From the IMG/VR virus record IMGVR_UViG_3300032242_002232, positions 1 through 64,000 of that record: a DNA stretch of 64,000 nt; one strand, written 5' to 3'. Positions within the stretch are counted from its first letter, which is position 1. Each line of letters begins with the position of its first letter. Below, piece after piece: positions 1-64,000 of the stretch. The DNA comes from a virus. Under the pieces are notes generated by a model. The model was not told the DNA's origin. It saw only the letters and a list, made by a program, of their open reading frames with translations, and did not search any database. The position numbers and the translations under genes are program-made.

Positions 1-2
1 CG

Positions 3-1010
3 GTAGAGGATTCTTTAGATTATCTATTAGATCAACTTGTTGAGTTTAGGCGTCGTAATAAGTCTATTGATGTAATCCAACAAGCTGCATCTGCAATTGA
101 GTCTGGGGACCATAACTCCGCTATCTCAATTATGGGTAAAGGATATGCAGCTCTTATAGATGAGGGCGTAGTACTTAGCGAAGACATTGATCTTACAGAT
201 CAACCTATGGAGCGTTACAACTCCTATCTAAATGTTAAAACACGACCAAACGGTCTATTGGGTATGGCTACGGGGTTTCAAGTTATGGACCTTGCAACCG
301 CCGGACTTCAAGGCGGTCAGTTGATTACTATTATTGCTCCACCTAAAACAGGTAAGTCGGTGCTAGCAATGCAGATGGCTGTAAACGTCCACAATGACGG
401 CTGGGTTCCAGCATTTCAATCTTTTGAAATGAGCAACACAGAGCAAGAGCACCGCCATGACGCAATGAGAGCTCATATCTCAAATAACCGTTTGGTTCGT
501 GGATGTCTAAAACCCGCAGAAGAAGCGCGATATCAAAAGATGCTTACAGATATGGAGACTATGCATCATTTTTATTTAACAGAGTCTATCTCAGCATATA
601 GTGTGTCTCAGCTTTCTCTTAAGATGGAAAAACTTCGCCCAAACATTTTATTTGTAGATGGTGTTTACTTAATGACTGACGAGATATCCGGAGAACGTGG
701 AACCCCAATTGCTCTTAGAAACATTACACAGTCATTAAAGCGTGTAGCACAGAAATTTGATATACCGGTTGTACAGACCACTCAGGTACTTAATAGCAAA
801 GTACGGGGGGGACAGATTACTGCAGACTCAATTGCGTTTTCATCTTCATTCCATCAAGATTCAGACGTTATCTTTGCCCTTCAACGCCAAGATGAGGAAG
901 ACGATAGTTCTAGATTATTAAAAATCGTAGCAAGCCGTAATACGGGGCCAGCAGAAGTTGAGCTTCTTTGGGACTGGGAAGAGGGGAAGTTCCAAGAATA
1001 TGGGGCTTAA
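3..1010 (+). CDS. Replicative DNA helicase, DnaB-like (5' end outside window)
   Basis: RecA-fold replicative helicase that unwinds the phage fork. The frame is open from the first bases of the window with no stop, so the N-terminal domain lies upstream and the visible 335 residues are the linker plus ATPase domain. A Walker A motif (APPKTGKS) lies near nt 339-362 and a Walker B-like strand (ILFVDG) near nt 645-662; the later segment with VVQTTQ and SSSFHQDSDVIFALQR matches the C-terminal DnaB motifs. The gene ends by overlapping the start of a WhiB gene and heads the replication block. The family call is firm; the hexamer role is from family knowledge. Confidence 0.88.
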   Translation, partial: VEDSLDYLLDQLVEFRRRNKSIDVIQQAASAIESGDHNSAISIMGKGYAALIDEGVVLSEDIDLTDQPMERYNSYLNVKTRPNGLLGMATGFQVMDLATAGLQGGQLITIIAPPKTGKSVLAMQMAVNVHNDGWVPAFQSFEMSNTEQEHRHDAMRAHISNNRLVRGCLKPAEEARYQKMLTDMETMHHFYLTESISAYSVSQLSLKMEKLRPNILFVDGVYLMTDEISGERGTPIALRNITQSLKRVAQKFDIPVVQTTQVLNSKVRGGQITADSIAFSSSFHQDSDVIFALQRQDEEDDSSRLLKIVASRNTGPAEVELLWDWEEGKFQEYGA

Positions 1011-1272
1011 TTTTGAGTACGAGGAGTATCCTTTTAATGGAACGCAACTCTGTAATGAATCTAATTCAGATTTATTTTTTCCTGAAGAGTATGTAGACCC
1101 AAACAAACTTGCCGCAGCAAGAAGTATCTGTAATGCCTGCCCATTAGTAGCAGATTGTTTAGAGTACGCTATTTCTACTCCTTGGTTGGATGGTATTTGG
1201 GCAGCAACAACTCCTCGTCAACGTAGTCGTATGAGAAGTCAACGTAAAAAGAGGGTACAAAGTGGACATTAG
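1000..1272 (+). CDS. WhiB-like Fe-S regulator, copy 1
   Basis: A 90-residue WhiB/Wbl-type protein expected to bind a [4Fe-4S] cluster and act with the host primary sigma factor. Cysteines at residues 18, 44, 47 and 53 give the family order C-x25-C-x2-C-x5-C, followed by a turn GIWAATTPRQR that replaces the usual G[IV]WGG, and a basic C-terminus. I chose the ATG at 1000, which overlaps the helicase stop and follows GAGGGGAAG; a TTG at 958 in the same frame lacks such a site. Phage WhiB proteins are known to repress host wbl genes in some actinophages, but the target here is unknown. Confidence 0.85.
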   Translation: MGLNFEYEEYPFNGTQLCNESNSDLFFPEEYVDPNKLAAARSICNACPLVADCLEYAISTPWLDGIWAATTPRQRSRMRSQRKKRVQSGH

Positions 1273-1477
1273 GGGAGTACCAACGCACGTATGCCCATGC
1301 GGATCCGAACTGTGGAAAGTACAGACTATATTTAAAGATTATCAAGTTGCTATGTATTTTCTTGATATGGAATGCGCTCTTTGCGGAACTATAGCAACTG
1401 CGCCTACACTTGCAGATATGCCTGAAGATTATGCTCCCGAAGAGCCTTTAGAGGAAGAGGAAGATTATGAGTGGTAG
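1262..1477 (+). CDS. Small zinc-ribbon-like protein
   Basis: Product of 71 residues with two cysteine pairs (CPC near residue 11 and CALC near residue 39) that could form a zinc ribbon, and a strongly acidic C-terminus (EEPLEEEEDYEW). It starts at a GTG overlapping the WhiB gene by 11 bases and overlaps the next gene by 11 bases, so translation is probably coupled. I do not recognise the family and no function is assigned. Confidence 0.65.
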   Translation: MDIRGVPTHVCPCGSELWKVQTIFKDYQVAMYFLDMECALCGTIATAPTLADMPEDYAPEEPLEEEEDYEW

Positions 1478-1736
1478 AGCACAATTAGAACATTCAGATG
1501 TGGTGTTTACACGAGCACATGTTCCTGGAAAATGTAAAGGCAATACTTGTACGTTACATAACCGCAGCAATCATCCCTTGCGAGATTGGCCACAAATTTG
1601 GAACTCAACTGTGTATGCAATGGAGCGTTTATGTCCGCATGGTATTGGTCACGTCGATCCAGATGAAACAAATAAAGATATCGTAGTTAAGTTTGAGCAT
1701 GAAGGAAAATGTGATGGCTGCTGCATTCCGAGATAA
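1467..1736 (+). CDS. Conserved-looking phage protein with Cys/His clusters
   Basis: Product of 89 residues, unknown. It holds several Cys and His residues (CKGNTC near residue 23, CPHGIGH near 56, CDGCC near 83), which suggests metal binding. It overlaps its upstream neighbour by 11 bases and the primase start by about 20, which places it in the replication operon. No function can be inferred from the sequence alone. Confidence 0.65.
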   Translation: MSGRAQLEHSDVVFTRAHVPGKCKGNTCTLHNRSNHPLRDWPQIWNSTVYAMERLCPHGIGHVDPDETNKDIVVKFEHEGKCDGCCIPR

Positions 1737-2676
1737 CGAGGTTTACACCGTACTTGTAAAGCTAGGCATTGATGCATATGAGCATGGCCATGAAATATCG
1801 GGCCACTGCCCTATGCATGTTGAGAGAACGGGTAGAGAAGACATAAACCCTTCCTGGTCTGTAAATTCTGAGACAGGTGTACACAACTGTTTTTCTTGCG
1901 GATATAAGGGTTCATTACTTGGACTTATTTGCGACCTGCGTGAGTTTAAAACTTCCTACGGTTTGTCGGACTACGACGCAGCTAAAGAGTGGTTGTCTTC
2001 AAGCATCGATGTAAATCTCCCACAGTTAATTAAACAAATGGAAGAGTCAAAGCTATCCTACATTCGTCTACCGACCGTAGTTCCTATGAGCGAAGCCAGG
2101 TTAGCTGTGTTTACAGACCCACCAGAGTGGGCTTTAGAAGCCCGTCAAGTTAGTCTTGAAGATTGCAAAAAATATTCAGTAAAGTGGTCTGCTTCTTTAA
2201 ATTCTTGGATTCTTCCTATAAGAGAATCTGAAACAGGGAGCCTAATGGGGTGGCAAGAAAAGGGACAATTAGAACGTCATTTTATGAATCGCCCTACCGG
2301 ACTTAAAAAATCTAAATCTTTATTTGGAATAGCCGCTTGGGAAGGCGGAACTATGGTTGTAGTTGAATCCCCACTAGATGCGGTTAAGTGCGGTGGCGTA
2401 GCGCTTTGTGGAGCAACTGTTAGCGATGCTCAGTACGAGCTTATGCGTAAAGCTGAAAAGTTAATTATTGCTTTTGATAACCCTGATGTTGATCCTGCCG
2501 GGTATAAAGCTTTAGAGGATTTTAAGGTAGAGGCAAGAAAACGCGGCATAGAATACTGGGCATTTAATTATGGTGATACAAATGCCAAAGATATTGGCGA
2601 TATGAGCATGAATGCTGTACGCTGGGGGATTGATAACGCCATTCATTGTGTAAAACTAGGGGGCATCTTAAAATGA
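1714..2676 (+). CDS. DNA primase, CHC2 zinc finger plus Toprim-like
   Basis: A 320-residue primase-like protein. The N-terminal part has a CHC2-type zinc-binding motif (GHCPMHVE then HNCFSCGYKG), and the centre to C-terminus has Toprim features: VVVESPLDAVK (catalytic Glu) and LIIAFDNPDVD (DxD-like). It would make RNA primers for the DnaB-like helicase encoded just upstream. The start was set at ATG 1714, seven bases after AAGGA; in-frame ATG 1699 and TTG 1693 are alternatives. The stop overlaps the next start (ATGA). It is shorter than bacterial DnaG and lacks a clear helicase-binding domain. Confidence 0.82.
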   Translation: MAAAFRDNEVYTVLVKLGIDAYEHGHEISGHCPMHVERTGREDINPSWSVNSETGVHNCFSCGYKGSLLGLICDLREFKTSYGLSDYDAAKEWLSSSIDVNLPQLIKQMEESKLSYIRLPTVVPMSEARLAVFTDPPEWALEARQVSLEDCKKYSVKWSASLNSWILPIRESETGSLMGWQEKGQLERHFMNRPTGLKKSKSLFGIAAWEGGTMVVVESPLDAVKCGGVALCGATVSDAQYELMRKAEKLIIAFDNPDVDPAGYKALEDFKVEARKRGIEYWAFNYGDTNAKDIGDMSMNAVRWGIDNAIHCVKLGGILK

Positions 2677-3224
2677 TTATTGGATTAACTGGATACGCAC
2701 AGTCGGGAAAAGACACGGTTGCTAAAATTTTGGTAGAGGAACACGGTTTTACTAGGGTTGCTTTTGCCGATAAAATTAGAGAGTTTCTTTACGAGACTAA
2801 TCCTATGTATGACACTATTGCTTTTGAACCACGTTTTGTAAAAGAATGCGTAGATAAGGTTGGTTGGGAAGAAGCTAAACAAAACCCACAGATACGTCGT
2901 CTACTACAAACTTCCGGAGTTGCTGCCCGTAAGATATTTGGGGATGATTTTTGGGTAAAGCAATCTTTAGATGGGCTTGGTTTATTTGGAGCATCTAATT
3001 ATGTTATTACTGACGTTCGTTTTGAAAACGAAGCTGAGGCTATTAAAAAATATGATAATGTTCAATTGTGGAGAATCAAACGTAATGGAGTATCGGCCGT
3101 AAATGCGCACGTATCAGAGTCTCAAATGGATGGCTACCCAGTAGATCAAATCTTTACTAATAATGGGACTATTGCCGATTTAGAGGGACTTGTAAACTCT
3201 AGAATGCAAAACCTTTTGGTATGA
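2673..3224 (+). CDS. Deoxynucleoside monophosphate kinase
   Basis: P-loop kinase of 183 residues that phosphorylates dNMPs to dNDPs, recycling host nucleotides for phage replication. It starts with the P-loop LTGYAQSGKDT at residues 5-15, followed by a typical dNMP kinase layout with VAFADKIREF and a DVRFENEAEAI segment that matches the lid/core of T4 gp1-like kinases. The start overlaps the primase stop; a longer version starting at 2646 is less likely because AGGGGG lies just upstream of ATG 2673. It overlaps the next gene by four bases. Confidence 0.82.
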   Translation: MIIGLTGYAQSGKDTVAKILVEEHGFTRVAFADKIREFLYETNPMYDTIAFEPRFVKECVDKVGWEEAKQNPQIRRLLQTSGVAARKIFGDDFWVKQSLDGLGLFGASNYVITDVRFENEAEAIKKYDNVQLWRIKRNGVSAVNAHVSESQMDGYPVDQIFTNNGTIADLEGLVNSRMQNLLV

Positions 3225-4834
3225 GCTTTACAGGCACCTTATTGCCTTATCAGGTAGAGGCAGTAGAGGCTATGGTTTCTCGCAAGCGCATGCTTGTTGC
3301 CTATGATCTTGGGCTAGGTAAAACTGTCCTCACAATTGCTGCTTTGGAAGAACTTAGAGACTCCGGAGATATAACCGGTCCTGGTATAATTATCTGCTTA
3401 TCTTCCCTCAAATATCAGTGGAAGCAACAGATTGAGAAATTTACAAATGGATCTGCAAACGTTGTGGTCATTGACGGAACGCCGTCAAAACGAGCACAAC
3501 AATACACAGAGGCTCTCGACTGGGGGCATACACTCGTTGATTACGTCATTATTAACTACGAGCAAGTTGTTAACGACTGGAAGTGGGTTGAACAACTACC
3601 AAGAGAGTTCGTTGTCTGCGATGAAGCAACAGCAATTAAATCTTTTAAATCAAAACGAGCAAAATACGTAAAAAAATTAAAGAGTCCAGTTAAGTATGCA
3701 TTGACCGGAACCCCAGTAGAGAATGGTAAGCCTGAAGAACTTTACAGCATTATGCAGTTTGTAGATGAAAAGGTTCTTGGAAGATTTGATCTTTTTGATA
3801 ACACTTTTATTGTGCGTAATCGTTTTGGTGGCGTAGAGAGATACAGAAACTTACCTCTTCTAACTAAAACTTTAGGTGGAGCATCAGTACGCAAACGTCA
3901 ATCCGATCCAGATGTTGCCCCATATTTACCAGAGTCTTTGCATGCGGAACCAATTTTTGTTCCTTTTGATCGAGCCGGTAAAAAACTATATACACATATT
4001 GTTCGAGACCTCGTTATAAATTTAGATGATGCGATGGATTCGTTTGGTTCTGGGTTTGATATTTTTTCTCATTACGGTCAAAGCGACCAAGGCGGGATGA
4101 TGGACGAGCTTCGGGGGCTTATAATGTCTAAGATGACTTGTTTACGCTTATTATGTGATGATCCTCAATTATTGTTAAAGAGCGCGGACAAGTTTGACAA
4201 CGGATCGGTAGTGGTTGACGGCACCACGTTAAACATTCCGGGTTTTTACGGTGGGTCGGGTTATGCTTCTGAGTTAAAGGCTTTGGGTTTGTTAGAAGGA
4301 ATGACTTCAGGACCTAAACTTGAAGTTTTAAAACAATACATAAATGATTTTTTGTCTCAATACGATCAAAATAAAGCTGTAATCTTTTCAAGTTTTGTAG
4401 GTATGACGTCATTACTGCAGAACTCCTTGCCTTACGGCTCTGTTGTTTACACAGGTCAAATGAATGCAAAACAAAAAGAAGCAGCAAAGATAAAGTTTCA
4501 AACAGATCCCGAGTGTAGGTTGTTTATATCTTCCGATGCCGGGGGATATGGTGTAGACTTGCCTCAGGCAAACTTGTTAGTCAATTATGATCTACCTTGG
4601 AATGCCGGGTTAGCGGTTCAGCGTAATGGTAGGATTAAACGCGCTTCCAGTACTTGGGAGCGTATTGTCGTACAAGACATACTAATGGAGAACTCACTCG
4701 AGCAGCGTCAACGAGAGATGTTGTTGCAAAAGTCTGCTATAGCTAATGCTGTAATAGACGGCGAGGGTATTAATGACCAGGGTGGGGTAAACCTTACCGT
4801 GGGAACCTTGAGGGCGTTTCTACTAAATACATAG
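3221..4834 (+). CDS. SNF2-family DNA helicase/translocase
   Basis: Superfamily 2 ATPase of 537 residues. Motif I (GLGKT) is at residues 31-35, motif II (DEAT) at 134-137, motif III (TGTP) at 162-165, and the C-terminal half has a helicase-C domain with DAGGYGVDLPQA and the arginine motif QRNGRIKRAS. These motifs and the initial LLPYQVEAV are those of SNF2/RapA-like double-strand DNA translocases, which in phages act in replication or recombination. The gene overlaps the kinase stop by four bases. Confidence 0.87.
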   Translation: MSFTGTLLPYQVEAVEAMVSRKRMLVAYDLGLGKTVLTIAALEELRDSGDITGPGIIICLSSLKYQWKQQIEKFTNGSANVVVIDGTPSKRAQQYTEALDWGHTLVDYVIINYEQVVNDWKWVEQLPREFVVCDEATAIKSFKSKRAKYVKKLKSPVKYALTGTPVENGKPEELYSIMQFVDEKVLGRFDLFDNTFIVRNRFGGVERYRNLPLLTKTLGGASVRKRQSDPDVAPYLPESLHAEPIFVPFDRAGKKLYTHIVRDLVINLDDAMDSFGSGFDIFSHYGQSDQGGMMDELRGLIMSKMTCLRLLCDDPQLLLKSADKFDNGSVVVDGTTLNIPGFYGGSGYASELKALGLLEGMTSGPKLEVLKQYINDFLSQYDQNKAVIFSSFVGMTSLLQNSLPYGSVVYTGQMNAKQKEAAKIKFQTDPECRLFISSDAGGYGVDLPQANLLVNYDLPWNAGLAVQRNGRIKRASSTWERIVVQDILMENSLEQRQREMLLQKSAIANAVIDGEGINDQGGVNLTVGTLRAFLLNT

Positions 4835-4841
4835 GAGAGTA

Positions 4842-4985
4842 ATGCCGAATTCACCGAAGACACCAACCCGCACTATTCGTGTCTCAAATGAGCTTTGGAA
4901 CGCTGTAAAAGAGAAGGCTGCCGCTGATAAGCGTACAGTTACAGACGTAATCATCCAGGCTCTAAAGCAATACTTGGAGCAATAG
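4842..4985 (+). CDS. Ribbon-helix-helix DNA-binding protein
   Basis: A 47-residue protein with the CopG/Arc-type pattern: a short N-terminal strand (TRTIRVS) followed by two helices (ELWNAVKEKAAADK and TVTDVIIQALKQYL). Such proteins bind operators as dimers. It follows the SNF2 gene by seven bases with GGAGAG upstream, and a strong terminator comes straight after, so it is the last gene of the first replication transcript. It may be an autoregulator of this operon; no operator was identified. Confidence 0.75.
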   Translation: MPNSPKTPTRTIRVSNELWNAVKEKAAADKRTVTDVIIQALKQYLEQ

Positions 4986-5012
4986 ACTACATCTAAGAGT
5001 CACCTGCCAGAC

Positions 5013-5045
5013 AACCCCCCGGATTTGACACCGGGGGGTTTTCTG
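5013..5045 (+). terminator. Rho-independent terminator
   Basis: A perfect 10-bp stem (AACCCCCCGG with CCGGGGGGTT) around an 8-base loop, followed by TTTCTGTT. It sits 28 bases after the ribbon-helix-helix gene and separates the helicase/primase transcript from the polymerase/recombination transcript. Confidence 0.85.
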
Positions 5046-5091
5046 TTAGTGTATGGCATACCAATCGGCACCAGAACTAAAGGAGCACCAA

Positions 5092-5529
5092 ATGCCACAA
5101 ATTGAGTCATCACCACGAAAAATTTCAGCTAACCCACTTCTTGCAAAAGTTCGAGAATACCTCACTTACAAGAAAAAGATTGATGAGCTCTCCAAATCAC
5201 AGTCTGAAATTAAAAACGAATTAATGGAGGAAGTAGAAAACAACGGCGTAGAGGATGATAAAGGCCATCTATGGCTAGAGCTTCCTGAAGAAGTAGATGG
5301 CTATGTGTCTTTACAGCGTCAGCGCCGTGTATCACAAAAGCTTGACATGGATGCTGCGGTGGTTCTATTAGCTACTAAGGGCCTTGCAGATCGTTGTATT
5401 AAAGCTCTTCCAACAGTTGATGAGGATGAGGTTATGGCTTGTCTTTATGAAGGAAAGCTTTCTGAAAAAGATATTGACACAATGTTTCCTAAGACAGTTA
5501 CCTGGGCGTTTGTCCCAAGCAAGAAGTAA
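5092..5529 (+). CDS. Unknown phage protein with N-terminal coiled coil
   Basis: Product of 145 residues. Residues about 15-50 form a charged helix (KKKIDELSKSQSEIKNEL) likely to be a coiled coil, followed by a compact segment with GHLWLELPEE. The start at ATG 5092 is preceded by AAGGAG at a good distance; ATG 5053 in the same frame is not. It opens the second replication transcript right after the terminator. The layout resembles small proteins found next to ssDNA-binding genes in actinophages, but I cannot name the family. Confidence 0.7.
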   Translation: MPQIESSPRKISANPLLAKVREYLTYKKKIDELSKSQSEIKNELMEEVENNGVEDDKGHLWLELPEEVDGYVSLQRQRRVSQKLDMDAAVVLLATKGLADRCIKALPTVDEDEVMACLYEGKLSEKDIDTMFPKTVTWAFVPSKK

Positions 5530-5531
5530 CT

Positions 5532-5711
5532 ATGTATGAGCGCAAAGTTGGTAGAGTTTGGGTTCAATGGGGGTTCTTTACTAAAGCCTTTTCACTTGGA
5601 ATACACCTTTCTACTATTCAATGTTCTCTTGATTTGATTTTATTTTGGATACAGGTAGAGTTCCCCCCATCAAAGCGAACACGTAAAAAGTGGGCAAAGA
5701 AATATGACTGA
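5532..5711 (+). CDS. Small aromatic-rich protein of unknown role
   Basis: A 59-residue reading frame starting two bases after the previous stop and overlapping the next start by eight bases. It is rich in Trp, Phe and Tyr (VWVQWGFF, LILFWIQVEF) and has a basic tail (KRTRKKWAKK). The tight packing between neighbours, with no other gene in the 170-base gap, supports it. It has no strong ribosome site, so translation would be coupled. Function unknown; a membrane-associated role is possible. Confidence 0.55.
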   Translation: MYERKVGRVWVQWGFFTKAFSLGIHLSTIQCSLDLILFWIQVEFPPSKRTRKKWAKKYD

Positions 5712-6171
5712 TGACGTTATAGATGCGATGTTTGGAAACTTAGGTAAAACTTACCCTGGTTCTAAACAAGTGCGAAAGTCTTTAGCGCACCCTGTAAAAA
5801 AGAAAAAAGAAGACGTAGATTCCTGGGAAGAAAATTCCCAGGTTAAAAAACTGCCTAGCGGCAAAGAGGTTGAGTTATTTAGTGCTGGGGCTCTTGCCTT
5901 GGCTCTAGGTAGGCCTCTCGTAACTGTACGACTTTGGGAACGAAAAGGTTATATACCACGTGCACCCTATCGCTTAAAGTCAATTATTGTTGATGGGAAG
6001 AAAAAGCCTGGCTGGCGTATGTACAGTCGTGATATGATTCTCTCAGTAATAAACAGTTTTCAATCTCGAGGGCTTCTTGAAGCCCCCCGGATTGACTGGA
6101 ATCGGCATCCCGATCTATCGGTAGAAATACTGGAGAACTGGACTAAGATTCATACTCAAGAAACTAACTAA
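5704..6171 (+). CDS. MerR-like helix-turn-helix DNA-binding protein
   Basis: Product of 155 residues. Residues about 57-100 read like a MerR/excisionase-type winged helix (ELFSAGALALALGRP then VTVRLWERKGYIPRA), with the W-E-R-K-G-Y-I-P pattern typical of that fold. The N-terminal 50 residues are lysine-rich and probably disordered. It lies upstream of the ssDNA-binding protein and polymerase genes. It may regulate this operon or act as an accessory replication factor. Confidence 0.65.
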   Translation: MTDDVIDAMFGNLGKTYPGSKQVRKSLAHPVKKKKEDVDSWEENSQVKKLPSGKEVELFSAGALALALGRPLVTVRLWERKGYIPRAPYRLKSIIVDGKKKPGWRMYSRDMILSVINSFQSRGLLEAPRIDWNRHPDLSVEILENWTKIHTQETN

Positions 6172-6205
6172 TACCTATGGCTAATGGCTAAGAAAGGCGT
6201 CTTAA

Positions 6206-6913
6206 ATGACTCCAGATACAACAGTTCGTCAAGTTCCAAATGTAGCAAGTTACATTGGAAATTCACCGGTAGATCCAACAGTTGATGTTGAAGAAGATCT
6301 ATATGTAGAAGATAGCGAAGAAGAATTTCCTGAGCGCTCTTCTGTAATTCAAACTGGTTGGGCAGCAGCAAAGAAAGCTGTGGCTGAATCAAGCCGTTCT
6401 TATACGAATGATTTTAAGTTCGAAGAGGACGTGCAACTTATTAAGTTCCTATCATCCGAACCAATGGTCTTCTTCCAGCACTGGGTAGACCGCAAAGGCA
6501 AGAAGTCCTTTATTGGTTGGGAAGGGGACCCACTAGCACGCGTTGGCAATAAGCCAGAGCGAAAGTTTGCTTTTAGCGTTGTAAACCTTTCAGATGAAAC
6601 ACCAACAATTCAGTTAATGACTGTTGGTATTCGTTTCTGTGGGCAACTAGAAAAGTTAAACTCAGACAAGAAGACCGGGCCATTAGACCGTCCGGATCTT
6701 TACTGGGCCGTAAGCCGTTCAGGCACAGGCACAAAAACTTCATATTCAATTCTTCCTGTTAAAGAGCGAGATCTCTCAGAGGACTGGGAAATTGACCCAG
6801 TTCAAATGTCAGGCGTTATTTCTCAAATGAAACCACTAGGAGCAGACGCATTGCGTATGTCTACTACTGCTGAACTTGAAGAAATCGCACGAGAAATTCT
6901 GGCTGGCCAGTAA
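6206..6913 (+). CDS. Putative single-stranded DNA-binding protein
   Basis: Product of 235 residues. An acidic N-terminal part is followed by a beta-rich core (VQLIKFLSSEPMVFF, KFAFSVVNLS, PTIQLMTVGIRFC) and an acidic/helical C-terminus. This arrangement, and its place directly before the DNA polymerase, matches actinophage proteins annotated as ssDNA-binding (OB-fold). No invariant motif proves the fold, so the call rests on context and overall pattern. Confidence 0.5.
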   Translation: MTPDTTVRQVPNVASYIGNSPVDPTVDVEEDLYVEDSEEEFPERSSVIQTGWAAAKKAVAESSRSYTNDFKFEEDVQLIKFLSSEPMVFFQHWVDRKGKKSFIGWEGDPLARVGNKPERKFAFSVVNLSDETPTIQLMTVGIRFCGQLEKLNSDKKTGPLDRPDLYWAVSRSGTGTKTSYSILPVKERDLSEDWEIDPVQMSGVISQMKPLGADALRMSTTAELEEIAREILAGQ

Positions 6914-6984
6914 TCGGGGCGTTGGGGGACTCTGTTCTTACCTCCTTTGTTTCAGAGTCCCCTAACTTAACAAGTGAGGGAAAT

Positions 6985-8967
6985 ATGAATTTTATAACTA
7001 GCATCGAAGATTTAAATGATCTTGTCGAGTATTACTCTGGACAAGACGCGTTTTGCTATGACGTAGAAACTATGGGTGATCATCGAGGCGATCCCCGTAG
7101 AAACATGGTTGTGTGGATTGCTATGGCGACCCATGGTCGAGTCGATGTGATTCCTATGGGCCATCCAAATGGTGAATATCTACGTACAGAGTTTCCTTTA
7201 CTTCCCTCAGCAGTGGCAAAAGCTGAGCGCGGGCAAGAACTACGCCCACAGGATTACAGCAAGGATGAAAAGAAAGCTACAAAGATTTTTGATAAACCCC
7301 CGGCTCAATTAACCCCTGCAGAAGTGTTTTTAGCTATTAAGCCTTTACTTAACAGTTCTAAGGTAAAGGTTGGTCACAACCTTAAGTTTGATTTAGAGAG
7401 CGTTACTAAATATAACAAGGGCTTACCTGCAGCCCCTTATTTTTGTACTTTAAATGCTGCGTTTATTCTTGATAATCGTAATCGTATCTCCCTTGGTCTA
7501 GACGACTGTTTAAAGCGTGAGTTTGGTTACGAGATGGTCAAAGGTGTTGGTAAAGAAATTGAGGCCTATTCTTACCAAGATGTGGGTACATATGCCGGGC
7601 TCGACGCCGAGTGGACCTGGAATTTATATTTAAAGTACAAAGATATGATTGTTGATCAAGGACTTAGTCCTATTTTTAATTTAGAGATGGACGTATTAAA
7701 TGTAATCTGCCACATGGAGTTACGAGGTGCCGATATTGATGTAGACCAGCTATCTCAATTAAAGATTGATCTTGAAAAACAAATTGAAGACACAAAAGGA
7801 AAAATCTTTGGCCTTGCAAAGAGAGCTTTTAATATGAACTCCGTACCAGAAAAACAAGAAATTCTTTTTACTTTGCGTAAAGATGGTGGACGAGGACTTA
7901 AACCAAAGACAATGACCCCGGCAGGTCAAAAGCGTATGGACACAGACGCAAATTATAAACCAACATATAGAGATTATTCTGTATCAGAACCTGCTCTTTC
8001 CGTATTTAGAGGTAGAGACTCTTTGGTAGATCAGCTTCTTACCTATTCAGATTTAAATAAGCTTATGACCACTTACGTAATACCTTACTTAGGTGGAGAC
8101 ATTACACGCACTCTTGCGGGTAAAACAAAGATTACAACAAAAGAAAGCCTCATGTACAAAGGCCGAATCCACACAGACTTTGTACAGTACGGTGCAGATA
8201 CAGGAAGATTTTCTAGCAGAAACCCAAATTTGCAGAATGTGCCCGCCCCTCATACTGCAAACGGTAAGGCTATCAGAAATCTTTTTGTAGCCCCCGAAGG
8301 CCATAAACTAGTAGTGGCGGACTACTCACAGATCGAACCTAGAGTTATTGCTTCTTTTAGTAATGACAGGGTTATGGTTGACGCCTATAAGAATGGCGAG
8401 GACATCTACACAACTATCGGTAATACGATGGGTGTAGACCGAAAGGCAGGCAAAGTCCTGGTCCTCGCCCTTGCTTATGGAGTAGGGCCAGACAAGATTG
8501 CGCGTGAGATTGGCTGTTCTCTTACAGAGGCTAGAGATTTATTAGATAACTTTGGTAAGAAGTTTCCTTCTATTGCTCGTTATAAACGTCAAGTTATTAG
8601 CGATTGTAGGCGTCAAACCCCTATACCTTATGTAACTACTTTATTAAAGCGTAGACGATATCTTCCCGATCTTCGTGCAAAAGACCAGTGGACACGGGCT
8701 AAGGCAGAACGTCAGGCATTTAATACTATGATTCAAGGATCAGCAGCAGACCTCATCAAGGTTGCGATGGTTCGAGCCCAGGCAATGATTCCTGTAGAGT
8801 CTAGCCTTATACTTACTGTTCACGATGAACTTGTAACCATTACCCCAGATCACCTTGCTGAGGAGACAATGGAAGCAATTAGAGGAGCTATGGAAGGCAT
8901 TAATGTGTTGTCAATACCTTTGATTGCAGATGTTAAACTAGTGTCCCGCTGGGGAGAGGCAAAATAA
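6985..8967 (+). CDS. DNA polymerase I (family A) with 3'-5' exonuclease
   Basis: A 660-residue replicative polymerase. The proofreading domain has Exo I (CYDVETMG, Asp26/Glu28), Exo II (VGHNLKFD) and Exo III (YAGLDAEW). The polymerase domain has motif A (ADYSQIEPR, near residue 446), motif B (RKAGKVLVLALAYG) and motif C (VHDEL, near residue 613). It lacks the 5'-3' exonuclease of bacterial Pol I, as expected for phage enzymes. ATG 6985 follows GTGAGGG; an in-frame TTG at 6922 would add 21 residues without a good site. Confidence 0.93.
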   Translation: MNFITSIEDLNDLVEYYSGQDAFCYDVETMGDHRGDPRRNMVVWIAMATHGRVDVIPMGHPNGEYLRTEFPLLPSAVAKAERGQELRPQDYSKDEKKATKIFDKPPAQLTPAEVFLAIKPLLNSSKVKVGHNLKFDLESVTKYNKGLPAAPYFCTLNAAFILDNRNRISLGLDDCLKREFGYEMVKGVGKEIEAYSYQDVGTYAGLDAEWTWNLYLKYKDMIVDQGLSPIFNLEMDVLNVICHMELRGADIDVDQLSQLKIDLEKQIEDTKGKIFGLAKRAFNMNSVPEKQEILFTLRKDGGRGLKPKTMTPAGQKRMDTDANYKPTYRDYSVSEPALSVFRGRDSLVDQLLTYSDLNKLMTTYVIPYLGGDITRTLAGKTKITTKESLMYKGRIHTDFVQYGADTGRFSSRNPNLQNVPAPHTANGKAIRNLFVAPEGHKLVVADYSQIEPRVIASFSNDRVMVDAYKNGEDIYTTIGNTMGVDRKAGKVLVLALAYGVGPDKIAREIGCSLTEARDLLDNFGKKFPSIARYKRQVISDCRRQTPIPYVTTLLKRRRYLPDLRAKDQWTRAKAERQAFNTMIQGSAADLIKVAMVRAQAMIPVESSLILTVHDELVTITPDHLAEETMEAIRGAMEGINVLSIPLIADVKLVSRWGEAK

Positions 8968-9401
8968 TGGGTTTATTTAGTCGAAAGAAAAAGAGAAGGA
9001 TTACAAAGCTTATAGAAATTCGTATGCCTATTTTAATTAGGCAAATGATTTACGATTCTATATTTGATGATCCGGAGCACATAGCAGAAGCTATGGGATT
9101 GCCACCAATTTCACAAGAAGTTTCAGAAATGGAAGAACAAGCAAGCGTAGATCGTTTAGCACAGTTTGCGGCTTTAGTACCATTTTTAGAATCTCACGCA
9201 GATATCGCTGCTAGGATTGCAACTGCTGCTTATAGGATTGAAAGCATAGAAGACACTGCATTAGAAAATTTTATGGATGAAGAGCACCTAGATATGATTT
9301 TAAGTTTGTTTAGAATTGTTTCTTTATCTTCTTCGGTTTCTTCTATAGCAACTCTTATGGATTTAGGACTATTAGAGACGGAGGTACACGTCGATGAGTA
9401 A
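8967..9401 (+). CDS. Unknown protein after the polymerase
   Basis: Product of 144 residues with a basic start (GLFSRKKKRRITK) and a largely helical, acidic body. The start shares one base with the polymerase stop and the end overlaps the next gene by eight bases, so it belongs to the same operon. No motif recognised; a role in replication is only suggested by position. Confidence 0.6.
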   Translation: MGLFSRKKKRRITKLIEIRMPILIRQMIYDSIFDDPEHIAEAMGLPPISQEVSEMEEQASVDRLAQFAALVPFLESHADIAARIATAAYRIESIEDTALENFMDEEHLDMILSLFRIVSLSSSVSSIATLMDLGLLETEVHVDE

Positions 9402-9786
9402 TGCAGATTGGTACGCAAGAAAAATGGGCGCACAAAAACCCCAACAATCATCGCCACCATCATCCCCACCAGCACCTATGCGTTATACACCGCAACAGCG
9501 TCAAGAACCCAATGTTCCAGTTACATACGATCCTTCTGAAGATCAATTAGTTACTAGAGCTCAAAGTGCAAGAGAGTCTGACATGTGCCCAGGGTGTATG
9601 TCTGGAAATTATTTTGCCCCATTAGGGACACAACGTAAACGCTGTTATGATTGCGGATACCCAATAGTTCAACAAGGTTCCGGTTTATCAAGTTCAGGTA
9701 CAGGAAATGGTACTGTTAAGGCAGCAAGACAAGTAGGGCAAGAAGGCGGATTTAACCCAACAACAATCGTAGATCGGATCGGCTAA
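9394..9786 (+). CDS. Zinc-ribbon protein
   Basis: Product of 130 residues. The N-terminal half is rich in Pro, Gln and Ser and probably disordered. Residues about 63-90 form a zinc ribbon with CPGC and CYDC knuckles. The C-terminus is Gly/Ser-rich. It sits between the polymerase and recA with overlaps on both sides. Function unknown. Confidence 0.65.
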   Translation: MSNADWYARKMGAQKPQQSSPPSSPPAPMRYTPQQRQEPNVPVTYDPSEDQLVTRAQSARESDMCPGCMSGNYFAPLGTQRKRCYDCGYPIVQQGSGLSSSGTGNGTVKAARQVGQEGGFNPTTIVDRIG

Positions 9787-10847
9787 TGCCAACAATTAAT
9801 TCAGACGCTCTTAAAGTTATGGCAGTTATTAACAAGAAACTTGGCGCAGGTACAGTTGTCTTTGCAGATGAAGTAAATATTCCTGAGCGAATTACTACAG
9901 GATCATTAACTTTAGATACAGTTTTAGGTGGCGGTTGGCCTATGAATCATTGGGTAGAGCTGGTAGGCGAGGCGTCCCACGGAAAGACGGCTTTAGCACT
10001 TAAGACTATTGCAGCAAATCAATCTCGTAACCCAGATTTTACAGCAGTATGGATTGCTGCAGAGCAGTTTGATTCTGGATATGCAGAGATGTGCGGTGTC
10101 GATACAGCACGCGTAATTATTGTAGAGACTAATAGTATGGAGGACGCTTTTGAATCGGTTATTCAATTTATGGAAAGTAAAGCTGTTGACATGGTTGTGG
10201 TTGATTCCCTTCCTGCCTTGGTTCCTAACGCTGAAGATGAGAAGGCTATGGATGAATTCACTGTGGGTCGTGGCGCACTTATTACCAATAAGTTCTTTAG
10301 AAAAGTATCGGGAGTTACAAAGCGACTAATGGATGGGTCAGAACGCCCTATCCTTGGAATTATGATTAACCAGTACCGCATGAAGATTGGAGTTATGCAT
10401 GGGGATCCTCGAACAACCCCAGGCGGATTAGGTAAAGACTATGCCTACTCTATTCGTTGTGAGGTCAAGCGCGATGAGTGGATCGATGTAGGTACGGGTG
10501 AAAACAAGCGCCGTGTAGGTCAGACTATTCGTGTGCGAACCATTAAAAACAAGACTTTCCCCCCACAACAGACCGCTTATATGGATTTTTACTTCTCAGA
10601 AGGTGGAGAAATAGATGCCGGTGCTTACGATAGCGCCAAGGAGATCGTGGCAATGTCCCTAATTAACGGGGTGGTAGAACGTCGTGGCGGATGGATGTAT
10701 TATGGTGACCGTAAGTGGCAGGGTTCTATAAACCTTCTTAACTCTATTCGTGAAGAGGTTGAGCTTAAGGACGAGCTTACTGAGGCAGTTATGAGTTCGC
10801 TTAAACACGGTTCAGCTTCTATCATTGCAGTAGATGATGAAGAGTGA
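9786..10847 (+). CDS. recA: RecA-like recombinase
   Basis: A 353-residue strand-exchange ATPase. Walker A is GEASHGKT at residues 61-68 and Walker B is VVVDSLPALVP near residue 138-148; a following region (ALITNKFFRKVSG, GIMINQYRMKIG) matches the RecA core with an L1/L2-like stretch. It is expected to form filaments on ssDNA and drive recombination-dependent replication with the Hjc, Cas4 and RuvC-like nucleases encoded next. The P-loop variant GEASHGKT differs from GPESSGKT of bacterial RecA, typical of phage homologues. Confidence 0.88.
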   Translation: MPTINSDALKVMAVINKKLGAGTVVFADEVNIPERITTGSLTLDTVLGGGWPMNHWVELVGEASHGKTALALKTIAANQSRNPDFTAVWIAAEQFDSGYAEMCGVDTARVIIVETNSMEDAFESVIQFMESKAVDMVVVDSLPALVPNAEDEKAMDEFTVGRGALITNKFFRKVSGVTKRLMDGSERPILGIMINQYRMKIGVMHGDPRTTPGGLGKDYAYSIRCEVKRDEWIDVGTGENKRRVGQTIRVRTIKNKTFPPQQTAYMDFYFSEGGEIDAGAYDSAKEIVAMSLINGVVERRGGWMYYGDRKWQGSINLLNSIREEVELKDELTEAVMSSLKHGSASIIAVDDEE

Positions 10848-11154
10848 GGGGCAAAAACAGTCTCTTAAGCATGAAAAGCGTTTAGAGAAATCATTAGGCG
10901 GACAGCGCAGCGCTGCCTCCGGTGCTTTTTGGTCGCGCAAAGGTGATGTTAGGACTGACGACTTACTGATTGAACACAAGTGGACTGGAAAGAAAACTGT
11001 GACAATCAAATCGGAGGTTTTAAAAAAGATTACAAAAGAAGCTATCTTAGATAGCCGTATGCCTGTATTAGGGATTCATCTCGACGGTGAGAACTATGTT
11101 ATTTTGGGAGAGGAGGACTTTCTTGAACTACGTAATTCAATTCGAGGTGAATAG
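10834..11154 (+). CDS. Hjc-like PD-(D/E)XK nuclease
   Basis: A 106-residue protein with the small Holliday-junction resolvase layout: Glu14 in an N-terminal helix, a Gly/Ser-rich turn (SAASGAF), Asp38 in GDVRTDD, and the E-x-K pair (Glu47, Lys49) in IEHKW. It overlaps recA by 14 bases. A later RuvC-like gene gives the phage a second possible junction nuclease. It might instead act as a structure-specific or nicking endonuclease. Confidence 0.7.
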   Translation: MMKSEGQKQSLKHEKRLEKSLGGQRSAASGAFWSRKGDVRTDDLLIEHKWTGKKTVTIKSEVLKKITKEAILDSRMPVLGIHLDGENYVILGEEDFLELRNSIRGE

Positions 11155-11475
11155 TTGTACGAAAAAGATACAGTATCTTGGTCTTGGCGATATGAGGCCA
11201 AGTGCAAAGGCGAAGACACAGAAATGTTCTTTCCTCCCCGAGACAAAGCTTTATACAAGCCCATAGCCGATGCCGCTAAAGCTATTTGTTATGGTCGTGA
11301 TGGAAGGCCCGCATGCCCTGTAAAAGATCAGTGTTTAAAAGAGGCTATTAAAAACGATGAACTACACGGGATCTTTGGCGGTATGAGTCACAGAGAGCGC
11401 AATGCTCTTAAAAGGAAGTATACTAAACAAGGATTAACACTTGACCAATGGCTGGCTAAAAACAAGGAGTTTTAA
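11155..11475 (+). CDS. WhiB-like protein, copy 2, atypical cysteine spacing
   Basis: Product of 106 residues starting at TTG 11155, right after the previous stop and after GAGGTG. It has the WhiB order Cys17, Cys45, Cys54, Cys60 followed by GIFGGMSHRER, close to the G[IV]WGG turn, and a basic C-terminal region. The central pair is C-x8-C instead of C-x2-C, because a short GRDGRPA-type insert separates the cysteines. A 4Fe-4S cluster is still possible but the geometry would differ. It overlaps an alternative start of the next gene. Confidence 0.75.
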   Translation: MYEKDTVSWSWRYEAKCKGEDTEMFFPPRDKALYKPIADAAKAICYGRDGRPACPVKDQCLKEAIKNDELHGIFGGMSHRERNALKRKYTKQGLTLDQWLAKNKEF

Positions 11476-11476
11476 A

Positions 11477-12367
11477 TTGAGAGAAAAAGCAGTATCTAGT
11501 ATCAAGTTAAAAAATTACTTGGAGACTAAAAAGAGAGATACTCGCTTGATGGGCGAAATTGAGCGCCACATTTTATCAAAACCTTTTGAAGAGCGCAGTC
11601 AGACTGTTCTACATCCCTCTGATATTATTAAACCTGAGTGGTGCGCTCTCGCGGCCTATCATGCTCTTAATGGAAATTACATAGAGACTCGAGAGCGGCC
11701 CACTCTTCGACTTCAATCTATTTTTGATACCGGGCACGGAGCTCACGCAAAGTGGCAGGGGTATTTACGTGAGATGGGTGTTTTATTTGGTAAATGGCAT
11801 AACCATCGCACAGGAGATTACACTTGGGCTACTTCTAAAGATATTCGCGGCATAGCTTTACGCGATCTTGAGTATGAGGAAGTACCTTTGTATAGTGCTA
11901 AACACCGCATGTCAGGACACTCTGATGGTTGGGTTAAAGGTTTAGGAGAAGATTTTTTAATTGAAATTAAGACAATCGGTGCCGGAACTATACGCATAGA
12001 GGCTCCAGGGCTATTTGGCGGTAGCAATGATTTAGAGACTGCTTGGAGAAACATACGACAGCCATTCAGAACTCATCAACTTCAAGGCCAGGTATATCTA
12101 CATCTTTGCCACATCATGGCTGAAGAGGGCTCTTTACCCTCGGCGCCTAAGGAAATTGTCTTCATGTACGAACTTAAGTCAAATCAAGACTATAAAGAGT
12201 TCTCTGTAACCTACGATCCTGAATTTTCAAAACCTTATTTTGAAGCCGCTTTAGACGTAGTTTGGGCAGTAGAAAACGAACGCCCACCCGTGTGTACTAT
12301 TGATGCTGTGTTAGGATGTTCTCGTTGCAAGCCATTTAGGGGGGAAGATGTTAATGACATCAAATAA
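11477..12367 (+). CDS. Cas4/RecB-like PD-(D/E)XK exonuclease
   Basis: Product of 296 residues. The core has an early helix with HPSDI and WCALAAYHAL, a catalytic Asp in SGHSDGW, the E-x-K pair in IEIKT, and a QLQGQVYLH helix, the order seen in RecB-family nucleases. One N-terminal Cys plus three C-terminal cysteines (VCTID, then CSRC) resemble the iron-sulfur cysteines of Cas4/AddB. The start is TTG 11477, seven bases after AAGGAG. It would produce ssDNA ends for RecA. No CRISPR array is present. Confidence 0.78.
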   Translation: MREKAVSSIKLKNYLETKKRDTRLMGEIERHILSKPFEERSQTVLHPSDIIKPEWCALAAYHALNGNYIETRERPTLRLQSIFDTGHGAHAKWQGYLREMGVLFGKWHNHRTGDYTWATSKDIRGIALRDLEYEEVPLYSAKHRMSGHSDGWVKGLGEDFLIEIKTIGAGTIRIEAPGLFGGSNDLETAWRNIRQPFRTHQLQGQVYLHLCHIMAEEGSLPSAPKEIVFMYELKSNQDYKEFSVTYDPEFSKPYFEAALDVVWAVENERPPVCTIDAVLGCSRCKPFRGEDVNDIK

Positions 12368-12848
12368 TGTAGGTCTAAGTCAAGAAGCAATCGCTACGCT
12401 TTCTGATAGCGGTTTTAATCTGCCAAAGAAACCAAACTATGAAATTCCAAGTTTACCTCGAGATATTACTGAATTAGATGATCCCGCACTTATGGATTTA
12501 TTTGTGCAATTTACTCAATGGAATGATCACGCTTCAGGCCTATTTGCCGTAGCTGTTATTGATGAGAGAGAAGCTCAGCGGGCATTAGATAATGCAGAAG
12601 CTGTTGCAATTCTTAGTAATTGGACCGGAGCAAAAGGAACCACAGTAACTTTAGTCAAAGCCACAATTGCCGCTTCTCCTGAAATTCAAAAGCTTTCAAA
12701 AGAGCTAGATACTAAGTATGCCTTTCGTAAATTAATAGAGGCTCGTATGGAAAACGTAGAACGAGACGCCGCGCTAGTTTCACGAGAACTTACTCGTAGA
12801 ACCTCTGATGGGGGGATGCGCTCACGACAGCGTAAATTCACGACATGA
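12348..12848 (+). CDS. Unknown protein in recombination operon
   Basis: Product of 166 residues (ATG 12348, or ATG 12354 six bases after GGGGAAG). It is mostly helical with a charged C-terminal half (KLIEARMENVERDAALVSREL) and a basic end. It lies between the exonuclease and the RuvC-like gene and overlaps both. A recombination mediator or ssDNA-binding role is possible from position, but there is no diagnostic motif. Confidence 0.6.
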   Translation: MLMTSNNVGLSQEAIATLSDSGFNLPKKPNYEIPSLPRDITELDDPALMDLFVQFTQWNDHASGLFAVAVIDEREAQRALDNAEAVAILSNWTGAKGTTVTLVKATIAASPEIQKLSKELDTKYAFRKLIEARMENVERDAALVSRELTRRTSDGGMRSRQRKFTT

Positions 12849-13429
12849 AGTCAAAAACTTTGGTATTTGATGGTGGAGTAAAAGATAACGAAAAGGTTTA
12901 CCTTGGTGTTGATCAATCTCTAACACACTACGGTGTTACCGTGATAAGTGAAGACGGTTTACGATACAAAACTTGGGTTTATTCTTCCCCTTTACGAGGT
13001 GTTGATCGTTTACGAGATATCGCCTTATTTTTTGGAGAAAACATTCTTGAGGCATATGTAATCTTGGATTCAGCTATGGAGGGGTATGCTTATTCTTCCA
13101 CCATGGCACATATGGCTGGTGAGGTAGGTGCCATGACTAAGATGGAAATTGCTTGTTTTTGCTACTATGGAAAAGCAAAATACCCTTTGATTGTTTCCCC
13201 ATCAATGGTAAAAAAATATATAACCGGAAAAGGCACAGGAATTAACAAGAACCAAATTCTTTTAAATGTGTTTAAAAAATGGGGGATCGAGTTTACTGAT
13301 GACAACGCCGCCGACTCCTATGGGTTAGCCCGGATAGCCTCGGGCAGGGCAGACACCGCCTATGAAAAAGAAATAATTACTAAGCTAGAAGACCCAAAGT
13401 TTAGAGAAGGAGTCTATACAGGCAAGTAA
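12845..13429 (+). CDS. RuvC-like Holliday junction resolvase
   Basis: RNase H-fold nuclease of 194 residues. The acidic residues expected for RuvC are visible: Asp23 in LGVDQS, Glu79 in MEGYAY, and Asp153/Asp157 in DDNAADSYGLA. A basic KYITGKGTGINKNQ segment matches the DNA-contact region. It would cleave four-way junctions before packaging. The gene overlaps the previous stop (ATGA) and ends the replication/recombination block. Confidence 0.85.
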   Translation: MKSKTLVFDGGVKDNEKVYLGVDQSLTHYGVTVISEDGLRYKTWVYSSPLRGVDRLRDIALFFGENILEAYVILDSAMEGYAYSSTMAHMAGEVGAMTKMEIACFCYYGKAKYPLIVSPSMVKKYITGKGTGINKNQILLNVFKKWGIEFTDDNAADSYGLARIASGRADTAYEKEIITKLEDPKFREGVYTGK

Positions 13430-13518
13430 ATACACCTTTAGACCCTAAACGGGTATAAAACCAGCAATACTTAGTCCTGAGGGCATCACTATAAATCGAA
13501 CCCAAAGGACTACAAACA

Positions 13519-13797
13519 GTGACAGAAGAAACAGAAGATAAACATTTACGCGTTGGAGCAGGTTCTAACGCTCAATCTGTAGGCTCGGCTATTGCCCATG
13601 CCCTTTATGAATCCCCACAAGTTAAAGTACGCGCTGTAGGCGCCTCTGCTGTAAATCAAGCCGTTAAAGCTATCGCTATTGCCAGCGGCTACGTTGCCCC
13701 TCGAGGAGTGCGATTGGCCTGCATTCCAGGTTTTACTACAGTTGACTCAAGAGACGGCCAAATTTCGGCGATTGTCTTTACAATCTTCGGTCTATAA
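13519..13797 (+). CDS. SpoVS-like protein
   Basis: A 92-residue protein that matches stage V sporulation protein S almost end to end: LRVGAGSNAQSVGSAIAHAL, then VRAVGASAVNQAVKAIAIA and a C-terminal strand with GFTTVDSRDGQISAIVF. SpoVS has an Alba-like fold and is thought to bind nucleic acid; its biochemical role is poorly known even in bacteria. The start is GTG 13519 after AAAGGAC. It sits alone between the recombination block and a structural/lysis region and may act as a DNA- or RNA-binding regulator. Confidence 0.8.
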   Translation: MTEETEDKHLRVGAGSNAQSVGSAIAHALYESPQVKVRAVGASAVNQAVKAIAIASGYVAPRGVRLACIPGFTTVDSRDGQISAIVFTIFGL

Positions 13798-13845
13798 CGT
13801 ATTCTTGTACTGAGATCTCAACTCAACCTTAAGGAAGTAGAAACT

Positions 13846-14145
13846 ATGGCACGTCAGACAATGGGTAAAGAAGGAGCGAAGTTTTCTTCACCTTCAGCCT
13901 CACCCAAGGCAGGCAAACTTATGCCTAAGAAAGATTCAAAATCAATGGACCCATACGCCCAGCCAATGGGTAAAAAGGGTATGTCAGCTCCAGATAAAAA
14001 TGGTGCTGCCCATACAATTAAAGCTACATATATGAAGCAAAACGAACCGGCAGCCTCTTCAACTCAGGCAAATGGTCGTATCATGAACCCCGCAATTAAA
14101 AGAAGCGTTGACAGCTTCGGCGAAGGAATGAGCACTTCTTACTAA
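13846..14145 (+). CDS. Small basic disordered protein
   Basis: Product of 99 residues, rich in Lys, Ser, Pro and Met (for example SPSASPKAGKLMPKK), with no predicted fold that I recognise. A good AAGGAAG site precedes ATG 13846. Composition resembles the basic small proteins near 20-22 kb and 45-48 kb of the window, so it may be virion-related. Confidence 0.6.
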   Translation: MARQTMGKEGAKFSSPSASPKAGKLMPKKDSKSMDPYAQPMGKKGMSAPDKNGAAHTIKATYMKQNEPAASSTQANGRIMNPAIKRSVDSFGEGMSTSY

Positions 14146-14160
14146 AGTAGTGTAGGATTC

Positions 14161-14192
14161 TATGTAGGGCCTCTTAACCGAGGCTCTACATA
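14161..14192 (+). other. Intergenic RNA hairpin
   Basis: A 13-base inverted repeat (TATGTAGGGCCTC with GAGGCTCTACATA, one G-T pair in RNA) around TTAACC. There is no T tract, so it is more likely an mRNA processing or stability element, or a weak terminator, ahead of the gene at 14212. Confidence 0.5.
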
Positions 14193-14211
14193 AAGTCCTA
14201 GGAGGGGCAAC

Positions 14212-14445
14212 ATGTTAGACGAGCTTTATGAAGAAGCTAAAGATAAAAGCAAAATTAGTAATCATTGCGTAGTGGGTCAGTGGTCTGTTTCTTTGACTGA
14301 TAGTGACAAGGCTGCGTTTAATACATCAATAAATGATGTAGACTTTTCAACTAGAAGTTTATTTAAGCTATATCAAAAAGCAGGGGCAACCTTCGGCCTA
14401 ACATCTCTGCTTACGCACCGAAACGGAGAATGTGGATGTCCCTAG
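14212..14445 (+). CDS. Unknown small protein
   Basis: Product of 77 residues beginning MLDELYEEAK, after a strong GGAGGGG site. It has a helical N-terminus, a central NHCVVGQWSVSL stretch and ends in GECGCP, with Cys residues that could bind metal. It overlaps the phosphoesterase start. I do not recognise a characterised family. Confidence 0.6.
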   Translation: MLDELYEEAKDKSKISNHCVVGQWSVSLTDSDKAAFNTSINDVDFSTRSLFKLYQKAGATFGLTSLLTHRNGECGCP

Positions 14446-15614
14446 CAGATGAGTATGATTCTATAATTCAATCAGGTAACCAAGGTTCAGATAAAGTAAA
14501 TAAAAGCATTCCGGATGCTTGGCGTCCGCGTTCTGAAATTGGAACAGATGGTGGTTTTGTAGTTTCTACCCCTCGTCCAGATGGTAATACGCCTGGCGCA
14601 GAAGACATACTTCGTGAAGCAAATTTAAATCCCGAAGAGTGGGCAGTAGTTTCTCATCGTCGTTCTCGTTGGCAAACTTTTAATGGCGATTGGTTAGAAT
14701 CTTTTAGAGTTAACGTAGTCCCAGTACAAGGAAGCGTTGAAAAAGATTACGATTTAGAGCAACTACTCGATACTGTTTCTAAATGGAAACCCGGAAAAGT
14801 TACAGAGTTTAATGGAGATCTTACCGCCGTATACAGCATCGGAGATACTCAGTATGGTAAAGACGATACTCCAGCAATCATTGATCGTGTTTTACGTTCT
14901 TTAGATGAGGCTGTAGAGCATCACAAATATCTTTCAAAGAAGTACGATATAGGTCAAATAGCTTTACCTCAGCTTGGTGATTGCATTGAAGGTATGACAA
15001 GTCAAAAAGGTAAAGTAATGGGACGCCACGATATCGGGGTATCAGAGCAGGTACGTGTAGGTCGACGTATGTTGTTAGCTCAGATTAAAGCAATGGCACC
15101 TTTAGCAAATAAGATTATTGTTCCTGTAGTTCCAGGTAATCACGACGAAGTACAGCGTTTCTTAGTAGGTCGCCCAGAAGATTCATGGCAGATTGAGGTT
15201 GTTTCGCAGGTAGAAGACATCTGCAAAGAAAATGATTTTTTACGAGATCGCGTAGAGTTTAGATATCCAGCTGCAGACGACAGCACTATTGCTGTAAATC
15301 TAAGTGGTGTTTTATTTGGTATGGCTCACGGACATCAATCACGCGATATGGTCAAGTGGTGGGGTGGTCAAGCTATGGGACGTTGTGCTGTAGCAAACGC
15401 AGATATATTAAATGTTGGTCACTATCACCATTATTATGCCAAGAGCGTTGGTCCACGCTTATTTATTCAAAATCCAGCTATGGACAACGGTTCTGCTTGG
15501 TTTAGAGATAAGTCTGGTTTAGAAAGCGCCCCAGGCATAGTGTCTATGGTGCTAGGTGATGGTTTTGATCCTCGCCGAGAACTAATTGTTCTTGGTGGAC
15601 ATAACGATCGTTAA
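14436..15614 (+). CDS. Calcineurin-like metallophosphoesterase
   Basis: Product of 392 residues with the ordered metal-binding motifs of the metallophosphoesterase fold: GDTQYG (a variant of GDxHG), LGDCIEG, VPGNHDEV, MAHGHQ and VGHYHHYY. Members include Mre11/SbcD nucleases and phosphodiesterases. The first motif has Gln in place of the usual His, so one metal site may be altered. ATG 14436 is seven bases after GGAG; ATG 14430 is an alternative. Substrate unknown; DNA-end processing is one possibility. Confidence 0.78.
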   Translation: MSLADEYDSIIQSGNQGSDKVNKSIPDAWRPRSEIGTDGGFVVSTPRPDGNTPGAEDILREANLNPEEWAVVSHRRSRWQTFNGDWLESFRVNVVPVQGSVEKDYDLEQLLDTVSKWKPGKVTEFNGDLTAVYSIGDTQYGKDDTPAIIDRVLRSLDEAVEHHKYLSKKYDIGQIALPQLGDCIEGMTSQKGKVMGRHDIGVSEQVRVGRRMLLAQIKAMAPLANKIIVPVVPGNHDEVQRFLVGRPEDSWQIEVVSQVEDICKENDFLRDRVEFRYPAADDSTIAVNLSGVLFGMAHGHQSRDMVKWWGGQAMGRCAVANADILNVGHYHHYYAKSVGPRLFIQNPAMDNGSAWFRDKSGLESAPGIVSMVLGDGFDPRRELIVLGGHNDR

Positions 15615-15895
15615 GCTTTAGAAGACTTTTTCTTTTCTAATATTAAATCTTCTTCTGTTAAAGACTTGCTGTCAATTTGTGAAAAAGCAGCATCAATTTC
15701 AAGTTTATCAAGCTTGCCATCATCTAGAAATGAGCGGGCAAGTCTTTCTACCACTGTAGCTACGCCAGTAATTCCGGCTACAGCAACAGCTTTGATTGTT
15801 GATATGCCGGCCAAGGCTCCAGCACCAATTACTGATAAACCTGAGGCAGCAAATACTGCAAAAATACGGGCAATTGTGTTAGTTAGTTTGTTCAT
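15611..15895 (-). CDS. Small membrane protein
   Basis: Product of 94 residues. Residues about 8-48 are hydrophobic with small residues (FAVFAASGLSVIGAGALAGI, AVAVAGITGVATVV), likely one or two membrane helices, followed by a charged cytoplasmic tail ending in KKKSSKA. It is the last gene of a three-gene minus-strand cassette and converges with the phosphoesterase, sharing four bases. It could be holin-like, but it lies outside the main lysis genes. Confidence 0.65.
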   Translation of the reverse strand: MNKLTNTIARIFAVFAASGLSVIGAGALAGISTIKAVAVAGITGVATVVERLARSFLDDGKLDKLEIDAAFSQIDSKSLTEEDLILEKKKSSKA

Positions 15896-16064
15896 CTTTT
15901 TCCTTAGGGTTACGTAGACGATATGTTGCTATCCATAAAAATACGGAGATAAGGATTGCATCTCCAACTACAGTTTTAGCACTACCAGTTAATACCAACC
16001 ATGCAGCAAATAAACCTACAAAGGTCCAAATTTGGTTAGCTAAATCTTGCAAGATGCCTTTCAT
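15879..16064 (-). CDS. Small two-helix membrane protein
   Basis: Product of 61 residues with two hydrophobic segments (IWTFVGLFAAWLVLTG, AILISVFLWIATYRL) and a charged C-terminus (NPKEKDEQTN). The architecture fits a small holin or a membrane partner of the secreted protein encoded just upstream, with which it shares one base. It overlaps the next gene by 17 bases. Confidence 0.65.
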   Translation of the reverse strand: MKGILQDLANQIWTFVGLFAAWLVLTGSAKTVVGDAILISVFLWIATYRLRNPKEKDEQTN

Positions 16065-17782
16065 TAGAATCTCCTTCTTAGTTGTGAAATTCCAGAGGCA
16101 ACAATTGTGGCTACTAGAATCTTTTTAGCTTTTTTACGTGTAACTGGGGACATGTCATTGCCTATGTTTGCCAAAGCAACATACGCATGGTTTAGTGATT
16201 GAATCGCAGCACCTGCACCAGGGATAGCGTCAAGCGCTGCTGGTAGTTCTACAGGTGTTTCTACGATTGGTACGGCAACGTCTGGTGCGTTAAATGTTGT
16301 TCCGCCTGGTTGTCCGATAAATGTGTCCGTAATTGTAATTGCCTCAGGTGGGATAGGTAATCCTGAACCAGGTGGTGGCGGTGGTGGGGTCAAAGTTCCA
16401 TCCTCTTGAATTACCTGCGGTTGACTTTTAGTACCAAAGAACTCAATACCACCGTTTTCTACACCGGGTTTATCTTCCTGTATGTGCGGTATCAGCAGTT
16501 CCTTTGGCGCTTCTTTAGGTGTATCCTCTGGTAATTGGTTAGGGCTATTAGGTACAAGTCCATCTACAACAGGAGGTTCAGGTGCAGGAGCAGGAGCAGG
16601 TAAAGGTTCGGGAGCAGGTGCAGGTTCTGGTGCAGGCTCTGGCGCAGGCGCAGGATCTGGTGCGGGAGCAGGCTGAGGATCAGGTGCGGGTGTTGGGTCT
16701 GGCGCTGGCTCGGGCCCAGGAGCTGGCTCAGGTTGTGGGTCTGGGGCAGGTGCAGGAGCTGGGTCTGGTGCAGGGGCTGGATCGGGAGCGGGAGCGGGCT
16801 CGGTCTGAGGTTCTAGCGCAGGGGCAGGCTCAGGCTCTGGCGCAGGTTGCGGCGCAGGTTCTACAACAGGTGGCTGACTTACAGGCTCCGGCCTTGGAGC
16901 AGGATCCGGTTGAGGATTTACTGGGGCCGGGTCCACTGGTGGAGTTGTAGGCTGTGGAAGAATTGGGTCCGGAGATGGCGCCGGAGACGGCTGAGGCTTT
17001 GGAGAAGGCTGCACAGTTGGCGTTGGCGAAGGCGTTGGCAAAGGCTCGGGAGAAGAGGTAGGTGATGGAGAAGTGGTCACTGTTGCGGTATCTGATACCG
17101 ATGGTTGTATTGACTCCGGTGTGGGGGATGGTGTTGTTTGCGGTGTGGGTTTTATTGAAGAGGAGGGACTAGGAGATGGCGTTGGTTGCTGTGTTGGTTC
17201 TGGGCTTGGGCTCGGGCTTGGTGTTGGGCTATTGGTCGGCGATGCCGAGGGTGAAGCGCTTGCAGAAGGACTCGGATCACTTGTTAGAGTTGGTGATTGA
17301 GTTGGCTGAGGACTTGGCTTGGGAGTGGGGGTTTGAGTTGGTTTGGGAGCCTGTTCTGGAGCAAGACGAATTTTAACTCCATCTGAAAATGCAGAGTAGA
17401 TGTGGTCTGTGTCATCATCAGCCCTAACTCTAAAATCCCACATAGTTGCAGAAGGAACAATTTGATTTAATATTGCAACAGGTATATTAAATTCGGTTTT
17501 TAAAGATTGTTTATCTCCGCCATTACCTGTAGCCATACCAAAACCTGCTCCACAGCCGTTAAAATCTGTAGGGCAGTTAAAAAAAATTGCGTATCTTTCT
17601 ACTTTTCCTGTTTCTGGCGCTTCCCACTGAAGCTTAACAACCCCGTTATTAACTTCTACTTGAAGATTTGTGGGTGCAGAAAGTGTCGGCTCATCACCGA
17701 AGGCTGTTGATACGATTAGTACTGGGTAGAATGCTGCGAATAGTGCGACGGATAATGCTGCGAGTAGGCGCAGTGCTTTTAT
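16064..17782 (-). CDS. Secreted proline-rich protein with Fn3-like domain, probable ATA start
   Basis: About 572 residues. Residues 1-29 form a signal peptide-like segment (LRLLAALSVALFAAFYPVL). Residues about 33-140 look like a fibronectin type III domain (QVEVNNGVVKLQWEAP, then a FRVRADDDTD strand). Residues about 147-400 are Pro/Thr/Ser repeats then Pro/Ala/Asp/Glu repeats, a shape suited to span a cell wall. The C-terminus is basic (RKKAKK ... QLRRRF). The frame is open to a TAG at 17783 and has no ATG, GTG or TTG until the internal ATG at 17536. AAGGAG lies six bases upstream of an ATA at 17780-17782, which I take as the start. Function unknown. Confidence 0.7.
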   Translation of the reverse strand: MKALRLLAALSVALFAAFYPVLIVSTAFGDEPTLSAPTNLQVEVNNGVVKLQWEAPETGKVERYAIFFNCPTDFNGCGAGFGMATGNGGDKQSLKTEFNIPVAILNQIVPSATMWDFRVRADDDTDHIYSAFSDGVKIRLAPEQAPKPTQTPTPKPSPQPTQSPTLTSDPSPSASASPSASPTNSPTPSPSPSPEPTQQPTPSPSPSSSIKPTPQTTPSPTPESIQPSVSDTATVTTSPSPTSSPEPLPTPSPTPTVQPSPKPQPSPAPSPDPILPQPTTPPVDPAPVNPQPDPAPRPEPVSQPPVVEPAPQPAPEPEPAPALEPQTEPAPAPDPAPAPDPAPAPAPDPQPEPAPGPEPAPDPTPAPDPQPAPAPDPAPAPEPAPEPAPAPEPLPAPAPAPEPPVVDGLVPNSPNQLPEDTPKEAPKELLIPHIQEDKPGVENGGIEFFGTKSQPQVIQEDGTLTPPPPPPGSGLPIPPEAITITDTFIGQPGGTTFNAPDVAVPIVETPVELPAALDAIPGAGAAIQSLNHAYVALANIGNDMSPVTRKKAKKILVATIVASGISQLRRRF

Positions 17783-17878
17783 CTAAGTCTCCTTCTGTCA
17801 GTACATGAGTTTAGCATTACAAGGTGTATTATTAAGGGCATATTAGTGTCACTGTACCTACAAACCCCGGAGAACTTA

Positions 17879-18211
17879 ATGACCGCTTCTGACTGGGCAA
17901 CAATTGTTTACTCTTATTTTTTTGTAACTGCCGGTATCGGGGGAGGTTTGTGGTTCGTGTTAAAGAAAGCAATCCAGCACGTAGTAGAAGAAAATAGGGC
18001 AAAAACTAAAGAAGCTATGGCAGAAGCCTCTATAGAGCTTCGACACAATGGTGGCAGCTCCCTAGTAGATGTGGTAAAGTTACAACTATTACCACTAGTC
18101 CAAGAGCTAAGAGCAGGCCAAGTAGAAATTGGTCAAACTGTTTCAAAGCTTGAAGGAAAATTTGAACAACATATTGAGGAGCACTCATGGCCAACGCAGC
18201 AACGGTTGTAG
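17879..18211 (+). CDS. Holin-like protein with one membrane helix and coiled coil
   Basis: Product of 110 residues. An N-terminal hydrophobic segment (IVYSYFFVTAGIGGGLWFVL) is followed by a long charged helix (VVEENRAKTKEAMAEA ... VSKLEGKFEQHIEEH). This matches one-helix holin-like or phage membrane proteins and it overlaps the endolysin gene by 25 bases. The start was placed at ATG 17879 after CGGAG; a GTG at 17846 would add 11 residues. Confidence 0.6.
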   Translation: MTASDWATIVYSYFFVTAGIGGGLWFVLKKAIQHVVEENRAKTKEAMAEASIELRHNGGSSLVDVVKLQLLPLVQELRAGQVEIGQTVSKLEGKFEQHIEEHSWPTQQRL

Positions 18212-18681
18212 CCACAGCAAAGAAGTACGCTGATCAGGCTTACAAAGAAGGAACAAATAACGACACAGTATTTGGTATTTGGTACGGAATGAACCACCAA
18301 CCTTGGTGCGCAATGTTTGTATCTAAATGCTTTGACGAAGCAGGGCTTGCGCCACTGGTGGCCGCTTCTACAAAAAAAGGTTTTGCAGCTTGCAATGCAG
18401 GCTTTGCATGGTTTCAAAAGAATAATCAAATTGTCCCAGTAGGTAAAGCGCAAGCCGGGGATATCGTATTTTTTAATTTTGATGCTGACGTCCATACAGC
18501 AGAACATGTTGGTATCGTCGTATCAAACGATGGTAAGGGGACCCTAACCACCGTAGAAGGAAACACCTCAGGCGAGTCTCATACCGGTGGTTCCCAAGCT
18601 AATGGAGACGGTGTTTTTATTCGTCACCGCGCTTACTCCTTGGTAATGGGCATTGCCCGGCCAAAATATCCTGTAGCTTAG
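18187..18681 (+). CDS. CHAP-domain endolysin
   Basis: A 164-residue amidase/endopeptidase that cuts peptidoglycan to release progeny. CHAP motifs: catalytic Cys41 in QPWCAMFVSKCF, His107 in AEHVGIVV, and Glu124/Asn126 in VEGNTS. No signal peptide is present, so it needs a holin for export. GAGGAG precedes ATG 18187. It lacks an obvious cell-wall-binding domain, unlike many actinophage lysins. Confidence 0.85.
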   Translation: MANAATVVATAKKYADQAYKEGTNNDTVFGIWYGMNHQPWCAMFVSKCFDEAGLAPLVAASTKKGFAACNAGFAWFQKNNQIVPVGKAQAGDIVFFNFDADVHTAEHVGIVVSNDGKGTLTTVEGNTSGESHTGGSQANGDGVFIRHRAYSLVMGIARPKYPVA

Positions 18682-18716
18682 GTGTAAGATATAGCTACCC
18701 TATCGAAAGAGGAAAC

Positions 18717-18911
18717 ATGAATTCAAAAGCACTTCAGGCACTAGTAGCTTCATATGCTCGTACCGCTGTATCAGCAGCACTTGGTATGTATATGGCTGGT
18801 CATACAGACGTTAAGTCAATTGGTATGGCAGCAGCCGGCGCAGTGGCTGGCCCATTGCTTCGCGCACTTAATCCAAAAGATGCAGCTTTTGGTATTGGCG
18901 CATCCAAGTAA
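18717..18911 (+). CDS. Small membrane protein, holin candidate
   Basis: Product of 64 residues with an alanine/glycine-rich helix (ARTAVSAALGMYMAG) and a second weaker segment (IGMAAAGAVAGPLLRAL). It follows the endolysin by 36 bases with AAAGAGG upstream and precedes a terminator, the usual place for an actinophage holin. Hydrophobicity is moderate, so the call is tentative. Confidence 0.6.
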   Translation: MNSKALQALVASYARTAVSAALGMYMAGHTDVKSIGMAAAGAVAGPLLRALNPKDAAFGIGASK

Positions 18912-18927
18912 CATATTAATGTAAATG

Positions 18928-18959
18928 GCGGGAGGTAAACCCTCCCGCTTTTTGCTTTT
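18928..18959 (+). terminator. Rho-independent terminator after lysis genes
   Basis: An 8-bp stem (GCGGGAGG with CCTCCCGC), a loop of five bases, and TTTTTGCTTTT. It closes the lysis module before the gene at 18977. Confidence 0.85.
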
Positions 18960-18976
18960 AAGCGTAGAATTACAGC

Positions 18977-19522
18977 ATGCCTCAATCACATCAAAACTGG
19001 CAGTACCTTGGAGCTAATGGCTACGTAGGTGCTTACACAACCACAGGCGGTGGCGGTACCCCAGTCATTCCTCGTTCCGATCTTGATTTTTTGCGGCTTG
19101 GTGTTGGTCGTACTCCCGAGGCAGAATATCCAGATGGCTACCTAGGAACTATTCGTTCTCGTCGTGACGATCGTGGTCGCGCATCATCCACATCAGATAC
19201 AGTTTTAGATTCACTTAAGAATAGACAAAATCAACGTGGATACCAACGCGGTGTTCACAAGGGTGAAAGAATTGATCAAGCTCAATATTTTTGGCCTGAA
19301 GGATTAGCGCCAGATCGCAGATTAAAACAAAATCTTTATTCAGTAGAGTATGTAGATGGCGGCATTGCTATGAAAGTAAACCGCAATACCCCTAAGATGA
19401 AGTTAGCTCCAGCCCCACACCTTGTTAACGACGGTAAAGCAAACATTTCAGCTAATGTACCCGCAGAGTTTAACCCAACAGTTTCTCGCCAGTTCACTCA
19501 CCTACGACCACATTGGAACTAA
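18977..19522 (+). CDS. Unknown protein, possibly virion-associated
   Basis: Product of 181 residues, rich in Gly, Arg, Asn and Pro (GTPVIPRSDLDFLRLGVGR, RNTPKMKLAPAPH) and probably extended. It opens a new plus-strand run after a terminator and is followed with no gap by the next gene. No family recognised. Confidence 0.6.
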   Translation: MPQSHQNWQYLGANGYVGAYTTTGGGGTPVIPRSDLDFLRLGVGRTPEAEYPDGYLGTIRSRRDDRGRASSTSDTVLDSLKNRQNQRGYQRGVHKGERIDQAQYFWPEGLAPDRRLKQNLYSVEYVDGGIAMKVNRNTPKMKLAPAPHLVNDGKANISANVPAEFNPTVSRQFTHLRPHWN

Positions 19523-19885
19523 ATGAATAGCCCAGACGGAGTATATGATCACTCTAAAGGCCGCCCAATTGTTGGTGAAACAAATGAGCAAGAAATTAGA
19601 TATGACTATATTGGCCCATTTGCAACAGTTCAAGACTCTCTTATATCACGAGCGTTAAATGCTATTACAATGCCAGGTGATCGTCTTCAAGAAATTGTTA
19701 GACCAAATCTTCCACAAATACAGTTACTACCAGCTCAAATGGGGTATAGGACTCGAGCACTCGGCATTAGAGATGTTATAAATGTTAATGAAGATTTCTC
19801 ACCAAATCCAGTTCGTGTAGATACCTATGGATCCGCCGGAGCCCAGGGAACAGCTCGCAACGCTCAAGGGCAAGGGTTTTGGTAA
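19523..19885 (+). CDS. Unknown small protein
   Basis: Product of 120 residues starting immediately after the previous stop. It has a conserved-looking helix with DSLISRALNAITMPGDRL and a Gly/Ala/Gln-rich C-terminus (GSAGAQGTARNAQGQG). The stop overlaps the next start (TAATG). Function unknown. Confidence 0.6.
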   Translation: MNSPDGVYDHSKGRPIVGETNEQEIRYDYIGPFATVQDSLISRALNAITMPGDRLQEIVRPNLPQIQLLPAQMGYRTRALGIRDVINVNEDFSPNPVRVDTYGSAGAQGTARNAQGQGFW

Positions 19886-20064
19886 TGGAGCACGAGCAGA
19901 TCTACACAGAAACTATATATGGTGGGTCAAAAGAGTGCCCTGGTTGTGGCTCATCTATGACCCCAGTAGCCTCAACTTTTGCCGGGTCTACCGGTAAGTG
20001 TTCAGACTGCCGCAATCGTGGCCATGAAAAGAATCTTAAAGCCGCAATGGCAAAACCGCGGTAG
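19885..20064 (+). CDS. Zinc-ribbon microprotein
   Basis: Product of 59 residues with two CxxC knuckles (CPGC near residue 18, CSDC near 39) spaced for a zinc ribbon, then a basic tail. ATG 19885 overlaps the previous stop. Function unknown. Confidence 0.6.
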   Translation: MEHEQIYTETIYGGSKECPGCGSSMTPVASTFAGSTGKCSDCRNRGHEKNLKAAMAKPR

Positions 20065-20122
20065 TTACACAGACAATCTGCCATAATTAAGGGAAAATAC
20101 AAGGATCTAAGGAAGGATTACT

Positions 20123-20644
20123 ATGGCACGCGAGCAGTTTAACCATGAGTGGGACCCAAAAAAGAAGAAAAAAGATGAGTCCGCTAGGGACAAGAAGTAC
20201 CCTCTGAATCCTGATAAGAAGGCTCCTTATAAAGGCACGCCTAATCCTAAGCCTGGTAATAATTATAACGAGCAGCATGATGTTTCTATGGGTGGAAAAA
20301 AAGAACCAAAGCATACAAACCCAGAAAAACCTAAACCTAAACCAAAAAATCCTTACAATGAAATACGCCACGCTTCTGATATGTCACATAAAAAAGATCC
20401 TCATAAAAATCCAGAAAAACCTAAAGGAACAGAAAAACCTAATCCTAAAAAAGGGTACCCTACTGATGACCTTTTCAAAAAGATGCAAGATCATAAGAAG
20501 TCTGTAAAGATTGAGCCACTTAAGAAAAAGACCACAGAGTCTGTACTTAAAGAAAAGATGGAAGCTAAAGAAAAGCTTAAGAAGAAATCTCCTAAGTCTC
20601 GTGCACGCCCAATGTTGCCAAAGACAAAGAAGAAGAAAAAATGA
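20123..20644 (+). CDS. Lysine/proline-rich basic protein
   Basis: Product of 173 residues, about one third lysine, with repeated NPEKPK/PKPK-type motifs and no hydrophobic core, so it should be disordered and bind nucleic acid. A strong AAGGAAGG site precedes ATG 20123. The next gene overlaps its stop. It may condense DNA or enter the virion; this is inference from composition. Confidence 0.6.
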   Translation: MAREQFNHEWDPKKKKKDESARDKKYPLNPDKKAPYKGTPNPKPGNNYNEQHDVSMGGKKEPKHTNPEKPKPKPKNPYNEIRHASDMSHKKDPHKNPEKPKGTEKPNPKKGYPTDDLFKKMQDHKKSVKIEPLKKKTTESVLKEKMEAKEKLKKKSPKSRARPMLPKTKKKKK

Positions 20645-20856
20645 AAGCTAGATCTCGCAGGGAGGGGCTTCCACGTAGAGAACATGAGTCAAAGCGTAAA
20701 GCTAACCCTGTTCGTGATCACTATAAGACTATGTCTAATTATCATATTAGCCCTATGGTGTTAGAAGATATCTCTAAAGAATCTGAAAGAAAGCACCAAG
20801 AAAAAAATGATGCTGGAATGAAAAAATTAAAAGCATGGGGAGGACCAAACTCATGA
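20641..20856 (+). CDS. Small basic protein
   Basis: Product of 71 residues with a highly basic start (KARSRREGLPRREHESKRK) and a short helical centre. It overlaps the previous stop (ATGA) and the next start. It shares the motif style of the following gene (RREMDPRR..., RDHYKTM versus RNHEKTM), which suggests the two are related or co-functioning. Confidence 0.6.
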   Translation: MKARSRREGLPRREHESKRKANPVRDHYKTMSNYHISPMVLEDISKESERKHQEKNDAGMKKLKAWGGPNS

Positions 20857-21182
20857 GTAAACCACGTAGAGAGATGGACCCACGCCGTACAGCTAAGTCT
20901 ATTCGTAATCATGAAAAGACTATGCAAGCCTATGGAAATGCTTCCGGTTGGTTAAGATTAAACAGCAAAGCTTTTGATAACAAGTACGAGACTCATGATA
21001 TTGACGCTATCTACCCTTCCGTAGAACGCGGTGACCGGCCTGCCGGAGATGTTATTCACCCTAAGAATAGTAATCCTCGCAGAGACGCGGAAATGGGTGC
21101 TGTTATGAAGTCTGATAGTGAAAAGTCACGTATTGGACATACAATTGGTAAAGGCCACGTAGCTAAAGCTAGAAAAGGATAA
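20853..21182 (+). CDS. Small basic protein
   Basis: Product of 109 residues with a basic N-terminus (SKPRREMDPRRTAKSIRNHEK) resembling its upstream neighbour, and a middle with SVERGDRPAGD. The start at ATG 20853 overlaps the previous stop and follows GGGAGG. Function unknown. Confidence 0.6.
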   Translation: MSKPRREMDPRRTAKSIRNHEKTMQAYGNASGWLRLNSKAFDNKYETHDIDAIYPSVERGDRPAGDVIHPKNSNPRRDAEMGAVMKSDSEKSRIGHTIGKGHVAKARKG

Positions 21183-21185
21183 ATA

Positions 21186-21458
21186 ATGGCAACTAACGAA
21201 TCACGCTCACTAAACGAGGGCCTCAATGAAGGCTCTACAGATGGCAAGTACCGCAAGGTGCGCCCTAATACAGAGGTAGACCCTGGTATGGGCGATGAGA
21301 TCGTGCGTGCAAATCGCAGTGCTCTCAATCCTTACTGGAACTATGACTACATCGACCAAGAGTCAGCTACTAAGGTGTCTCCAGGAAAGATTACGGCTAC
21401 AAGCTCAACTCGTCGTATTTCAGACTCATACACTAATAAGATGGGCCCAACTCTTTAA
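21186..21458 (+). CDS. Small hydrophilic protein
   Basis: Product of 90 residues, polar and probably extended, with NEGLNEGSTDGKYRKVRPN and ALNPYWNYDYIDQ. It begins three bases after the previous stop. No family recognised. Confidence 0.55.
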   Translation: MATNESRSLNEGLNEGSTDGKYRKVRPNTEVDPGMGDEIVRANRSALNPYWNYDYIDQESATKVSPGKITATSSTRRISDSYTNKMGPTL

Positions 21459-21467
21459 GGAGCCGAC

Positions 21468-21638
21468 ATGGCAAAAAAGCCGGGAATAAAAAAATCCCCA
21501 GCCCTTAAAGTTGTTAAGAAAGTGGCCGGACGTTTAGACAACCTTATTATGGGGTCAACACATGATGCTCCGTCATCCCACCCTGTCCATAATAAAGATT
21601 TACTGGATCGCAAATTTAAAGATATGCAGGGCAAATAA
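21468..21638 (+). CDS. Small basic protein
   Basis: Product of 56 residues with a lysine-rich amphipathic start (KKPGIKKSPALKVVKKVAG). AAGGAG stands seven bases before ATG 21468, and the stop overlaps the next start (TAATG). Function unknown. Confidence 0.6.
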   Translation: MAKKPGIKKSPALKVVKKVAGRLDNLIMGSTHDAPSSHPVHNKDLLDRKFKDMQGK

Positions 21639-22204
21639 TGGCAGGCAAGTCTCAGTTAGATGGTGCTGCCAGCAAAACCTATTCAAGTTGTCACGGTACT
21701 GGTTGCGAAAGTCCTGCTCGTAAAGCTGTAATGCTTACTTCTATTGACGAACAAGGATCTGAAGCTCACATTGTCCCCCTATGTAAAAACTGTGAGACTA
21801 AAGCACATAAAAATGCTGCAAAACGCGGCCTTGCTGCGCCACAATCTACACGTTTGACAAAGCAAATGGCCCAAAACCTTCGAGGTATGGACGGAGACAC
21901 TCGCCCAATTAATCCTCATAAAGCCAATAAAGAAAGACTTCAAGGCAAGCGTCCAGTTAACAGTAGTCGTAAACATCTTGTAGGACAAGCCCCTGAGTCT
22001 ATGACAAAAGCTCATACAATTAAGATTAATCAACTTGACCCAGAAAGAGCTATGCCTATCAGTGCAGTAGATAGTGATACTCCAATTGGTCGTGCTTACA
22101 GAGACCGTCACATGGAGGTAGCAAAACGACGCAGAACACCTCAACAAAGAGCTGAAATTATTAATCAAGCTATTAAGGGTGTTTACGAAGGCAAGCATGA
22201 GTGA
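21638..22204 (+). CDS. Zinc-binding basic protein
   Basis: Product of 188 residues. The N-terminal part has CHGTGC and CKNC pairs with His residues, a plausible zinc site; the rest is basic and polar. Start and end both overlap neighbours. It may be a virion or nucleic-acid-binding protein; no family recognised. Confidence 0.6.
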   Translation: MAGKSQLDGAASKTYSSCHGTGCESPARKAVMLTSIDEQGSEAHIVPLCKNCETKAHKNAAKRGLAAPQSTRLTKQMAQNLRGMDGDTRPINPHKANKERLQGKRPVNSSRKHLVGQAPESMTKAHTIKINQLDPERAMPISAVDSDTPIGRAYRDRHMEVAKRRRTPQQRAEIINQAIKGVYEGKHE

Positions 22205-22634
22205 AAAAAAAGGTAAAAAATCAGCCCGTCTTGTAACTGGCGCTGTCCCTTTAAGAGTACATTTAGAAGCTTTAAAACAATCAAATGACAAGTATTTAAA
22301 AGACACCGGAAAATCCCAGTTTAATATTGATTCCGGTGAAGGTTCCGCTGGAGCTCAAACTCAAGCAGGATACGAATTAGCTAAGAAGTCTAAAGTTTAT
22401 TATTTTAGAAATCCCGGCAGAAATCGATCTGAACGAGAGGCCGGCGCTGTTCAGCCTGCATACATAAAAGAAGAAAAGATGGATAAGGGCCGAGACCAGG
22501 TTGTTAGTGGAGATATTAAGATTTCTAAGCGTCGTAAAGCTTTTGAAGAGGCTATTGCACCCCGTGTTGAGAAAATTGAGCAAGAGTACTTTGCTAATAA
22601 AGCTGCCGCCGGTAAGGAAATTAAGTTTAAATAG
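22197..22634 (+). CDS. Basic helical protein
   Basis: Product of 145 residues, starting at ATG 22197 inside the end of the previous gene. It has a very basic start (SEKKGKKSARL) and a charged helical C-terminus (RVEKIEQEYFANKAAAGKE). It is the last of the basic-protein run before a short spacer. Function unknown. Confidence 0.6.
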   Translation: MSEKKGKKSARLVTGAVPLRVHLEALKQSNDKYLKDTGKSQFNIDSGEGSAGAQTQAGYELAKKSKVYYFRNPGRNRSEREAGAVQPAYIKEEKMDKGRDQVVSGDIKISKRRKAFEEAIAPRVEKIEQEYFANKAAAGKEIKFK

Positions 22635-22692
22635 GGGTAGATTATCCCCACAACTTATTCTGGTAGAGTAGTTCTCCTATTGAAGGAGTGCT

Positions 22693-23271
22693 ATGAGCGA
22701 TCTATTTGGAAGTGCCAAAAGCCCTGCTGATCTTGGCGGGGAGTATATTGAAGTAAAAGACGACAGCGATAAAATTCGTCTACTTTACTGCTGGGATTGT
22801 AAAACCATCGAGGAATTACCTGATTTTGAAGGAAATCCCGATGATGACATTACTCTAGAATTTGCTATTGAAAAGCATGAGTCTGCTGGAATTAAACATG
22901 CGGGTTCATTACTAAAAGTTGGAAGTGAAACTTGGGGCAAGGAAGCTGCGCGTAAGCAGATAATTAAGAGTTTACGAGATCAAGCAGGAGGCCTAGGAGG
23001 CGGACTTGCAGATATTGATCCAGAGTACTACCACACTAAATCAACCTTTGGTGAAGATGCTATGAAGTGTTACGACCTACACTTGCGCCCTGCAGGAATG
23101 TGCGCAGACTATGGTTCAGACCGCAAGAAGATCGTACCAAAGACTCAGGCAGATCGTAAAGAGTTGGGACTTCCTGTCTCAACCACTAGTATTTACCTGT
23201 GTGACTTCTGTGTAGTGAAGTCGTTCGTAGTAACAAAACAACGTAAACAAGCCGGCATGTATAACGATTAG
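22693..23271 (+). CDS. Unknown protein with two CxxC pairs
   Basis: Product of 192 residues. CWDC near residue 33 and CDFC near residue 170 could join into a zinc-binding unit, with two further Cys in between (KCYDLH, MCADYG). GAAGGAG precedes ATG 22693. It lies between the basic-protein run and the nucleotide-metabolism genes. Role unknown. Confidence 0.6.
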   Translation: MSDLFGSAKSPADLGGEYIEVKDDSDKIRLLYCWDCKTIEELPDFEGNPDDDITLEFAIEKHESAGIKHAGSLLKVGSETWGKEAARKQIIKSLRDQAGGLGGGLADIDPEYYHTKSTFGEDAMKCYDLHLRPAGMCADYGSDRKKIVPKTQADRKELGLPVSTTSIYLCDFCVVKSFVVTKQRKQAGMYND

Positions 23272-23280
23272 GAGCAACAA

Positions 23281-23580
23281 ATGACAGAAGTAACAGTAGA
23301 TGACGCAACAATTGTAAATGAAGATGGAACAACTAACGATCAGAAGAGTGCATTACCAAATATTAAGTTTGGTTTTGTAGTTCTTGTAGATACAGACGGA
23401 ACAATGTATATTGAACGTAACAAGGCAGCAATTGCTGGAGTAGACGTAGAACGTGACGCCACCCTAATTGAAGTTCGTCGTTATTGCCAAGAGGTTCTAT
23501 TCGATCTCGCAGCACAAGCCGCTGCCGAATACACCACTCTTCGTCTATCCCCACCAGCTTCACAGGAGCCTACTAACTAA
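23281..23580 (+). CDS. Unknown small acidic protein
   Basis: Product of 99 residues with an acidic disordered start and a compact core (FGFVVLVDTDGTMYIER ... EVRRYCQEVLFDLAAQ), an alpha/beta pattern. GGAGC precedes ATG 23281. No family recognised. Confidence 0.6.
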   Translation: MTEVTVDDATIVNEDGTTNDQKSALPNIKFGFVVLVDTDGTMYIERNKAAIAGVDVERDATLIEVRRYCQEVLFDLAAQAAAEYTTLRLSPPASQEPTN

Positions 23581-23613
23581 GACGTAACGACAAAAAAGGT
23601 AGATAATTAGACC

Positions 23614-24546
23614 ATGGACAAAGACAGGCTTTTGGCTAAATTTGGTGAAGTGGTTGATATATCTCCAGGGTCAACCTCATACTTCAGCACGCCTGATGCG
23701 GGTTTAGATCCAAACCTTTTTATCGGTAATCACATAAAGCCTTGGGTTAGAAATAACATAGTCCGAATTTTATTTGATCACTTATCTCTTCAGTACTCCG
23801 GACCCAGCAAGTGGGCACATGTATGGCTTGCTGGTTCCGGTGTTTCTTACCAATGGTCTGCACACAGAGATCCTGGTGATTTAGACTGCTTGGTTGGTAT
23901 TAATTATCCAGTTTTTAGACAAGCTAACTTAGAATACGCAGGTTTATCCAATGTTGAGATCGCTTCGATGTTCAATGAGGGTTTTAATGAAGACCTCTTA
24001 CCAGAAACCAAAAACTGGAATGGGTATGAGCTCACCTACTACGTCAACCCTCAGTCAGATATCAAGGATATTAACCCGTACGCTGCTTACGATCTTACTG
24101 AAGATAGTTGGACGGTAGAGCCAAACCCATCAGACCACGCACCTTTTTCTCGTGCTTGGGAACAACAAGCTAATCGTGATTACAATGTTGCTATGGAATT
24201 AGTGTCTAGATATCAACTTGCTTTAGCAGATATTAAGTCTGCACCAAACGACGCTTATAGACTTAATGCTGAAAGACGTTTGATGCTAGCGGTGGACCAA
24301 GCAGTAGCAGTGTATGATGATATACATTCTGGGCGTAAAGAAGCCTTTAGCTCTACAGGTGCGGGTTATTATGATTTTCACAACTATAGGTGGCAAGCCG
24401 GTAAAAAATCTGGCGTAGTTCAAGCTTTGAAGGCAATAAAAAGTTATAAAGATGAGATTCAAAAAGAAAGTCAATTAGAACTATACGGCGTGGAACTTCC
24501 AACAGCCCGAACCCTTATTAGAAGAGTAGCGCAGAAGAAAAAATGA
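23614..24546 (+). CDS. Nucleotidyltransferase-fold protein
   Basis: Product of 310 residues. The pattern LAGSGVSYQW followed by DPGDLDC (Gly74-Ser75 and Asp89-x-Asp91) is the hallmark of the polymerase-beta-like nucleotidyltransferase fold. The C-terminal half is helical. Actinophages often carry such proteins, whose substrates (tRNA, antibiotics or other) are unknown. It overlaps the HAD-like gene by four bases, suggesting they work together. Confidence 0.7.
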   Translation: MDKDRLLAKFGEVVDISPGSTSYFSTPDAGLDPNLFIGNHIKPWVRNNIVRILFDHLSLQYSGPSKWAHVWLAGSGVSYQWSAHRDPGDLDCLVGINYPVFRQANLEYAGLSNVEIASMFNEGFNEDLLPETKNWNGYELTYYVNPQSDIKDINPYAAYDLTEDSWTVEPNPSDHAPFSRAWEQQANRDYNVAMELVSRYQLALADIKSAPNDAYRLNAERRLMLAVDQAVAVYDDIHSGRKEAFSSTGAGYYDFHNYRWQAGKKSGVVQALKAIKSYKDEIQKESQLELYGVELPTARTLIRRVAQKKK

Positions 24547-25007
24547 CAGCATTGGTTTCGTTAGATGGAGTTCTACGAACCGAAGTGGGTGATCCAATAC
24601 ATGAGGGTCTAAAGCTTTATCGAGTTCTCCTAACAAGCTATCGAGTAGTTATAGCTACTGATGGTACGAAAGATGAGGCCGAGCATTGGCTGCGAGCTAA
24701 TATGGTTGTTGGCCATGCCGATTTGCTAGACAATACCCTAGCTTATGAAGGGCAAGACCTTAGATTGAGACAGCTGCAGGTTATGCGGTCTTTGGGGGCC
24801 GTTGAGCTCTTTGTTGATGCTGATGTAGACCGTATATCTAAAGCATACGGGTCGGGAGTAACTTCCCTTATGTTTGCCGCACCTAAATTTGTTAGAACCA
24901 AGCGTCAGGTAAAGCCTTGGGATGAGTTAAAAACAGAGTTAGAGAACCAGAAAGAGCTTCGGGCAAAGCTTGCATTTGACGACCTATCCGCCCATAGATG
25001 GGAATAA
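24543..25007 (+). CDS. HAD-like phosphatase, putative
   Basis: Product of 154 residues. VSLDGVLRT (motif I-like but with DGV, not DxD), VVIATDGT (motif II, Thr) and LFVDADVDRISKAYGSG (motif IV) follow the HAD order. The second Asp of motif I is absent, so catalysis may be altered. It is coupled to the nucleotidyltransferase upstream and lies four bases from the next gene. Confidence 0.5.
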   Translation: MTALVSLDGVLRTEVGDPIHEGLKLYRVLLTSYRVVIATDGTKDEAEHWLRANMVVGHADLLDNTLAYEGQDLRLRQLQVMRSLGAVELFVDADVDRISKAYGSGVTSLMFAAPKFVRTKRQVKPWDELKTELENQKELRAKLAFDDLSAHRWE

Positions 25008-25010
25008 CGG

Positions 25011-26474
25011 ATGGATATTGTATTTTTGGGTGGAGAAGTCCCCTCTCACCGTAAACTCTTAGAAGAAGCTGGCGTAAAGCATATTGGAGTCAATTACTGG
25101 CGCCTTGTGAAGCGAGGCCTACCCACAACTAAAGACTATTTGATCTCAGATCGCTTTGATGATGCCACACATGTATACGTGACCGCAAAGATCAATAATG
25201 AGAAAGAACTGACCAAGGAAGAGCTGGTTGAGTTTGATACCAACTTTGAAGACTGGGTTATTGTAAACAGCGACCGTATTGACATTGCTATTGAGTTTAA
25301 CTCTTCTCTGGGCAAGGCATACCTTGAAGAGTCTCGAGAGACTTTTTGGACTGACTTTGGACATGACCGATTTGTCCCAATTTGGGACCACACTCAAGGA
25401 CATAACGAGCTTCATCGTTTAGCAAAGAAATACCCTAATGTTGGTATTAACGGTCCGTCCATTAATGAGGATAAGGCGCTAGCTGGCGTTACACGAGCTC
25501 TTGTCACACAGTTTGGTACAAAGTTTCACGCCATAGGATTTATGAACCCAGAGAACCTACGACAGATCCCATTTACCTCTGTAAGTACCTTGGCATGGCT
25601 ATCCCCAATGATGAGAGGTGAAACCATTGTCTGGGATGGTAAGAAACTTCATCGTTACCCTAAGCGCATGAAAGATCAAGCTCGTGCACGCTATAAAGCG
25701 GTCATAGAGAAGGCGGGATTAGACTATGATTTGATCCTAGCCGATGACTCCAATGAGGTAACAAAGCTTGCAATTTGGTCGTATCTACAGTTGGAGAATT
25801 CTTTGAATAATGGTTTTAACCCCTTGTTATCTGATAACAGTGAGTTTAGGGATGATCCAGGTGAAGCGGAAACAGGTGGGGTTGAACCTGATAACAGGGC
25901 TATAGACATGCGGAATAATTTAGAGACAAGAGACCCAGAAACCCTCCAACCTTTGCCGGTTTTTGGCATTTCAAGTAAGACGGTTATGGAAAAAGATGAG
26001 TTTGGGCAAACCACAATTCGGGATGTTCCGGTACTAAACAGCTCTACTGTATCGCTTCGACAGTGCAATACCTGCTTTGTGGCAAACAATTGCCCAGCCT
26101 TTAAACCCAACAACTCATGTGCTTTTAATCTCCCAATTGAGGTAAAGACTAAAGACCAATTAAAGGCTTTATTGAATACAATGATTGAAATACAAGGCTC
26201 CCGCGTTGCTTTTGCTCGATTTGCAGAAGAATTAAACGGAGGATATCCTGACCCAAATACTTCCCAAGAGATGGACCGACTCTTCAAATTGGTCAAGCAA
26301 ATGAAGGAACTGGAGGAGAACAAGGAGTTTGTAAGGATGACAGTAGAGCGCCAGACCTCTGGCGGTGTAATGTCTGCCTTGTTTGGGGATAAAGCCACGA
26401 CTCTTCGTGAGCTCCCAAATGATGGGTTATCTGAGACTGCGGTATCGCAGATCCTCTCAGACGGCCTTGAGTAA
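25011..26474 (+). CDS. Unknown two-part protein; possible TIM barrel plus Cys cluster
   Basis: Product of 487 residues. The first 270 show alternating short strands and helices (IVFLGGEVPSH, IAIEFN, FVPIWDHTQGHNEL, NVGINGPSI, FHAIGFMNPENLRQIPF, TSVSTLAWLS) that recall the TIM barrels of tRNA-guanine transglycosylase/DpdA-like enzymes. Residues about 349-372 carry four Cys (CNTC, NNCPAF, SCAF) that could bind metal or Fe-S, followed by a helical end. There are no preQ0-pathway genes nearby, so a DNA-modifying role is only a hypothesis. The reading frame itself is certain. Confidence 0.6.
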   Translation: MDIVFLGGEVPSHRKLLEEAGVKHIGVNYWRLVKRGLPTTKDYLISDRFDDATHVYVTAKINNEKELTKEELVEFDTNFEDWVIVNSDRIDIAIEFNSSLGKAYLEESRETFWTDFGHDRFVPIWDHTQGHNELHRLAKKYPNVGINGPSINEDKALAGVTRALVTQFGTKFHAIGFMNPENLRQIPFTSVSTLAWLSPMMRGETIVWDGKKLHRYPKRMKDQARARYKAVIEKAGLDYDLILADDSNEVTKLAIWSYLQLENSLNNGFNPLLSDNSEFRDDPGEAETGGVEPDNRAIDMRNNLETRDPETLQPLPVFGISSKTVMEKDEFGQTTIRDVPVLNSSTVSLRQCNTCFVANNCPAFKPNNSCAFNLPIEVKTKDQLKALLNTMIEIQGSRVAFARFAEELNGGYPDPNTSQEMDRLFKLVKQMKELEENKEFVRMTVERQTSGGVMSALFGDKATTLRELPNDGLSETAVSQILSDGLE

Positions 26475-26527
26475 TAGCTTCACTGTTATCAGATAATAGC
26501 AATATATACCCTTGAAATGGAGTGTCC

Positions 26528-28570
26528 GTGTTTTCTTTTACCCTAAGCGATGATTTTGTAGGTTCTTACCAAGATAAGAAAGTCCCTTGGGGCTATCAAG
26601 ACGCGGCAGGCAACTCCGTAGGTGAGATCATTTTTCTTAGAACCTACTCTCGTCTTAAGGAAGATGGAACCAAAGAGACTTGGGTTGATGTATGCGAACG
26701 CGTCATTAACGGCATGTACTCACTACAAAAAGATCACGCTAAAACCAATCGCCTACCGTGGTCAGACACTAAAGCCGCGGCTTCAGCTAAAGAGGCTTTT
26801 GACCGCCTATTCAACCTAAAGTGGACACCGCCAGGGCGTGGACTTTGGGTTATGGGAACTCCGCTTGTAAATGTTCAAAAGAATTCAGCCGCCCTTCAAA
26901 ACTGTGCTTTTGTATCTACAAACTCTATGACCAAGAACGACCCTGCTAAGCCTTTTGCTTTTCTTATGGAAGCTTCCATGCTAGGAGTTGGAGTTGGCTT
27001 TGACGATAAGGGTGCAGACAAAGAATTTTCAATTTACTCCCCAACAGAAGGAGATGCCTATGTCATCCCAGACACCAGAGAAGGATGGGTCGAATCAACC
27101 TCAGCCCTCATCAATTCCTACCTTAAGCCAGATCAGAAGCGCCCTGTCTTTGACTACTCCGTCATCCGACCAGAAGGGACTCCGATTAAAACCTTTGGAG
27201 GAACAGCAGCTGGAGCAGATCCGCTCATTAAGCTCCATGGACACATTGATAGGATTTTCAAAGATAGATCTGGACAAAAACTTACTCGCGTAGATATCGC
27301 GGACATTGGCAACCTTATTGGTGTATGTGTTGTTTCTGGTAACGTACGTCGTTCAGCAGAGCTTCTTATTGGCCGAATTGATGACCAGGAGTTCTTAGAC
27401 CTAAAGAATGCTGAAAAGTTCCCTGAGCGTAACTCGTATTCTAAGAAAGCTCCAGGATGGGGTTGGATGTCTAACAACTCCGTAGAAACGTCGGTCGGCA
27501 CAGATCTATCGCCCATTATTGAGGGTATCAGCCGTAACGGAGAGCCGGGCGTAATTTGGATGGATGTAACCCGTAAATACGGTCGTTTAGCGGATCCAAT
27601 TAACAATAAGGACTGGCGAGCTGCTGGGTATAACCCTTGCGCTGAACAGAGCCTTGAGTCATTTGAGTGCTGTACTTTGGTTGAGACATACCTCAACCGT
27701 CATGACAGTTTAGAAGACTACAAGCGCACACTTAAGTTTGCATATCTGTACGCCAAGACGGTAACTCTTGTCCCAACTCATTGGGAAGAAACTAACGCCA
27801 TTATGCAACGCAATCGTCGTATTGGAACATCCATGTCCGGTGTAGCTAACTTTGCTGACAACAAAGGTCTACCAACACTTCGTGAATGGATGGATCAGGG
27901 CTATGGAGTTTTGCAGGCATACGATAAGTCTTACTCAGAGTGGTTGGGTATTCGTGAGTCTATTAAGACCACAACAGTAAAGCCATCAGGAACAGTCTCA
28001 ATCCTAGCGGGAGAATCTCCAGGAGTTCATTGGACTCCAGGAGGTAAGTATTTCCTTCGCACTATTCGTTTTGGTAACACAGACCCAATGCTTCCATTAT
28101 TTAAGTTAGCCAATTACAGAGTGGAGCCGGCAAGCGAATCTCCAGATACAACAACTGTGGTGTATTTCCCAATCAAATCAGACGCTAAGCGCAGTGAAAA
28201 AGAAGTGTCTATCTATGAAAAAATGGCTCTCGCTGCAACGGCTCAGCGTTATTGGTCTGATAACTCAGTCTCTGTGACGGTATCTTTTAACCCCAAGACA
28301 GAGGCGGCTTCTATTGGGACAGCTCTTCATATGTATGATGGTCAATTAAAGACAGTCTCGTTCTTACCAATGGCTACTGGTACATACGAACAAATGCCTT
28401 ATACAACTAGCAATGAAGAAGAGTACGAAGAGGGTAGAATGACCCTATTCCCAATTGACCTAAAAGGGGTTTATGAAGGAATGGCCTTTGACGCAATTGG
28501 AGAGGCTTACTGCACAACAGACGCTTGTGAGGTAAAACTAATTAGAGAGGAAAACAAGAGTGCCAACTGA
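26528..28570 (+). CDS. Class II (adenosylcobalamin-dependent) ribonucleotide reductase
   Basis: A 680-residue single-chain reductase making deoxynucleotides. Features: PPGRGLWVMGTP near the start, the active-site ALQNCAFVST, the NPCAEQSLESFECC segment with Cys and Glu radical residues, and the C-terminal cysteine pair region YCTTDACEV. These fit monomeric B12-dependent reductases rather than class I, and no small subunit is present. The start is set at GTG 26528, five bases after TGGAG; GTG 26522 overlaps that site. It works upstream of the phage polymerase. Confidence 0.85.
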   Translation: MFSFTLSDDFVGSYQDKKVPWGYQDAAGNSVGEIIFLRTYSRLKEDGTKETWVDVCERVINGMYSLQKDHAKTNRLPWSDTKAAASAKEAFDRLFNLKWTPPGRGLWVMGTPLVNVQKNSAALQNCAFVSTNSMTKNDPAKPFAFLMEASMLGVGVGFDDKGADKEFSIYSPTEGDAYVIPDTREGWVESTSALINSYLKPDQKRPVFDYSVIRPEGTPIKTFGGTAAGADPLIKLHGHIDRIFKDRSGQKLTRVDIADIGNLIGVCVVSGNVRRSAELLIGRIDDQEFLDLKNAEKFPERNSYSKKAPGWGWMSNNSVETSVGTDLSPIIEGISRNGEPGVIWMDVTRKYGRLADPINNKDWRAAGYNPCAEQSLESFECCTLVETYLNRHDSLEDYKRTLKFAYLYAKTVTLVPTHWEETNAIMQRNRRIGTSMSGVANFADNKGLPTLREWMDQGYGVLQAYDKSYSEWLGIRESIKTTTVKPSGTVSILAGESPGVHWTPGGKYFLRTIRFGNTDPMLPLFKLANYRVEPASESPDTTTVVYFPIKSDAKRSEKEVSIYEKMALAATAQRYWSDNSVSVTVSFNPKTEAASIGTALHMYDGQLKTVSFLPMATGTYEQMPYTTSNEEEYEEGRMTLFPIDLKGVYEGMAFDAIGEAYCTTDACEVKLIREENKSAN

Positions 28571-28712
28571 GAACGAAGACTGGGATAAGATTATTGACGA
28601 GTCCGGTTTAGAAGAAGATGAGCTCGCAGAAGAGTACGAATGGGATGACGAAGACCTCGAAGAATGGGAAGAAGCATTCGACGAGGACCTAGAAGAAGAA
28701 GAAGAGGAGTAG
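28560..28712 (+). CDS. Very acidic small protein
   Basis: A 50-residue product, more than half Asp/Glu, ending in a run of glutamates, with three Trp. It begins at GTG 28560 inside the RNR stop, after AGAGAGG, so it is translationally coupled. A DNA-mimic or RNR-associated role is conceivable, but nothing proves it. Confidence 0.6.
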   Translation: MPTENEDWDKIIDESGLEEDELAEEYEWDDEDLEEWEEAFDEDLEEEEEE

Positions 28713-28766
28713 TAGGCAGGCAAACGCAAGTGGGCAGACTACACCGCCGCCGCCAACACAAACATT

Positions 28767-29372
28767 ATGGAAATCAACAATAAAGTATTACCTATTGTTC
28801 TCCCACTTGACCTCTTTGAAGAACTCAAGACTTACACAATGACTGAGTTCGCCAAGGAAAGAGCTAATCCAACACTTCGTACCCGTATTCCAAACACACA
28901 CGGACGAGTTATATTGACGTCAAATGATCGTAGATTCAAAGACGATAAAGAACCAAACGTTATCGGAAAAGTTCACGAGTATTTACTGCCATTCGTGCGT
29001 GATCACTTCAATGATCAGACCTTATTGCCAACAAAAGGAACTGTAGGCATTTACTTTGGCCCAAGAGCAGAGTTACAGGCCCATATAGATGATGATGCTG
29101 CTGAATATTCTTTTGATATGGTTATTTATAAAGAAGAACCTTGGCCTATTCATATCGATGATAAGACATTCGATTTAGAAGAGAACCAAGGCGTGTTCTT
29201 TAGAGGCAACCATCAGTATCACGGCCGAGATGCTTTCCCGCATCCAGAATCAAATGTGTACGCCTCTGCATGGTTTTATTATTGCCCTCCGGACCATTGG
29301 TACTTTACTCATGGCCCAGAGTTCTTATATGTTAAGCGGGGAGTAGATCCGAAGATACCTTATCTTCAGTAG
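28767..29372 (+). CDS. 2OG-Fe(II) oxygenase-like protein
   Basis: Product of 201 residues with the iron-binding triad of the double-stranded beta-helix oxygenases: His106-x-Asp108 (AHIDDD) and His152 (NHQYHGR), followed by Arg154 as a possible 2-oxoglutarate ligand. The surrounding strands (GTVGIYFGP, FDMVIYKEE, GVFFRG) fit the fold. In phages such proteins modify DNA, RNA or protein; the substrate here is unknown. Its 3' end overlaps the convergent minus-strand gene by 41 bases. Confidence 0.65.
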   Translation: MEINNKVLPIVLPLDLFEELKTYTMTEFAKERANPTLRTRIPNTHGRVILTSNDRRFKDDKEPNVIGKVHEYLLPFVRDHFNDQTLLPTKGTVGIYFGPRAELQAHIDDDAAEYSFDMVIYKEEPWPIHIDDKTFDLEENQGVFFRGNHQYHGRDAFPHPESNVYASAWFYYCPPDHWYFTHGPEFLYVKRGVDPKIPYLQ

Positions 29373-29643
29373 GATTAAAGAAAGCATACTCTTCATTTGA
29401 TCGTATGCATTCAATGCAAACGACCTCATCGTCACCATCTTCGTCAGTAAAGACAAAGAAGGAATCATCTACGAAGTTACAATAATCGCAGATGCTGACG
29501 GTGGGGTCTTTTTCATATATGTAGCAAGCGTGACACATCACGCCATCAATATATTCGTCCGGATATGTAAGCGAGTTACCGCAGATACACCAGCCTTGAT
29601 ATTCTTTACCCTCAATCTTCAGGGTTGTACTCTGTGTCTTCAT
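29332..29643 (-). CDS. Zinc-finger protein with several CxxC pairs
   Basis: Product of 103 residues with CIC, CHAC, CDYC and CIEC pairs arranged like two zinc knuckles or a treble clef. It is the last gene of the long minus-strand region and overlaps the convergent oxygenase gene. It also overlaps the next minus gene. Function unknown. Confidence 0.6.
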   Translation of the reverse strand: MKTQSTTLKIEGKEYQGWCICGNSLTYPDEYIDGVMCHACYIYEKDPTVSICDYCNFVDDSFFVFTDEDGDDEVVCIECIRSNEEYAFFNPTEDKVSSDLLPA

Positions 29644-29836
29644 CTATCTGTTCTCCTGTGTTCATGTCCTCGAGTAGGACGATGTCTGTCCAACCATTCT
29701 CTTTATCTAGCATTGTTGCTGGGATACCATCATCGATAATCTCCTGAGCAAGAGCTCGAGCTTCCACCACATCTGTTACCTCATGAAACGGAATGTTGTA
29801 GTACTCAACTTTTTTTACTACTACTTGTATTGCCAT
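29612..29836 (-). CDS. Small acidic protein
   Basis: Product of 74 residues with an alpha/beta pattern (IQVVVKKVEYYNI, VVEARALAQEIID) and an acidic C-terminus. It overlaps both neighbours on the same strand, which supports it as a real gene in a tightly packed operon. Function unknown. Confidence 0.6.
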   Translation of the reverse strand: MAIQVVVKKVEYYNIPFHEVTDVVEARALAQEIIDDGIPATMLDKENGWTDIVLLEDMNTGEQIDEDTEYNPED

Positions 29837-30299
29837 TAGTCACCTTCTTTACTGTAGTTTTGAGTATGCCTTCTTCCTTAGGCCATAGATATGGAAGATC
29901 GTCTGGTCCAGGAAAGTCATAGTGTATTGGATCTTTGCGTTTTAAGTTTGAGCGATGGCTTCGATGAAAGTAACGATTACCTAGCCACCACGGCTTTCTA
30001 TCTATACCGTCTGTAACTTGAGTACGATACTGTTGACTTAATTCAACTACTTGTTCTCTTATAGTATCCTTAAATCCTCGGTCTTCCCACTCATCACACA
30101 TTGCAATAATGTATGCGCATAGTTGCCATTCGTTACCTCGCCACATTACGGCAGCGGGATGATTGCGCCAACCTTTAGTTAAACCAAGGTTAGCTTTGAG
30201 TATTTGCAGGCCTTCAACGCGTTGCTTACCGAGACGCCTATTGTCTAGGGTTTGGGCTGAGCGTTGAAAGTCTGCGTGTGGGAGAAATGTATTAACCAT
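29805..30299 (-). CDS. MSMEG_6728 / pyrimidine-dimer glycosylase-like family protein
   Basis: Product of 164 residues matching a family common in actinobacteria and phages: NTFLPHADFQRSAQTLDNRR at the start, then LGKQRVEGLQIL, WRNHPAAVMWRG and ICDEW-type helix (MCDEWEDRGFKDT). The family is annotated as related to pyrimidine-dimer DNA glycosylase/AP lyase (Pyr_excise), which would suggest UV-damage repair, but direct function is not established. The C-terminal 40 residues are basic. Confidence 0.65.
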   Translation of the reverse strand: MVNTFLPHADFQRSAQTLDNRRLGKQRVEGLQILKANLGLTKGWRNHPAAVMWRGNEWQLCAYIIAMCDEWEDRGFKDTIREQVVELSQQYRTQVTDGIDRKPWWLGNRYFHRSHRSNLKRKDPIHYDFPGPDDLPYLWPKEEGILKTTVKKVTNGNTSSSKKS

Positions 30300-30435
30300 T
30301 TAAAATCCAGTCTTCATCAGCGCAGTCGGAGCAGAAGTATCGGACTTGTTCAAAGTCTTCATTTTCTGGTCCGTGTGCGTAGACGTATTGCTTTACATAT
30401 GGGGCGATGACCCCACAAGTTGTGCATTCGTTCAT
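30292..30435 (-). CDS. Zinc-ribbon microprotein
   Basis: A 47-residue product with CTTC near residue 4 and CSDC near residue 36, a minimal zinc ribbon. GGAGG lies four bases before the ATG, an excellent site. The stop overlaps the start of the glycosylase-like gene. Function unknown. Confidence 0.65.
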   Translation of the reverse strand: MNECTTCGVIAPYVKQYVYAHGPENEDFEQVRYFCSDCADEDWILNG

Positions 30436-30443
30436 GTTTCCTC

Positions 30444-30692
30444 CTATCCTATGCTGATGTTATCGTCTTTGGGATCAAAGCCGATTGACCGAAGATCGCG
30501 GTGGATCTCCAGAACTGTGCGTCTATCTTTAGTTCTTCCTGATGAAACTACTACTTGTCTGCCAGTGTTTGTGTTGACGACCCTAATATGGCCGCGAGAT
30601 GTAAGGCTCACATCCATGCCGGATCTTTTAAGGGATGAGACTAGTTTACGCATATGCTTGTCCTTAACCTTCATTGCAAATAACATATTCAT
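30444..30692 (-). CDS. HicA-like small basic protein
   Basis: Product of 82 residues. KHMRKLVSSLKRSGMDVSLTSRGHIRV followed by a beta pair and a C-terminal helix resembles the HicA/YcfA dsRBD-like fold, with His in the RGHIRV strand. No HicB-like partner lies next to it. It could be an RNA-binding protein rather than a toxin. AAGGAG is 12 bases before the first ATG; an internal ATG is also possible. Confidence 0.5.
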   Translation of the reverse strand: MNMLFAMKVKDKHMRKLVSSLKRSGMDVSLTSRGHIRVVNTNTGRQVVVSSGRTKDRRTVLEIHRDLRSIGFDPKDDNISIG

Positions 30693-30772
30693 TGGGGTGG
30701 ATTACTCCTTTCTTTTTATTTGGTATAGTTGTCTTACTCTTAATTAAAGAGTTTTCTCTGTCGAGAGAGAAA

Positions 30773-30799
30773 GGCCCGCCTACTAATATTAGGCGGGCC
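30773..30799 (-). terminator. Strong hairpin, probable terminator
   Basis: A perfect 10-bp stem (GGCCCGCCTA with TAGGCGGGCC) and a 7-base loop. On the minus strand it is followed by TTTCTCTCTC, so it would stop transcripts that come from 31-33 kb. It sits 15 bases from the tRNA-Asn. Confidence 0.65.
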
Positions 30800-30813
30800 C
30801 CCCTTTCCCTTCT

Positions 30814-30886
30814 TGGACCATAGCTCAGTTGGCAGAGCAGGCGACTGTTAATCGCCAGGTCCCTGGTTCGAGCCCAGGTGGTCCAG
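30814..30886 (+). tRNA. tRNA-Asn (anticodon GTT)
   Basis: A complete 73-base cloverleaf. Acceptor TGGACCA pairs with TGGTCCA, T8 A9 are present, the D arm is GCTC...GAGC, the anticodon stem GGCGA/TCGCC holds CTGTTAA (GTT), and the T arm is CCTGG-TTCGAGC-CCAGG. The 3' CCA is not encoded. It is on the plus strand between minus-strand genes, so it needs its own promoter or is read from one. Confidence 0.92.
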
Positions 30887-30891
30887 CTAGA

Positions 30892-31092
30892 TTACGACTC
30901 CTCGTTGGAGATATCTTTACACTCGAGTACAGTTATGTACTCACCCGGCCGAAGATCGTCCGAGTTCAAGGCAGAACGTATGAAGTTGTCATAGAACCAT
31001 AAGTCCCAGTTGGATGCTGAGTCATATGGTGGATCTATTCGACCATCGTATACGTTAACTTCAAATGTTAATCGAAGTTTTATCATTGCCAT
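30892..31092 (-). CDS. Unknown small protein
   Basis: Product of 66 residues with a beta-rich start (IKLRLTFEVNVYDGR), an aromatic centre (NWDLWFYDNF) and an acidic end. Six bases separate it from the next minus gene. Function unknown. Confidence 0.55.
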   Translation of the reverse strand: MAMIKLRLTFEVNVYDGRIDPPYDSASNWDLWFYDNFIRSALNSDDLRPGEYITVLECKDISNEES

Positions 31093-31097
31093 GTGTG

Positions 31098-31766
31098 TTA
31101 CTCCCCGTCGTTGTCGTTATCCTCACTTAGAGTCAACCAAGATTCGTTGAATGGCTCCAAGTGAAGCTTCATTGTCCGGAAACTTGTTGGGTACTGTACA
31201 CGGTGTTTAATTTTACCGTCAATAGCCAAAGCCCATCCAGACACGTCCTCCTCATCACATGCAATGTCAAATGTATAGTGGAACATCACCTTTGGAAACT
31301 TTTTACTTAGTTGGTGATAGATACCGCTGGGTGGCGCCATAGTTGTATCGAACTTGTATGATGCAACGTGTTCGATAAACAACTTCCCGCCTGTGTTTGA
31401 TAGGAACTTTTGAGTCTGAGTTTCAGACATCTCAACTTCACTACGCTCAATGTTAATGGCTTCACGTGGTGTGCACCATTTTTCCATCTTGTATGTATAC
31501 TTGTCAAGTGCTTCCCACTTAGCAAGTACGCTTGGTTTGATATTTAGAGGGTTGAATGTAAGTAACTCCTCTGGTATTGGGGCTACAGCAGCAAATGAAA
31601 AGTCTGAGTCAGGTGTTGCGATGAAGCTTACAGCTTCAAGCACATCAGCTTTTGGACCAGCCATAGTCATTGTGTTGGTGCAGTCGTATTGTTTGTGTCG
31701 GCGAAGCGAGGAGGAAATGTCATTAGTCTCCTCATCTTTGCCCCTTTCAAACGCGAACTCAGCCAT
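31098..31766 (-). CDS. Api92/YubB ferredoxin-like domain protein
   Basis: Product of 222 residues. The second half (GGKLFIEHVASYKFDTTMAPP then LSKKFPKVMFHYTFDI and DVSGWALAIDGKI) fits the Api92-like/YubB domain found in phages and plasmids: a substitution of a Trp/Thr-Pro-Pro turn followed by a helix, FP and a strand. Its function in any system is unknown. It shares one base with the next gene of the minus operon. Confidence 0.55.
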   Translation of the reverse strand: MAEFAFERGKDEETNDISSSLRRHKQYDCTNTMTMAGPKADVLEAVSFIATPDSDFSFAAVAPIPEELLTFNPLNIKPSVLAKWEALDKYTYKMEKWCTPREAINIERSEVEMSETQTQKFLSNTGGKLFIEHVASYKFDTTMAPPSGIYHQLSKKFPKVMFHYTFDIACDEEDVSGWALAIDGKIKHRVQYPTSFRTMKLHLEPFNESWLTLSEDNDNDGE

Positions 31767-32014
31767 TAGTCATCTCCATGTTCTGCTTTGTGTTTGGATA
31801 TGAGTGCTTCCTCATACTTTGTGATGCGGTCTTGCGACCAGGTGAGCATCTCAAGTAAGATGCCTTCTTTCTCAATCGTGTCCATTAACCAGGTATTCAT
31901 ACCGATCAATGCTTCCATCACCACAGGCTTTAGTGGTTCAGGAACACGATTTATGTCATAGTTAAGAGTTGGTTGCATGATCTCGCTAAAAGATTCAAGG
32001 TCATCCTCGTCCAT
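31766..32014 (-). CDS. Small helical acidic protein
   Basis: Product of 82 residues, acidic N-terminus (MDEDDLESFSEIM), then two long helices with MEALIGMNTWLMDTIEKEG and a charged tail. It overlaps the following gene by one base. No family recognised. Confidence 0.55.
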   Translation of the reverse strand: MDEDDLESFSEIMQPTLNYDINRVPEPLKPVVMEALIGMNTWLMDTIEKEGILLEMLTWSQDRITKYEEALISKHKAEHGDD

Positions 32015-32037
32015 AACTACACCCCCTTTTTCTTTTG

Positions 32038-32607
32038 TTAGTTGATTTGACCTACAGTTTGAAACTGTTGTTCATACTCAGAGATAAGATTGGGAAGGTC
32101 TGAGTAGAACTTAGCATCTAAGAACTCTTCTGCTGATTGCTCAAACAAAGAGATGTATTGGCAGATGCGTTGATAGCGACTAGGTATTTCTTTTTTACCG
32201 TCGCTTGTAACCATAAAAGCTGGCTTTATGGCATTACTTAATTGAGTAAGAGAATGACCTGATACTTCAATTGATGCTTCTCTTGGTGGGAAGTTTGGTA
32301 TGTCGTGTAAGTCTATGTTTATAGTAAACATTCCATTTTCATACCAATTTTGATGCCATTGATTATCAAACCGAAGCGTGGATTCAGTAACAAGTAAATG
32401 ACGAACTTTGTCCCAATTATCTCTGGCCCATTGTTCCACTCGTTTCCTGTCCCACGCATTTGCATCTGCTGCACCAAGCGCTTCATGCTCTCGCACTTGT
32501 TTGTAAGAAGCTTCAAGCCAATCTTTATTAGCAGTCAACTTCTTTACAATCTCAGTTCGTCGCACTAAAAACGGAGATGCTTCTATCTTCTTCGTGGCTG
32601 TTGCCAT
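32038..32607 (-). CDS. Unknown helical protein
   Basis: Product of 189 residues. A helical N-terminal half (VRRTEIVKKLTANKDWLEASYKQVREHEALG) is followed by a beta stretch (MFTINIDLHDIPNFPP) and a C-terminal helical bundle. It overlaps its upstream neighbour by 56 bases, unusual but supported by the length of both frames. Function unknown. Confidence 0.55.
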   Translation of the reverse strand: MATATKKIEASPFLVRRTEIVKKLTANKDWLEASYKQVREHEALGAADANAWDRKRVEQWARDNWDKVRHLLVTESTLRFDNQWHQNWYENGMFTINIDLHDIPNFPPREASIEVSGHSLTQLSNAIKPAFMVTSDGKKEIPSRYQRICQYISLFEQSAEEFLDAKFYSDLPNLISEYEQQFQTVGQIN

Positions 32608-32797
32608 CTGTTTCCCCTTCCATAGGCGTGTTATTTAGAACCCAATCTTCAGGTTCCCATAGTGTTTGTATGTCAAATGCCATACCACCATCAGGATCAA
32701 GCAAGTCGCTGGCCTCCATTGTGAAGGCCAGCGCTTGATCCTCAGTCTTGAATGGACCGACTGTTTCGCCGGTTAGTACATCTTTAGCTACGTACAT
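32552..32797 (-). CDS. Unknown small protein
   Basis: Product of 81 residues with a start that looks like a compact alpha/beta unit (MYVAKDVLTGETVGPFKTEDQALAF) and a polar, acidic C-terminus. It shares one base with the gene upstream and a long overlap with the gene downstream; the N-terminal 60 residues look like a real fold. Function unknown. Confidence 0.55.
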   Translation of the reverse strand: MYVAKDVLTGETVGPFKTEDQALAFTMEASDLLDPDGGMAFDIQTLWEPEDWVLNNTPMEGETDGNSHEEDRSISVFSATN

Positions 32798-33252
32798 TAC
32801 TCAAAATCCTCATTGATTAATGTTTCTAGCATATCGATGCGACGAATTGCGCTTTCCAATCCATCTGTAACAATGTCTTCACGCTTTGGTAAACCATCAA
32901 GCGCACCAACTTCGCTAAGCATTGCTGCTTTACCGATAGTCTGGAGCACGGGATGTTCCTTACGCAAAGACATGCCACGCATGAGTGCGTCTTTTGCACG
33001 CTTCATGTCATGGTGTGCACCATCAAAGAAGAACTGTGAAGCTGAGATAGCCCATAGTCCAAGTGATAGTTCGGGTGCGTCTGAGTTTGTGCTTACATCG
33101 TCAGCAAGTTGAAACCAATACTCTGGATCATACTTGGTGAAGTTTGCGTAGTCACAGAACTGAGGTTTGTAGTCAATGAGCACGATCATCTGTGCTACAT
33201 CGGCTTTAACCGCATCCCGCCCTAGCGCCTTGTCCAGAATCTCTCTGAACAT
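32797..33252 (-). CDS. Unknown helical protein next to VWA gene
   Basis: Product of 151 residues, all-helical by pattern (FREILDKALGRDAVKADVAQ, RAKDALMRGMSLRKEHPVLQ). It starts ten bases after the stop of the VWA/HExxH gene and probably shares its transcript. It could be a substrate or adaptor of the AAA+/VWA pair; no family recognised. Confidence 0.55.
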   Translation of the reverse strand: MFREILDKALGRDAVKADVAQMIVLIDYKPQFCDYANFTKYDPEYWFQLADDVSTNSDAPELSLGLWAISASQFFFDGAHHDMKRAKDALMRGMSLRKEHPVLQTIGKAAMLSEVGALDGLPKREDIVTDGLESAIRRIDMLETLINEDFE

Positions 33253-33262
33253 ATTGCCTCCC

Positions 33263-35236
33263 TTACCTGCTTATTCTGCGCTTTTTAATAGCGCCTACAA
33301 CTACCGCTTTGGCAAGTTGTAGTAGATCTTTGCCACCCTTAACTCGAGCAAACAATTCAGCACCATGATCTAGATCATAACGCGGAGGTTGTCCTGCGGC
33401 AATGGCCGCTGCGTTCATTTCTGTGAACTGGGTGTAGTCGCTGTCGCTCATGATTAAGACAAGCGTAGTAAGAACACCACGCTTAGACAGGCGCTTGATG
33501 ATGTCATTGTTTTTATTACTGTCAAATACGCCGTCAGTAATAATGAACATCATCTTGTTTGCACGCTGAGACATCATAAAGTTTTTCTCAGCTTGCAGTA
33601 GTGATACGTGGGGATCAGTACCGCCGTTACCAAAGATGAACTTGTATTTAGTACGCTCAGCTTTGGTGTGTTTTGTATAGGCAACCTCATTCTTGTCATC
33701 AAAGGCATAAACTGTTACCGGGCAATCGATGCTCTCAAGAGCACGCTTGATAGTCCAGCAAGCAATAGAAGCCTTACGATCATTACGATCAGATGACATA
33801 GAACCAGAACGATCGACGAGAATTACGGCTTCGATATCAGTGCTATCGTCGCCTTCGGTCCATCGATCAAATGATTTATCTATATCCGCACCACGCATTA
33901 CGCGTAGCACATTTAACTTACCAGAAACAGTCTCACGCTCCCAGCCTGGCTCAGCTTCATCTTTAAGCTTGCGTAATTCATTGGCAAACTTACGATAGTC
34001 AAGCAGAGCATCGGCAGGAACACCAGTGCTTTCAAACTTACCAAGCGGGTTATCTTCGTCCCAGTTTTCATCACCATGGACGATGATATTTTGCTTGCGC
34101 TTGATGTCTTTGATAACTTCCTTGCGGTTATAGATAGATTGGAGATTGTTGTTCATGGCTTCTTTGAGGTCTTTAGGAAGACCACCTTTGCTTTCTACAT
34201 GGCCTTGACCATGTTGTGCTTTGGCTTTGTCTGTCTCATTGAAGCGTTCTTCTCGCTTAGCAAGTTGTTCATCTGCTGTGCTTGAAGTGTCATCGGCACG
34301 ATCTGTACCAGGTGTATAACCAGTAGGACCATTACCTTCGCCTTCACCCTCACCTTGTCCCTCCCCTTGCGGAGCTGGTGTACCACCCTGAGGTGGCGGT
34401 GTTTGTGTTGGTTGGGCTGGTTCTTTGGCTATGTACTCAGACTCTCGCTTGCCTTGGTTGGCAGCGACTCTAGCATCTCGCTCTTGTGCTTTGCCGGGCT
34501 CTGGTCTACCTTTCTTAATTGGTAGACGCGTGTCGCAATTACCAAGACCACACATGGGTGGGATATCCATTTGGGATATAACCAACTCATGGAACTCTTT
34601 GATAAGTGCTTCAGCTCGTTTGTAGTCACGAGGAAATGCAAGTGACCGATACTCATTAGTAATACGTTGAATATCGGGGATGAGTTCTGGCTTGTAGAAC
34701 AGATCTCTAAACGCCTCTCTGATCTCGACATCGATATGTCTACGACCAGCAATGAGAGGATAGTTAGTGAACGCCATATCTTCTGAACCAGTCAGCCATA
34801 CTAAAGCTGCGGCTTGAAGATAGGGCATGATACTTGGATACCTAGCACAGAGTAAAGACTCGATGCGTTGATCCTCCAAGATATTAAATGCGGTATATAA
34901 GTCTTGCGCTATAACCGATTTAACTAACGTAGTTCCTTCTCGAGGAGTATAGAAGTGATGTGCTAGCTCATGATAGTTGAGACCAGATAACTGGGTCAAC
35001 GTCTCCATAGTCATTTCACCTATATGCTTTTCGTTGATGTAGATATTTTCACCATCAGACCAAGTAACCGCTGGACCGTCTGGTACAACATGTACGTTGA
35101 CGGGATCACCAGTGAGGATGCGGTCAGCACCCTCGTAGACCCGAGACATAGCTGAGAGTTGTAACGCTCTCAGCTGTGCCTTTTCGGTCTTGGTTACCAT
35201 GTAATGAGCATCGTTCTCATCTACTTGATAAGCCAT
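33263..35236 (-). CDS. VWA-domain protein with HExxH motif (CobT-like partner)
   Basis: Product of 657 residues. The N-terminal part has LNYHELAHHF, an HExxH metal site at His89-His93. The middle (about 260-350) is Pro/Gly/Gln/Glu-rich and disordered. The C-terminal VWA domain has the MIDAS motif DRSGS near residue 470, the GGTDPH turn and FIITDG. CobT-like proteins have the same order of acidic linker and C-terminal VWA. The MoxR-type ATPase gene is 14 bases upstream, so the two likely form a chaperone-like pair. The target is unknown. Confidence 0.75.
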   Translation of the reverse strand: MAYQVDENDAHYMVTKTEKAQLRALQLSAMSRVYEGADRILTGDPVNVHVVPDGPAVTWSDGENIYINEKHIGEMTMETLTQLSGLNYHELAHHFYTPREGTTLVKSVIAQDLYTAFNILEDQRIESLLCARYPSIMPYLQAAALVWLTGSEDMAFTNYPLIAGRRHIDVEIREAFRDLFYKPELIPDIQRITNEYRSLAFPRDYKRAEALIKEFHELVISQMDIPPMCGLGNCDTRLPIKKGRPEPGKAQERDARVAANQGKRESEYIAKEPAQPTQTPPPQGGTPAPQGEGQGEGEGEGNGPTGYTPGTDRADDTSSTADEQLAKREERFNETDKAKAQHGQGHVESKGGLPKDLKEAMNNNLQSIYNRKEVIKDIKRKQNIIVHGDENWDEDNPLGKFESTGVPADALLDYRKFANELRKLKDEAEPGWERETVSGKLNVLRVMRGADIDKSFDRWTEGDDSTDIEAVILVDRSGSMSSDRNDRKASIACWTIKRALESIDCPVTVYAFDDKNEVAYTKHTKAERTKYKFIFGNGGTDPHVSLLQAEKNFMMSQRANKMMFIITDGVFDSNKNNDIIKRLSKRGVLTTLVLIMSDSDYTQFTEMNAAAIAAGQPPRYDLDHGAELFARVKGGKDLLQLAKAVVVGAIKKRRISR

Positions 35237-35250
35237 AATCTATTCCTTTT

Positions 35251-36645
35251 CTACTTACTTGTCTTTAGCCAAGCATCGACTTCTTCACCGATGTTTGATG
35301 CTTCAGGTTTCTGTTCTTCTGTCTCAACGAGACCGAAGTCCTCCTTGATGTTGAACTCATGGGTCATCATGACAAGAGCAACTTTTTCTTGCTCTTCTTT
35401 ATCAAAGTGTGCTACGAAATTAGCAATTGCAAACTCATAGTTGAACTTGATAAACTTTTCCAACTCCATGAACATGTTGGTTGATACTGGAGTCTCAAGG
35501 TCACCCTTGGAAGCCTCAGCACGAAGCTGCTTCGCAATAACGAGAAGCGACTTGTGTGTGATGAGCTTAGACTCTACGTCATCATCGTAATCCCACGGGA
35601 CCTGCAACTCAAAGCGATTACGCATCGCAAAGTTGAGTGGCGTTGTACCGGTGTAATCAGGATTCATAGTTGCAAAGATTGCAAGGTCTGGGTGTGCCTG
35701 AATGGTCTCACCATGATGATCGAGCAGGATCAAGCAGCGTCGTCCATCAAGAAGTGAATACAGAATTGTGTAGATTTTTGGCGAGATAAAGTTGAGCTCG
35801 TCAAGAATAAGAGTACCGCCGTTACGTACAACGTCAGTTACTGGACCGTCAATCCACTCGAACCCACCGCTTCCATCTGGTACATATTTACCGATGAGTT
35901 GGCTAGGTTCTAGAGCAGCATTGCCAGATACAGCAGCTAGACGACGTTTACGTGAGGCAGACCATGCAACAATAGACGTAGTCTTACCAGGGCCGGTAGG
36001 GCCGTAGATAAGCGTGGTCAATCCATTATCTAACGCGTAATCAAATAGGTCAAAGTCAAGAATGTCACCCGTAAGTTTACGGTTGACGTACTTGTTGGCT
36101 TGTTCGATTGGGGGAATCGTAGCTAATGCAATCCGAAGTTTTGAGGTTGAGACAAGCTCTGTCTCTTCGACCTCAGGGGCTGCGGATGTTTGTGTTGGCA
36201 TGAATTGCGCTTCTTCTTGTGAGTCTCGTTCACGACGTAGGTCGTTAACATACTCAGTCAATGAAGGATCCACTACATTCACTCTGTTGTATAGCGCAGT
36301 GATGCGGCTTGGTACTGAACCAAACTCTTCATCTTTATCTGCTTTAGCATACGCTGCCATTGCTTTAGTAGACAACACAGGAGACCAACCGGTCTGTGAT
36401 ATTGCCTGCTCATCAGCAAGAGTAACTGTTATGCCAACAGGTGTAGTAGTGATGTATTCATTGCTTGAGATACTCGCAAGCAACTCAGGTAATGATGTGA
36501 TGTCCCAACGATTTGATTTGCCAGGACCACCATCAGTGAGTCTTGAATAGACCTTTGTCTCATCGTTATGAGGTACGAAAAGTATTTGACGCTTCTCGTC
36601 TCCCATCGATGGTTCATAAGTCTCTACGAACATCGCTATATTCAT
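35251..36645 (-). CDS. MoxR/CobS-type AAA+ ATPase
   Basis: Product of 464 residues. The AAA+ core starts near residue 195; Walker A is YGPTGPGKT near residues 212-220, Walker B is LILDELNF, sensor 1 is IFATMNPD, and an arginine-rich helix follows (AMRNRFELQVPWD). These are MoxR/CobS features. The N-terminal 190 residues are unlike CobS and may bind a substrate. The gene leads a minus-strand operon with the VWA protein, after a terminator and a tRNA-like hairpin. Confidence 0.82.
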   Translation of the reverse strand: MNIAMFVETYEPSMGDEKRQILFVPHNDETKVYSRLTDGGPGKSNRWDITSLPELLASISSNEYITTTPVGITVTLADEQAISQTGWSPVLSTKAMAAYAKADKDEEFGSVPSRITALYNRVNVVDPSLTEYVNDLRRERDSQEEAQFMPTQTSAAPEVEETELVSTSKLRIALATIPPIEQANKYVNRKLTGDILDFDLFDYALDNGLTTLIYGPTGPGKTTSIVAWSASRKRRLAAVSGNAALEPSQLIGKYVPDGSGGFEWIDGPVTDVVRNGGTLILDELNFISPKIYTILYSLLDGRRCLILLDHHGETIQAHPDLAIFATMNPDYTGTTPLNFAMRNRFELQVPWDYDDDVESKLITHKSLLVIAKQLRAEASKGDLETPVSTNMFMELEKFIKFNYEFAIANFVAHFDKEEQEKVALVMMTHEFNIKEDFGLVETEEQKPEASNIGEEVDAWLKTSK

Positions 36646-36684
36646 ATTGCCTTTCCCTTCTCACTGGAGAACCCCGATGGTTCT

Positions 36685-36741
36685 CTCAGCTAGTGTGCTA
36701 TCAGGATTCGAACCTGATTACTGCACCACGCTAGCACTGAG
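36685..36741 (-). other. tRNA T-arm-like hairpin in the AAA+ gene leader
   Basis: On the minus strand a perfect T-arm (TCAGG-TTCGAAT-CCTGA) sits inside a stem made of GTGC/GCAC, CTAG/CTAG and CTCAG/CTGAG segments. The T-loop TTCGAAT is fully canonical, yet there is no D arm or anticodon arm, so it is not a working tRNA. It lies 40 bases upstream of the AAA+ start. It could be a tRNA relic, a minihelix or a regulatory leader. The rest of the 36646-36947 gap holds only the terminator below and no gene I can see. Confidence 0.5.
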
Positions 36742-36747
36742 AAAAGA

Positions 36748-36786
36748 GTAAGGACCGGCGCCGATATCAGACACGCCGGTCCTTAC
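36748..36786 (-). terminator. Terminator between minus-strand units
   Basis: A perfect 13-bp stem (GTAAGGACCGGCG with CGCCGGTCCTTAC) and a 13-base loop; on the minus strand it is followed by CTCTTTTCTC. It ends transcripts coming from 37-41 kb, so the AAA+/VWA operon would need its own promoter. Confidence 0.7.
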
Positions 36787-36947
36787 ACCTATTTACTGCT
36801 TACTCAATGAAGAGGATACTTAGTTGGCATAGAAGACCCGATACTCCACGCTATAGACTAAACCGCGATGACCGATATACAGACGTCAATCGTTGAATAG
36901 CTGCTATGACTGATACTCTCTTCCGACCCTGTTTTCCAATAAAGAGC

Positions 36948-37610
36948 CTAGCCCTCAATAGGTTCTTCCTGTGACATCTCACCAGTTACGATATTGAGCC
37001 GTAATGGTTTGGTGATGTCCCACTCCGATAGGATGAACTTACCACCCCATGGAACTTTACCTTTCCCACCACATCTATGACAGTCTGCCTGTTCACGATG
37101 CGGGACATTTCTTGTTTCTCCTTGTTTAGTACAGTTAAGATTGATATGGAATGTTTTATTACGACTGTCAGTGACTGGTCGCCACCCATCTTGTCCTGTA
37201 CACAAGAACGTGTGTCTCTTTTGTCCACTGCAATTGCCACAGCGTCTCTCTTTCAAAGGAGTTTTAGCTGAAGCAGCGGTAGATATCAACAGCTTTTGTT
37301 TACGATAGATTAGATCATTTAAGTTAGCGTAGTTAGCAACTGCCCTACGCCACGATGCTCTCATGAACATAGTTACCGGAGGAATGACAACCATTCCATT
37401 TGGTTCGTAGATAACAAGCGGGTTATCTTTTGACCAATAAGGTGCAATAGATACCTGATCATTCTCTAGTCTAAATGCGTAAAGGCTACGCTCATACAAT
37501 GGGCGCTTGCCTTCTGGATCTTTACCTTCTTCGATATGTTTAATGGCTGAGTCATAGTCATACACTCTCAGCCATTGATTATGGGGAAGAAGTTGAGCTT
37601 TGTCTACCAC
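36948..37610 (-). CDS. Zinc-finger protein of unknown role
   Basis: Product of 220 residues. A C-terminal part has paired cysteines: CGNC near residue 124 and CHRCGGKGK near 179, the second like a DnaJ zinc-finger repeat, with NCTKQG and HRE nearby. The N-terminal part is alpha/beta. It overlaps the WhiB gene by 32 bases. Function unknown. Confidence 0.6.
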   Translation of the reverse strand: MVDKAQLLPHNQWLRVYDYDSAIKHIEEGKDPEGKRPLYERSLYAFRLENDQVSIAPYWSKDNPLVIYEPNGMVVIPPVTMFMRASWRRAVANYANLNDLIYRKQKLLISTAASAKTPLKERRCGNCSGQKRHTFLCTGQDGWRPVTDSRNKTFHINLNCTKQGETRNVPHREQADCHRCGGKGKVPWGGKFILSEWDITKPLRLNIVTGEMSQEEPIEG

Positions 37611-37899
37611 GTATATATTCCCTTCTCTCGTCTTCTGTTAAACCACCCCACATGCCGTGGGATTGGTTGGTTCTTATTGAGAAGTCAAAGCATTCCTTTG
37701 TTACAGAGCAGGCATTGCAGATAGCTCTAGCTTTTGCTATTCTATCGGCTTTATCCCCACCCCTTTCTTGGTCTTCATAGAAGAACACGTCCGAATCAAC
37801 TTCCCTACACAACCCGCGTTGTTGCCAATCCCATTGGTTCGGTCTTGGGTCTAACGGCATTGTGTTAGAAGGATATGACTCATACTTTTTCCTAGACAT
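37579..37899 (-). CDS. WhiB-like Fe-S regulator, copy 3
   Basis: A 106-residue Wbl protein with canonical cysteines at 31, 61, 64 and 70 (C-x29-C-x2-C-x5-C), the MWGG turn at 83-86 followed by LTEDERR, and a C-terminal arginine patch. It is the most typical of the three WhiB genes. It starts two bases before the stop of the upstream coiled-coil gene on the minus strand. It may regulate host or phage genes in the accessory region. Confidence 0.87.
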   Translation of the reverse strand: MSRKKYESYPSNTMPLDPRPNQWDWQQRGLCREVDSDVFFYEDQERGGDKADRIAKARAICNACSVTKECFDFSIRTNQSHGMWGGLTEDERREYIRGRQSSTSSP

Positions 37900-37901
37900 A
37901 A

Positions 37902-38303
37902 TTACATCATGTCTAAGATTTGTTTAGTGATACTGATCTCTTCCTCAGTAGATAGACGAAGAGTAGTCAATAGCTTTTCTCTATGTCCATTGATATGTCC
38001 ATAACCATATCCATTTGTATATAGGTTATTAGACCAATCAGCGGAACGGCTTAGTTGTGGCATTGAAGGTAGGCTTACAGTCTTATCAAAAGTAATGCTT
38101 ATTCCTTTACCATAATTAAGTGTATCAATCTCACACTTGCCTTCTTTTAAAAGCTCAGCAATAGCATTAACATACTTTGTCTTTTCAGCTTCGTATGTAT
38201 CTCTTGCTGTTTTAGCTTTTGCTTTAGCTTCAGCTATGCGTACAGCCTCTGCTTCTTGTTTAGTTTCAAGTTCTTTAATGAACTCTAGTCTATTCAGCTT
38301 CAT
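37902..38303 (-). CDS. Coiled-coil protein
   Basis: Product of 133 residues. Residues about 5-50 are a long charged helix (FIKELETKQEAEAVRIAEAK) likely to be a coiled coil, followed by a Gly/Tyr/Asn-rich segment (NLYTNGYGYGHINGH) and a C-terminal helix. AGAAGGG precedes the ATG. Function unknown. Confidence 0.55.
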   Translation of the reverse strand: MKLNRLEFIKELETKQEAEAVRIAEAKAKAKTARDTYEAEKTKYVNAIAELLKEGKCEIDTLNYGKGISITFDKTVSLPSMPQLSRSADWSNNLYTNGYGYGHINGHREKLLTTLRLSTEEEISITKQILDMM

Positions 38304-38346
38304 GCTTTTCCCTTCTGATATGAGTAATGAGCCTTTTTACCTTAGG

Positions 38347-38390
38347 TCATGCTCAGGACCAAGTAGCAGTTTTAGTTATCATGCTCAGGA
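38347..38390. repeat. Two 12-bp direct repeats, operator-like
   Basis: TCATGCTCAGGA occurs at 38347-38358 and 38379-38390, exactly 32 bases apart (about three helical turns), in the noncoding stretch upstream of the coiled-coil gene. The first copy is framed as GGTC...GACC. Such spacing suits cooperative protein binding. A bulged hairpin (GACAC-GCA-GTGTC) follows at 38419-38431. Confidence 0.45.
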
Positions 38391-38456
38391 TAATTGGTGT
38401 AGCGGAAGCGGAGATTTCGACACGCAGTGTCTCCCAATCCAAGTCGCGTACCAATA

Positions 38457-38624
38457 CTATGAAAGAGAGATAGGTTCGCTATCCTCTTTACGGTTAGCTC
38501 GAAGAGTATCGAGCTTTGCATTAAGTGCTTCAAGATCTTTTGTCATTGCATCAAGCTCACGCTCAATAGACTCAAGATATTTGTTGATGTTCTTCATGAA
38601 CTCATTCAGTTCTTCAGGGGACAT
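38457..38624 (-). CDS. Small coiled-coil protein
   Basis: A 55-residue product, almost entirely one helix with heptads (INKYLESIERELDAMTKDLEALNAKLDTL). The start is ATG 38624 after AGAGGTAG; a longer version from 38693 is less likely because that region encodes another small gene in a different frame. Function unknown; possibly a structural or regulatory dimer. Confidence 0.6.
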   Translation of the reverse strand: MSPEELNEFMKNINKYLESIERELDAMTKDLEALNAKLDTLRANRKEDSEPISLS

Positions 38625-38626
38625 AA

Positions 38627-38731
38627 CTACCTCTTTCTCCTGTTGATGATTGATGTGAGCACGATAGTAATGCTTAGCATTACCATAATGCAAACGATTG
38701 AGTTCTCAGATATATCAAACGATACTGACAT
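38627..38731 (-). CDS. Single-pass membrane microprotein
   Basis: A 34-residue product with one hydrophobic segment (IVCIMVMLSITIVLTSII) and a basic end (NRRKR). AAGGGA stands five bases before the ATG, and the stop is two bases before the next start. Orientation rule (positive end inside) suggests the N-terminus faces outward. Function unknown. Confidence 0.55.
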   Translation of the reverse strand: MSVSFDISENSIVCIMVMLSITIVLTSIINRRKR

Positions 38732-39196
38732 ATTGATCCCTTCTATCTACCACGATGGCAGATAAGTACACCAACCTGATATCCCGAATCTATTGTCCAG
38801 ACACGAGTTTTTTACGGACTCATTGTTTTGACTTCTACTTCGTTAGTAGAGACGCGTTTCGGCTACGCCTAACGCCTTCAATGCGTGTCCTCAAGCTGAT
38901 CAATGCTAGATTACAAGGTCTTTTTCCAACATAGAGTTATAGTCAGTTGTGCGCCTATGCCGGGGAAAACGGCGATGTTCAACCAGGTTGATGTACTTAC
39001 CTGCCATAATAATGAGGAGCAAGGCTATGGAAAAGGGAGGAACGTCACCAGCAGCTCCTCTAGCTTTTATTGCACATTCCTTCGAGTTCCGCTGGTCTAC
39101 CAATATGTGGCTGGATATATCGGGGAATATAGAACCACCTAGCATCCTAGTCATAGCCTTGCTCCTGCCCTACATTCTGTCTGACGGGACAGAACC
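38732..39196. other. 465-bp stretch without a confident gene; 15-bp inverted repeats
   Basis: Neither strand has a convincing gene. AGGAGCAAGGCTATG at 39015-39029 recurs inverted at 39152-39166, 122 bases apart. Each arm holds a ribosome-site-like AGGAG and an ATG, so each could start a short frame inward: 63 codons on the plus strand (39027-39218) or 82 codons on the minus strand (38906-39154). Both predicted products look atypical. This may be a recombination or regulatory segment. Confidence 0.35.
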
Positions 39197-39298
39197 CTAT
39201 TTGTGCTCTCTCATATGATTCATGAGAGTCATGTATGCAAATGAAGATCTAACCTCAATTTGTTTTTTACATACTTCACATATAACTATTTTGCTCAA
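39197..39298 (-). CDS. C2H2-type zinc-finger microprotein
   Basis: A 33-residue product with Cys8-x2-Cys11 (ICEVC) and His27-x3-His31 (NHMREH), the arrangement of a single classical zinc finger. It starts at a TTG that overlaps the previous stop (TTGA) on the minus strand. No separate ribosome site, so it would depend on coupling. Small size leaves some doubt. Confidence 0.45.
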   Translation of the reverse strand: MSKIVICEVCKKQIEVRSSFAYMTLMNHMREHK

Positions 39299-39558
39299 GA
39301 CAAGAGCCGTTTCTTGAAGTCTAATGACGCCTCTTCGATTGTCTCAAAATAGTGACCCCAATAACAGCGACCACTTTCATGATGATAAATCCATGTAACA
39401 AATGGGTGATAGGTGCTGGCAGGAGCATGACATAGGATTACATCACACTCGATATCAGCACTAACCTTGTTTGCAAGAATAGTGGCGCCTGTAGAGACAC
39501 CACCATCTCCCTGTAATACTGTGCCTACCTGAATGGTAGATACTATAGGCCGGCTCAT
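39295..39558 (-). CDS. Unknown small protein
   Basis: Product of 87 residues with a beta-rich layout (IVSTIQVGTVLQGDGGV, ADIECDVILCHAP, HPFVTWIYHHE, CYWGHYFETIEEA). It overlaps its upstream neighbour by four bases. No family recognised. Confidence 0.55.
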   Translation of the reverse strand: MSRPIVSTIQVGTVLQGDGGVSTGATILANKVSADIECDVILCHAPASTYHPFVTWIYHHESGRCYWGHYFETIEEASLDFKKRLLS

Positions 39559-40184
39559 ATTGCCTCAATCTCTGCTTTAGCAGCATCAAGTGCTTCTTGC
39601 TGTAATGCTAGTTCAGCAAGCTTGGCTTCTTTGAGCTTTACCTTAGCTGTGCTTAGATAAGACACCAACTCTTCAGCCTCTTGTAGACTGATAGTAATTG
39701 TCTTACCTTTCGTAACTTCAATCTTGTTAGAGTGTGGGTTGATCTCATAACTGAGAGCACTGTCACAATAACAATATGATGAACGACATTTGCACATAGG
39801 TTTATCCTCCTCTTCCTTTTCTTGATTATAGAATTGGGGCTTCTTATCACCCTCTTCTATTAGCCTGATATTACTAAGCCACATAGTTCTACGAACTACG
39901 TTGGCACCTTCTTCATTAGAGCCATAAGACCAGTAGCGGTCGTACATACCAGATTTGTTTGTATATCGGCTGGGCATTTCCATCAGCACAGCGACATCAC
40001 GATTTCTAGCACCTACGGCTACTACCTTCCATTTATGTGTTGCGTACCTATCACGATTAGAGGTGACAGTATCGCCGGGGAATATTTTTGATATACCCCA
40101 GTAGTAATACCGATTCTCTTCTAACTCAGGATAGTCTTTACGAAACCGCTCTAATGTCATAGCATTTGGTAATACTCGACCCAT
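39555..40184 (-). CDS. Unknown protein with Cys-rich insert
   Basis: Product of 209 residues. The N-terminal half is beta-rich with many aromatics (YYYWGISKIFPGDTV), the middle has CKCRSSYCYC, and the C-terminal 60 residues are a charged helix. AAAGGAG precedes the ATG by seven bases. Function unknown. Confidence 0.6.
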   Translation of the reverse strand: MGRVLPNAMTLERFRKDYPELEENRYYYWGISKIFPGDTVTSNRDRYATHKWKVVAVGARNRDVAVLMEMPSRYTNKSGMYDRYWSYGSNEEGANVVRRTMWLSNIRLIEEGDKKPQFYNQEKEEEDKPMCKCRSSYCYCDSALSYEINPHSNKIEVTKGKTITISLQEAEELVSYLSTAKVKLKEAKLAELALQQEALDAAKAEIEAI

Positions 40185-40198
40185 TAGAGTCTCCTTTA

Positions 40199-40315
40199 CT
40201 AGTCGTTACACGTCTTATTGTGTAACCTATAAAACAGCGAGTCAACTACTGGAATTTTCCACCAAATTGACCACCATTTATTGTGGTTGTACATACTGCA
40301 GATGAGACTGCTCAT
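40199..40315 (-). CDS. Trp-rich microprotein
   Basis: A 38-residue product with a cluster of Trp (NKWWSIWWKIPVVD) and three Cys residues. AAAGGAGGG lies four bases before the ATG, one of the best sites in the window, which is the main support. Function unknown; a membrane-surface peptide is possible. Confidence 0.55.
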   Translation of the reverse strand: MSSLICSMYNHNKWWSIWWKIPVVDSLFYRLHNKTCND

Positions 40316-40325
40316 GCACCCTCCT

Positions 40326-40469
40326 TTACTTGCAATTAGAGCAATAGTTCATAACTCTTACTTCAGACGGGGCAACAGAATAGACGCGGGAACAATGAGA
40401 GCAGGTAACCTGTGTCATTGGAGTCTTAGTCTTAGGTGTAAACCCCACCTTGATAGATATATGGAACAT
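40326..40469 (-). CDS. Zinc-ribbon microprotein
   Basis: A 47-residue product with CSHC near residue 23 and CSNC near residue 43, a minimal zinc ribbon with a basic start. AAGGAGG stands five bases before ATG 40469; a longer frame to 40508 lacks this support. Function unknown. Confidence 0.6.
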   Translation of the reverse strand: MFHISIKVGFTPKTKTPMTQVTCSHCSRVYSVAPSEVRVMNYCSNCK

Positions 40470-40643
40470 AATGCCTCCTTCCACTCCCATAAGGAGTGGG
40501 GGATACACAAGGAAGAATACCTACACACTCATCAAAGAGTCTCAGTAGTAAGTCTTATGTATCCTCCACCTCATACGGAACAGCAGCGCAGCCTTTCGCG
40601 GGGAAAATAGGGGCGAGAGGGCGAACTCATAGTTAAAATGGCA

Positions 40644-40692
40644 ATAAAAAAAGCCCCAGTCATATAGCAATTACACTATACAACTGGGGCTT
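40644..40692 (-). terminator. Rho-independent terminator (minus strand)
   Basis: A 10-bp stem (AAGCCCCAGT with ACTGGGGCTT) enclosing a 22-base loop. On the minus strand the stem is followed by TTTTTATT. It ends the short unit at 40717-41679. The rest of 40470-40716 shows no gene. Confidence 0.8.
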
Positions 40693-40716
40693 ACGTAAAA
40701 AAAGGGCGGGGGGAAA

Positions 40717-40872
40717 CTAATCTATGGGACTATCATCTATAGAGAGAGCATAAGACTCATCTGCTACACCAGCCTCATAGCCATCCCACCATGCTGTCCT
40801 GTATGTAAAGAACCATACAAGGAAGCCTATAACTAGATCAATCAAGAGATTGAATCCATTGTAGAACATCAT
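40717..40872 (-). CDS. Small membrane protein
   Basis: A 51-residue product with one hydrophobic helix (LLIDLVIGFLVWFFTY) and an acidic C-terminus. AGGAGG lies six bases before the ATG at 40872. The gene ends just ahead of the terminator. A holin or membrane-inhibitor role is possible but not shown. Confidence 0.6.
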   Translation of the reverse strand: MMFYNGFNLLIDLVIGFLVWFFTYRTAWWDGYEAGVADESYALSIDDSPID

Positions 40873-40999
40873 ACCTAACCTCCTAACTAAGAGAAGGAGG
40901 CAAGGCATAGAGGCAGAGCACACTTAGTGATTTAAGCTAATAGCACCTCTACACCTGCCAACCATCTTTTCACCCTCTGAGATAGAGAGTCATAAGCCA

Positions 41000-41015
41000 T
41001 GTTTCACGTGGAACA
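41000..41015. other. parS-like ParB-binding site
   Basis: The 16 bases TGTTTCACGTGGAACA are the reverse complement of TGTTCCACGTGAAACA, a well-known chromosomal parS sequence (consensus TGTTNCACGTGAAACA). The site is intergenic between minus-strand genes, in a 252-base gap that also holds an imperfect hairpin near 41051-41088. No ParA or ParB gene is in the window. Host ParB would be expected to bind it. Confidence 0.75.
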
Positions 41016-41124
41016 TAGCCTATGGCAAACTACCTGATAAGAGCAGTCCGCCCCCTCTCCAGAGCTGGTTATATAGATGGAGAGAGGGCAGACCGCTTGA
41101 GCAGTGGCTTTTATTTCCTGCCGA

Positions 41125-41679
41125 TTAGATAATGGCGCTAATCAACGCTTGGACTGCACGGAGTTGAGCCTTCTCAACATCCGAGATGTCCTGACCTAGA
41201 ATTGCCTCAAGTGATGACTTGAAAGCGGGTGTTGTCTCTCCAAGAGAAGCCTTAGAAGCCTTGAGAGCCTCTGACTGAGCCTTCTTAGCAAGAGCAACCT
41301 CAGCAGCGCGTGAGGCTAGAACCTCTGCTGCATCAGCCTTACCGAGTTGAGCCTTGATTTCCTCCCAATGAATTGAGGTGAAAGCGGCAACAACATCAGC
41401 GTCAATGCCCTGAGCAATAAGAGCACCGAGATAGACAGGTCGTTGGAAGCCATTGGTGAGGAACTTCTTATCAACAGACTCAGCGTCTGTCTTGTCCCCA
41501 CGATTAGTCATGGCTTCAACTACCTGAACACGGACATCGCTCAGGATAGAGTCGGGTGTATCCCCACCCATAATGGCGTCCGCAACTGCACGGCGAACCT
41601 CAGGGGCAGAGAGATTAGCATTACCAGCGTCAAAGACGCGGGTTGCTACTGATACACGGGTATCTGTCATTGTAGACAT
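41125..41679 (-). CDS. Unknown alanine-rich helical protein
   Basis: Product of 184 residues, mostly helical, with Ala-rich repeats (AAEVLASRAAEVALAKKAQ) and an N-terminal VRRAVADAIMGG segment. ATG 41679 is preceded by AGAAGG; a longer frame to 41802 is unlikely. It is first in a minus-strand unit with an operator-like palindrome upstream. No family recognised. Confidence 0.6.
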   Translation of the reverse strand: MSTMTDTRVSVATRVFDAGNANLSAPEVRRAVADAIMGGDTPDSILSDVRVQVVEAMTNRGDKTDAESVDKKFLTNGFQRPVYLGALIAQGIDADVVAAFTSIHWEEIKAQLGKADAAEVLASRAAEVALAKKAQSEALKASKASLGETTPAFKSSLEAILGQDISDVEKAQLRAVQALISAII

Positions 41680-42187
41680 AGTATTACCTTCTAGGAGTAG
41701 GGGTATCCATACACGGTGTATGCGATAGAGCCTACGCCCGTGTGCTGTGTGGAATCGAACAGGTAAAGGGAATACCCCCCATAAGGGCACATGGCTAGTC
41801 ACCAGACCAGCACGAAGGCAGGATAGAACGCGAGCACACTTGGTAATTTATGGAATAAAAAAACCACAGCGATAACGATTGCCAGAAAATAGGCATAGTT
41901 ATCCTGTGGAGTGTGCGGGCTACATCATCAACCGCGTTCACATATATTCTATTCTTGTTACCATCTTGTCTTTTATGCCCCCTATGGGTTAAATGTGACT
42001 TATGTAACTTATCGCCAGGTGAGACAGGCAACCATGACTATGATTTGTGGGGCAGTGGCCTAAAAATTTTCAAGGTCGGGGGAATTTCAGGCAGTGGCTA
42101 GGAATAAATTCGCTGGGGAAGGTGTTATTGTTAGCTGTCCTGCCCGATCGGGGGGATAAAACAACTTCTCGTCTAAGGAGAGAAAGA
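41680..42187. promoter_or_regulatory. 508-bp divergent intergenic region with palindrome
   Basis: This gap separates the minus-strand accessory region from plus-strand genes and should hold promoters for both directions. CATACAC-G-GTGTATG at 41708-41722 is a perfect 15-bp palindrome 29 bases upstream of the minus-strand start and could be an operator. A GC-rich stretch with GGGGGGATAA follows near 42152. No open frame here looks like a real gene. Confidence 0.45.
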
Positions 42188-42619
42188 ATGCATACTCATG
42201 TCTACACACCAACACCTAATCTCAACTCTATTTATCCTGGGATCAATCGCTGGGCTATTGGATTTGATCCTCTATTTCAAACGCTGGGGCAAATTTCTCA
42301 AGCTAAAGATACGTATCCGCCATATAACGTCCGTAAAGACGGGGAAAACTACATCCTAGAGATGGCTGTGGCCGGTTTTGCCAAGGATGAGCTATCAGTT
42401 ACAGTCAAGGAGCAGACTCTTACTGTCAAAGGCTCTAAGGAGGACTCAGAGGCTGAATACCTACATCAGGGAATCAGTGCTCGTGACTTCTATCGTGACT
42501 TTGCTTTGGCTGAATACGTCTCTGTCAAGTCAGCAAAGATAGTTGACGGGCTGCTGACAATCGTTCTTCTTCAAGAGTTGCCAGAGGAGAAGAAGGAAAA
42601 GATCATCACTATCAAGTGA
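42188..42619 (+). CDS. Hsp20-family small heat-shock protein
   Basis: A 143-residue alpha-crystallin domain protein. It has the expected YPPYNVRKDGENYILEMA strand, the AGFAKDELSVTV and LTVKGSKE motifs, and FYRDFALAEYV near the end with a short charged tail in place of the usual IxI motif. AAGGAG precedes ATG 42188. Small heat-shock proteins are known from T4-like and marine phages and protect folding of virion proteins. Confidence 0.85.
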   Translation: MHTHVYTPTPNLNSIYPGINRWAIGFDPLFQTLGQISQAKDTYPPYNVRKDGENYILEMAVAGFAKDELSVTVKEQTLTVKGSKEDSEAEYLHQGISARDFYRDFALAEYVSVKSAKIVDGLLTIVLLQELPEEKKEKIITIK

Positions 42620-42631
42620 TATGCTTCGGTA

Positions 42632-42757
42632 ATGACTGAACTTACTAATGTAGAGGGCACTATCAAGGTTTGCAGGGTCTGTAGCCCAACAGCTAAGACG
42701 CCTTGTCAGCTAGCGGCCACAATTTGTCCGTATAGAGACATTAATACTCTAGCTTAA
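42632..42757 (+). CDS. Small Cys-rich protein
   Basis: A 41-residue product with CRVC near residue 14 and two further Cys (TPCQLAATICP). It lies 12 bases after the Hsp20 stop and 11 bases before the tRNA, without a strong ribosome site. Function unknown; it could be a zinc-binding microprotein. Confidence 0.4.
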   Translation: MTELTNVEGTIKVCRVCSPTAKTPCQLAATICPYRDINTLA

Positions 42758-42767
42758 GTCATTACCT

Positions 42768-42838
42768 TCCCAGATCGTCTAATGGCAGGACGGGTGCCTC
42801 TGGAGCATCTAATCGTGGTTCGAGTCCATGTCTGGGAG
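42768..42838 (+). tRNA. tRNA-Gln (anticodon CTG)
   Basis: A complete cloverleaf of 71 bases. Acceptor TCCCAGA pairs with TCTGGGA, the anticodon stem GGTGC/GCATC holds CTCTGGA (CTG), and the T arm has GTGG-TTCGAGT-CCAT. The 3' CCA is not encoded. The gene is followed by an HNH endonuclease, a common arrangement for mobile or inserted segments. Confidence 0.88.
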
Positions 42839-42877
42839 CAAGTTGCGATACAAAATAGTTAATGTTAGGATTTCTTC

Positions 42878-43327
42878 ATGGCTAAACTTAATTACAACGT
42901 ACTTACAGAATCTAACCTTACTGAGGCCTTTTGGTCTAAAATTGAGAAGACAGACAGCTGCTGGTTTTGGAGAGGTCGTCTTGATGATGGATATGGAAGA
43001 GCTCCCCTAGTAAAAGGAAGCCCCTCTCTCTATGGCGTCCATAGAGCTATGTTTGCTATCTTCAACGAACCCACTAAACCTGGTCTGGTAGTAGATCACA
43101 TCTGTAGACAACGCGCCTGTTGCAACCCCGCCCATCTACGCCAAGTCACCATCTCAGAAAATACCAAAGGCCATATACCCAACTCATTCAAAGATATCTG
43201 CCCCAATGGCCATTTCCTCTCTGGAGATGATGCTGAGGTCTATTACAGCATGCGTAAGCCCCGCCATGGAGATGCTGAGGTCTTGCACCTTGTCTGCTCC
43301 ATATGTAACTATCCTCAAGTAGCATAG
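42878..43327 (+). CDS. HNH endonuclease
   Basis: Product of 149 residues. The HNH core VVDHICRQRACCNPAHLR has His74, Asn83 and His86, and the upstream WFWRGRLDDGYGRAP helix and downstream NTKGH are typical of HNH_3-type homing nucleases. A C-terminal CPNGH and CSIC add a possible zinc site. It lies 39 bases after tRNA-Gln and may be a homing enzyme or a packaging-related nuclease. Confidence 0.82.
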   Translation: MAKLNYNVLTESNLTEAFWSKIEKTDSCWFWRGRLDDGYGRAPLVKGSPSLYGVHRAMFAIFNEPTKPGLVVDHICRQRACCNPAHLRQVTISENTKGHIPNSFKDICPNGHFLSGDDAEVYYSMRKPRHGDAEVLHLVCSICNYPQVA

Positions 43328-43362
43328 ATGTAAGTACCAAAATCCCCGCGAAAGGTGGCTCC

Positions 43363-43524
43363 ATGCCAAATTATGATTACAAGTGCAGCAGCTGTGGGAT
43401 GACAAGAGAGATCTACCGAGAATTTGGTGAGGACTCTGTACCGACATGTTGTCAGAGCTCTATGGACCGAGTGTGGTCTGCGACACCTACGATCTTCCGT
43501 GGCGGTGGGTGGGGAGGACAATAA
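43363..43524 (+). CDS. FmdB-like zinc-ribbon protein
   Basis: A 53-residue product. It begins MPNYDYKCSSCG and continues to PTCC, then VWSATPTIFRGGGWGG, the hallmark of FmdB-type regulatory proteins. AAAGGTGG stands just before the ATG. Function in phages is unknown; bacterial FmdB-like proteins are linked to transcriptional regulation. Confidence 0.75.
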   Translation: MPNYDYKCSSCGMTREIYREFGEDSVPTCCQSSMDRVWSATPTIFRGGGWGGQ

Positions 43525-43544
43525 AGTCCCCAACGTGCTAGGAT
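43515..43544 (+). promoter_or_regulatory. Possible promoter of the protease gene
   Basis: AGGACA at 43515-43520 and TGCTAGGAT with hexamer TAGGAT at 43539-43544 give an 18-base spacer, and the TG before the hexamer fits an extended -10. It is 27 bases upstream of GTG 43572. Similar TAnGAT elements occur upstream of other genes (for example near 14153 and 18685). Evidence is visual only. Confidence 0.3.
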
Positions 43545-43571
43545 ACTCTCAACAATAACGAGAGGGTATTT

Positions 43572-44138
43572 GTGACTACACTTGCCGCCATTCAAGGCGA
43601 TGGCTGGGCTGTAATTGGTTGCGATTCCCGCGCATCTGATGAGGATGGTCGTTATATGAATCTTGCAACATCAAAGATCATTGATAACTCCGGAGTATTG
43701 ATTGCTGTCTCTGGCGCATCCCGTGGTGGAAACATTGCACAGTTTGGTTGGAAACCACCAAAACCTCGTGTCACTGAAGATTTAGATCTTTTCATGACAA
43801 AAAAGTTTATTCCCTCCCTTCGTGAAGCTTTTATTAAATCTGGCTTTGAAGGTAAGGAAGATGGAGATGCCGCCTGGCACGACTCCAATCTTCTAGTATG
43901 TGTGCGCGGCGTCATCTACCCAATCTTTAATGATTATTCTTGGGACCGTGAAGCCCGCAATGTATACTATGCCGGATCTGGTGGAGACATCGCTCTCGGC
44001 GCTTTAGAAGTTCTTGACTACCAAAAGATTAAATCACCTGCGGCCGCCGAAAAAGCTTTGCGACGTTCCATTGAAGCAGCCATCAAACACGACATCTACT
44101 CTGGTGGAGAGATTCACACTTACGTCCAAGAGGCGTAA
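43572..44138 (+). CDS. Proteasome beta-like Ntn hydrolase
   Basis: Product of 188 residues. After removal of the initiator Met the protein would begin with Thr (TTLAAIQGDGWAVIGCDSRAS); counting that Thr as 1, Asp17 falls in CDSR and a Lys is at 34 (ATSKI), matching the Thr1-Asp17-Lys33 triad of 20S proteasome beta subunits within one residue. There is no propeptide. Actinobacteria carry proteasomes, so it may replace or modulate the host core, or act as a head-maturation protease. No separate prohead protease gene is seen in the window. Confidence 0.72.
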   Translation: MTTLAAIQGDGWAVIGCDSRASDEDGRYMNLATSKIIDNSGVLIAVSGASRGGNIAQFGWKPPKPRVTEDLDLFMTKKFIPSLREAFIKSGFEGKEDGDAAWHDSNLLVCVRGVIYPIFNDYSWDREARNVYYAGSGGDIALGALEVLDYQKIKSPAAAEKALRRSIEAAIKHDIYSGGEIHTYVQEA

Positions 44139-44196
44139 TCACAAAAGTCCCCGCGTTTCGACTAATATATTAAAGATAAACCTGAGACTATTAGCC

Positions 44197-44466
44197 ATGG
44201 CATTAGAAAAAGATCAACTCAAACACGACAAAAAAAGAAAACATCTTATAGTCGGAGGGGTTGTTGTTCCCACATTTAGTTTTTGGGGTGGTGGCTACTA
44301 CAATCAAAATGGGCTGACTATGGCTACACAGGGCGAAGAAGCCCACGAATCCGCTCAAACAGAAGCTTCAGAAAACGAGTCAGGAGAGACCAGTGCTACA
44401 ACATCAGGATCAGCCGCTGCTGGAGGAGACGCCTCAGCCGGTGGAGGAGCTGGGAGCGCGATGTGA
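44197..44466 (+). CDS. Small protein with Gly/Ala/Ser-rich tail
   Basis: Product of 89 residues. A basic start (KDQLKHDKKRKHL) is followed by a short hydrophobic stretch and a low-complexity tail (SETSATTSGSAAAGGDASAGGGAG). It overlaps the next gene in another frame by 74 bases. Function unknown; low-complexity tails are seen in virion proteins. Confidence 0.45.
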   Translation: MALEKDQLKHDKKRKHLIVGGVVVPTFSFWGGGYYNQNGLTMATQGEEAHESAQTEASENESGETSATTSGSAAAGGDASAGGGAGSAM

Positions 44467-44608
44467 CCGGTGCTCTGCTAGAGCGCTAGTCCTATGCACC
44501 CTTCCTGCGGGAAATCTATACTTCTGCATGCATCATTACAATGATTTCTCCCTTGTCCTTACAAAACAGGGCGCGGTTGCTAAACTTCTTACTTCTGATA
44601 ACAGTTAG
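44393..44608 (+). CDS. DUF7455-like actinobacterial zinc-ribbon protein
   Basis: Product of 71 residues with CDRC followed by LVLCTLPAGNLYFCMHHYNDF, the arrangement of the actinobacterial DUF7455 group (CxxC, then a strand, then C-x2-H). The start is GTG 44393 after CAGGAGA. The family is almost limited to actinobacteria and their phages, which supports the host guess. Function unknown. Confidence 0.65.
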   Translation: MLQHQDQPLLEETPQPVEELGARCDRCSARALVLCTLPAGNLYFCMHHYNDFSLVLTKQGAVAKLLTSDNS

Positions 44609-44617
44609 GACGTAGGG

Positions 44618-45244
44618 ATGCCGAATAACAATCCTGGCAACAACCGTTTAGGTTGGTCAGTAAACGCCGGTAACGGATCCGGTAGAGTAATGGGCGGCAT
44701 TTTTGGCGCAGCACTTGGTGCTCTTGGCGACGCTCGTCGTACACAACAGCGTCTCCATGAGTTTGATTACAAAGAAAATGCAAAGCGCGAAACATATATG
44801 CAGCGCAAAGCAGCTGATGCTGCAACTCACTCTATGCGTGTAAACACAAATGAGCAGAGTGTGCTTAAAATAGCGGACATTCATAAAGATAAACAAAATT
44901 TTAATTACAACGCATCCAACGGAAGCATTAACTATTCACAACCATCTGACTATGCTGATAAGATGCAAAAGATTGCTGAAACAAACCTTGCAGCACAGAA
45001 GCTACGTAATCAACCAAGGCCTGACGCTAAAGATGCGGAACCGGCTACTGGAACTAAAAAAGCTCGCTCAACTAAAAAAACAGAAGCAGCAGCTAATGCT
45101 GGGGATGCTTGGGCCGCACAGCCTGTTGCTTCTCGTACTACATCTAACATTACGCCTCCTGCAAGCAATGCAGCACCTAGAGTAAGAAAACCTCGCGCAC
45201 CTCGTGCACCTAAGAACCCTGGACAATCCGGAGGAATGCAATAA
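44618..45244 (+). CDS. Unknown basic protein, possibly virion-associated
   Basis: Product of 208 residues. The N-terminal part is Gly/Asn-rich with GGIFGAALGALGDARRTQQ, a possible amphipathic or membrane helix; the C-terminal third is Ala/Pro/Lys/Arg-rich (RVRKPRAPRAPKNPG) and disordered. It shares one base with the next gene. Function unknown. Confidence 0.6.
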   Translation: MPNNNPGNNRLGWSVNAGNGSGRVMGGIFGAALGALGDARRTQQRLHEFDYKENAKRETYMQRKAADAATHSMRVNTNEQSVLKIADIHKDKQNFNYNASNGSINYSQPSDYADKMQKIAETNLAAQKLRNQPRPDAKDAEPATGTKKARSTKKTEAAANAGDAWAAQPVASRTTSNITPPASNAAPRVRKPRAPRAPKNPGQSGGMQ

Positions 45245-46950
45245 TGGCAAATCGTGTAATGAAGCAAAAGGATGAAAAAGGAAAGAAGCAAGCTCGCGAT
45301 GCTAGTGAGGCACGTAAGTATGGTGTTAAAGATACAGCTTCTTATCGTAAAGAGATGCTTCATACCACTGAGCGTCCTAAGAAAAAAGACCGCGAAGCTC
45401 AAGACATTGAAGACTCGCAAAGCCGTGCTAAAGCCGTAGACTCTGTTGCCTCAAATAAAGCTAAGCTAAAGCCATTAGAAATTAAAGAAAGTGATCGTGA
45501 GCTTTCAAATAGTGCTGGGCATCAAGATGTAAAACCTGTTGTTAAAAAAACCGCTACTCGTATGCTTTCTGAGCGTGCTCTTGGAATGGGTATGGCACGT
45601 GTAGGTAAGAGTGGCGAAATTCAACCATTAGTTGGTAGAGAAGCACAAGTAGTTAAAAATGATCTTGCTGTAAATGATAAGCAGCTAACAAAAGAAGCTA
45701 ATAAGCGTGCCGCAGCTCGTGATGAAAAAGTCTCTAAAGTAGACAGAACCCCAGAGCAAAAACAAGCTCGTTTAAATATGTTAGCGGGATCCGCAGAAAA
45801 GAAAAAAGCAGCAGCAGCAGCTAAACCTGTAGGTAGCCTTCCAGAGGCGCAAACAGATCGCCCATCAACCAGGCCACTTACAGTTAAACAAGTTAACGGC
45901 AAAAGAATTGTTACCGGTGGAGCGCAAATAATTCCTGGTGAAGGTAATGCGGGTATTCTTAATCCTGGAAATGTGGCCCGTACCGCTGGTACTGTATCCC
46001 AGGGTAAACGTCGACGCATTGAGCGTAAAGCTGCATATAACGCAAAAAAATCTGGAGCTACTAAGGGTTACACCGAGGCATCTAAGTTTGGTTCTAGAAC
46101 TTCTGAAGCAATCAATGCAAAAAATGAAGCAACTAGCATTAAGCTTGATACAAGTGCACGTACTCGTGCCGCAAGAAAAGATGCTAACAAAGAAGCACTT
46201 AAAAACAGCATTCTTAAAAAAGCAGAGAAAATGCCAGAAGGCGCAGCAAAATCTGCAGCAATTCGTTCTGGTGAATCTATTATTCAACCACCAAAGGTTA
46301 ACGGTAAGCGTGGGGGCATGACTGAGGTCAGCTCACGTCCTGATGAAAGAGATATTACAAAGGTTAATACTCGTCCTCGTCCAGTAGGTCAGGGCAGATT
46401 AACTGATGTAGTTGATTCAATGGGTGAAAAGCGTGATGCTCACGGTAAGTCTACGGGAGAAAAAGAACGCCTAAAGATGAGCCAACAAGGCGAAGTTAGC
46501 GTTCAACCAGCTAAAGCTAAAGCAACTCCTCTTGGCGTACTTGCAAGCCATGAAGATCGACTACACAGAATTACAAAAGACTTTCAAGTGCCTGCTGGAA
46601 ATAAAAGCCACGATATCGAGCCTGTACATCTTCGCAGCTATTTAAAGTCTAAAGCGGAATCTTCTGGAGTTCGTTATAACGAACAAGATATGGTTGGTGC
46701 TGTATTTCACGCTAAACATAATAGTCCTGAAAAATATGCGTCTATCCATAAAGAAGCTCTTGCTCATAGAACTAAACGTATTGGTCAGATGACAGAGCAG
46801 CGCGAAACTGCTGCTGCAAAGGCTAAGCAGACACGTGCTATGACAGCGGCTGATCGTGGAGGTAAGCGTCAAGCCTCTAAGGCAAAGCGCGTTGTATCTA
46901 ACGTTCAAAACCGCTTTACAGAGGTGCCTAATGGCGGCAAGGAAGCGTAA
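45244..46950 (+). CDS. Large basic protein, unknown
   Basis: Product of 568 residues, very rich in Lys, Arg, Ala and Glu, largely hydrophilic with low-complexity stretches (KGKKQARDASEARKYG, ARTRAARKDANKEALK). There is a more ordered segment near residues 430-500 (HDIEPVHLRSYLKSKAESS). It could bind DNA in the capsid or serve as an internal virion protein. No homologous motif recognised. Confidence 0.55.
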   Translation: MANRVMKQKDEKGKKQARDASEARKYGVKDTASYRKEMLHTTERPKKKDREAQDIEDSQSRAKAVDSVASNKAKLKPLEIKESDRELSNSAGHQDVKPVVKKTATRMLSERALGMGMARVGKSGEIQPLVGREAQVVKNDLAVNDKQLTKEANKRAAARDEKVSKVDRTPEQKQARLNMLAGSAEKKKAAAAAKPVGSLPEAQTDRPSTRPLTVKQVNGKRIVTGGAQIIPGEGNAGILNPGNVARTAGTVSQGKRRRIERKAAYNAKKSGATKGYTEASKFGSRTSEAINAKNEATSIKLDTSARTRAARKDANKEALKNSILKKAEKMPEGAAKSAAIRSGESIIQPPKVNGKRGGMTEVSSRPDERDITKVNTRPRPVGQGRLTDVVDSMGEKRDAHGKSTGEKERLKMSQQGEVSVQPAKAKATPLGVLASHEDRLHRITKDFQVPAGNKSHDIEPVHLRSYLKSKAESSGVRYNEQDMVGAVFHAKHNSPEKYASIHKEALAHRTKRIGQMTEQRETAAAKAKQTRAMTAADRGGKRQASKAKRVVSNVQNRFTEVPNGGKEA

Positions 46951-47218
46951 CCAGCGCCCTGCAGCTGGTGAGCTAGCCAAGAAAACAACAAACCTTGGTG
47001 ATGTTAAATGGCATAAGGACGAGCAAAAGCATAGCTGGACCTGCGATAACTGTGGGGAAACCATAAAAGCTGACCCATCTATGCACAATAGCCGCCTTAA
47101 TCTAAGTCAGTTTGCAAAAGAAAATCACACAAACGTTATCTGGGGCAAAGCAATGGACCATGTTCGTAGAAACTGTGGGCCAGAGCCACGTCCCGCACCT
47201 AGAAAAGATCTTGACTAA
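46931..47218 (+). CDS. Zinc-binding small protein
   Basis: Product of 95 residues. CDNC near residue 38 plus later His and Cys (MDHVRRNCG) give a possible zinc site. It is basic at the start (AARKRNQRPA) and overlaps both neighbours. Function unknown. Confidence 0.6.
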   Translation: MAARKRNQRPAAGELAKKTTNLGDVKWHKDEQKHSWTCDNCGETIKADPSMHNSRLNLSQFAKENHTNVIWGKAMDHVRRNCGPEPRPAPRKDLD

Positions 47219-47520
47219 TGGCAACTAAAAAGAAAGCCGTTGCTGGTGGGAAAGTCTACAAAGGGTCTGCTCAAAATGGTGGTCGTGAGATTGTTGTCAA
47301 ACACTATAAAAAAGACGGTAAGTGGCATACCACCTCTACCAATGCTGCTCGTGAGCAGTATGAAAAAGAACACGGCAAAATTAAGTCTAAAAATAAGACT
47401 GTAGACCATAAGAATAACAAGCACAGCGATAATAAGAGTAGTAACCTACAGATATTGGATAAAGGCGCTAATACCGCCAAAGAGAACAAACGACGAGCTG
47501 GTAAGAAGGGTACGAAGTGA
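47218..47520 (+). CDS. Small HNH-like basic protein
   Basis: Product of 100 residues. A segment TVDHKNNKHSDNKSSNLQIL, with TAKENK after it, resembles the core of HNH_3-type nucleases (D-H ... N ... N-L-Q). Lysine-rich throughout. It may be a nuclease or a DNA-binding protein. It overlaps both neighbours. Confidence 0.5.
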   Translation: MATKKKAVAGGKVYKGSAQNGGREIVVKHYKKDGKWHTTSTNAAREQYEKEHGKIKSKNKTVDHKNNKHSDNKSSNLQILDKGANTAKENKRRAGKKGTK

Positions 47521-47669
47521 ATACTAATCCTTCCTCTAATGTGCGTAAGCGCGATGATGATATTCCAGAAAATGGGGATTGGGCAGCTCTAGAAGCTCAG
47601 GCTCGTAAAGATATGAAGGCAAGTAAAGATTCTATTGAAAGACGTAGAACAACTGATGAGGAATACTAA
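47517..47669 (+). CDS. Small charged protein
   Basis: A 50-residue product starting at GTG 47517 that overlaps the previous stop, ending in an overlap with the next ATG. It is polar with a helical centre (DWAALEAQARKDMKASKDS). Function unknown. Confidence 0.5.
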   Translation: MNTNPSSNVRKRDDDIPENGDWAALEAQARKDMKASKDSIERRRTTDEEY

Positions 47670-47836
47670 TGGCTAAGAAAAAAGAAGTTTGGGATACTCC
47701 GGATCCAAAGAAAAAAAGCAAACCTTTATCTTCAAAGAAGAAATCTGCAGCTAAAGCACGCGCTAAAGCAGCGGGCCGCCCTTACCCTAATCTTATTGAC
47801 AACATGGCGGCTGCTAAAAAGAAGAAGGCCAAGTAA
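47669..47836 (+). CDS. Small lysine-rich protein
   Basis: A 55-residue product with Lys/Ala-rich sequence (KKKSAAKARAKAAGRPYPNL) and a basic end. Its start and stop overlap neighbours (TAATG on both sides). Likely nucleic-acid binding or virion-associated. Function unknown. Confidence 0.5.
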   Translation: MAKKKEVWDTPDPKKKSKPLSSKKKSAAKARAKAAGRPYPNLIDNMAAAKKKKAK

Positions 47837-48099
47837 TGCCTAAAACTGCTGCTTGGACTCGCAAAGAAGGCAAGAACCCTAATGGTGGGTTAAATGCTAA
47901 AGGACGCGCATCAGCTAAAGCTGAAGGCCATAATTTAAAACCCCCTGTAAAAAAAGCTGAGGCTGCTAAGTCAAAGAAGTCTGCTGCTCGTCGTAAGTCT
48001 TATTGTGCCAGATCTGCCGGCCAAGCTAAGATGTTTCCAAAGGCCGCTAAAGACCCAAATAGCCGCTTAAATAAAGCAAGACGTGCTTGGGATTGCTAG
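47836..48099 (+). CDS. DUF6321-like phage protein
   Basis: Product of 87 residues that begins MPKTAAWTRKEGKNPNGGLN and ends with KDPNSRLNKARRAWDC, the layout of a small family seen in many phages (KSYCARS core). It is basic and ends with Cys. It may be a virion or packaging accessory protein. Function unknown. Confidence 0.65.
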   Translation: MPKTAAWTRKEGKNPNGGLNAKGRASAKAEGHNLKPPVKKAEAAKSKKSAARRKSYCARSAGQAKMFPKAAKDPNSRLNKARRAWDC

Positions 48100-48165
48100 A
48101 TAAACTTATCTGGTCCCTACGCGCATGGGATTGTTAAACCCCCCTCTATATAGAAAAGGTAAATA

Positions 48166-49113
48166 ATGGCCACAAATAACCTAGGTAACTTGCTTGATTC
48201 ATCAGGCAACGTAGCCGTAGATTTCGTATGGGGTAACTTTGCCCCTCAGCCTAACGACGAACGCACAGATGGAACTGCTGTTGAGAAGGTTGCAAACAAT
48301 GCAGCTCAGAACAAGAGCTGGTCTGGCTACTCTGTAAAGCCAAGTGCACGTCTAGATTTCACGCTCGACAGCCACGCTATTCAAGAAGCGGGTTGGTCAA
48401 ACTACCCTTCATTCATTGCTGCTACAGGAAAGTTCAACATTACCCAGGTTTCTGGCGATGGAACAACCGTTCGCTTTGAGTCATACAACACCCTAGCAGA
48501 TGGGGATGTCGTTACTATCACAGGATGCGACACATTCAACCTCTCATCAGCTACAGTTGCTAAGGCTACACGTGATTACTTCACAGTAACCAATTCAACA
48601 ACAGGTTCCCTTATCAACATCAACAACGGTATCGTACAGCTTTCAAATGCTCTTTCAGCAGCTGACGGCGCATTTGTATCCGGAACTGCCTATGTTCGTG
48701 TTCCAAATGTTGTTGGCCTTACAACAACAGCGGCTCAAGATGCCCTTGCTGACGCAGAACTCACAGTTACAACAGCTTCTGGCGTAACTCCAGCTATCTC
48801 TAACGTAGTCCTTACAAGCAACGTAGCAACAATTACTACAGCAGCCGCACACGGATTTGCAGTAGGCGACCTTGTCACAGTTGCGGCCGTTACAGCTACA
48901 ACAATTAACGCAACACTTGCTCCAATCACAGCGGTTACCTCAACAACCTTCTCATATGCTAAGACAGCAACAAACGTTGTTTCAGCAGCAGATACAGGTA
49001 CAGCAAAGGTTCCTGCACGTTTCAGCACAATCAAGACTCAGTCTATTGCTGCAGGCGCTGCCTCAACAGCGATTGGTGCTGCAATTACAATCACACCTTA
49101 CGCAGCCTCATAA
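48166..49113 (+). CDS. Virion protein with PASTA-like segment
   Basis: Product of 315 residues, Ala/Thr/Val-rich and beta-structured, suited to a tail or capsid surface protein. Residues about 180-205 read as a PASTA repeat (VPNVVGLTTTAAQDALADAEL), a domain that in bacteria binds peptidoglycan or beta-lactams. Residues about 220-285 contain HGFAVGDLVTVAAVT and a closing TFSYAKT strand that recurs in the last virion gene of this window. It follows AAAGGT upstream of ATG 48166. Confidence 0.7.
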   Translation: MATNNLGNLLDSSGNVAVDFVWGNFAPQPNDERTDGTAVEKVANNAAQNKSWSGYSVKPSARLDFTLDSHAIQEAGWSNYPSFIAATGKFNITQVSGDGTTVRFESYNTLADGDVVTITGCDTFNLSSATVAKATRDYFTVTNSTTGSLININNGIVQLSNALSAADGAFVSGTAYVRVPNVVGLTTTAAQDALADAELTVTTASGVTPAISNVVLTSNVATITTAAAHGFAVGDLVTVAAVTATTINATLAPITAVTSTTFSYAKTATNVVSAADTGTAKVPARFSTIKTQSIAAGAASTAIGAAITITPYAAS

Positions 49114-49126
49114 TCTCAACACAAAC

Positions 49127-49159
49127 AAAAAGCCCCCAGCTAATAACTGGGGGCTTTTT
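49127..49159. terminator. Bidirectional terminator
   Basis: A 13-bp stem (AAAAAGCCCCCAG with CTGGGGGCTTTTT) and a 7-base loop; both strands end in a T run. It separates the PASTA protein gene from the convergent lysozyme-like gene. Confidence 0.88.
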
Positions 49160-49169
49160 ACTTTGTTTA

Positions 49170-49709
49170 TTATCCGGGAAATTTAGATAACCAGATTGTC
49201 ACAGCTGGTTCTGAAGAAGACCCGTCGTATGCGTTAGGGCCTACGCCCCAAGATCCGAAGTCATCCCCATGGGAGCTCATATAGTATGCGGCTTGAGCAT
49301 TTGTAACTGGGTCGAACAGTTCGGCATCTTTAGTGATACCAAACTTTGCTCTTCGTTCTGATCCTAGGCTTCCTCGCATGTTAATTTGAAAAAGCCCATA
49401 AGAATCGTCGCCAGTTGATGCGTTTCCATTATGGGATAGGGGGTGGCCGTGTGATTCTTTCATAACCACAGCCCAGGCCGTTCTTAGAGACTTTCCTGAA
49501 AAACCTACTAACTTAAGTAGATCTATCAGTTGGGTATCTGAGAGGCTTGTTGCTCCCCGATATTGGTCTAAGCCTGTCTTTACTTGTGTAGTTGCGGTTG
49601 ATCCGTCATTAACGGGACCTGCCGGTTCTGCCGCTAAAGCCGATTGACTTAGGGGAAGTAAAACCGTTAAAGCTAATATGCTTACTTTACGTTTTCCATT
49701 AAAATTCAC
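49170..49709 (-). CDS. Secreted lysozyme/transglycosylase-like protein
   Basis: Product of 179 residues. Residues 1-27 form a signal peptide with an ALA-A cleavage site. The mature part has a lysozyme-like (SLT/GH23-type) core with Glu85 in VVMKESHGHP, SYGLFQINM and NAQAAYYMSSHG. It is the only minus-strand gene in the virion block and has two inverted repeats upstream. It may be a prophage-like moron, a superinfection-exclusion factor or an auxiliary lysin exported by the host Sec system. Start is the ATG at 49709. Confidence 0.78.
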   Translation of the reverse strand: MNFNGKRKVSILALTVLLPLSQSALAAEPAGPVNDGSTATTQVKTGLDQYRGATSLSDTQLIDLLKLVGFSGKSLRTAWAVVMKESHGHPLSHNGNASTGDDSYGLFQINMRGSLGSERRAKFGITKDAELFDPVTNAQAAYYMSSHGDDFGSWGVGPNAYDGSSSEPAVTIWLSKFPG

Positions 49710-49744
49710 ACTATCTCCTAGGCTAGAGGACCAATCCTGACCAT

Positions 49745-49794
49745 TCTATAACTGTCACTTATAGACTAGCAATTCGGCCTATTTCTACCGAATT
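49745..49794. promoter_or_regulatory. Two inverted repeats upstream of the lysozyme-like gene
   Basis: TCTATAA-CTGTCAC-TTATAGA (49745-49765) and AATTCGG-(10)-CCGAATT (49771-49794) are perfect 7-bp inverted repeats, 35 to 85 bases upstream of the minus-strand start. They look like operator sites. A separate strong hairpin TGGCCCAG-TTGC-CTGGGCCA lies at 49829-49848 and may isolate the two divergent genes. Confidence 0.5.
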
Positions 49795-49930
49795 CGGTTG
49801 CAATCCTTTTCGTTACATAGATGCGTGATGGCCCAGTTGCCTGGGCCATGGATAAACCCTAGCAGTAGTTACAGGGGGTCTGCAACCGTTATTAGGGTGT
49901 AAACTTATATTTCTTTGAAAGGATTAATAC

Positions 49931-50293
49931 ATGGCAAACCCTGCTAAGAAACCAGAACCAACGGTTGATCCAGTGATTAGTGTAACAAAATGTGATATGT
50001 GCGACAAAGCCGCGGACTTTAAGGTCAGCAACCCTAGCGCAAGAGATCAAAACGTATGTAAGGCCCATTTGCCTTGGATCTACAATATTAACTTTTTACC
50101 TGAAAACGTATCAGCACTTAACTCAGCTAACCAAATCTATGCATCCGCACTTAAAGAAAAAGCATCACGATCTGAAGGAGGTTATAGAGTAGATGAGAGT
50201 GGAGAGAATTCAGACCAAGCAAGCACATCCGGTACCGAGCAAGGTGACAGCCCCAAGGGGACCTTTCCCGCCGGAGATACTGGCGGAAACTAG
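49931..50293 (+). CDS. Unknown protein with Cys/His site
   Basis: Product of 120 residues. CDMCDKAADF and VCKAHLPW form a possible zinc-binding unit; the C-terminal 40 residues are Ser/Gly/Glu-rich and disordered. AAAGGA precedes ATG 49931. Function unknown. Confidence 0.55.
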   Translation: MANPAKKPEPTVDPVISVTKCDMCDKAADFKVSNPSARDQNVCKAHLPWIYNINFLPENVSALNSANQIYASALKEKASRSEGGYRVDESGENSDQASTSGTEQGDSPKGTFPAGDTGGN

Positions 50294-50456
50294 AATAACC
50301 CACGACTACGCTCGTCAAGATGACAGCGGTGGTCAAGACCTTCCTTTAGGAAGCACTGCCCAAAACGATTTTAAACCTACAAGATGGTTTAGCTGCAATG
50401 ATTGTAAAGTTATCGTATCAGAGGCACAACTAGAGACACATACCTGCGGAGACTAA
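50193..50456 (+). CDS. Unknown protein with C-terminal zinc-finger pattern
   Basis: Product of 87 residues that overlaps the previous gene by 101 bases. AGGAGG is 11 bases before ATG 50193. The C-terminus has CNDC and HTC (C-x2-C ... H-x-C), a possible zinc finger. Both overlapping frames have plausible ribosome sites, so both may be translated. Confidence 0.5.
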   Translation: MRVERIQTKQAHPVPSKVTAPRGPFPPEILAETRITHDYARQDDSGGQDLPLGSTAQNDFKPTRWFSCNDCKVIVSEAQLETHTCGD

Positions 50457-50459
50457 TAA

Positions 50460-51068
50460 ATGGCGGATTCAAGAGCAGATAGGGCGGGAAGATTAGCTCG
50501 TCACGCCTTAAATCGTTTCTCTGCAAATGATTCTCAACAAGTAGATGCAATACTTAGTCAAGAAGTTCAAAATCAAGTTAGAAAACAAAGGGCCTCATAC
50601 AATGAAGCCGCTACTTTATTTGGAACAACTGAACCCGGGTACACAACAAATGTGATTGATTCTAGGTATGACACCCGACAATACTATGGTGATGGGGCGG
50701 ATATCATTGAGCCCGACCTCAATGATTTACATGCACCGGTAGATTTTTCAGGCAAAGATGTGCAGGCACCTACCACTACGGGAAAAATTGATCGTCCAAG
50801 AACATTTGCAGCAGCTTTTGATGAAAATAGGTCTATTTTAACTATCGTATTTAGTACCGGAGTTATATACAACTACTATGATGTTGATAGAGACGAATGG
50901 GAAGGGTTTAAGGGGACAATATCAAAGTGGGAATACATCCGCGATGTTCTTGACCCAAAACCTAGAGGATACGCAAGTACCTCAGATGTGCCACCATTGT
51001 TGCAAGCTTATGCGGCTAGGGCTTACAGAACAAGTCAAATTGCTAAATATCTAAATAAAGGGAAGTAA
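50460..51068 (+). CDS. KTSC-domain protein
   Basis: Product of 202 residues. Residues about 121-170 fit the KTSC domain: FAAAFDENRSILTIVFSTGV then YNYYDVDRDEWEGF and a helix. The domain is found in Lys-tRNA synthetase-associated and phage proteins, function unclear. N-terminal helical part and basic C-terminus. It is placed just upstream of packaging genes. Confidence 0.65.
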   Translation: MADSRADRAGRLARHALNRFSANDSQQVDAILSQEVQNQVRKQRASYNEAATLFGTTEPGYTTNVIDSRYDTRQYYGDGADIIEPDLNDLHAPVDFSGKDVQAPTTTGKIDRPRTFAAAFDENRSILTIVFSTGVIYNYYDVDRDEWEGFKGTISKWEYIRDVLDPKPRGYASTSDVPPLLQAYAARAYRTSQIAKYLNKGK

Positions 51069-51376
51069 TGGCACGGACACACGACATTGGGTATACATAT
51101 TGGCATACAATAGTTTACGGATTAAGGCCAAAAGAATTGTTTGAAAGGGCTGAAAGTCAAGAGATTGAGCGACCTTTTCGTAAAGGACGTGGAATAGCTA
51201 TTAGACTTCCGTTTACAAGACTAGGTTTAGTAATTGGTAGATGGAAAGATACTCATTTTGATGAAGGTCAAGCCTTAACTTACGCGGTCAATGGTCGCGG
51301 GTTAACTACAAACGAGGTAGACTGGGACTACATAAGATATGGGGCAAAGAATGAATCTACGGTTCAAGAAGCGTAA
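51068..51376 (+). CDS. Unknown small protein
   Basis: Product of 102 residues, compact and mixed (THDIGYTYWHTIVYGLRPKE, GLVIGRWKDTHFDEG). It overlaps both neighbours by one and 26 bases. No family recognised; virion or packaging role suggested by position. Confidence 0.55.
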   Translation: MARTHDIGYTYWHTIVYGLRPKELFERAESQEIERPFRKGRGIAIRLPFTRLGLVIGRWKDTHFDEGQALTYAVNGRGLTTNEVDWDYIRYGAKNESTVQEA

Positions 51377-51593
51377 ATCAATAAAACGTGAGGTATCTCG
51401 TGTCCAAAAACGTATTCAACTACTTCCGGACCGAGACATAGTAGCTTGGGCTGAAAGCTCTATTTATGACATTGCCAGAAATTTATCTGCTTGGCAAAAG
51501 AAACAAGATCAGTTTTACTTGAATGAAGCCACCTTGGCTGCCGAGGTCTTATATGAGGCACTTGAGACCGTAAAGAGGAGAACTGATGCGTGA
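51351..51593 (+). CDS. Small helical protein before terminase, small-subunit candidate
   Basis: Product of 80 residues, basic N-terminus (LRFKKRKSIKREVSRVQKR) and helical body (SAWQKKQDQFYLNEATLAAEVL). It sits directly upstream of, and overlaps, the large terminase gene, the usual place of the small terminase subunit. No DNA-binding motif is obvious, so this is a positional guess. Confidence 0.5.
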   Translation: MNLRFKKRKSIKREVSRVQKRIQLLPDRDIVAWAESSIYDIARNLSAWQKKQDQFYLNEATLAAEVLYEALETVKRRTDA

Positions 51594-53271
51594 TGACTTT
51601 GAATTTAATGACGTTGAGCAAGAAGACGATGAAGAATTTGATATTGAATCAATTCTAGAATATGGGGAGGACGATGATGAAGAAGAAGACGAAAATCTTG
51701 CTATTGATGATGGTGATGATGATCCTGACGGTTTTACTCCCCTACACGAAGAAGATCTTGAGAACCAAGATGATGAAATGGATGAGCTTTCTAGAGAATT
51801 CGTTGCATCACTTGTAGAAAAAATTATGTCTTTCATGAAGCTCCTTGTGGGCCATGATCTACACCCATATCAAAAACCTTTAGCCCGTAGAATTATAGAA
51901 TCCGTTATTATTAACGATGGTGAAGAGATAACCGCTCTTGCATCCCGTCAGTCAGGTAAATCAGAGACTGTCGCAGATACTGTGGCAACTTTAATGGTAA
52001 TTCTCCCAAGACTAGCAAAAATGTATCCAGACCTACTGGGTAAGTTTCAAGACGGTATCTGGGTTGGTATGTTTGCTCCAGTTCAAGCACAGGCAGAAAC
52101 TCTTTACTCTAGAACTGTATCTCGCTTAACTAGCGAGCACGCACTGGAGATTTTGGGTGACCCTGAAATTGACGATGTTACTGCTAAGTCCCCGGGAGTA
52201 ACAAGAAACATTAAACTAAAGCATTCTGGTTCTAGTTTAATGATGATGACAGCTAACCCTAGAGCTAAAATTGAATCTAAGTCATTTCACTTAATGATTA
52301 TTGATGAGTGTCAAGAAGCCGATGACTTTATTGTTTCTAAGTCTATTGCCCCTATGGGTGCGTACTACAACGCAACCATGGTAAAGACGGGAACACCTAC
52401 AACGCATAAAAACAACTTCTATAGAGCAATCTCCCTTAACAAAAGAAGACAGGTGGGTAGAAATGGAAAACAAAATCATTTTCAATGGGACTGGAAAGAC
52501 GTTGCAAAATTTAACCCAAACTACGAAAAGTTCATTCGTAAAGAGATGTTACGAGTTGGTGAAGAATCGGATGAGTTTCAACTTTCATACAACTGTAAAT
52601 GGTTGTTGGAGAGAGGGATGTTCGTCACATCCTCGATTATGGACGACCTCGGAGATACAAGCCAGGAGATTCAGAAAAGCTACCACGTCTCGCCAGTCGT
52701 GGTCGGCATTGACCCGGCACGAAAGATGGACTCAACAGTAGTAACTGTTGTTTGGGTTGACTGGGATAGGCCAGATGAGTTTGGTTACTACGACCACAGA
52801 ATTTTAAACTGGCTTGAAATCCAAGGCGATGACTGGGAAGAACAGTATTTTCAGATTGTAAACTTTTTAGGTAACTATGACGTCTATGCCGTAGCTATTG
52901 ACGCCAATGGTGTTGGTGACGCTGTAGCGCAGCGACTTAAGATGCTTCTACCTAGAGCTGAGGTAATCTCAATTACATCTAGCCCCACTGAGCAATCAAA
53001 GCGGTGGAAGCACCTTCAGGCTCTTATTCAACGTCAATTGATCTCTTGGCCAGCTCACGCCAAAACACGGCGCCTGCGTACTTGGAAGCGGTTCTATCAA
53101 CAGATGACTGATGCCGAAGTTCAATACAAAGGACCTAACTTTTTAGTTGCTGCCCCTGAAGAAGCCCATGCGCACGATGACTTTGTGGACTCATTGTCAC
53201 TAGCTTGCGCTTTAACCCAAGAACTAGTAATGCCTACTGTAGAGGTTAGCTCCTCTCCGTTCTTTAAATAA
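51586..53271 (+). CDS. Terminase large subunit
   Basis: A 561-residue packaging motor. The ATPase has Walker A-like ASRQSGKSE (residues 119-127) and Walker B MIIDECQEA; the nuclease has GIDPARKMDST, AIDANGVGD and HDDFVDSLSLA. These motifs are typical of siphovirus terminases. The first 70 residues are an unusual highly acidic extension (runs of Asp/Glu) before the true domain. It packages DNA through the portal encoded at 54105. Confidence 0.92.
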   Translation: MRDDFEFNDVEQEDDEEFDIESILEYGEDDDEEEDENLAIDDGDDDPDGFTPLHEEDLENQDDEMDELSREFVASLVEKIMSFMKLLVGHDLHPYQKPLARRIIESVIINDGEEITALASRQSGKSETVADTVATLMVILPRLAKMYPDLLGKFQDGIWVGMFAPVQAQAETLYSRTVSRLTSEHALEILGDPEIDDVTAKSPGVTRNIKLKHSGSSLMMMTANPRAKIESKSFHLMIIDECQEADDFIVSKSIAPMGAYYNATMVKTGTPTTHKNNFYRAISLNKRRQVGRNGKQNHFQWDWKDVAKFNPNYEKFIRKEMLRVGEESDEFQLSYNCKWLLERGMFVTSSIMDDLGDTSQEIQKSYHVSPVVVGIDPARKMDSTVVTVVWVDWDRPDEFGYYDHRILNWLEIQGDDWEEQYFQIVNFLGNYDVYAVAIDANGVGDAVAQRLKMLLPRAEVISITSSPTEQSKRWKHLQALIQRQLISWPAHAKTRRLRTWKRFYQQMTDAEVQYKGPNFLVAAPEEAHAHDDFVDSLSLACALTQELVMPTVEVSSSPFFK

Positions 53272-53354
53272 GCTGCGTTTAGCACAAAAAATACACCGAA
53301 TGGCATCAGAATTACACCTGAGGCCCTCAATCTCAACCCTATAGGAGAAAACAA

Positions 53355-53753
53355 ATGGCAATTGCACCAATCCCAGGATCACCTGAGCGAGTAGGCGCTA
53401 CCTACGAACGCAAGATGTCCCCTGCAACACCAGGTCTTCGCGGACCACTTCGCTTTGAAGAAGGCGTAGCAACAGACACAGACGTTCCAAATGAATTCCA
53501 AACAGGAATCAACCAAGGCTACGATGTAGCGCCAAGTCGTCCTAACCATAACTTGGCAGTACATACAAAGTCAGCAGAAGAAACAATGGGCGAGCGTGCT
53601 CACGTTGGTTCAGCTGCATGGGTAGAAGCACCTACTTATATTTCTGAATATGAGTCAGGTAACTTTTCAGATTACGCGGAAGCGTCATTTGAGGAAGTTA
53701 ACCGCAGTGGATCACGTTACCAGCGCCCTAACCCAGCACGAGTTAACGACTAA
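53355..53753 (+). CDS. Unknown protein between terminase and portal
   Basis: Product of 132 residues, polar and Pro/Gly-rich, with no hydrophobic core (APIPGSPERVGATYERKM, ESGNFSDYAEASFEEVNRS). TAGGAG precedes ATG 53355. A terminator follows. Function unknown, probably virion-associated. Confidence 0.55.
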   Translation: MAIAPIPGSPERVGATYERKMSPATPGLRGPLRFEEGVATDTDVPNEFQTGINQGYDVAPSRPNHNLAVHTKSAEETMGERAHVGSAAWVEAPTYISEYESGNFSDYAEASFEEVNRSGSRYQRPNPARVND

Positions 53754-53774
53754 ATAAGATACACTAAGGCGGTA

Positions 53775-53818
53775 CCCGGTCTTGTACCCCTTCTCCGAGA
53801 CCGGGCACCCCTTTCTTA
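53775..53818 (+). terminator. Probable terminator
   Basis: An 8-bp stem (CCCGGTCT with AGACCGGG) around a 15-base loop, then CACCCCTTTCTTATT. The T tract is interrupted, so read-through to the portal gene is likely. Confidence 0.5.
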
Positions 53819-53830
53819 TTAGGAGATTAA

Positions 53831-54103
53831 ATGGCTGATAAAGTTCCAATGAACGAACAGCTTTGGAATAGCCTTATGCGTCAAGCTAAGGCTAAATATC
53901 CAATTAAAAATCCTAATGCAAAAACAAGTTTTCCAATTAATGAGTGGGTGTCAAAAGAATACGCAAGACAAGGTGGGCAGTACGTTGAGTCTAAATCTCA
54001 AGTGCCACTTAAAATGAGAGATCAAAAAGCTCGTGAAGAGACGAAGAAAAAAGCAAAAATTTCAAAAGCAAAACGAGACAAGAAAAGGGCGGGGTTAATC
54101 TAA
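53831..54103 (+). CDS. Small basic protein before portal
   Basis: Product of 90 residues with a helical start (NEQLWNSLMRQAKAKYP) and a lysine-rich C-terminus (RDQKAREETKKKAKISKAKR). AGGAG precedes ATG 53831 and the gap to the portal is one base. Function unknown. Confidence 0.6.
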   Translation: MADKVPMNEQLWNSLMRQAKAKYPIKNPNAKTSFPINEWVSKEYARQGGQYVESKSQVPLKMRDQKAREETKKKAKISKAKRDKKRAGLI

Positions 54104-54104
54104 T

Positions 54105-55817
54105 ATGAGTGTTGATTTTAGCCCACCGTCGTATAGAGCGGCATCCTCTGATTTAACTATTTCTATTTCCCCACTTGGTCTTGTAGAGCTTGCAGATGAA
54201 GAGTTTGAAGTACACGGCCCTAGACTAAATAGATACTCTCTTAACTGGGCAATGTACCTTGGTCACCACTGGCCATATCGTCGTGAAGTTGGCGAAGCAC
54301 AGATGGTGTACAACTATTACCGAGCTTTTTCAGATTACTTAATTAACTTCACTTTTGGTCGCGGAGCATCATTCCGTAGTCCACATGCAACAGAGGCAAT
54401 TGTTCCGGATATCCTAAAACGTGTTTGGGAAATTGACAACGACAAAGGCGGAGTTCTTTGGGAGATGGGTCAACAGGGCGGAGTCTCTGGGGACTGTTTT
54501 GTTAAGGTAGCTTATGAAGAACCTTTTGTAGATCCTGTTGGCCGTAAACATCCCGGTAAGGTTAGAATCCTCCCACTAAACGCATCTTTTTGTTTTCCAG
54601 AGTTTCACCCCCACGATCGCTCACGCCTTATCCGGTTTAAGCTAAAGTATCGTTTCTGGGGAACTTCCCTAGAGGGCACTCGTCAGGTATATACATATAC
54701 CGAAATCCTCACAGATGAACGAATTGAAGAATATATTAACGATGAGCTAATTGACTCTAGACCAAACCCAATTGGGTTAGTACCTATTATTCATATACCA
54801 AATGTAAGAATCTCAGGCTCCCCATGGGGTCTTTCTGATTGTCACGACGTAATTGTGCTTAACCGTCAATATAACGAAGTAGCTACCGACATAGCAGACA
54901 TCATTAACTACCATGCGGCGCCCGTTACAGTAATTACCGGCGCTAAGGCCTCGTCCCTAGAAAAGGGACCTAAAAAGGTCTGGGGCGGTCTTCCTAAAGA
55001 CGCCCAAGTCTTTAATCTAGAGGGCGGCGGTGCCGGGCTTACTGGCGCCATGCAATATCTAGAAACAGTAAAACGTTCTATGCATGAGATGATCGGTATT
55101 CCTGAATCGGCTTTGGGCCAAATTCAACCTATCTCAAATACTTCTGGAACAGCGCTTGCTATTCAATTCCAACCATTGATGAATCGTTATCAGCAAAAGT
55201 TGGTTCAATATTCAGAGGGTCTTCGTAGAATTAATGAGCTAGTTCTTATGACCATCGGCTTAAAAGAGCCGGAGATGTTCGTATACAACCCCATGTTTAA
55301 CGGGCCGATAGCCAAGGATCAGCTTACACAACTAGACCCTAATGACCCACAAACATATCAGTCTGTGGTTCATTTTCCACAACCACTTCCCCTTGACAAG
55401 CTTATTGTTCTTAATGAAATTCAGAGTAAGATGCAGCTTAACCTTGAAAGCCGTAAGGGTGCTCTACGTACCCTTGGCGAGGAATTCCCAGCTGAGAAGC
55501 TTGAAGAAATTCGTATAGAGCTTATAGAGGATGCTAAATCAGATGGCGCCCTTAACTTACTTCGATCACAGATTAATGCAGCAATTGCATCATTAACCGG
55601 AATCCTTCCAAAGGATGGCGGAGAGATGCCTCCAGGCGCAGAGCCTGGTGATGGTACCGGCCCAGGACCTTCTGGTCAGCCAGGAGTTATGACTCCTTTT
55701 GAGGCCGCAACTATCGACGAGATGACTTCCGAACTAGTAACCAAGGCATATGGAACAACGATTCCAAAAAACCGTGGGGTAGATACGGAAGAGAACAAAT
55801 ACCCAGGTAATGGCTAA
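54105..55817 (+). CDS. Portal protein (SPP1 gp6-like)
   Basis: A 570-residue portal forming the DNA entry ring of the capsid. Residues about 60-130 show the typical MVYNYYRAFSDYLINFTFGR clip/stem start, then GDCFVKVAYE, IPNVRISGSPWGLSDCHDVI and NEVATDIADI in the core, and a helical end with LGQIQPISNTSGTALAI. The pattern matches SPP1 gp6-like portals. It follows the terminase as usual and lies upstream of a scaffold-like gene and the major capsid gene. Confidence 0.88.
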   Translation: MSVDFSPPSYRAASSDLTISISPLGLVELADEEFEVHGPRLNRYSLNWAMYLGHHWPYRREVGEAQMVYNYYRAFSDYLINFTFGRGASFRSPHATEAIVPDILKRVWEIDNDKGGVLWEMGQQGGVSGDCFVKVAYEEPFVDPVGRKHPGKVRILPLNASFCFPEFHPHDRSRLIRFKLKYRFWGTSLEGTRQVYTYTEILTDERIEEYINDELIDSRPNPIGLVPIIHIPNVRISGSPWGLSDCHDVIVLNRQYNEVATDIADIINYHAAPVTVITGAKASSLEKGPKKVWGGLPKDAQVFNLEGGGAGLTGAMQYLETVKRSMHEMIGIPESALGQIQPISNTSGTALAIQFQPLMNRYQQKLVQYSEGLRRINELVLMTIGLKEPEMFVYNPMFNGPIAKDQLTQLDPNDPQTYQSVVHFPQPLPLDKLIVLNEIQSKMQLNLESRKGALRTLGEEFPAEKLEEIRIELIEDAKSDGALNLLRSQINAAIASLTGILPKDGGEMPPGAEPGDGTGPGPSGQPGVMTPFEAATIDEMTSELVTKAYGTTIPKNRGVDTEENKYPGNG

Positions 55818-55935
55818 TAAGTAGTTTAGCCTGACAAAAACCCTTGTATTTGCGACGCTATACACCACCTAAATCAATCCGCAGGTCATCGTGGCACTAA
55901 TTCGGACAACGACCTCTTACACCTAAGGAACAATT

Positions 55936-56703
55936 ATGTCAGAAGAAACATCTGTTGTTGATTCTCCTGTAGCTATGGAAGCTTTTCAAGCTGAAGTTAA
56001 TGCAGCAGTTGAAAACACACAAAACGTTACACCCATTCAACCACAGTCTAATAAATCTTATACTGAGATGGATATACAGCGGGCGCGTGAGCAAGAGAAA
56101 TCTAAGCTCTACCCTACTATCGATTCACTCAAAGAAGAGGTAAATCTTCTTAAGAAAGACCGTGAAGAACGACTCGCTTTAGCGGAGTTATCTAAAGCCG
56201 AGCAAGAAGCTGAAAACCGTAAAAAGGCCGAAGCTGAGATGGATGTCCGCCAACTCCTTGAAAATAAGGAAAAAGAATGGGCGGAAAAATTAGAAGCCGA
56301 ACGCTCAGAGCGCGAAAAGGCATTCCTACTTTTAGATCGTGAGCGTCAGTATTCAGAACTTACTGAGTACCGTAATGCACGACTTCAACAAGAGCAAGAC
56401 AATATTCTTCCTGAATTGCTTGATCTTATTACTGGTAACAACCAAGATGAGATTGAAGCCAGCATTTCAGGGCTCAAGGAGCGATCATCTCGTATCCTTG
56501 ATTCAGCGCAAGCTGCTACCCAGAGCTTGCGTCGAGAGATGACAGGGACAAGAACTACTTTGCCCCCAACCCTGGAAAATAACTCGGATCAACAACAGTT
56601 TACAGCGGACCAAATTGCCGCTATGTCGGTTGCTGACTATGCAAAATACCGTTCAAAGCTACTTCCAAATGTAGGTGCGAATGGCAAGGGAATCTTCGGG
56701 TAA
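55936..56703 (+). CDS. Scaffold-like protein
   Basis: Product of 255 residues, mostly a long charged coiled coil (LKEEVNLLKKDREERLALAEL, EWAEKLEAERSEREKAF) with a disordered N-terminus and a short ordered C-terminus (VADYAKYRSKLLPN). Its place between portal and major capsid genes is the scaffold position. The protease that would remove it may be the Ntn hydrolase at 43572. Confidence 0.75.
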   Translation: MSEETSVVDSPVAMEAFQAEVNAAVENTQNVTPIQPQSNKSYTEMDIQRAREQEKSKLYPTIDSLKEEVNLLKKDREERLALAELSKAEQEAENRKKAEAEMDVRQLLENKEKEWAEKLEAERSEREKAFLLLDRERQYSELTEYRNARLQQEQDNILPELLDLITGNNQDEIEASISGLKERSSRILDSAQAATQSLRREMTGTRTTLPPTLENNSDQQQFTADQIAAMSVADYAKYRSKLLPNVGANGKGIFG

Positions 56704-56754
56704 GAAAAAGCAATTCAACTTCAATTAATTAATTAACTAAGGAGTAAAACCGAC

Positions 56755-57831
56755 ATGGCATCAGCCGTAACAGGTACCGGCAATCTAGCCGCTGCCCCAA
56801 CAGCGTATTCTGGCGCTAACAGCCAGCTTACACAAGCAATTCAGACCATCTGGTCTAAGGAAATTCTATTCCAGTCAATGCCAATTCTACGCTTCGAGCA
56901 GTTCGCTGTTAAGAAGACAGAACTTGGAGTTGCACCTGGTCTCCAGATCAACTTCATGCGTTATAACAACCTCGGATTTGCATCTTCACTCGTTGAAGGT
57001 GTCCGTATGTCAACAAACGCATTGACAGCACAGCAGTTCTCAATCACTGTTGCTGAGCACGGATACGCAATCGCAGTATCAGAGCTCCTACTTAACGCAT
57101 CATTTGATGACGTTATGGCATCAGCTTCACGTCTTCTTGGACGTAACATGGCTCTCTACCTTGATGGCCAGGCTCGTGACACACTTATGGCAGCATCTTC
57201 TGTCATCTACGGCTATGACCGTACAGGTGTTTCAGGAACTAACTCATGGTACGACGCAGGAACAGCAGCAACATCACGTGCAGAGCTCACAGGTACTTCA
57301 TACCTAACAACAGCAACCGTTAAGGACGCAGTTGAGACTCTAGCAACCAAGAACATCCCTCGCCTAGGTGAGACATATGTTGCTTTCGTTCACCCTCACC
57401 AATCTCGTCGTCTTCGTGACAACGCAGAATTCATCGAAGTTACAAAGTACGCAGCTCCAGGTAACTTCATGCTCGGTGAAATCGGTCGTCTATACGACAC
57501 AGTATTCATTGAAACAACACAGGTACAGAAGGTAACTAACGGAGCTGGCTCAGGCTACTCTGCAGATACTAACGTAGCTGCATCATCAATCGTTTACCCA
57601 ACTGGTGGAGGATACACAACACCAGTAACAAAGACAGGTAATGGTAACAAGGATCGTTACTCAGCTATCTTTATTGGTGACAACGCATTTGGTCACGCTA
57701 TCTCTCTTCCAGTCGAACTCCGCGATGGCGGTATTCTTGACTTCGGTCGTGAGCATGCGCTTGCTTGGTACGCTATCTACGGTCTCGGTCTTATTACTGA
57801 CCAGTCTGTATTGATCGCAGAAACCAACTAA
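56755..57831 (+). CDS. Major capsid protein (HK97 fold)
   Basis: Product of 358 residues. The sequence of the E-loop, spine helix and P domain fits an HK97-type coat protein: AIQTIWSKEILFQSMPILRFEQF, AITVAEHG-type strand, LGRNMALYLDGQARDTL, and the C-terminal EHALAWYAIYGLGLI. No cleavage site for a delta domain is obvious at the N-terminus, in line with a separate scaffold. Resembles the N4-gp56 family. Strong AAGGAG lies before ATG 56755. Confidence 0.88.
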   Translation: MASAVTGTGNLAAAPTAYSGANSQLTQAIQTIWSKEILFQSMPILRFEQFAVKKTELGVAPGLQINFMRYNNLGFASSLVEGVRMSTNALTAQQFSITVAEHGYAIAVSELLLNASFDDVMASASRLLGRNMALYLDGQARDTLMAASSVIYGYDRTGVSGTNSWYDAGTAATSRAELTGTSYLTTATVKDAVETLATKNIPRLGETYVAFVHPHQSRRLRDNAEFIEVTKYAAPGNFMLGEIGRLYDTVFIETTQVQKVTNGAGSGYSADTNVAASSIVYPTGGGYTTPVTKTGNGNKDRYSAIFIGDNAFGHAISLPVELRDGGILDFGREHALAWYAIYGLGLITDQSVLIAETN

Positions 57832-57841
57832 TTTAAGTAAG

Positions 57842-57871
57842 GGGAGGCTGGGCTTTAAAATCCAGCCTCCC
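57842..57871 (+). other. Hairpin after the capsid gene
   Basis: A perfect 10-bp inverted repeat (GGGAGGCTGG with CCAGCCTCCC) and a 10-base loop, with no T tract. It may stabilise the capsid mRNA or attenuate transcription so that capsid protein is made in excess. Confidence 0.55.
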
Positions 57872-57901
57872 AACACAAACAATCCAAGGAGAATAATAAT
57901 C

Positions 57902-58267
57902 GTGGCAAAAGCAAAAGTAACAGACGTAACAGGCCGTCAGCGTGAAGAACAGATCAAGGCTAACGCCGAAGAGATCCAAAAACGCGCTTCAGAAATGTCA
58001 ATGGCTTCTATGGAAGCCCAGGCAAAACTAGACACAGAAGTCGTCGACTTAACAGTTGAGGGCAAAGCAACAGTAATTGATGAAGTAGAAGATCTGGGAG
58101 TAGACCTCGCAGATGACACAGCCGTCATTCGTGTTGCAGAAGACCTAGATTTCGTAACAATCGGCGTAGGAAATCATTTTTCTTTTAAAGCCGGACAGAA
58201 GTACAAAGTTGCAAAGCACGTAGCAGTACATTTGCAGGAAAAGGGTTACTTGTACGACCGTCTATAA
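57902..58267 (+). CDS. Unknown virion-region protein
   Basis: Product of 121 residues starting at GTG 57902 after AAGGAG. The first 45 residues are a helix (EEQIKANAEEIQKRASEMSM), and the C-terminal 40 form a small beta fold (FVTIGVGNHFSFKAGQKYKVAKHVAVHL), as in head-completion or decoration proteins. Role unproven. Confidence 0.55.
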   Translation: MAKAKVTDVTGRQREEQIKANAEEIQKRASEMSMASMEAQAKLDTEVVDLTVEGKATVIDEVEDLGVDLADDTAVIRVAEDLDFVTIGVGNHFSFKAGQKYKVAKHVAVHLQEKGYLYDRL

Positions 58268-58286
58268 CCTGCTACACATCTAGATC

Positions 58287-58335
58287 GCCCAACTCCGACG
58301 ACTGCCCTCTTGTCGGGGTTGGGCCCTTTATTTTA
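58287..58335 (+). terminator. Rho-independent terminator
   Basis: A 13-base inverted repeat (GCCCAACTCCGAC with GTCGGGGTTGGGC, one G-T pair) and a 12-base loop, then CCTTTATTTTA. It closes the capsid unit. Confidence 0.75.
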
Positions 58336-58392
58336 GGCAGACTATCTTCTTGTATTGCAGGATGATAAGCCCATAGCTATCTGGAGGATTAA

Positions 58393-59481
58393 GTGGCAAC
58401 GATTCAAGTTCTTTCTAATCGGCTTAGAGCTGAGATCGGCGACTTAGGAAGATCGTTTACTGAAACATTTACCGGTGATGGGGTTACTAAAAGATTTCAA
58501 CTCCCTTACGCTCCAGTAAATGGAAGAAGTCTAAGAGTTACAGTAAATGGTTCTGACCAATCCCCAACAACTTCAGTAGAAGAAGTTAACGGTCTATTTG
58601 AGTTAAGCATTATCCCATCTAACAATGCCGTCATCAGTGTTTCCGGCGTTGCTTATAAGTATTTTACCGACACTGAAATTCAATACTACATTAGCCAAGC
58701 TTTCTATGAGCATGCCCATACAGCCACAGATAGCAATGGAAGCCTAAATACCCTAGCTAGCATGCCCTTTGTAGAAGAATATCCGCTAGTAACTCTTGCC
58801 ACCTCTATGGCACTTTATACGCTGGCTACCGACGCCTCTTTTGATATTGACATTGCCTCGCCTGATGGGGTCACTATCCCCCGTTCACAGCGATATCGCC
58901 AACTAATGGAGATGGTACAAAGCAGAAAAGAACAATATAAAGAACTTTGTTCAATGCTGGGTGTCGGTATGTTTAGGATCGAAGTGCAGACTCTTCGCAG
59001 AATTAGCCGACGCACAAACCGTTATGTACCTGTTTATCGTCCTCAAGAACTTGATGACGGATCCCTCCCAATTAGAGTTTCATTACCTATGCCTACTTAT
59101 GGGGACATGACTCCTCCGGGACCCGCGGAACCTAAAGATCTATTTGTTGTTGCCGGAGATAGTTTTTCTAAATCATTTGTTTTTGATCATGATCTTACTA
59201 CCTACACACCAGCGGCCCAATTACGTTTATTTCCCGAAATTCCGGCGGATCAAGTTGGCCCACTGCTTCTTGCAAACTTTACCATTACAAAGTCAGCTTC
59301 AGTTGTGGGGGGCACCTTAAACACCCTAACGCTATACTTAAGCGGTACAGCTACAACAGACTTGCCACGCACATGCTACTGGGATCTTCAGATGACTAAT
59401 AACTCGGACGGAACTGTTAAGACATACGTGTCTGGCAAGTTCTTTACTAAACCTCAAGTTACTACCACCCAAGGAAATTAA
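58393..59481 (+). CDS. Putative head-tail connector or tail protein
   Basis: Product of 362 residues from GTG 58393 after TGGAGG. An N-terminal adhesin-like strand ([19 protein letters not shown]) is followed by a helical centre ([26 protein letters not shown]) and a C-terminal beta domain with [17 protein letters not shown]. The second half resembles BppU-like or fibre-attachment domains. It shares one base with the collagen-like gene. Confidence 0.5.
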
Positions 59482-61649
59482 TGGCTAACACACCTAATTT
59501 AATCGGAATGCCGGATGATGCAAGTAATGATCCTTCGGTCTATCTCCTTGGAATAAATAACTCTAACGGAGCTACTGGCCCAACAGGAACACAAGGTCCA
59601 CAAGGACCAACAGGACCTACAGGTTCTAAAGGCGCAACCGGTGCTACCGGTGTAGGCGCAACCGGTGCAACTGGTCCATCTGGACCATCAGGTCCAACAG
59701 GTTCTACAGGTCCGCAAGGAAATGTAGGTCCAACAGGTAATACTGGTCCTACCGGTATTCAAGGAAATATTGGAGCAACAGGCCCTACAGGTGCCGCGTC
59801 AACAGTTCCAGGTCCTACAGGTTCACAAGGCTCTACTGGCCCAACAGGTCAACAAGGGCCGACAGGGCCGACAGGATCTAAGGGTGATACTGGTTCAATC
59901 GGTGCTACCGGTTCTACTGGCGCAACTGGTCCTATTGGGCCACTCGGAGCAACAGGTACTCAAGGTCCCACAGGACCAACTGGCTCTACAGGTGCAACAG
60001 GTTTGCAGGGTGTTACTGGACCCTCTGGCCCAACAGGCGGACAAGGAATTCAAGGATCAACTGGTCCTTCAGGAGCTACAGGTGTAGCTGGTCCACAAGG
60101 AAATACAGGACCTACAGGTTCTAAAGGCGACACAGGTCCACAAGGCGTAACAGGTCCACAAGGTCCTTGGGGCGTAACTGGACCTACAGGTTCACAAGGT
60201 ACCCAAGGTTTACAGGGTAATACTGGTCCTACTGGTGCCACTGGTGGTCAAGGTCAAATTGGACCAACAGGTGTAACGGGACCAACAGGCGCTACTGGTG
60301 CTGCATCAACAGTGCCTGGCCCAACTGGTGCACAGGGACCAACAGGTCCACAAGGTATTTCAATCAAATACCAAGGAACACTTGGTAGCGTTGGAGCACT
60401 TCAATCTATTACAGGCCAAACTATAAATGATGCATACATCATTGGTAAAGATCTTTGGGTTTGGGAAGGCAACACTTGGGATAACGTAGGTGCAATTGTT
60501 GGTCCAACTGGTCCTATTGGTTTAACTGGTCCTACTGGAGCTACGGGCTCCACTGGTGCCGCATCTACCGTTGCTGGGCCAACAGGATCAACAGGACCTA
60601 CTGGTTCTGTGGGACCAACAGGTTCTACTGGTCCGCAAGGTACCCAAGGTATTCAAGGTGCAACCGGATCTACTGGCGCAACAGGATCTACTGGTCCTAC
60701 TGGCGCCGCTAGCACAATCCCAGGACCAACGGGATCAACTGGCGCTACCGGTGCCGGACTTAACGTACTCGGCACATACTCAACTCTTTCAGCGCTTCAA
60801 GCTGCGCGCCCAACAGGCACTGCTGGTGATGCATATATTGTTGCAGGCAGTTTATATGTTTGGAATGGTTCTGCATGGACACTTGGTGGAAACATTCAAG
60901 GACCAACAGGCGGTACCGGTGCAACGGGAGCAACAGGATCAACAGGTGCAACAGGTTCTACTGGATCAACTGGCTCTAAAGGTGATACTGGTCCAGGTAA
61001 ATTTACATTTGCAACAACCCCACCATCTAACCCTGTACTCGGAGATCATTGGATTGAAGATGCAACGGGAATTGAATATACATGGAGCACAGATGGCGTA
61101 AGTACTTTTTGGGTAGAGCTTGTTCCTACAGGTTATTTAGGACCTACTGGCCCACAAGGTCCTACCGGAGCAGCCTCTACAATACCTGGCCCTACAGGTC
61201 CGACAGGTAATACCGGTGCTACAGGAGCAACAGGCGCCAGCGTTACTGGCCCACAAGGACCTACAGGTTCTACTGGCGCAACAGGGGCAACCGGCTCAAC
61301 GGGGTCTATCGGCGCTACAGGTCCAGGATCTACATACACAATTTCTTATCCTTCCGGGTCTTATATTGTTACAACTGACGACACAGCCACCTCGTTCTAT
61401 ATGGCCTCAAATACTTCGGTAAACTTTCAGTTGCCGGCTAATATATCTTCACCTATACCTATTGGGTCAACAGTAACAGTTACTCAGTATGGTCTAGGTC
61501 AGGTGACTATCTCCGCCTATTTAGGTACAGCATCTATTGTCTCTAATGCATCTACAGCAAATTCTCCTAAGCTTAGGGCGCAATTTTCTTCAGCAACATG
61601 CGTAAAAATTGGATTAGATTCGTGGCATGTAATTGGAGACATAATTTAA
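59481..61649 (+). CDS. Collagen-like tail fibre protein
   Basis: Product of 722 residues dominated by Gly-x-y triplets (GPTGPTG, GATGATG, GSTGATG) forming several collagen-like rods. They are broken by compact segments: residues about 294-330 and 426-465 each carry a similar [10 protein letters not shown] / [10 protein letters not shown] motif, and residues about 510-550 a [16 protein letters not shown] motif. The C-terminus (660-722) is a beta domain. Such proteins are trimeric fibres for host contact. The repeats are visible at the DNA level but are not a CRISPR array. Confidence 0.85.
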
Positions 61650-62533
61650 TGAGGAGCGCGCTGTACATAGCTTCTCAATCCTCACGCCACACAGGGGTTG
61701 TCTATAGACCAGTTAATATGATCCCTACTCCCGTGAGTAACTTTCAAGTTAGGGTTGTATTAACACCTTCCAACTTTAACTACTCCAAAGCAAGGAGTGA
61801 TGGAAGAGACATTAGGTTTTACGAAAATACCAACTTCTCATCACCATTACCTATGTGGTTAGAGTCTTGGAACTATAATGGAAATTCTGCAATATGGGTA
61901 AAGGTCGCGTCACAAAGTAAATCCCTTATGTACATGACCTATGGCAGCTCTTCTTTAACCTCCATATCTAATATTGATACCGTTATGGAAAATGGTATGC
62001 AGTTTGGTTACTTTGCAAGTACCGTACAGGGAGCCGGAGTTGGGGCTTTTAATAGCCTTCAATTTTCTGGTATAGACCCTGTTATGAGCACTGATTGGGG
62101 TTCCGGCACAGTATCTATTAACGGGTTGGGAAGCCTAGCTGACTATGTCTCAATAAGATGGCGTGGATGGGTGAAGCCTTATGAGTCCGGAAACCATACA
62201 TTTTATTTCACAACAGATGATGGAAGCCGAATGTACATAGGCCCAGATTCCTCATATAATTCAAACCCAGCTTGGACAATAAATAGCTGGATTGATCAAG
62301 GTCCAACAGAATATTCAGGAACCGTGTCTATAACCGACGGTGTTCCGAGGTATATGCAAAAAGAGTGGTTTGAAACTGGTGGTGGTGCAACGGCCTTGAC
62401 TGGATGGGCAACCCCTAGCGTACTTAAAGTATACCCAATTACATCTGGTTACTTAAAGGCACCAAAATATGACTCTTCTTATTCAGATTCTTTTGGTTAT
62501 TCCGCAACCGTTGGTTCAGAAATTACTATCTAA
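61649..62533 (+). CDS. Adhesin with DUF2341 and PA14-like domains
   Basis: Product of 294 residues starting at ATG 61649, which overlaps the previous stop. The N-terminal half fits DUF2341 (VRVVLTPSNFNYSKARSDGRD, RFYEN, WLESWN, AIWVKVAS). The C-terminal half fits PA14 (YVSIRWRGWVKPYESGNHTF, TTDDGSRMYIG), a carbohydrate-binding fold. Both domains are usually found in adhesins and glycosidases, so this is a good candidate for receptor binding. Confidence 0.75.
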   Translation: MRSALYIASQSSRHTGVVYRPVNMIPTPVSNFQVRVVLTPSNFNYSKARSDGRDIRFYENTNFSSPLPMWLESWNYNGNSAIWVKVASQSKSLMYMTYGSSSLTSISNIDTVMENGMQFGYFASTVQGAGVGAFNSLQFSGIDPVMSTDWGSGTVSINGLGSLADYVSIRWRGWVKPYESGNHTFYFTTDDGSRMYIGPDSSYNSNPAWTINSWIDQGPTEYSGTVSITDGVPRYMQKEWFETGGGATALTGWATPSVLKVYPITSGYLKAPKYDSSYSDSFGYSATVGSEITI

Positions 62534-62555
62534 GAGAGCGTAAGGTAAAAAATAA

Positions 62556-62918
62556 ATGGCAATTAGTTTCCCAGCGTCCCCAACGCTTAATCAAGTCTAT
62601 ACATACGGTAATCGTAGTTGGAAGTGGACAGGTACAGCTTGGGTTTCACAAAGCGTATCTACAGCCCCAACAGGTCCAACAGGCCCAACTGGAGCAACTG
62701 GATCTGCATCTACAGTTCCTGGACCACAGGGACCAACTGGTGCGACAGGATCTACCGGAGCAACAGGCGCCACGGGAGCTGCATCTACAGTTGCGGGACC
62801 GACAGGTTCAACGGGACCAACGGGTGCTCAAGGGTATAGTATTGTCAACTTAGACGGTGGATTTCCAGATAGTACGTATGGTGGAATCACAGCAGTAGAT
62901 CTTGGAGGAGTTAGCTGA
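62556..62918 (+). CDS. Short collagen-like fibre protein
   Basis: Product of 120 residues. The N-terminus ([20 protein letters not shown]) is a small phage fibre head domain, then a collagen-like stretch of about 60 residues and a short end. It shares one base with the next gene. It likely forms a fibre or fibre tip. Confidence 0.7.
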
Positions 62919-63322
62919 TGGCAGTTCAATTTCAGTTTAGACGCGGTACAGCCTCTCAGTGGACCGCAGCTAACACAATTCTTGCATCTGGTGAGCTTGG
63001 ACTAGAATCCGACACAAACAAATTTAAGATTGGTAACGGCACTTCCGGCTGGAATGCGCTATCATATGCCTCAGGTACTGCAGGTGCAAATGGAGCTACA
63101 GGAGCTACCGGAGCAACTGGAGCATCAGTAACTGGAGCTACAGGAGCTACAGGGGCCACCGGTTCAGTTGGAGCCACAGGTCCTGCGGGAACTCCCGGTG
63201 ATTCAAATCTAAACAAAAAAGTAATTGATGATGCATTTCTTGGAACTAACTTTTACTTCAACAAGCAGTTTTTAACATCAACTGTTGCTCAAACTACTAT
63301 TTCACCGATTACGTTAATCTAG
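62918..63322 (+). CDS. Collagen-like fibre protein with phage fibre N-terminal domain
   Basis: Product of 134 residues. QFQFRRGTASQWTAANTILA then GELGLESDTNKFKIGNG is the N-terminal domain shared by many phage fibre and Mtd-like adhesins. It is followed by Gly-x-y repeats ([15 protein letters not shown]) and a C-terminal beta/helix end. It likely forms part of the host-contact fibre. Confidence 0.72.
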   Translation: MAVQFQFRRGTASQWTAANTILASGELGLESDTNKFKIGNGTSGWNALSYASGTAGANGATGATGATGASVTGATGATGATGSVGATGPAGTPGDSNLNKKVIDDAFLGTNFYFNKQFLTSTVAQTTISPITLI

Positions 63323-63334
63323 GAAGGACGTTAA

Positions 63335-64000
63335 GTGTCAAGAAACGTATTATTGGAGTTGGATTATACATTCAACCCAAACACCTATACCCTGGTAGTT
63401 CGCAGATGGATTCCTCAGGAACGCATCATGCTTATTACAAACGTAACTCGAAACGTAGTTTATTATAATTTTTCTGACCCTACAAAATCATTAACATCTG
63501 TAACTAAACTTGATGTTGGTGATGGGCTTCTACATACTCAAATCGTATTAAATCCAGCTTCATTTGCCGGAACAACCAATCTTTCTACAGATAAAATCCA
63601 AGTTTATATTGATGAACCTGCTCAAGTATTTGTTCCAGAAGAAACATTTACAGATGCCGCTCAAAAGCAGCGAGTAACAACCCCACAATCTTTAATTGAT
63701 ACTGACTTTGAGTACTCAATTCAACCTTCTAAATGGGAAACAATCTTTCTTGTAAATAACTACCCATCATACTTCCCTAAGCCTAACGGCGGTAACGCTA
63801 TTACAGCAACCTCTATTTTAGGCGACGGAGATTCACCACGTTCTCTAATTACAGTAACTTCATCTCTTCCGCATGGTTTTGTTGCAGGTAATATCGTAAA
63901 CGTTCAAGAAACTCTAAATTATCGTGTAGAAGGAACTTTCCTTATCACTTCCGCACCTACAGTGTATTCTTTTACATACCGCGCACGCGGCGTTGTATCT
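63335..64000 (+). CDS. Virion protein, C-terminus outside window
   Basis: An open frame from GTG 63335 (GGAAGG upstream) to the end of the window, 222 codons. The product is beta-rich with DYTFNPNTYTLVVRRW and, near residues 180-220, a HGFVAGNIVNV ... TFTYRAR repeat like that of the PASTA protein at 48166. It is probably a baseplate or fibre protein. The stop lies to the right of the window. Confidence 0.65.
   Translation, partial: MSRNVLLELDYTFNPNTYTLVVRRWIPQERIMLITNVTRNVVYYNFSDPTKSLTSVTKLDVGDGLLHTQIVLNPASFAGTTNLSTDKIQVYIDEPAQVFVPEETFTDAAQKQRVTTPQSLIDTDFEYSIQPSKWETIFLVNNYPSYFPKPNGGNAITATSILGDGDSPRSLITVTSSLPHGFVAGNIVNVQETLNYRVEGTFLITSAPTVYSFTYRARGVVS

Follow-up and report, generated by a model that had tools for sequence, protein, structure and literature searches.

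The window analysed, a stretch of 64,000 nucleotides from IMG/VR virus record IMGVR_UViG_3300032242_002232, contains two adjacent genes on the minus strand, on which all of the features of the pair described below also lie. The upstream gene (35251–36645) encodes a MoxR/CobS-type AAA+ ATPase of 464 amino acids, and the downstream gene (33263–35236), separated by a gap of 14 nt, encodes a metallopeptidase-like/VWA partner of 657 amino acids. Analysis of ORFs, alignments and motifs confirmed the coordinates, strand and order of both genes, as described in an earlier note on this DNA, and supported its view of the two products as a MoxR/CobS-type AAA+ plus VWA pair. The five genes of no recognised function that the note had placed downstream (32797–33252, 32552–32797, 32038–32607, 31766–32014 and 31098–31766; together 31098–33252, minus strand) were also present and co-oriented with the pair.

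The ATPase matched Pfam family AAA_5 (E=9.6e-19), the PHROG family phrog_249, annotated as 'porphyrin biosynthesis' (E=3.3e-43), and the solved structures of NorQ, CbbQ and Midasin. An N-terminal extension of approximately 200 amino acids precedes the AAA module (approximately residues 212–345), which contains a Walker A motif (i.e. GPTGPGKT, residues 215–222; 35980–36003), a Walker B motif (i.e. LILDELN at residue 279), ATMNP at residue 325 and RNRFE at residue 342. The presence of Walker A, Walker B and sensor 1, together with the profile and structure matches, identified the protein as MoxR-type. In a tree of AAA proteins, cellular CobS proteins were monophyletic (support of 100/99) and the window protein did not group with them, falling instead in an actinophage clade (98/94); the deep branches of this tree were weak.

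The partner consists, in order, of an HExxH domain, a linker, a pore 'finger' and a VWA domain with a complete MIDAS. An AlphaFold2 model of the N-terminal domain (residues 1–240; 34517–35236) had a pLDDT of 91.3 and a pTM of 0.88, and was predicted to be zincin-like (i.e. gluzincin-type), with strands at residues 47–51, 58–60 and 64–68, an HExxH helix at 77–96 and a Glu helix at 114–132. The HExxH motif is HELAH (residues 89–93; 34958–34972), and a downstream EDQRIE motif (residues 121–126; 34859–34876) provides E121 (or E126) as a candidate third metal ligand, both residues being placed by the model on the next long helix after the HExxH helix. The best Foldseek matches of this domain in the PDB were mostly zincins or gluzincin peptidases, the first being the minigluzincin abylysin (probability 0.75, E=0.41). 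As no PDB match reached E<=0.001, the zincin fold is only suggestive. Minigluzincins (e.g. abylysin, jannalysin and selecase) and other gluzincins likewise have a Glu helix after the HExxH helix and ranked at the top for this domain, but the matches were non-significant and no VWA or AAA+ partner is named for those structures.

The linker (approximately residues 240–385; 34085–34519) is rich in Pro, Gly, Gln and Glu, is poorly conserved and is probably disordered. It is followed by a predicted finger (residues 425–465, with the sequence GKLNVLRVMRG; 33842–33964) and by the VWA domain (residues 466–657; 33266–33841), whose MIDAS comprises D475, S477 and S479 of the DRSGS motif (residues 475–479; 33800–33814), T540 and D568. 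The earlier note's report of both an HExxH and a VWA MIDAS in this protein was thus correct. AlphaFold2 modelling of residues 385–657 gave a pLDDT of 87.9, with lower values of 61–72 for the finger, and the top Foldseek match of this model was NorD of the NorQD complex (9qhd_G, E=1e-8). On the basis of the hhalign and Foldseek comparisons, the finger is predicted to be the equivalent of the pore-inserting finger of NorD and of the GxLDxxRL region of CobT. No usable solved relative of the partner emerged when searching by sequence. Assignment to the COG3864-type VWA metallopeptidases (PF13203/PF09967) was rejected, with no Pfam match for the partner at E<=1 or for ten relatives at E<=0.5.

Conservation was assessed in 99 non-redundant viral homologues of the partner (<80% identity). 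Residues H89, E90, H93, G439, D475, S477, S479 and D568 were present in all 99, and E121 (98/99), E126 (98/99), R124 (97/99) and T540 (95/99) were near-invariant. As these residues are near-universal across non-redundant homologues, the HExxH and MIDAS of the partner are not chance occurrences. Retrieval by a MIDAS pattern found HExxH in 80 of 80 loci, retrieval by an HExxH/LEDQRIE pattern found the MIDAS in 77 of 77 complete loci, and full-length cyanophage 'peptidases' fetched with unrelated peptide patterns carried both motifs in 73 of 73 cases. The catalytic Glu is therefore invariant alongside the metal-binding His pair and the downstream Glu, an observation that counts for a metallopeptidase. 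The partner of phage ICP2 has a V at the position aligned with E121, and the candidate ligand is therefore missing from one lineage. This conservation strengthens the earlier suggestion, drawn from the HExxH, of proteolysis or metal binding.

The pair was found in phages of actinobacteria, cyanobacteria, Vibrio and haloarchaea, usually labelled as 'CobS/CobT' or as 'cobS + peptidase'. Among viral loci with enough sequence, the AAA gene was upstream and on the same strand in all 156 and adjacent in 154, a result that passed the co-occurrence check set beforehand. Several phage lineages have the AAA+/VWA pair among their core features. Replication genes are located nearby in several of these, namely a DnaB helicase/primase and SSB in Gordonia phages, gp44-45-46 in cyanophages and a primase/helicase in ICP2. 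The five downstream genes were detected, in the order listed above, in 8, 40, 5, 5 and 16 of 58 close loci, but in none of 22 farther loci, none of 80 group-B loci and none of the Gordonia or Brevibacterium phages. These genes are lineage-specific and not core, and were rejected as parts of the system since their conservation is confined to the close group; none had a significant match to a known family except for a weak match of 31098–31766 to phrog_12644 (E=9e-4). The term 'accessory operon' used in the earlier note undersells the pair, given its core status. PADLOC, whose library comprises defence and not anti-defence models, matched none of the seven proteins, and the pair was rejected as a known defence system.

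Viral pairs of this type (i.e. cyanophage cobS + 'peptidase', T4-GC 150/146; Gordonia 'AAA-ATPase + CobT-like'; ICP2; and HVTV-2 CobS/CobT) have been described previously (PMC8651126), and resemble the window in their two-gene order and in combining an AAA+ motor with a VWA partner that carries both HExxH and a MIDAS. Liu et al. (2021; PMC8651126) read the viral pair as a viral cobaltochelatase and deemed the peptidase annotation in cyanophages a mistake. The cyanophage sequences examined here retain HExxH...E, and the peptidase label therefore has no weaker a basis than the CobT label. Cellular CobS/CobT (TIGR01650, TIGR01651, PF06213 and PF11775) share with the viral pair collinear domains, a GxL[ND]xxR finger, the MIDAS and the E..R.E half of the CobT N-domain signature. 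Comparisons by hhalign gave E=7e-14 between the finger-VWA region of the partner and the C-terminal half of CobT and E=1.4e-4 between the N-domains, and the ICP2 partner matched TIGR01651 (8e-31). Authentic CobT differs in belonging to its own high-scoring family, in having a cellular CobN partner and in lacking HExxH in 28 of 28 sequences, the aligned site being H-[D/N]-xxx-H. The window partner had no match to TIGR01651 at E<=1 (cut-off of 759 bits) and scored 11.7 bits against PF11775, below the cut-off of 21. The earlier note had called HExxH unusual in a VWA partner; it is the rule in phages, and what is unusual is its lack in authentic CobT. In the viral partner the metallopeptidase signature, newly recognised here from alignments, is essentially universal, whereas none of the 28 bona fide CobT proteins examined has it. 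The pair itself is already known in phages; the contrast with CobT in this signature is new. No paper combining CobT, metallopeptidase and von Willebrand was found in the open-access PMC literature. CobT looks like a degenerate branch. The homology to CobT also leaves room for a chelatase-assisting role, which counts against a protease reading.

The presence of a B12-dependent ribonucleotide reductase (RNR) in the window, from which the earlier note had raised a possible cobalamin link, was confirmed (26522–28570; PF17975 and PF21995). As PF02867 misses this divergent class II enzyme, carriers were searched with the RNR protein of the window instead. The same class II RNR occurs in the window phage, in DSL-LC01 and in 29 of 31 related freshwater contigs (30/32 with the window included), and the RNR of HVTV-2 is also class II. 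An RNR large subunit was undetected in eight characterised carriers of the pair (i.e. five Gordonia phages, Cantare, ICP2 and Phendrix) and the RNR of P-SSM2 is class Ia, such that a B12-dependent reductase is absent from most characterised carriers. Dependence on a B12-RNR was rejected as a general explanation because many carriers are without one. CobN was found in none of 43 viral records, a count that covers viral records only. The cobalamin link is therefore weak; although the pair shares homology with CobST, a cobaltochelatase function is not supported by the evidence.

Relatives also occur on other mobile elements. Plasmid pALVIN02 has the order AAA - DUF3150 - HExxH/VWA - RadC, and Streptomyces plasmids and a Halomicrobium plasmid carry an AAA+ gene next to or near an HExxH + VWA gene. 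These differ from the window in their other neighbours and in very low sequence identity to the partner, and the plasmid and haloarchaeal relatives retain HExxH and a downstream Glu motif. The pALVIN02 protein scores above the cut-off for PF06213 (i.e. Pfam CobT), and hence bridges the viral-type and CobT families. No profile-library match of the window proteins pointed to RavA-ViaA.

We judge it somewhat probable that the pair is an ATP-driven, VWA-targeted and hence target-selective metallopeptidase or metal-dependent remodelling machine of phages, a reading that draws on the conserved adjacency, the intact ATPase motifs and the invariant HExxH...E and MIDAS, and on the predicted folds. By analogy with NorQD, the AAA+ protein would form a hexameric ring whose pore is entered by the finger of the partner. 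The VWA MIDAS would grip an acidic residue of a specific target protein, and ATP hydrolysis would twist and stretch the linker, the twisting being modelled on NorQD, and so pull on the target. The gluzincin-type domain, tethered by the linker, may then cleave the target, or a protein associated with it, by means of a metal ion that H89, H93 and E121 (or E126) would coordinate, with E90 as the putative general base. The target could be a host or phage protein, and the machine would probably act in the replication phase, given the replication-gene neighbourhoods of several phages. A conserved HExxH may also serve non-proteolytic metal chemistry, which counts against the protease reading.

An anti-host or counter-defence effector, in which the machine would disable a defence or regulatory protein of the host and the variable downstream genes encode further host-takeover factors, is rather doubtful: the broad spread in phages of unrelated hosts and the variable hypothetical genes downstream are in keeping with it, but PADLOC, with its defence models, matched nothing and the conserved replication-gene neighbours fit a replication role equally. 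This explanation overlaps the metallopeptidase reading, and differs only in naming a class of target. MoxR-VWA pairs of known function, such as NorQD, are remodelling chaperones and not proteases, a point against the protease reading. NorQ/NorD resemble the window pair in their N-domain, linker, finger and VWA domain, NorD being the best PDB match of the finger-VWA model and the AAA protein matching NorQ, and NorQD inserts iron through linker stretching (PMC13036017). A comparable non-proteolytic chaperone that matures a metalloenzyme, with the HExxH domain as a metal- or target-binding module and the RNR, which co-occurs in 30 of the 32 freshwater contigs, as a possible client in the window phage, is nevertheless unlikely, as an invariant general-base Glu (E90) is not needed for a structural or metal-delivery site, HExxH is missing from both of the NorD proteins examined and the eight carriers have no detectable RNR. 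The published proposal that the pair joins host CobN as CobS and CobT, inserts cobalt and raises cobalamin, for example for a B12-dependent RNR, is improbable despite the CobST homology and the class II enzymes, given the HExxH of the partner, its lack of a TIGR01651 match, the absence of CobN from the viral records, the carriers without a B12-dependent RNR and the position of the window AAA outside the cellular CobS clade.

The metallopeptidase reading can tentatively be extended to propose that viral 'CobST', far from being a B12 enzyme, is a metalloprotease powered by an AAA+ motor and targeted by a VWA domain, that it is widespread in phages and mobile elements, and that cellular CobST descends from it, the protease site having been lost (HExxH to H-[DN]-xxx-H). 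CobT would then, speculatively, be a zincin-like domain minus its catalytic Glu that keeps the His, His and Glu and possibly now handles cobalt. In T4-like cyanophages, cobS is a core gene (PMC3037559), and papers on auxiliary metabolic genes of phages repeatedly list it as a gene of cobalamin biosynthesis. If the proposal is true, this much-reported gene is misnamed; if the constant partner of cobS is a working metallopeptidase, ecological conclusions drawn from that cobalamin reading are not secure, and phages possess a machine for targeted proteolysis or remodelling that has gone unrecognised. The invariant Glu of HExxH is the single residue that separates the protease and chelatase hypotheses, making the question directly testable. 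Scans for further relatives found none of the ICP2 type among viral contigs and, in a genome collection, a single relative on a Thiotrichales MAG contig, a low yield due to the strict peptide patterns. Using the pALVIN02 protein as a query, HExxH-type relatives were present in 2 of 200 Pseudomonadota genomes and CobT in 38 of 150, the two queries differing in sensitivity.

Both ORFs were placed correctly in the earlier note, on the minus strand and separated by 14 nt. The first (35251-36645, 464 aa) encodes a MoxR-type AAA+ ATPase with profile matches to Pfam AAA_5 (9.6e-19) and PHROG 249 (3.3e-43), intact Walker A, Walker B and sensor-1 motifs, and relatives of known structure by sequence that include NorQ, CbbQ and Midasin. 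Its VWA partner (33263-35236, 657 aa) contains HELAH at residues 89-93, an EDQRIE motif further along, a linker of low complexity and a VWA domain whose MIDAS is complete. The source record is a virus contig of 99,213 bases whose host is probably an actinobacterium, as the contig carries a WhiB gene and the nearest isolated relatives are Gordonia and Brevibacterium phages.

The partner was matched by tblastn in 14 Gordonia and two Brevibacterium phage records at ~30% identity. An AAA+ gene was located just upstream in 5/5 of the Gordonia/Brevibacterium regions inspected, where most partners are labelled 'CobT-like cobalamin biosynthesis protein'. The AAA+ protein is also akin to 'cobS' of T4-like cyanophages, haloarchaeal viruses and Vibrio phage ICP2; a 'peptidase' gene lies a few genes ahead of cobS in the cyanophage regions inspected, and a VWA gene lies near the AAA+ gene in those of Haloarcula virus HVTV-2, ICP2, DSL-LC01 and Phendrix. 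HExxH and a DxSxS MIDAS were present in all partners from these regions. Two alignment-guided scans of viral contigs (80 of 170 and 80 of 251 relatives kept) bore out the expected co-occurrence, with the AAA+ gene upstream and on the same strand in all 156 viral loci with enough sequence, at a distance of <=600 bp in 154. Microbacterium phage Cece and Acinetobacter phage YMC13 encode a related AAA+ protein without an adjoining HExxH/VWA partner. In Cece (L010, 4842-9325), this gene is directly ahead of rIIA-like and rIIB-like genes, in place of the VWA partner, and both HExxH and DxSxS are absent from the rIIA-like product. HVTV-2 (L008) has a separate SprT-family metalloprotease gene (1857-2570); ~2 kb separates it from the CobS-like gene downstream.

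The two scans served as mutual controls, one using a MIDAS pattern and the other HExxH/LEDQRIE patterns. HExxH was present in 80/80 loci retrieved with the former and MIDAS in 77/77 complete loci retrieved with the latter. After clustering at 80% identity, H89, E90, H93, D475, S477, S479 and D568 were each found in 99/99 partner sequences, E121 and E126 in 98, R124 in 97 and T540 in 95. Cyanophage loci were fetched with peptide patterns that involved neither HExxH nor MIDAS; all 73 full-length proteins had HExxH, EDxRIE and MIDAS, and cobS was on the partner's strand in 28/28 loci with enough flank. On these counts, the HExxH of viral partners is real and universal, and invariance of the general-base Glu, beyond the metal ligands alone, argues for a catalytic protein.

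Cellular CobT differs at this site. HExxH was absent from all 28 CobT proteins (TIGR01651, from 150 Pseudomonadota genomes), in which the corresponding positions read H-[D/N]-xxx-H (first H 28/28; D 24, N 4; second H 27/28). A conserved E..R.E downstream (28, 28 and 26 of 28) corresponds to viral E121, R124 and E126. Profile comparison with CobT gave E=7e-14 for the finger-VWA region and E=1.4e-4, at a probability of only 53%, for the N-domain, which supports homology of the viral partner and CobT. A protein of plasmid pALVIN02 ties viral-type partners to CobT, as it has HExxH and scores above the Pfam threshold for the CobT N-domain family. Neither of two NorD proteins examined had HExxH. On this comparison, made without outgroup polarisation, one simple reading is that CobT lost an ancestral HExxH. 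In the AAA+ tree, cellular CobS formed a separate clade (support 100/99) and the window protein fell within an actinophage clade; deep branches were weak.

AlphaFold2 predicted the N-domain (residues 1-240) confidently (pLDDT 91.3, pTM 0.88), as a helix, three strands, the HExxH helix (77-96) and a helix with E121/R124/E126 (114-132). No PDB entry matched at E<=0.001; among the weaker matches abylysin, a minigluzincin, ranked first, and there were repeated matches to jannalysin, selecase, M1 aminopeptidases and M4 proteases. In a comparison with viral models, the N-domain matched other viral VWA/CobT proteins (lowest E 3e-12) and, less strongly, some metallopeptidases. The finger-VWA model (pLDDT 87.9) best matched NorD in the NorQD complex (E=1e-8), followed by Midasin MIDAS domains. 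In NorQD (PMC13036017), the VWA protein inserts a finger into the pore of the ring, and the linker is twisted and stretched as ATP is hydrolysed. The analysis shows the architecture and conservation of the pair. We consider it somewhat more likely than not that the pair is an AAA+-driven, VWA-targeted metallopeptidase rather than a cobaltochelatase, and infer both the proteolysis and its target. The gene pair is of a known viral kind; the metallopeptidase reading is new and testable.

Liu et al. proposed that viral CobST teams with host CobN, and regard the cyanophage peptidase annotation as mistaken (PMC8651126). The cobalamin link raised in the earlier note draws on the window's class II RNR, which also occurs in 29/31 related freshwater contigs and DSL-LC01; HVTV-2 likewise has a class II enzyme. 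Neither this type of RNR nor PF02867 was found in five Gordonia phages, Cantare, ICP2 or Phendrix, and the P-SSM2 enzyme is class Ia NrdAB. As the RNR is missing or class Ia in several carriers, a need for B12 by RNR does not generally explain the pair. CobN was found in 0/43 viral records, a count covering the viral side only. Inclusion of the five downstream genes in an operon unit fails: these genes (32797-33252, 32552-32797, 32038-32607, 31766-32014 and 31098-31766, all minus strand) occur in 8, 40, 5, 5 and 16 of 58 close loci and in none of the farther loci, leaving the AAA+/VWA pair alone as the conserved unit. The pair is close to replication genes in reference phages and near RecT, exonuclease and RadC on pALVIN02, a hint that it may act while DNA is being replicated or recombined. 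The plasmid module (L210, 2956-9863) runs RecT, exonuclease, AAA+, DUF3150, HExxH/VWA protein, RadC; pALVIN02 additionally carries an inovirus Gp2-family gene.

A tRNA-like minihelix (36690-36740, minus strand) precedes the AAA+ start by ~45 nt, with an acceptor-like stem (GTGCTA/TAGCAC) around a T-arm (TCAGG-TTCGAAT-CCTGA), and was not called by ARAGORN or Rfam. It has the same position in two relatives (L015:2641-2687 and L016:4457-4504), in both of which the T-arm is altered on both sides (three sequences in all), and may represent either the remains of a tRNA or a signal for RNA processing. Directly ahead of it is a strong terminator-like hairpin (36738-36800, minus strand; GGACCGGCG...CGCCGGTCC; shuffle z-score -5.3), so the AAA+ and partner genes may start their own transcript. 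Elsewhere in the window, a 490-aa ORF (16064-17536, minus strand) in a locally GC-rich, strongly skewed stretch (GC 0.50, GC skew 0.24) had no PHROG match; it is possibly a real gene, possibly a shadow ORF. A tRNA-Asn gene (30814-30887, plus strand) lies within an otherwise minus-strand gene block of ~11 kb.
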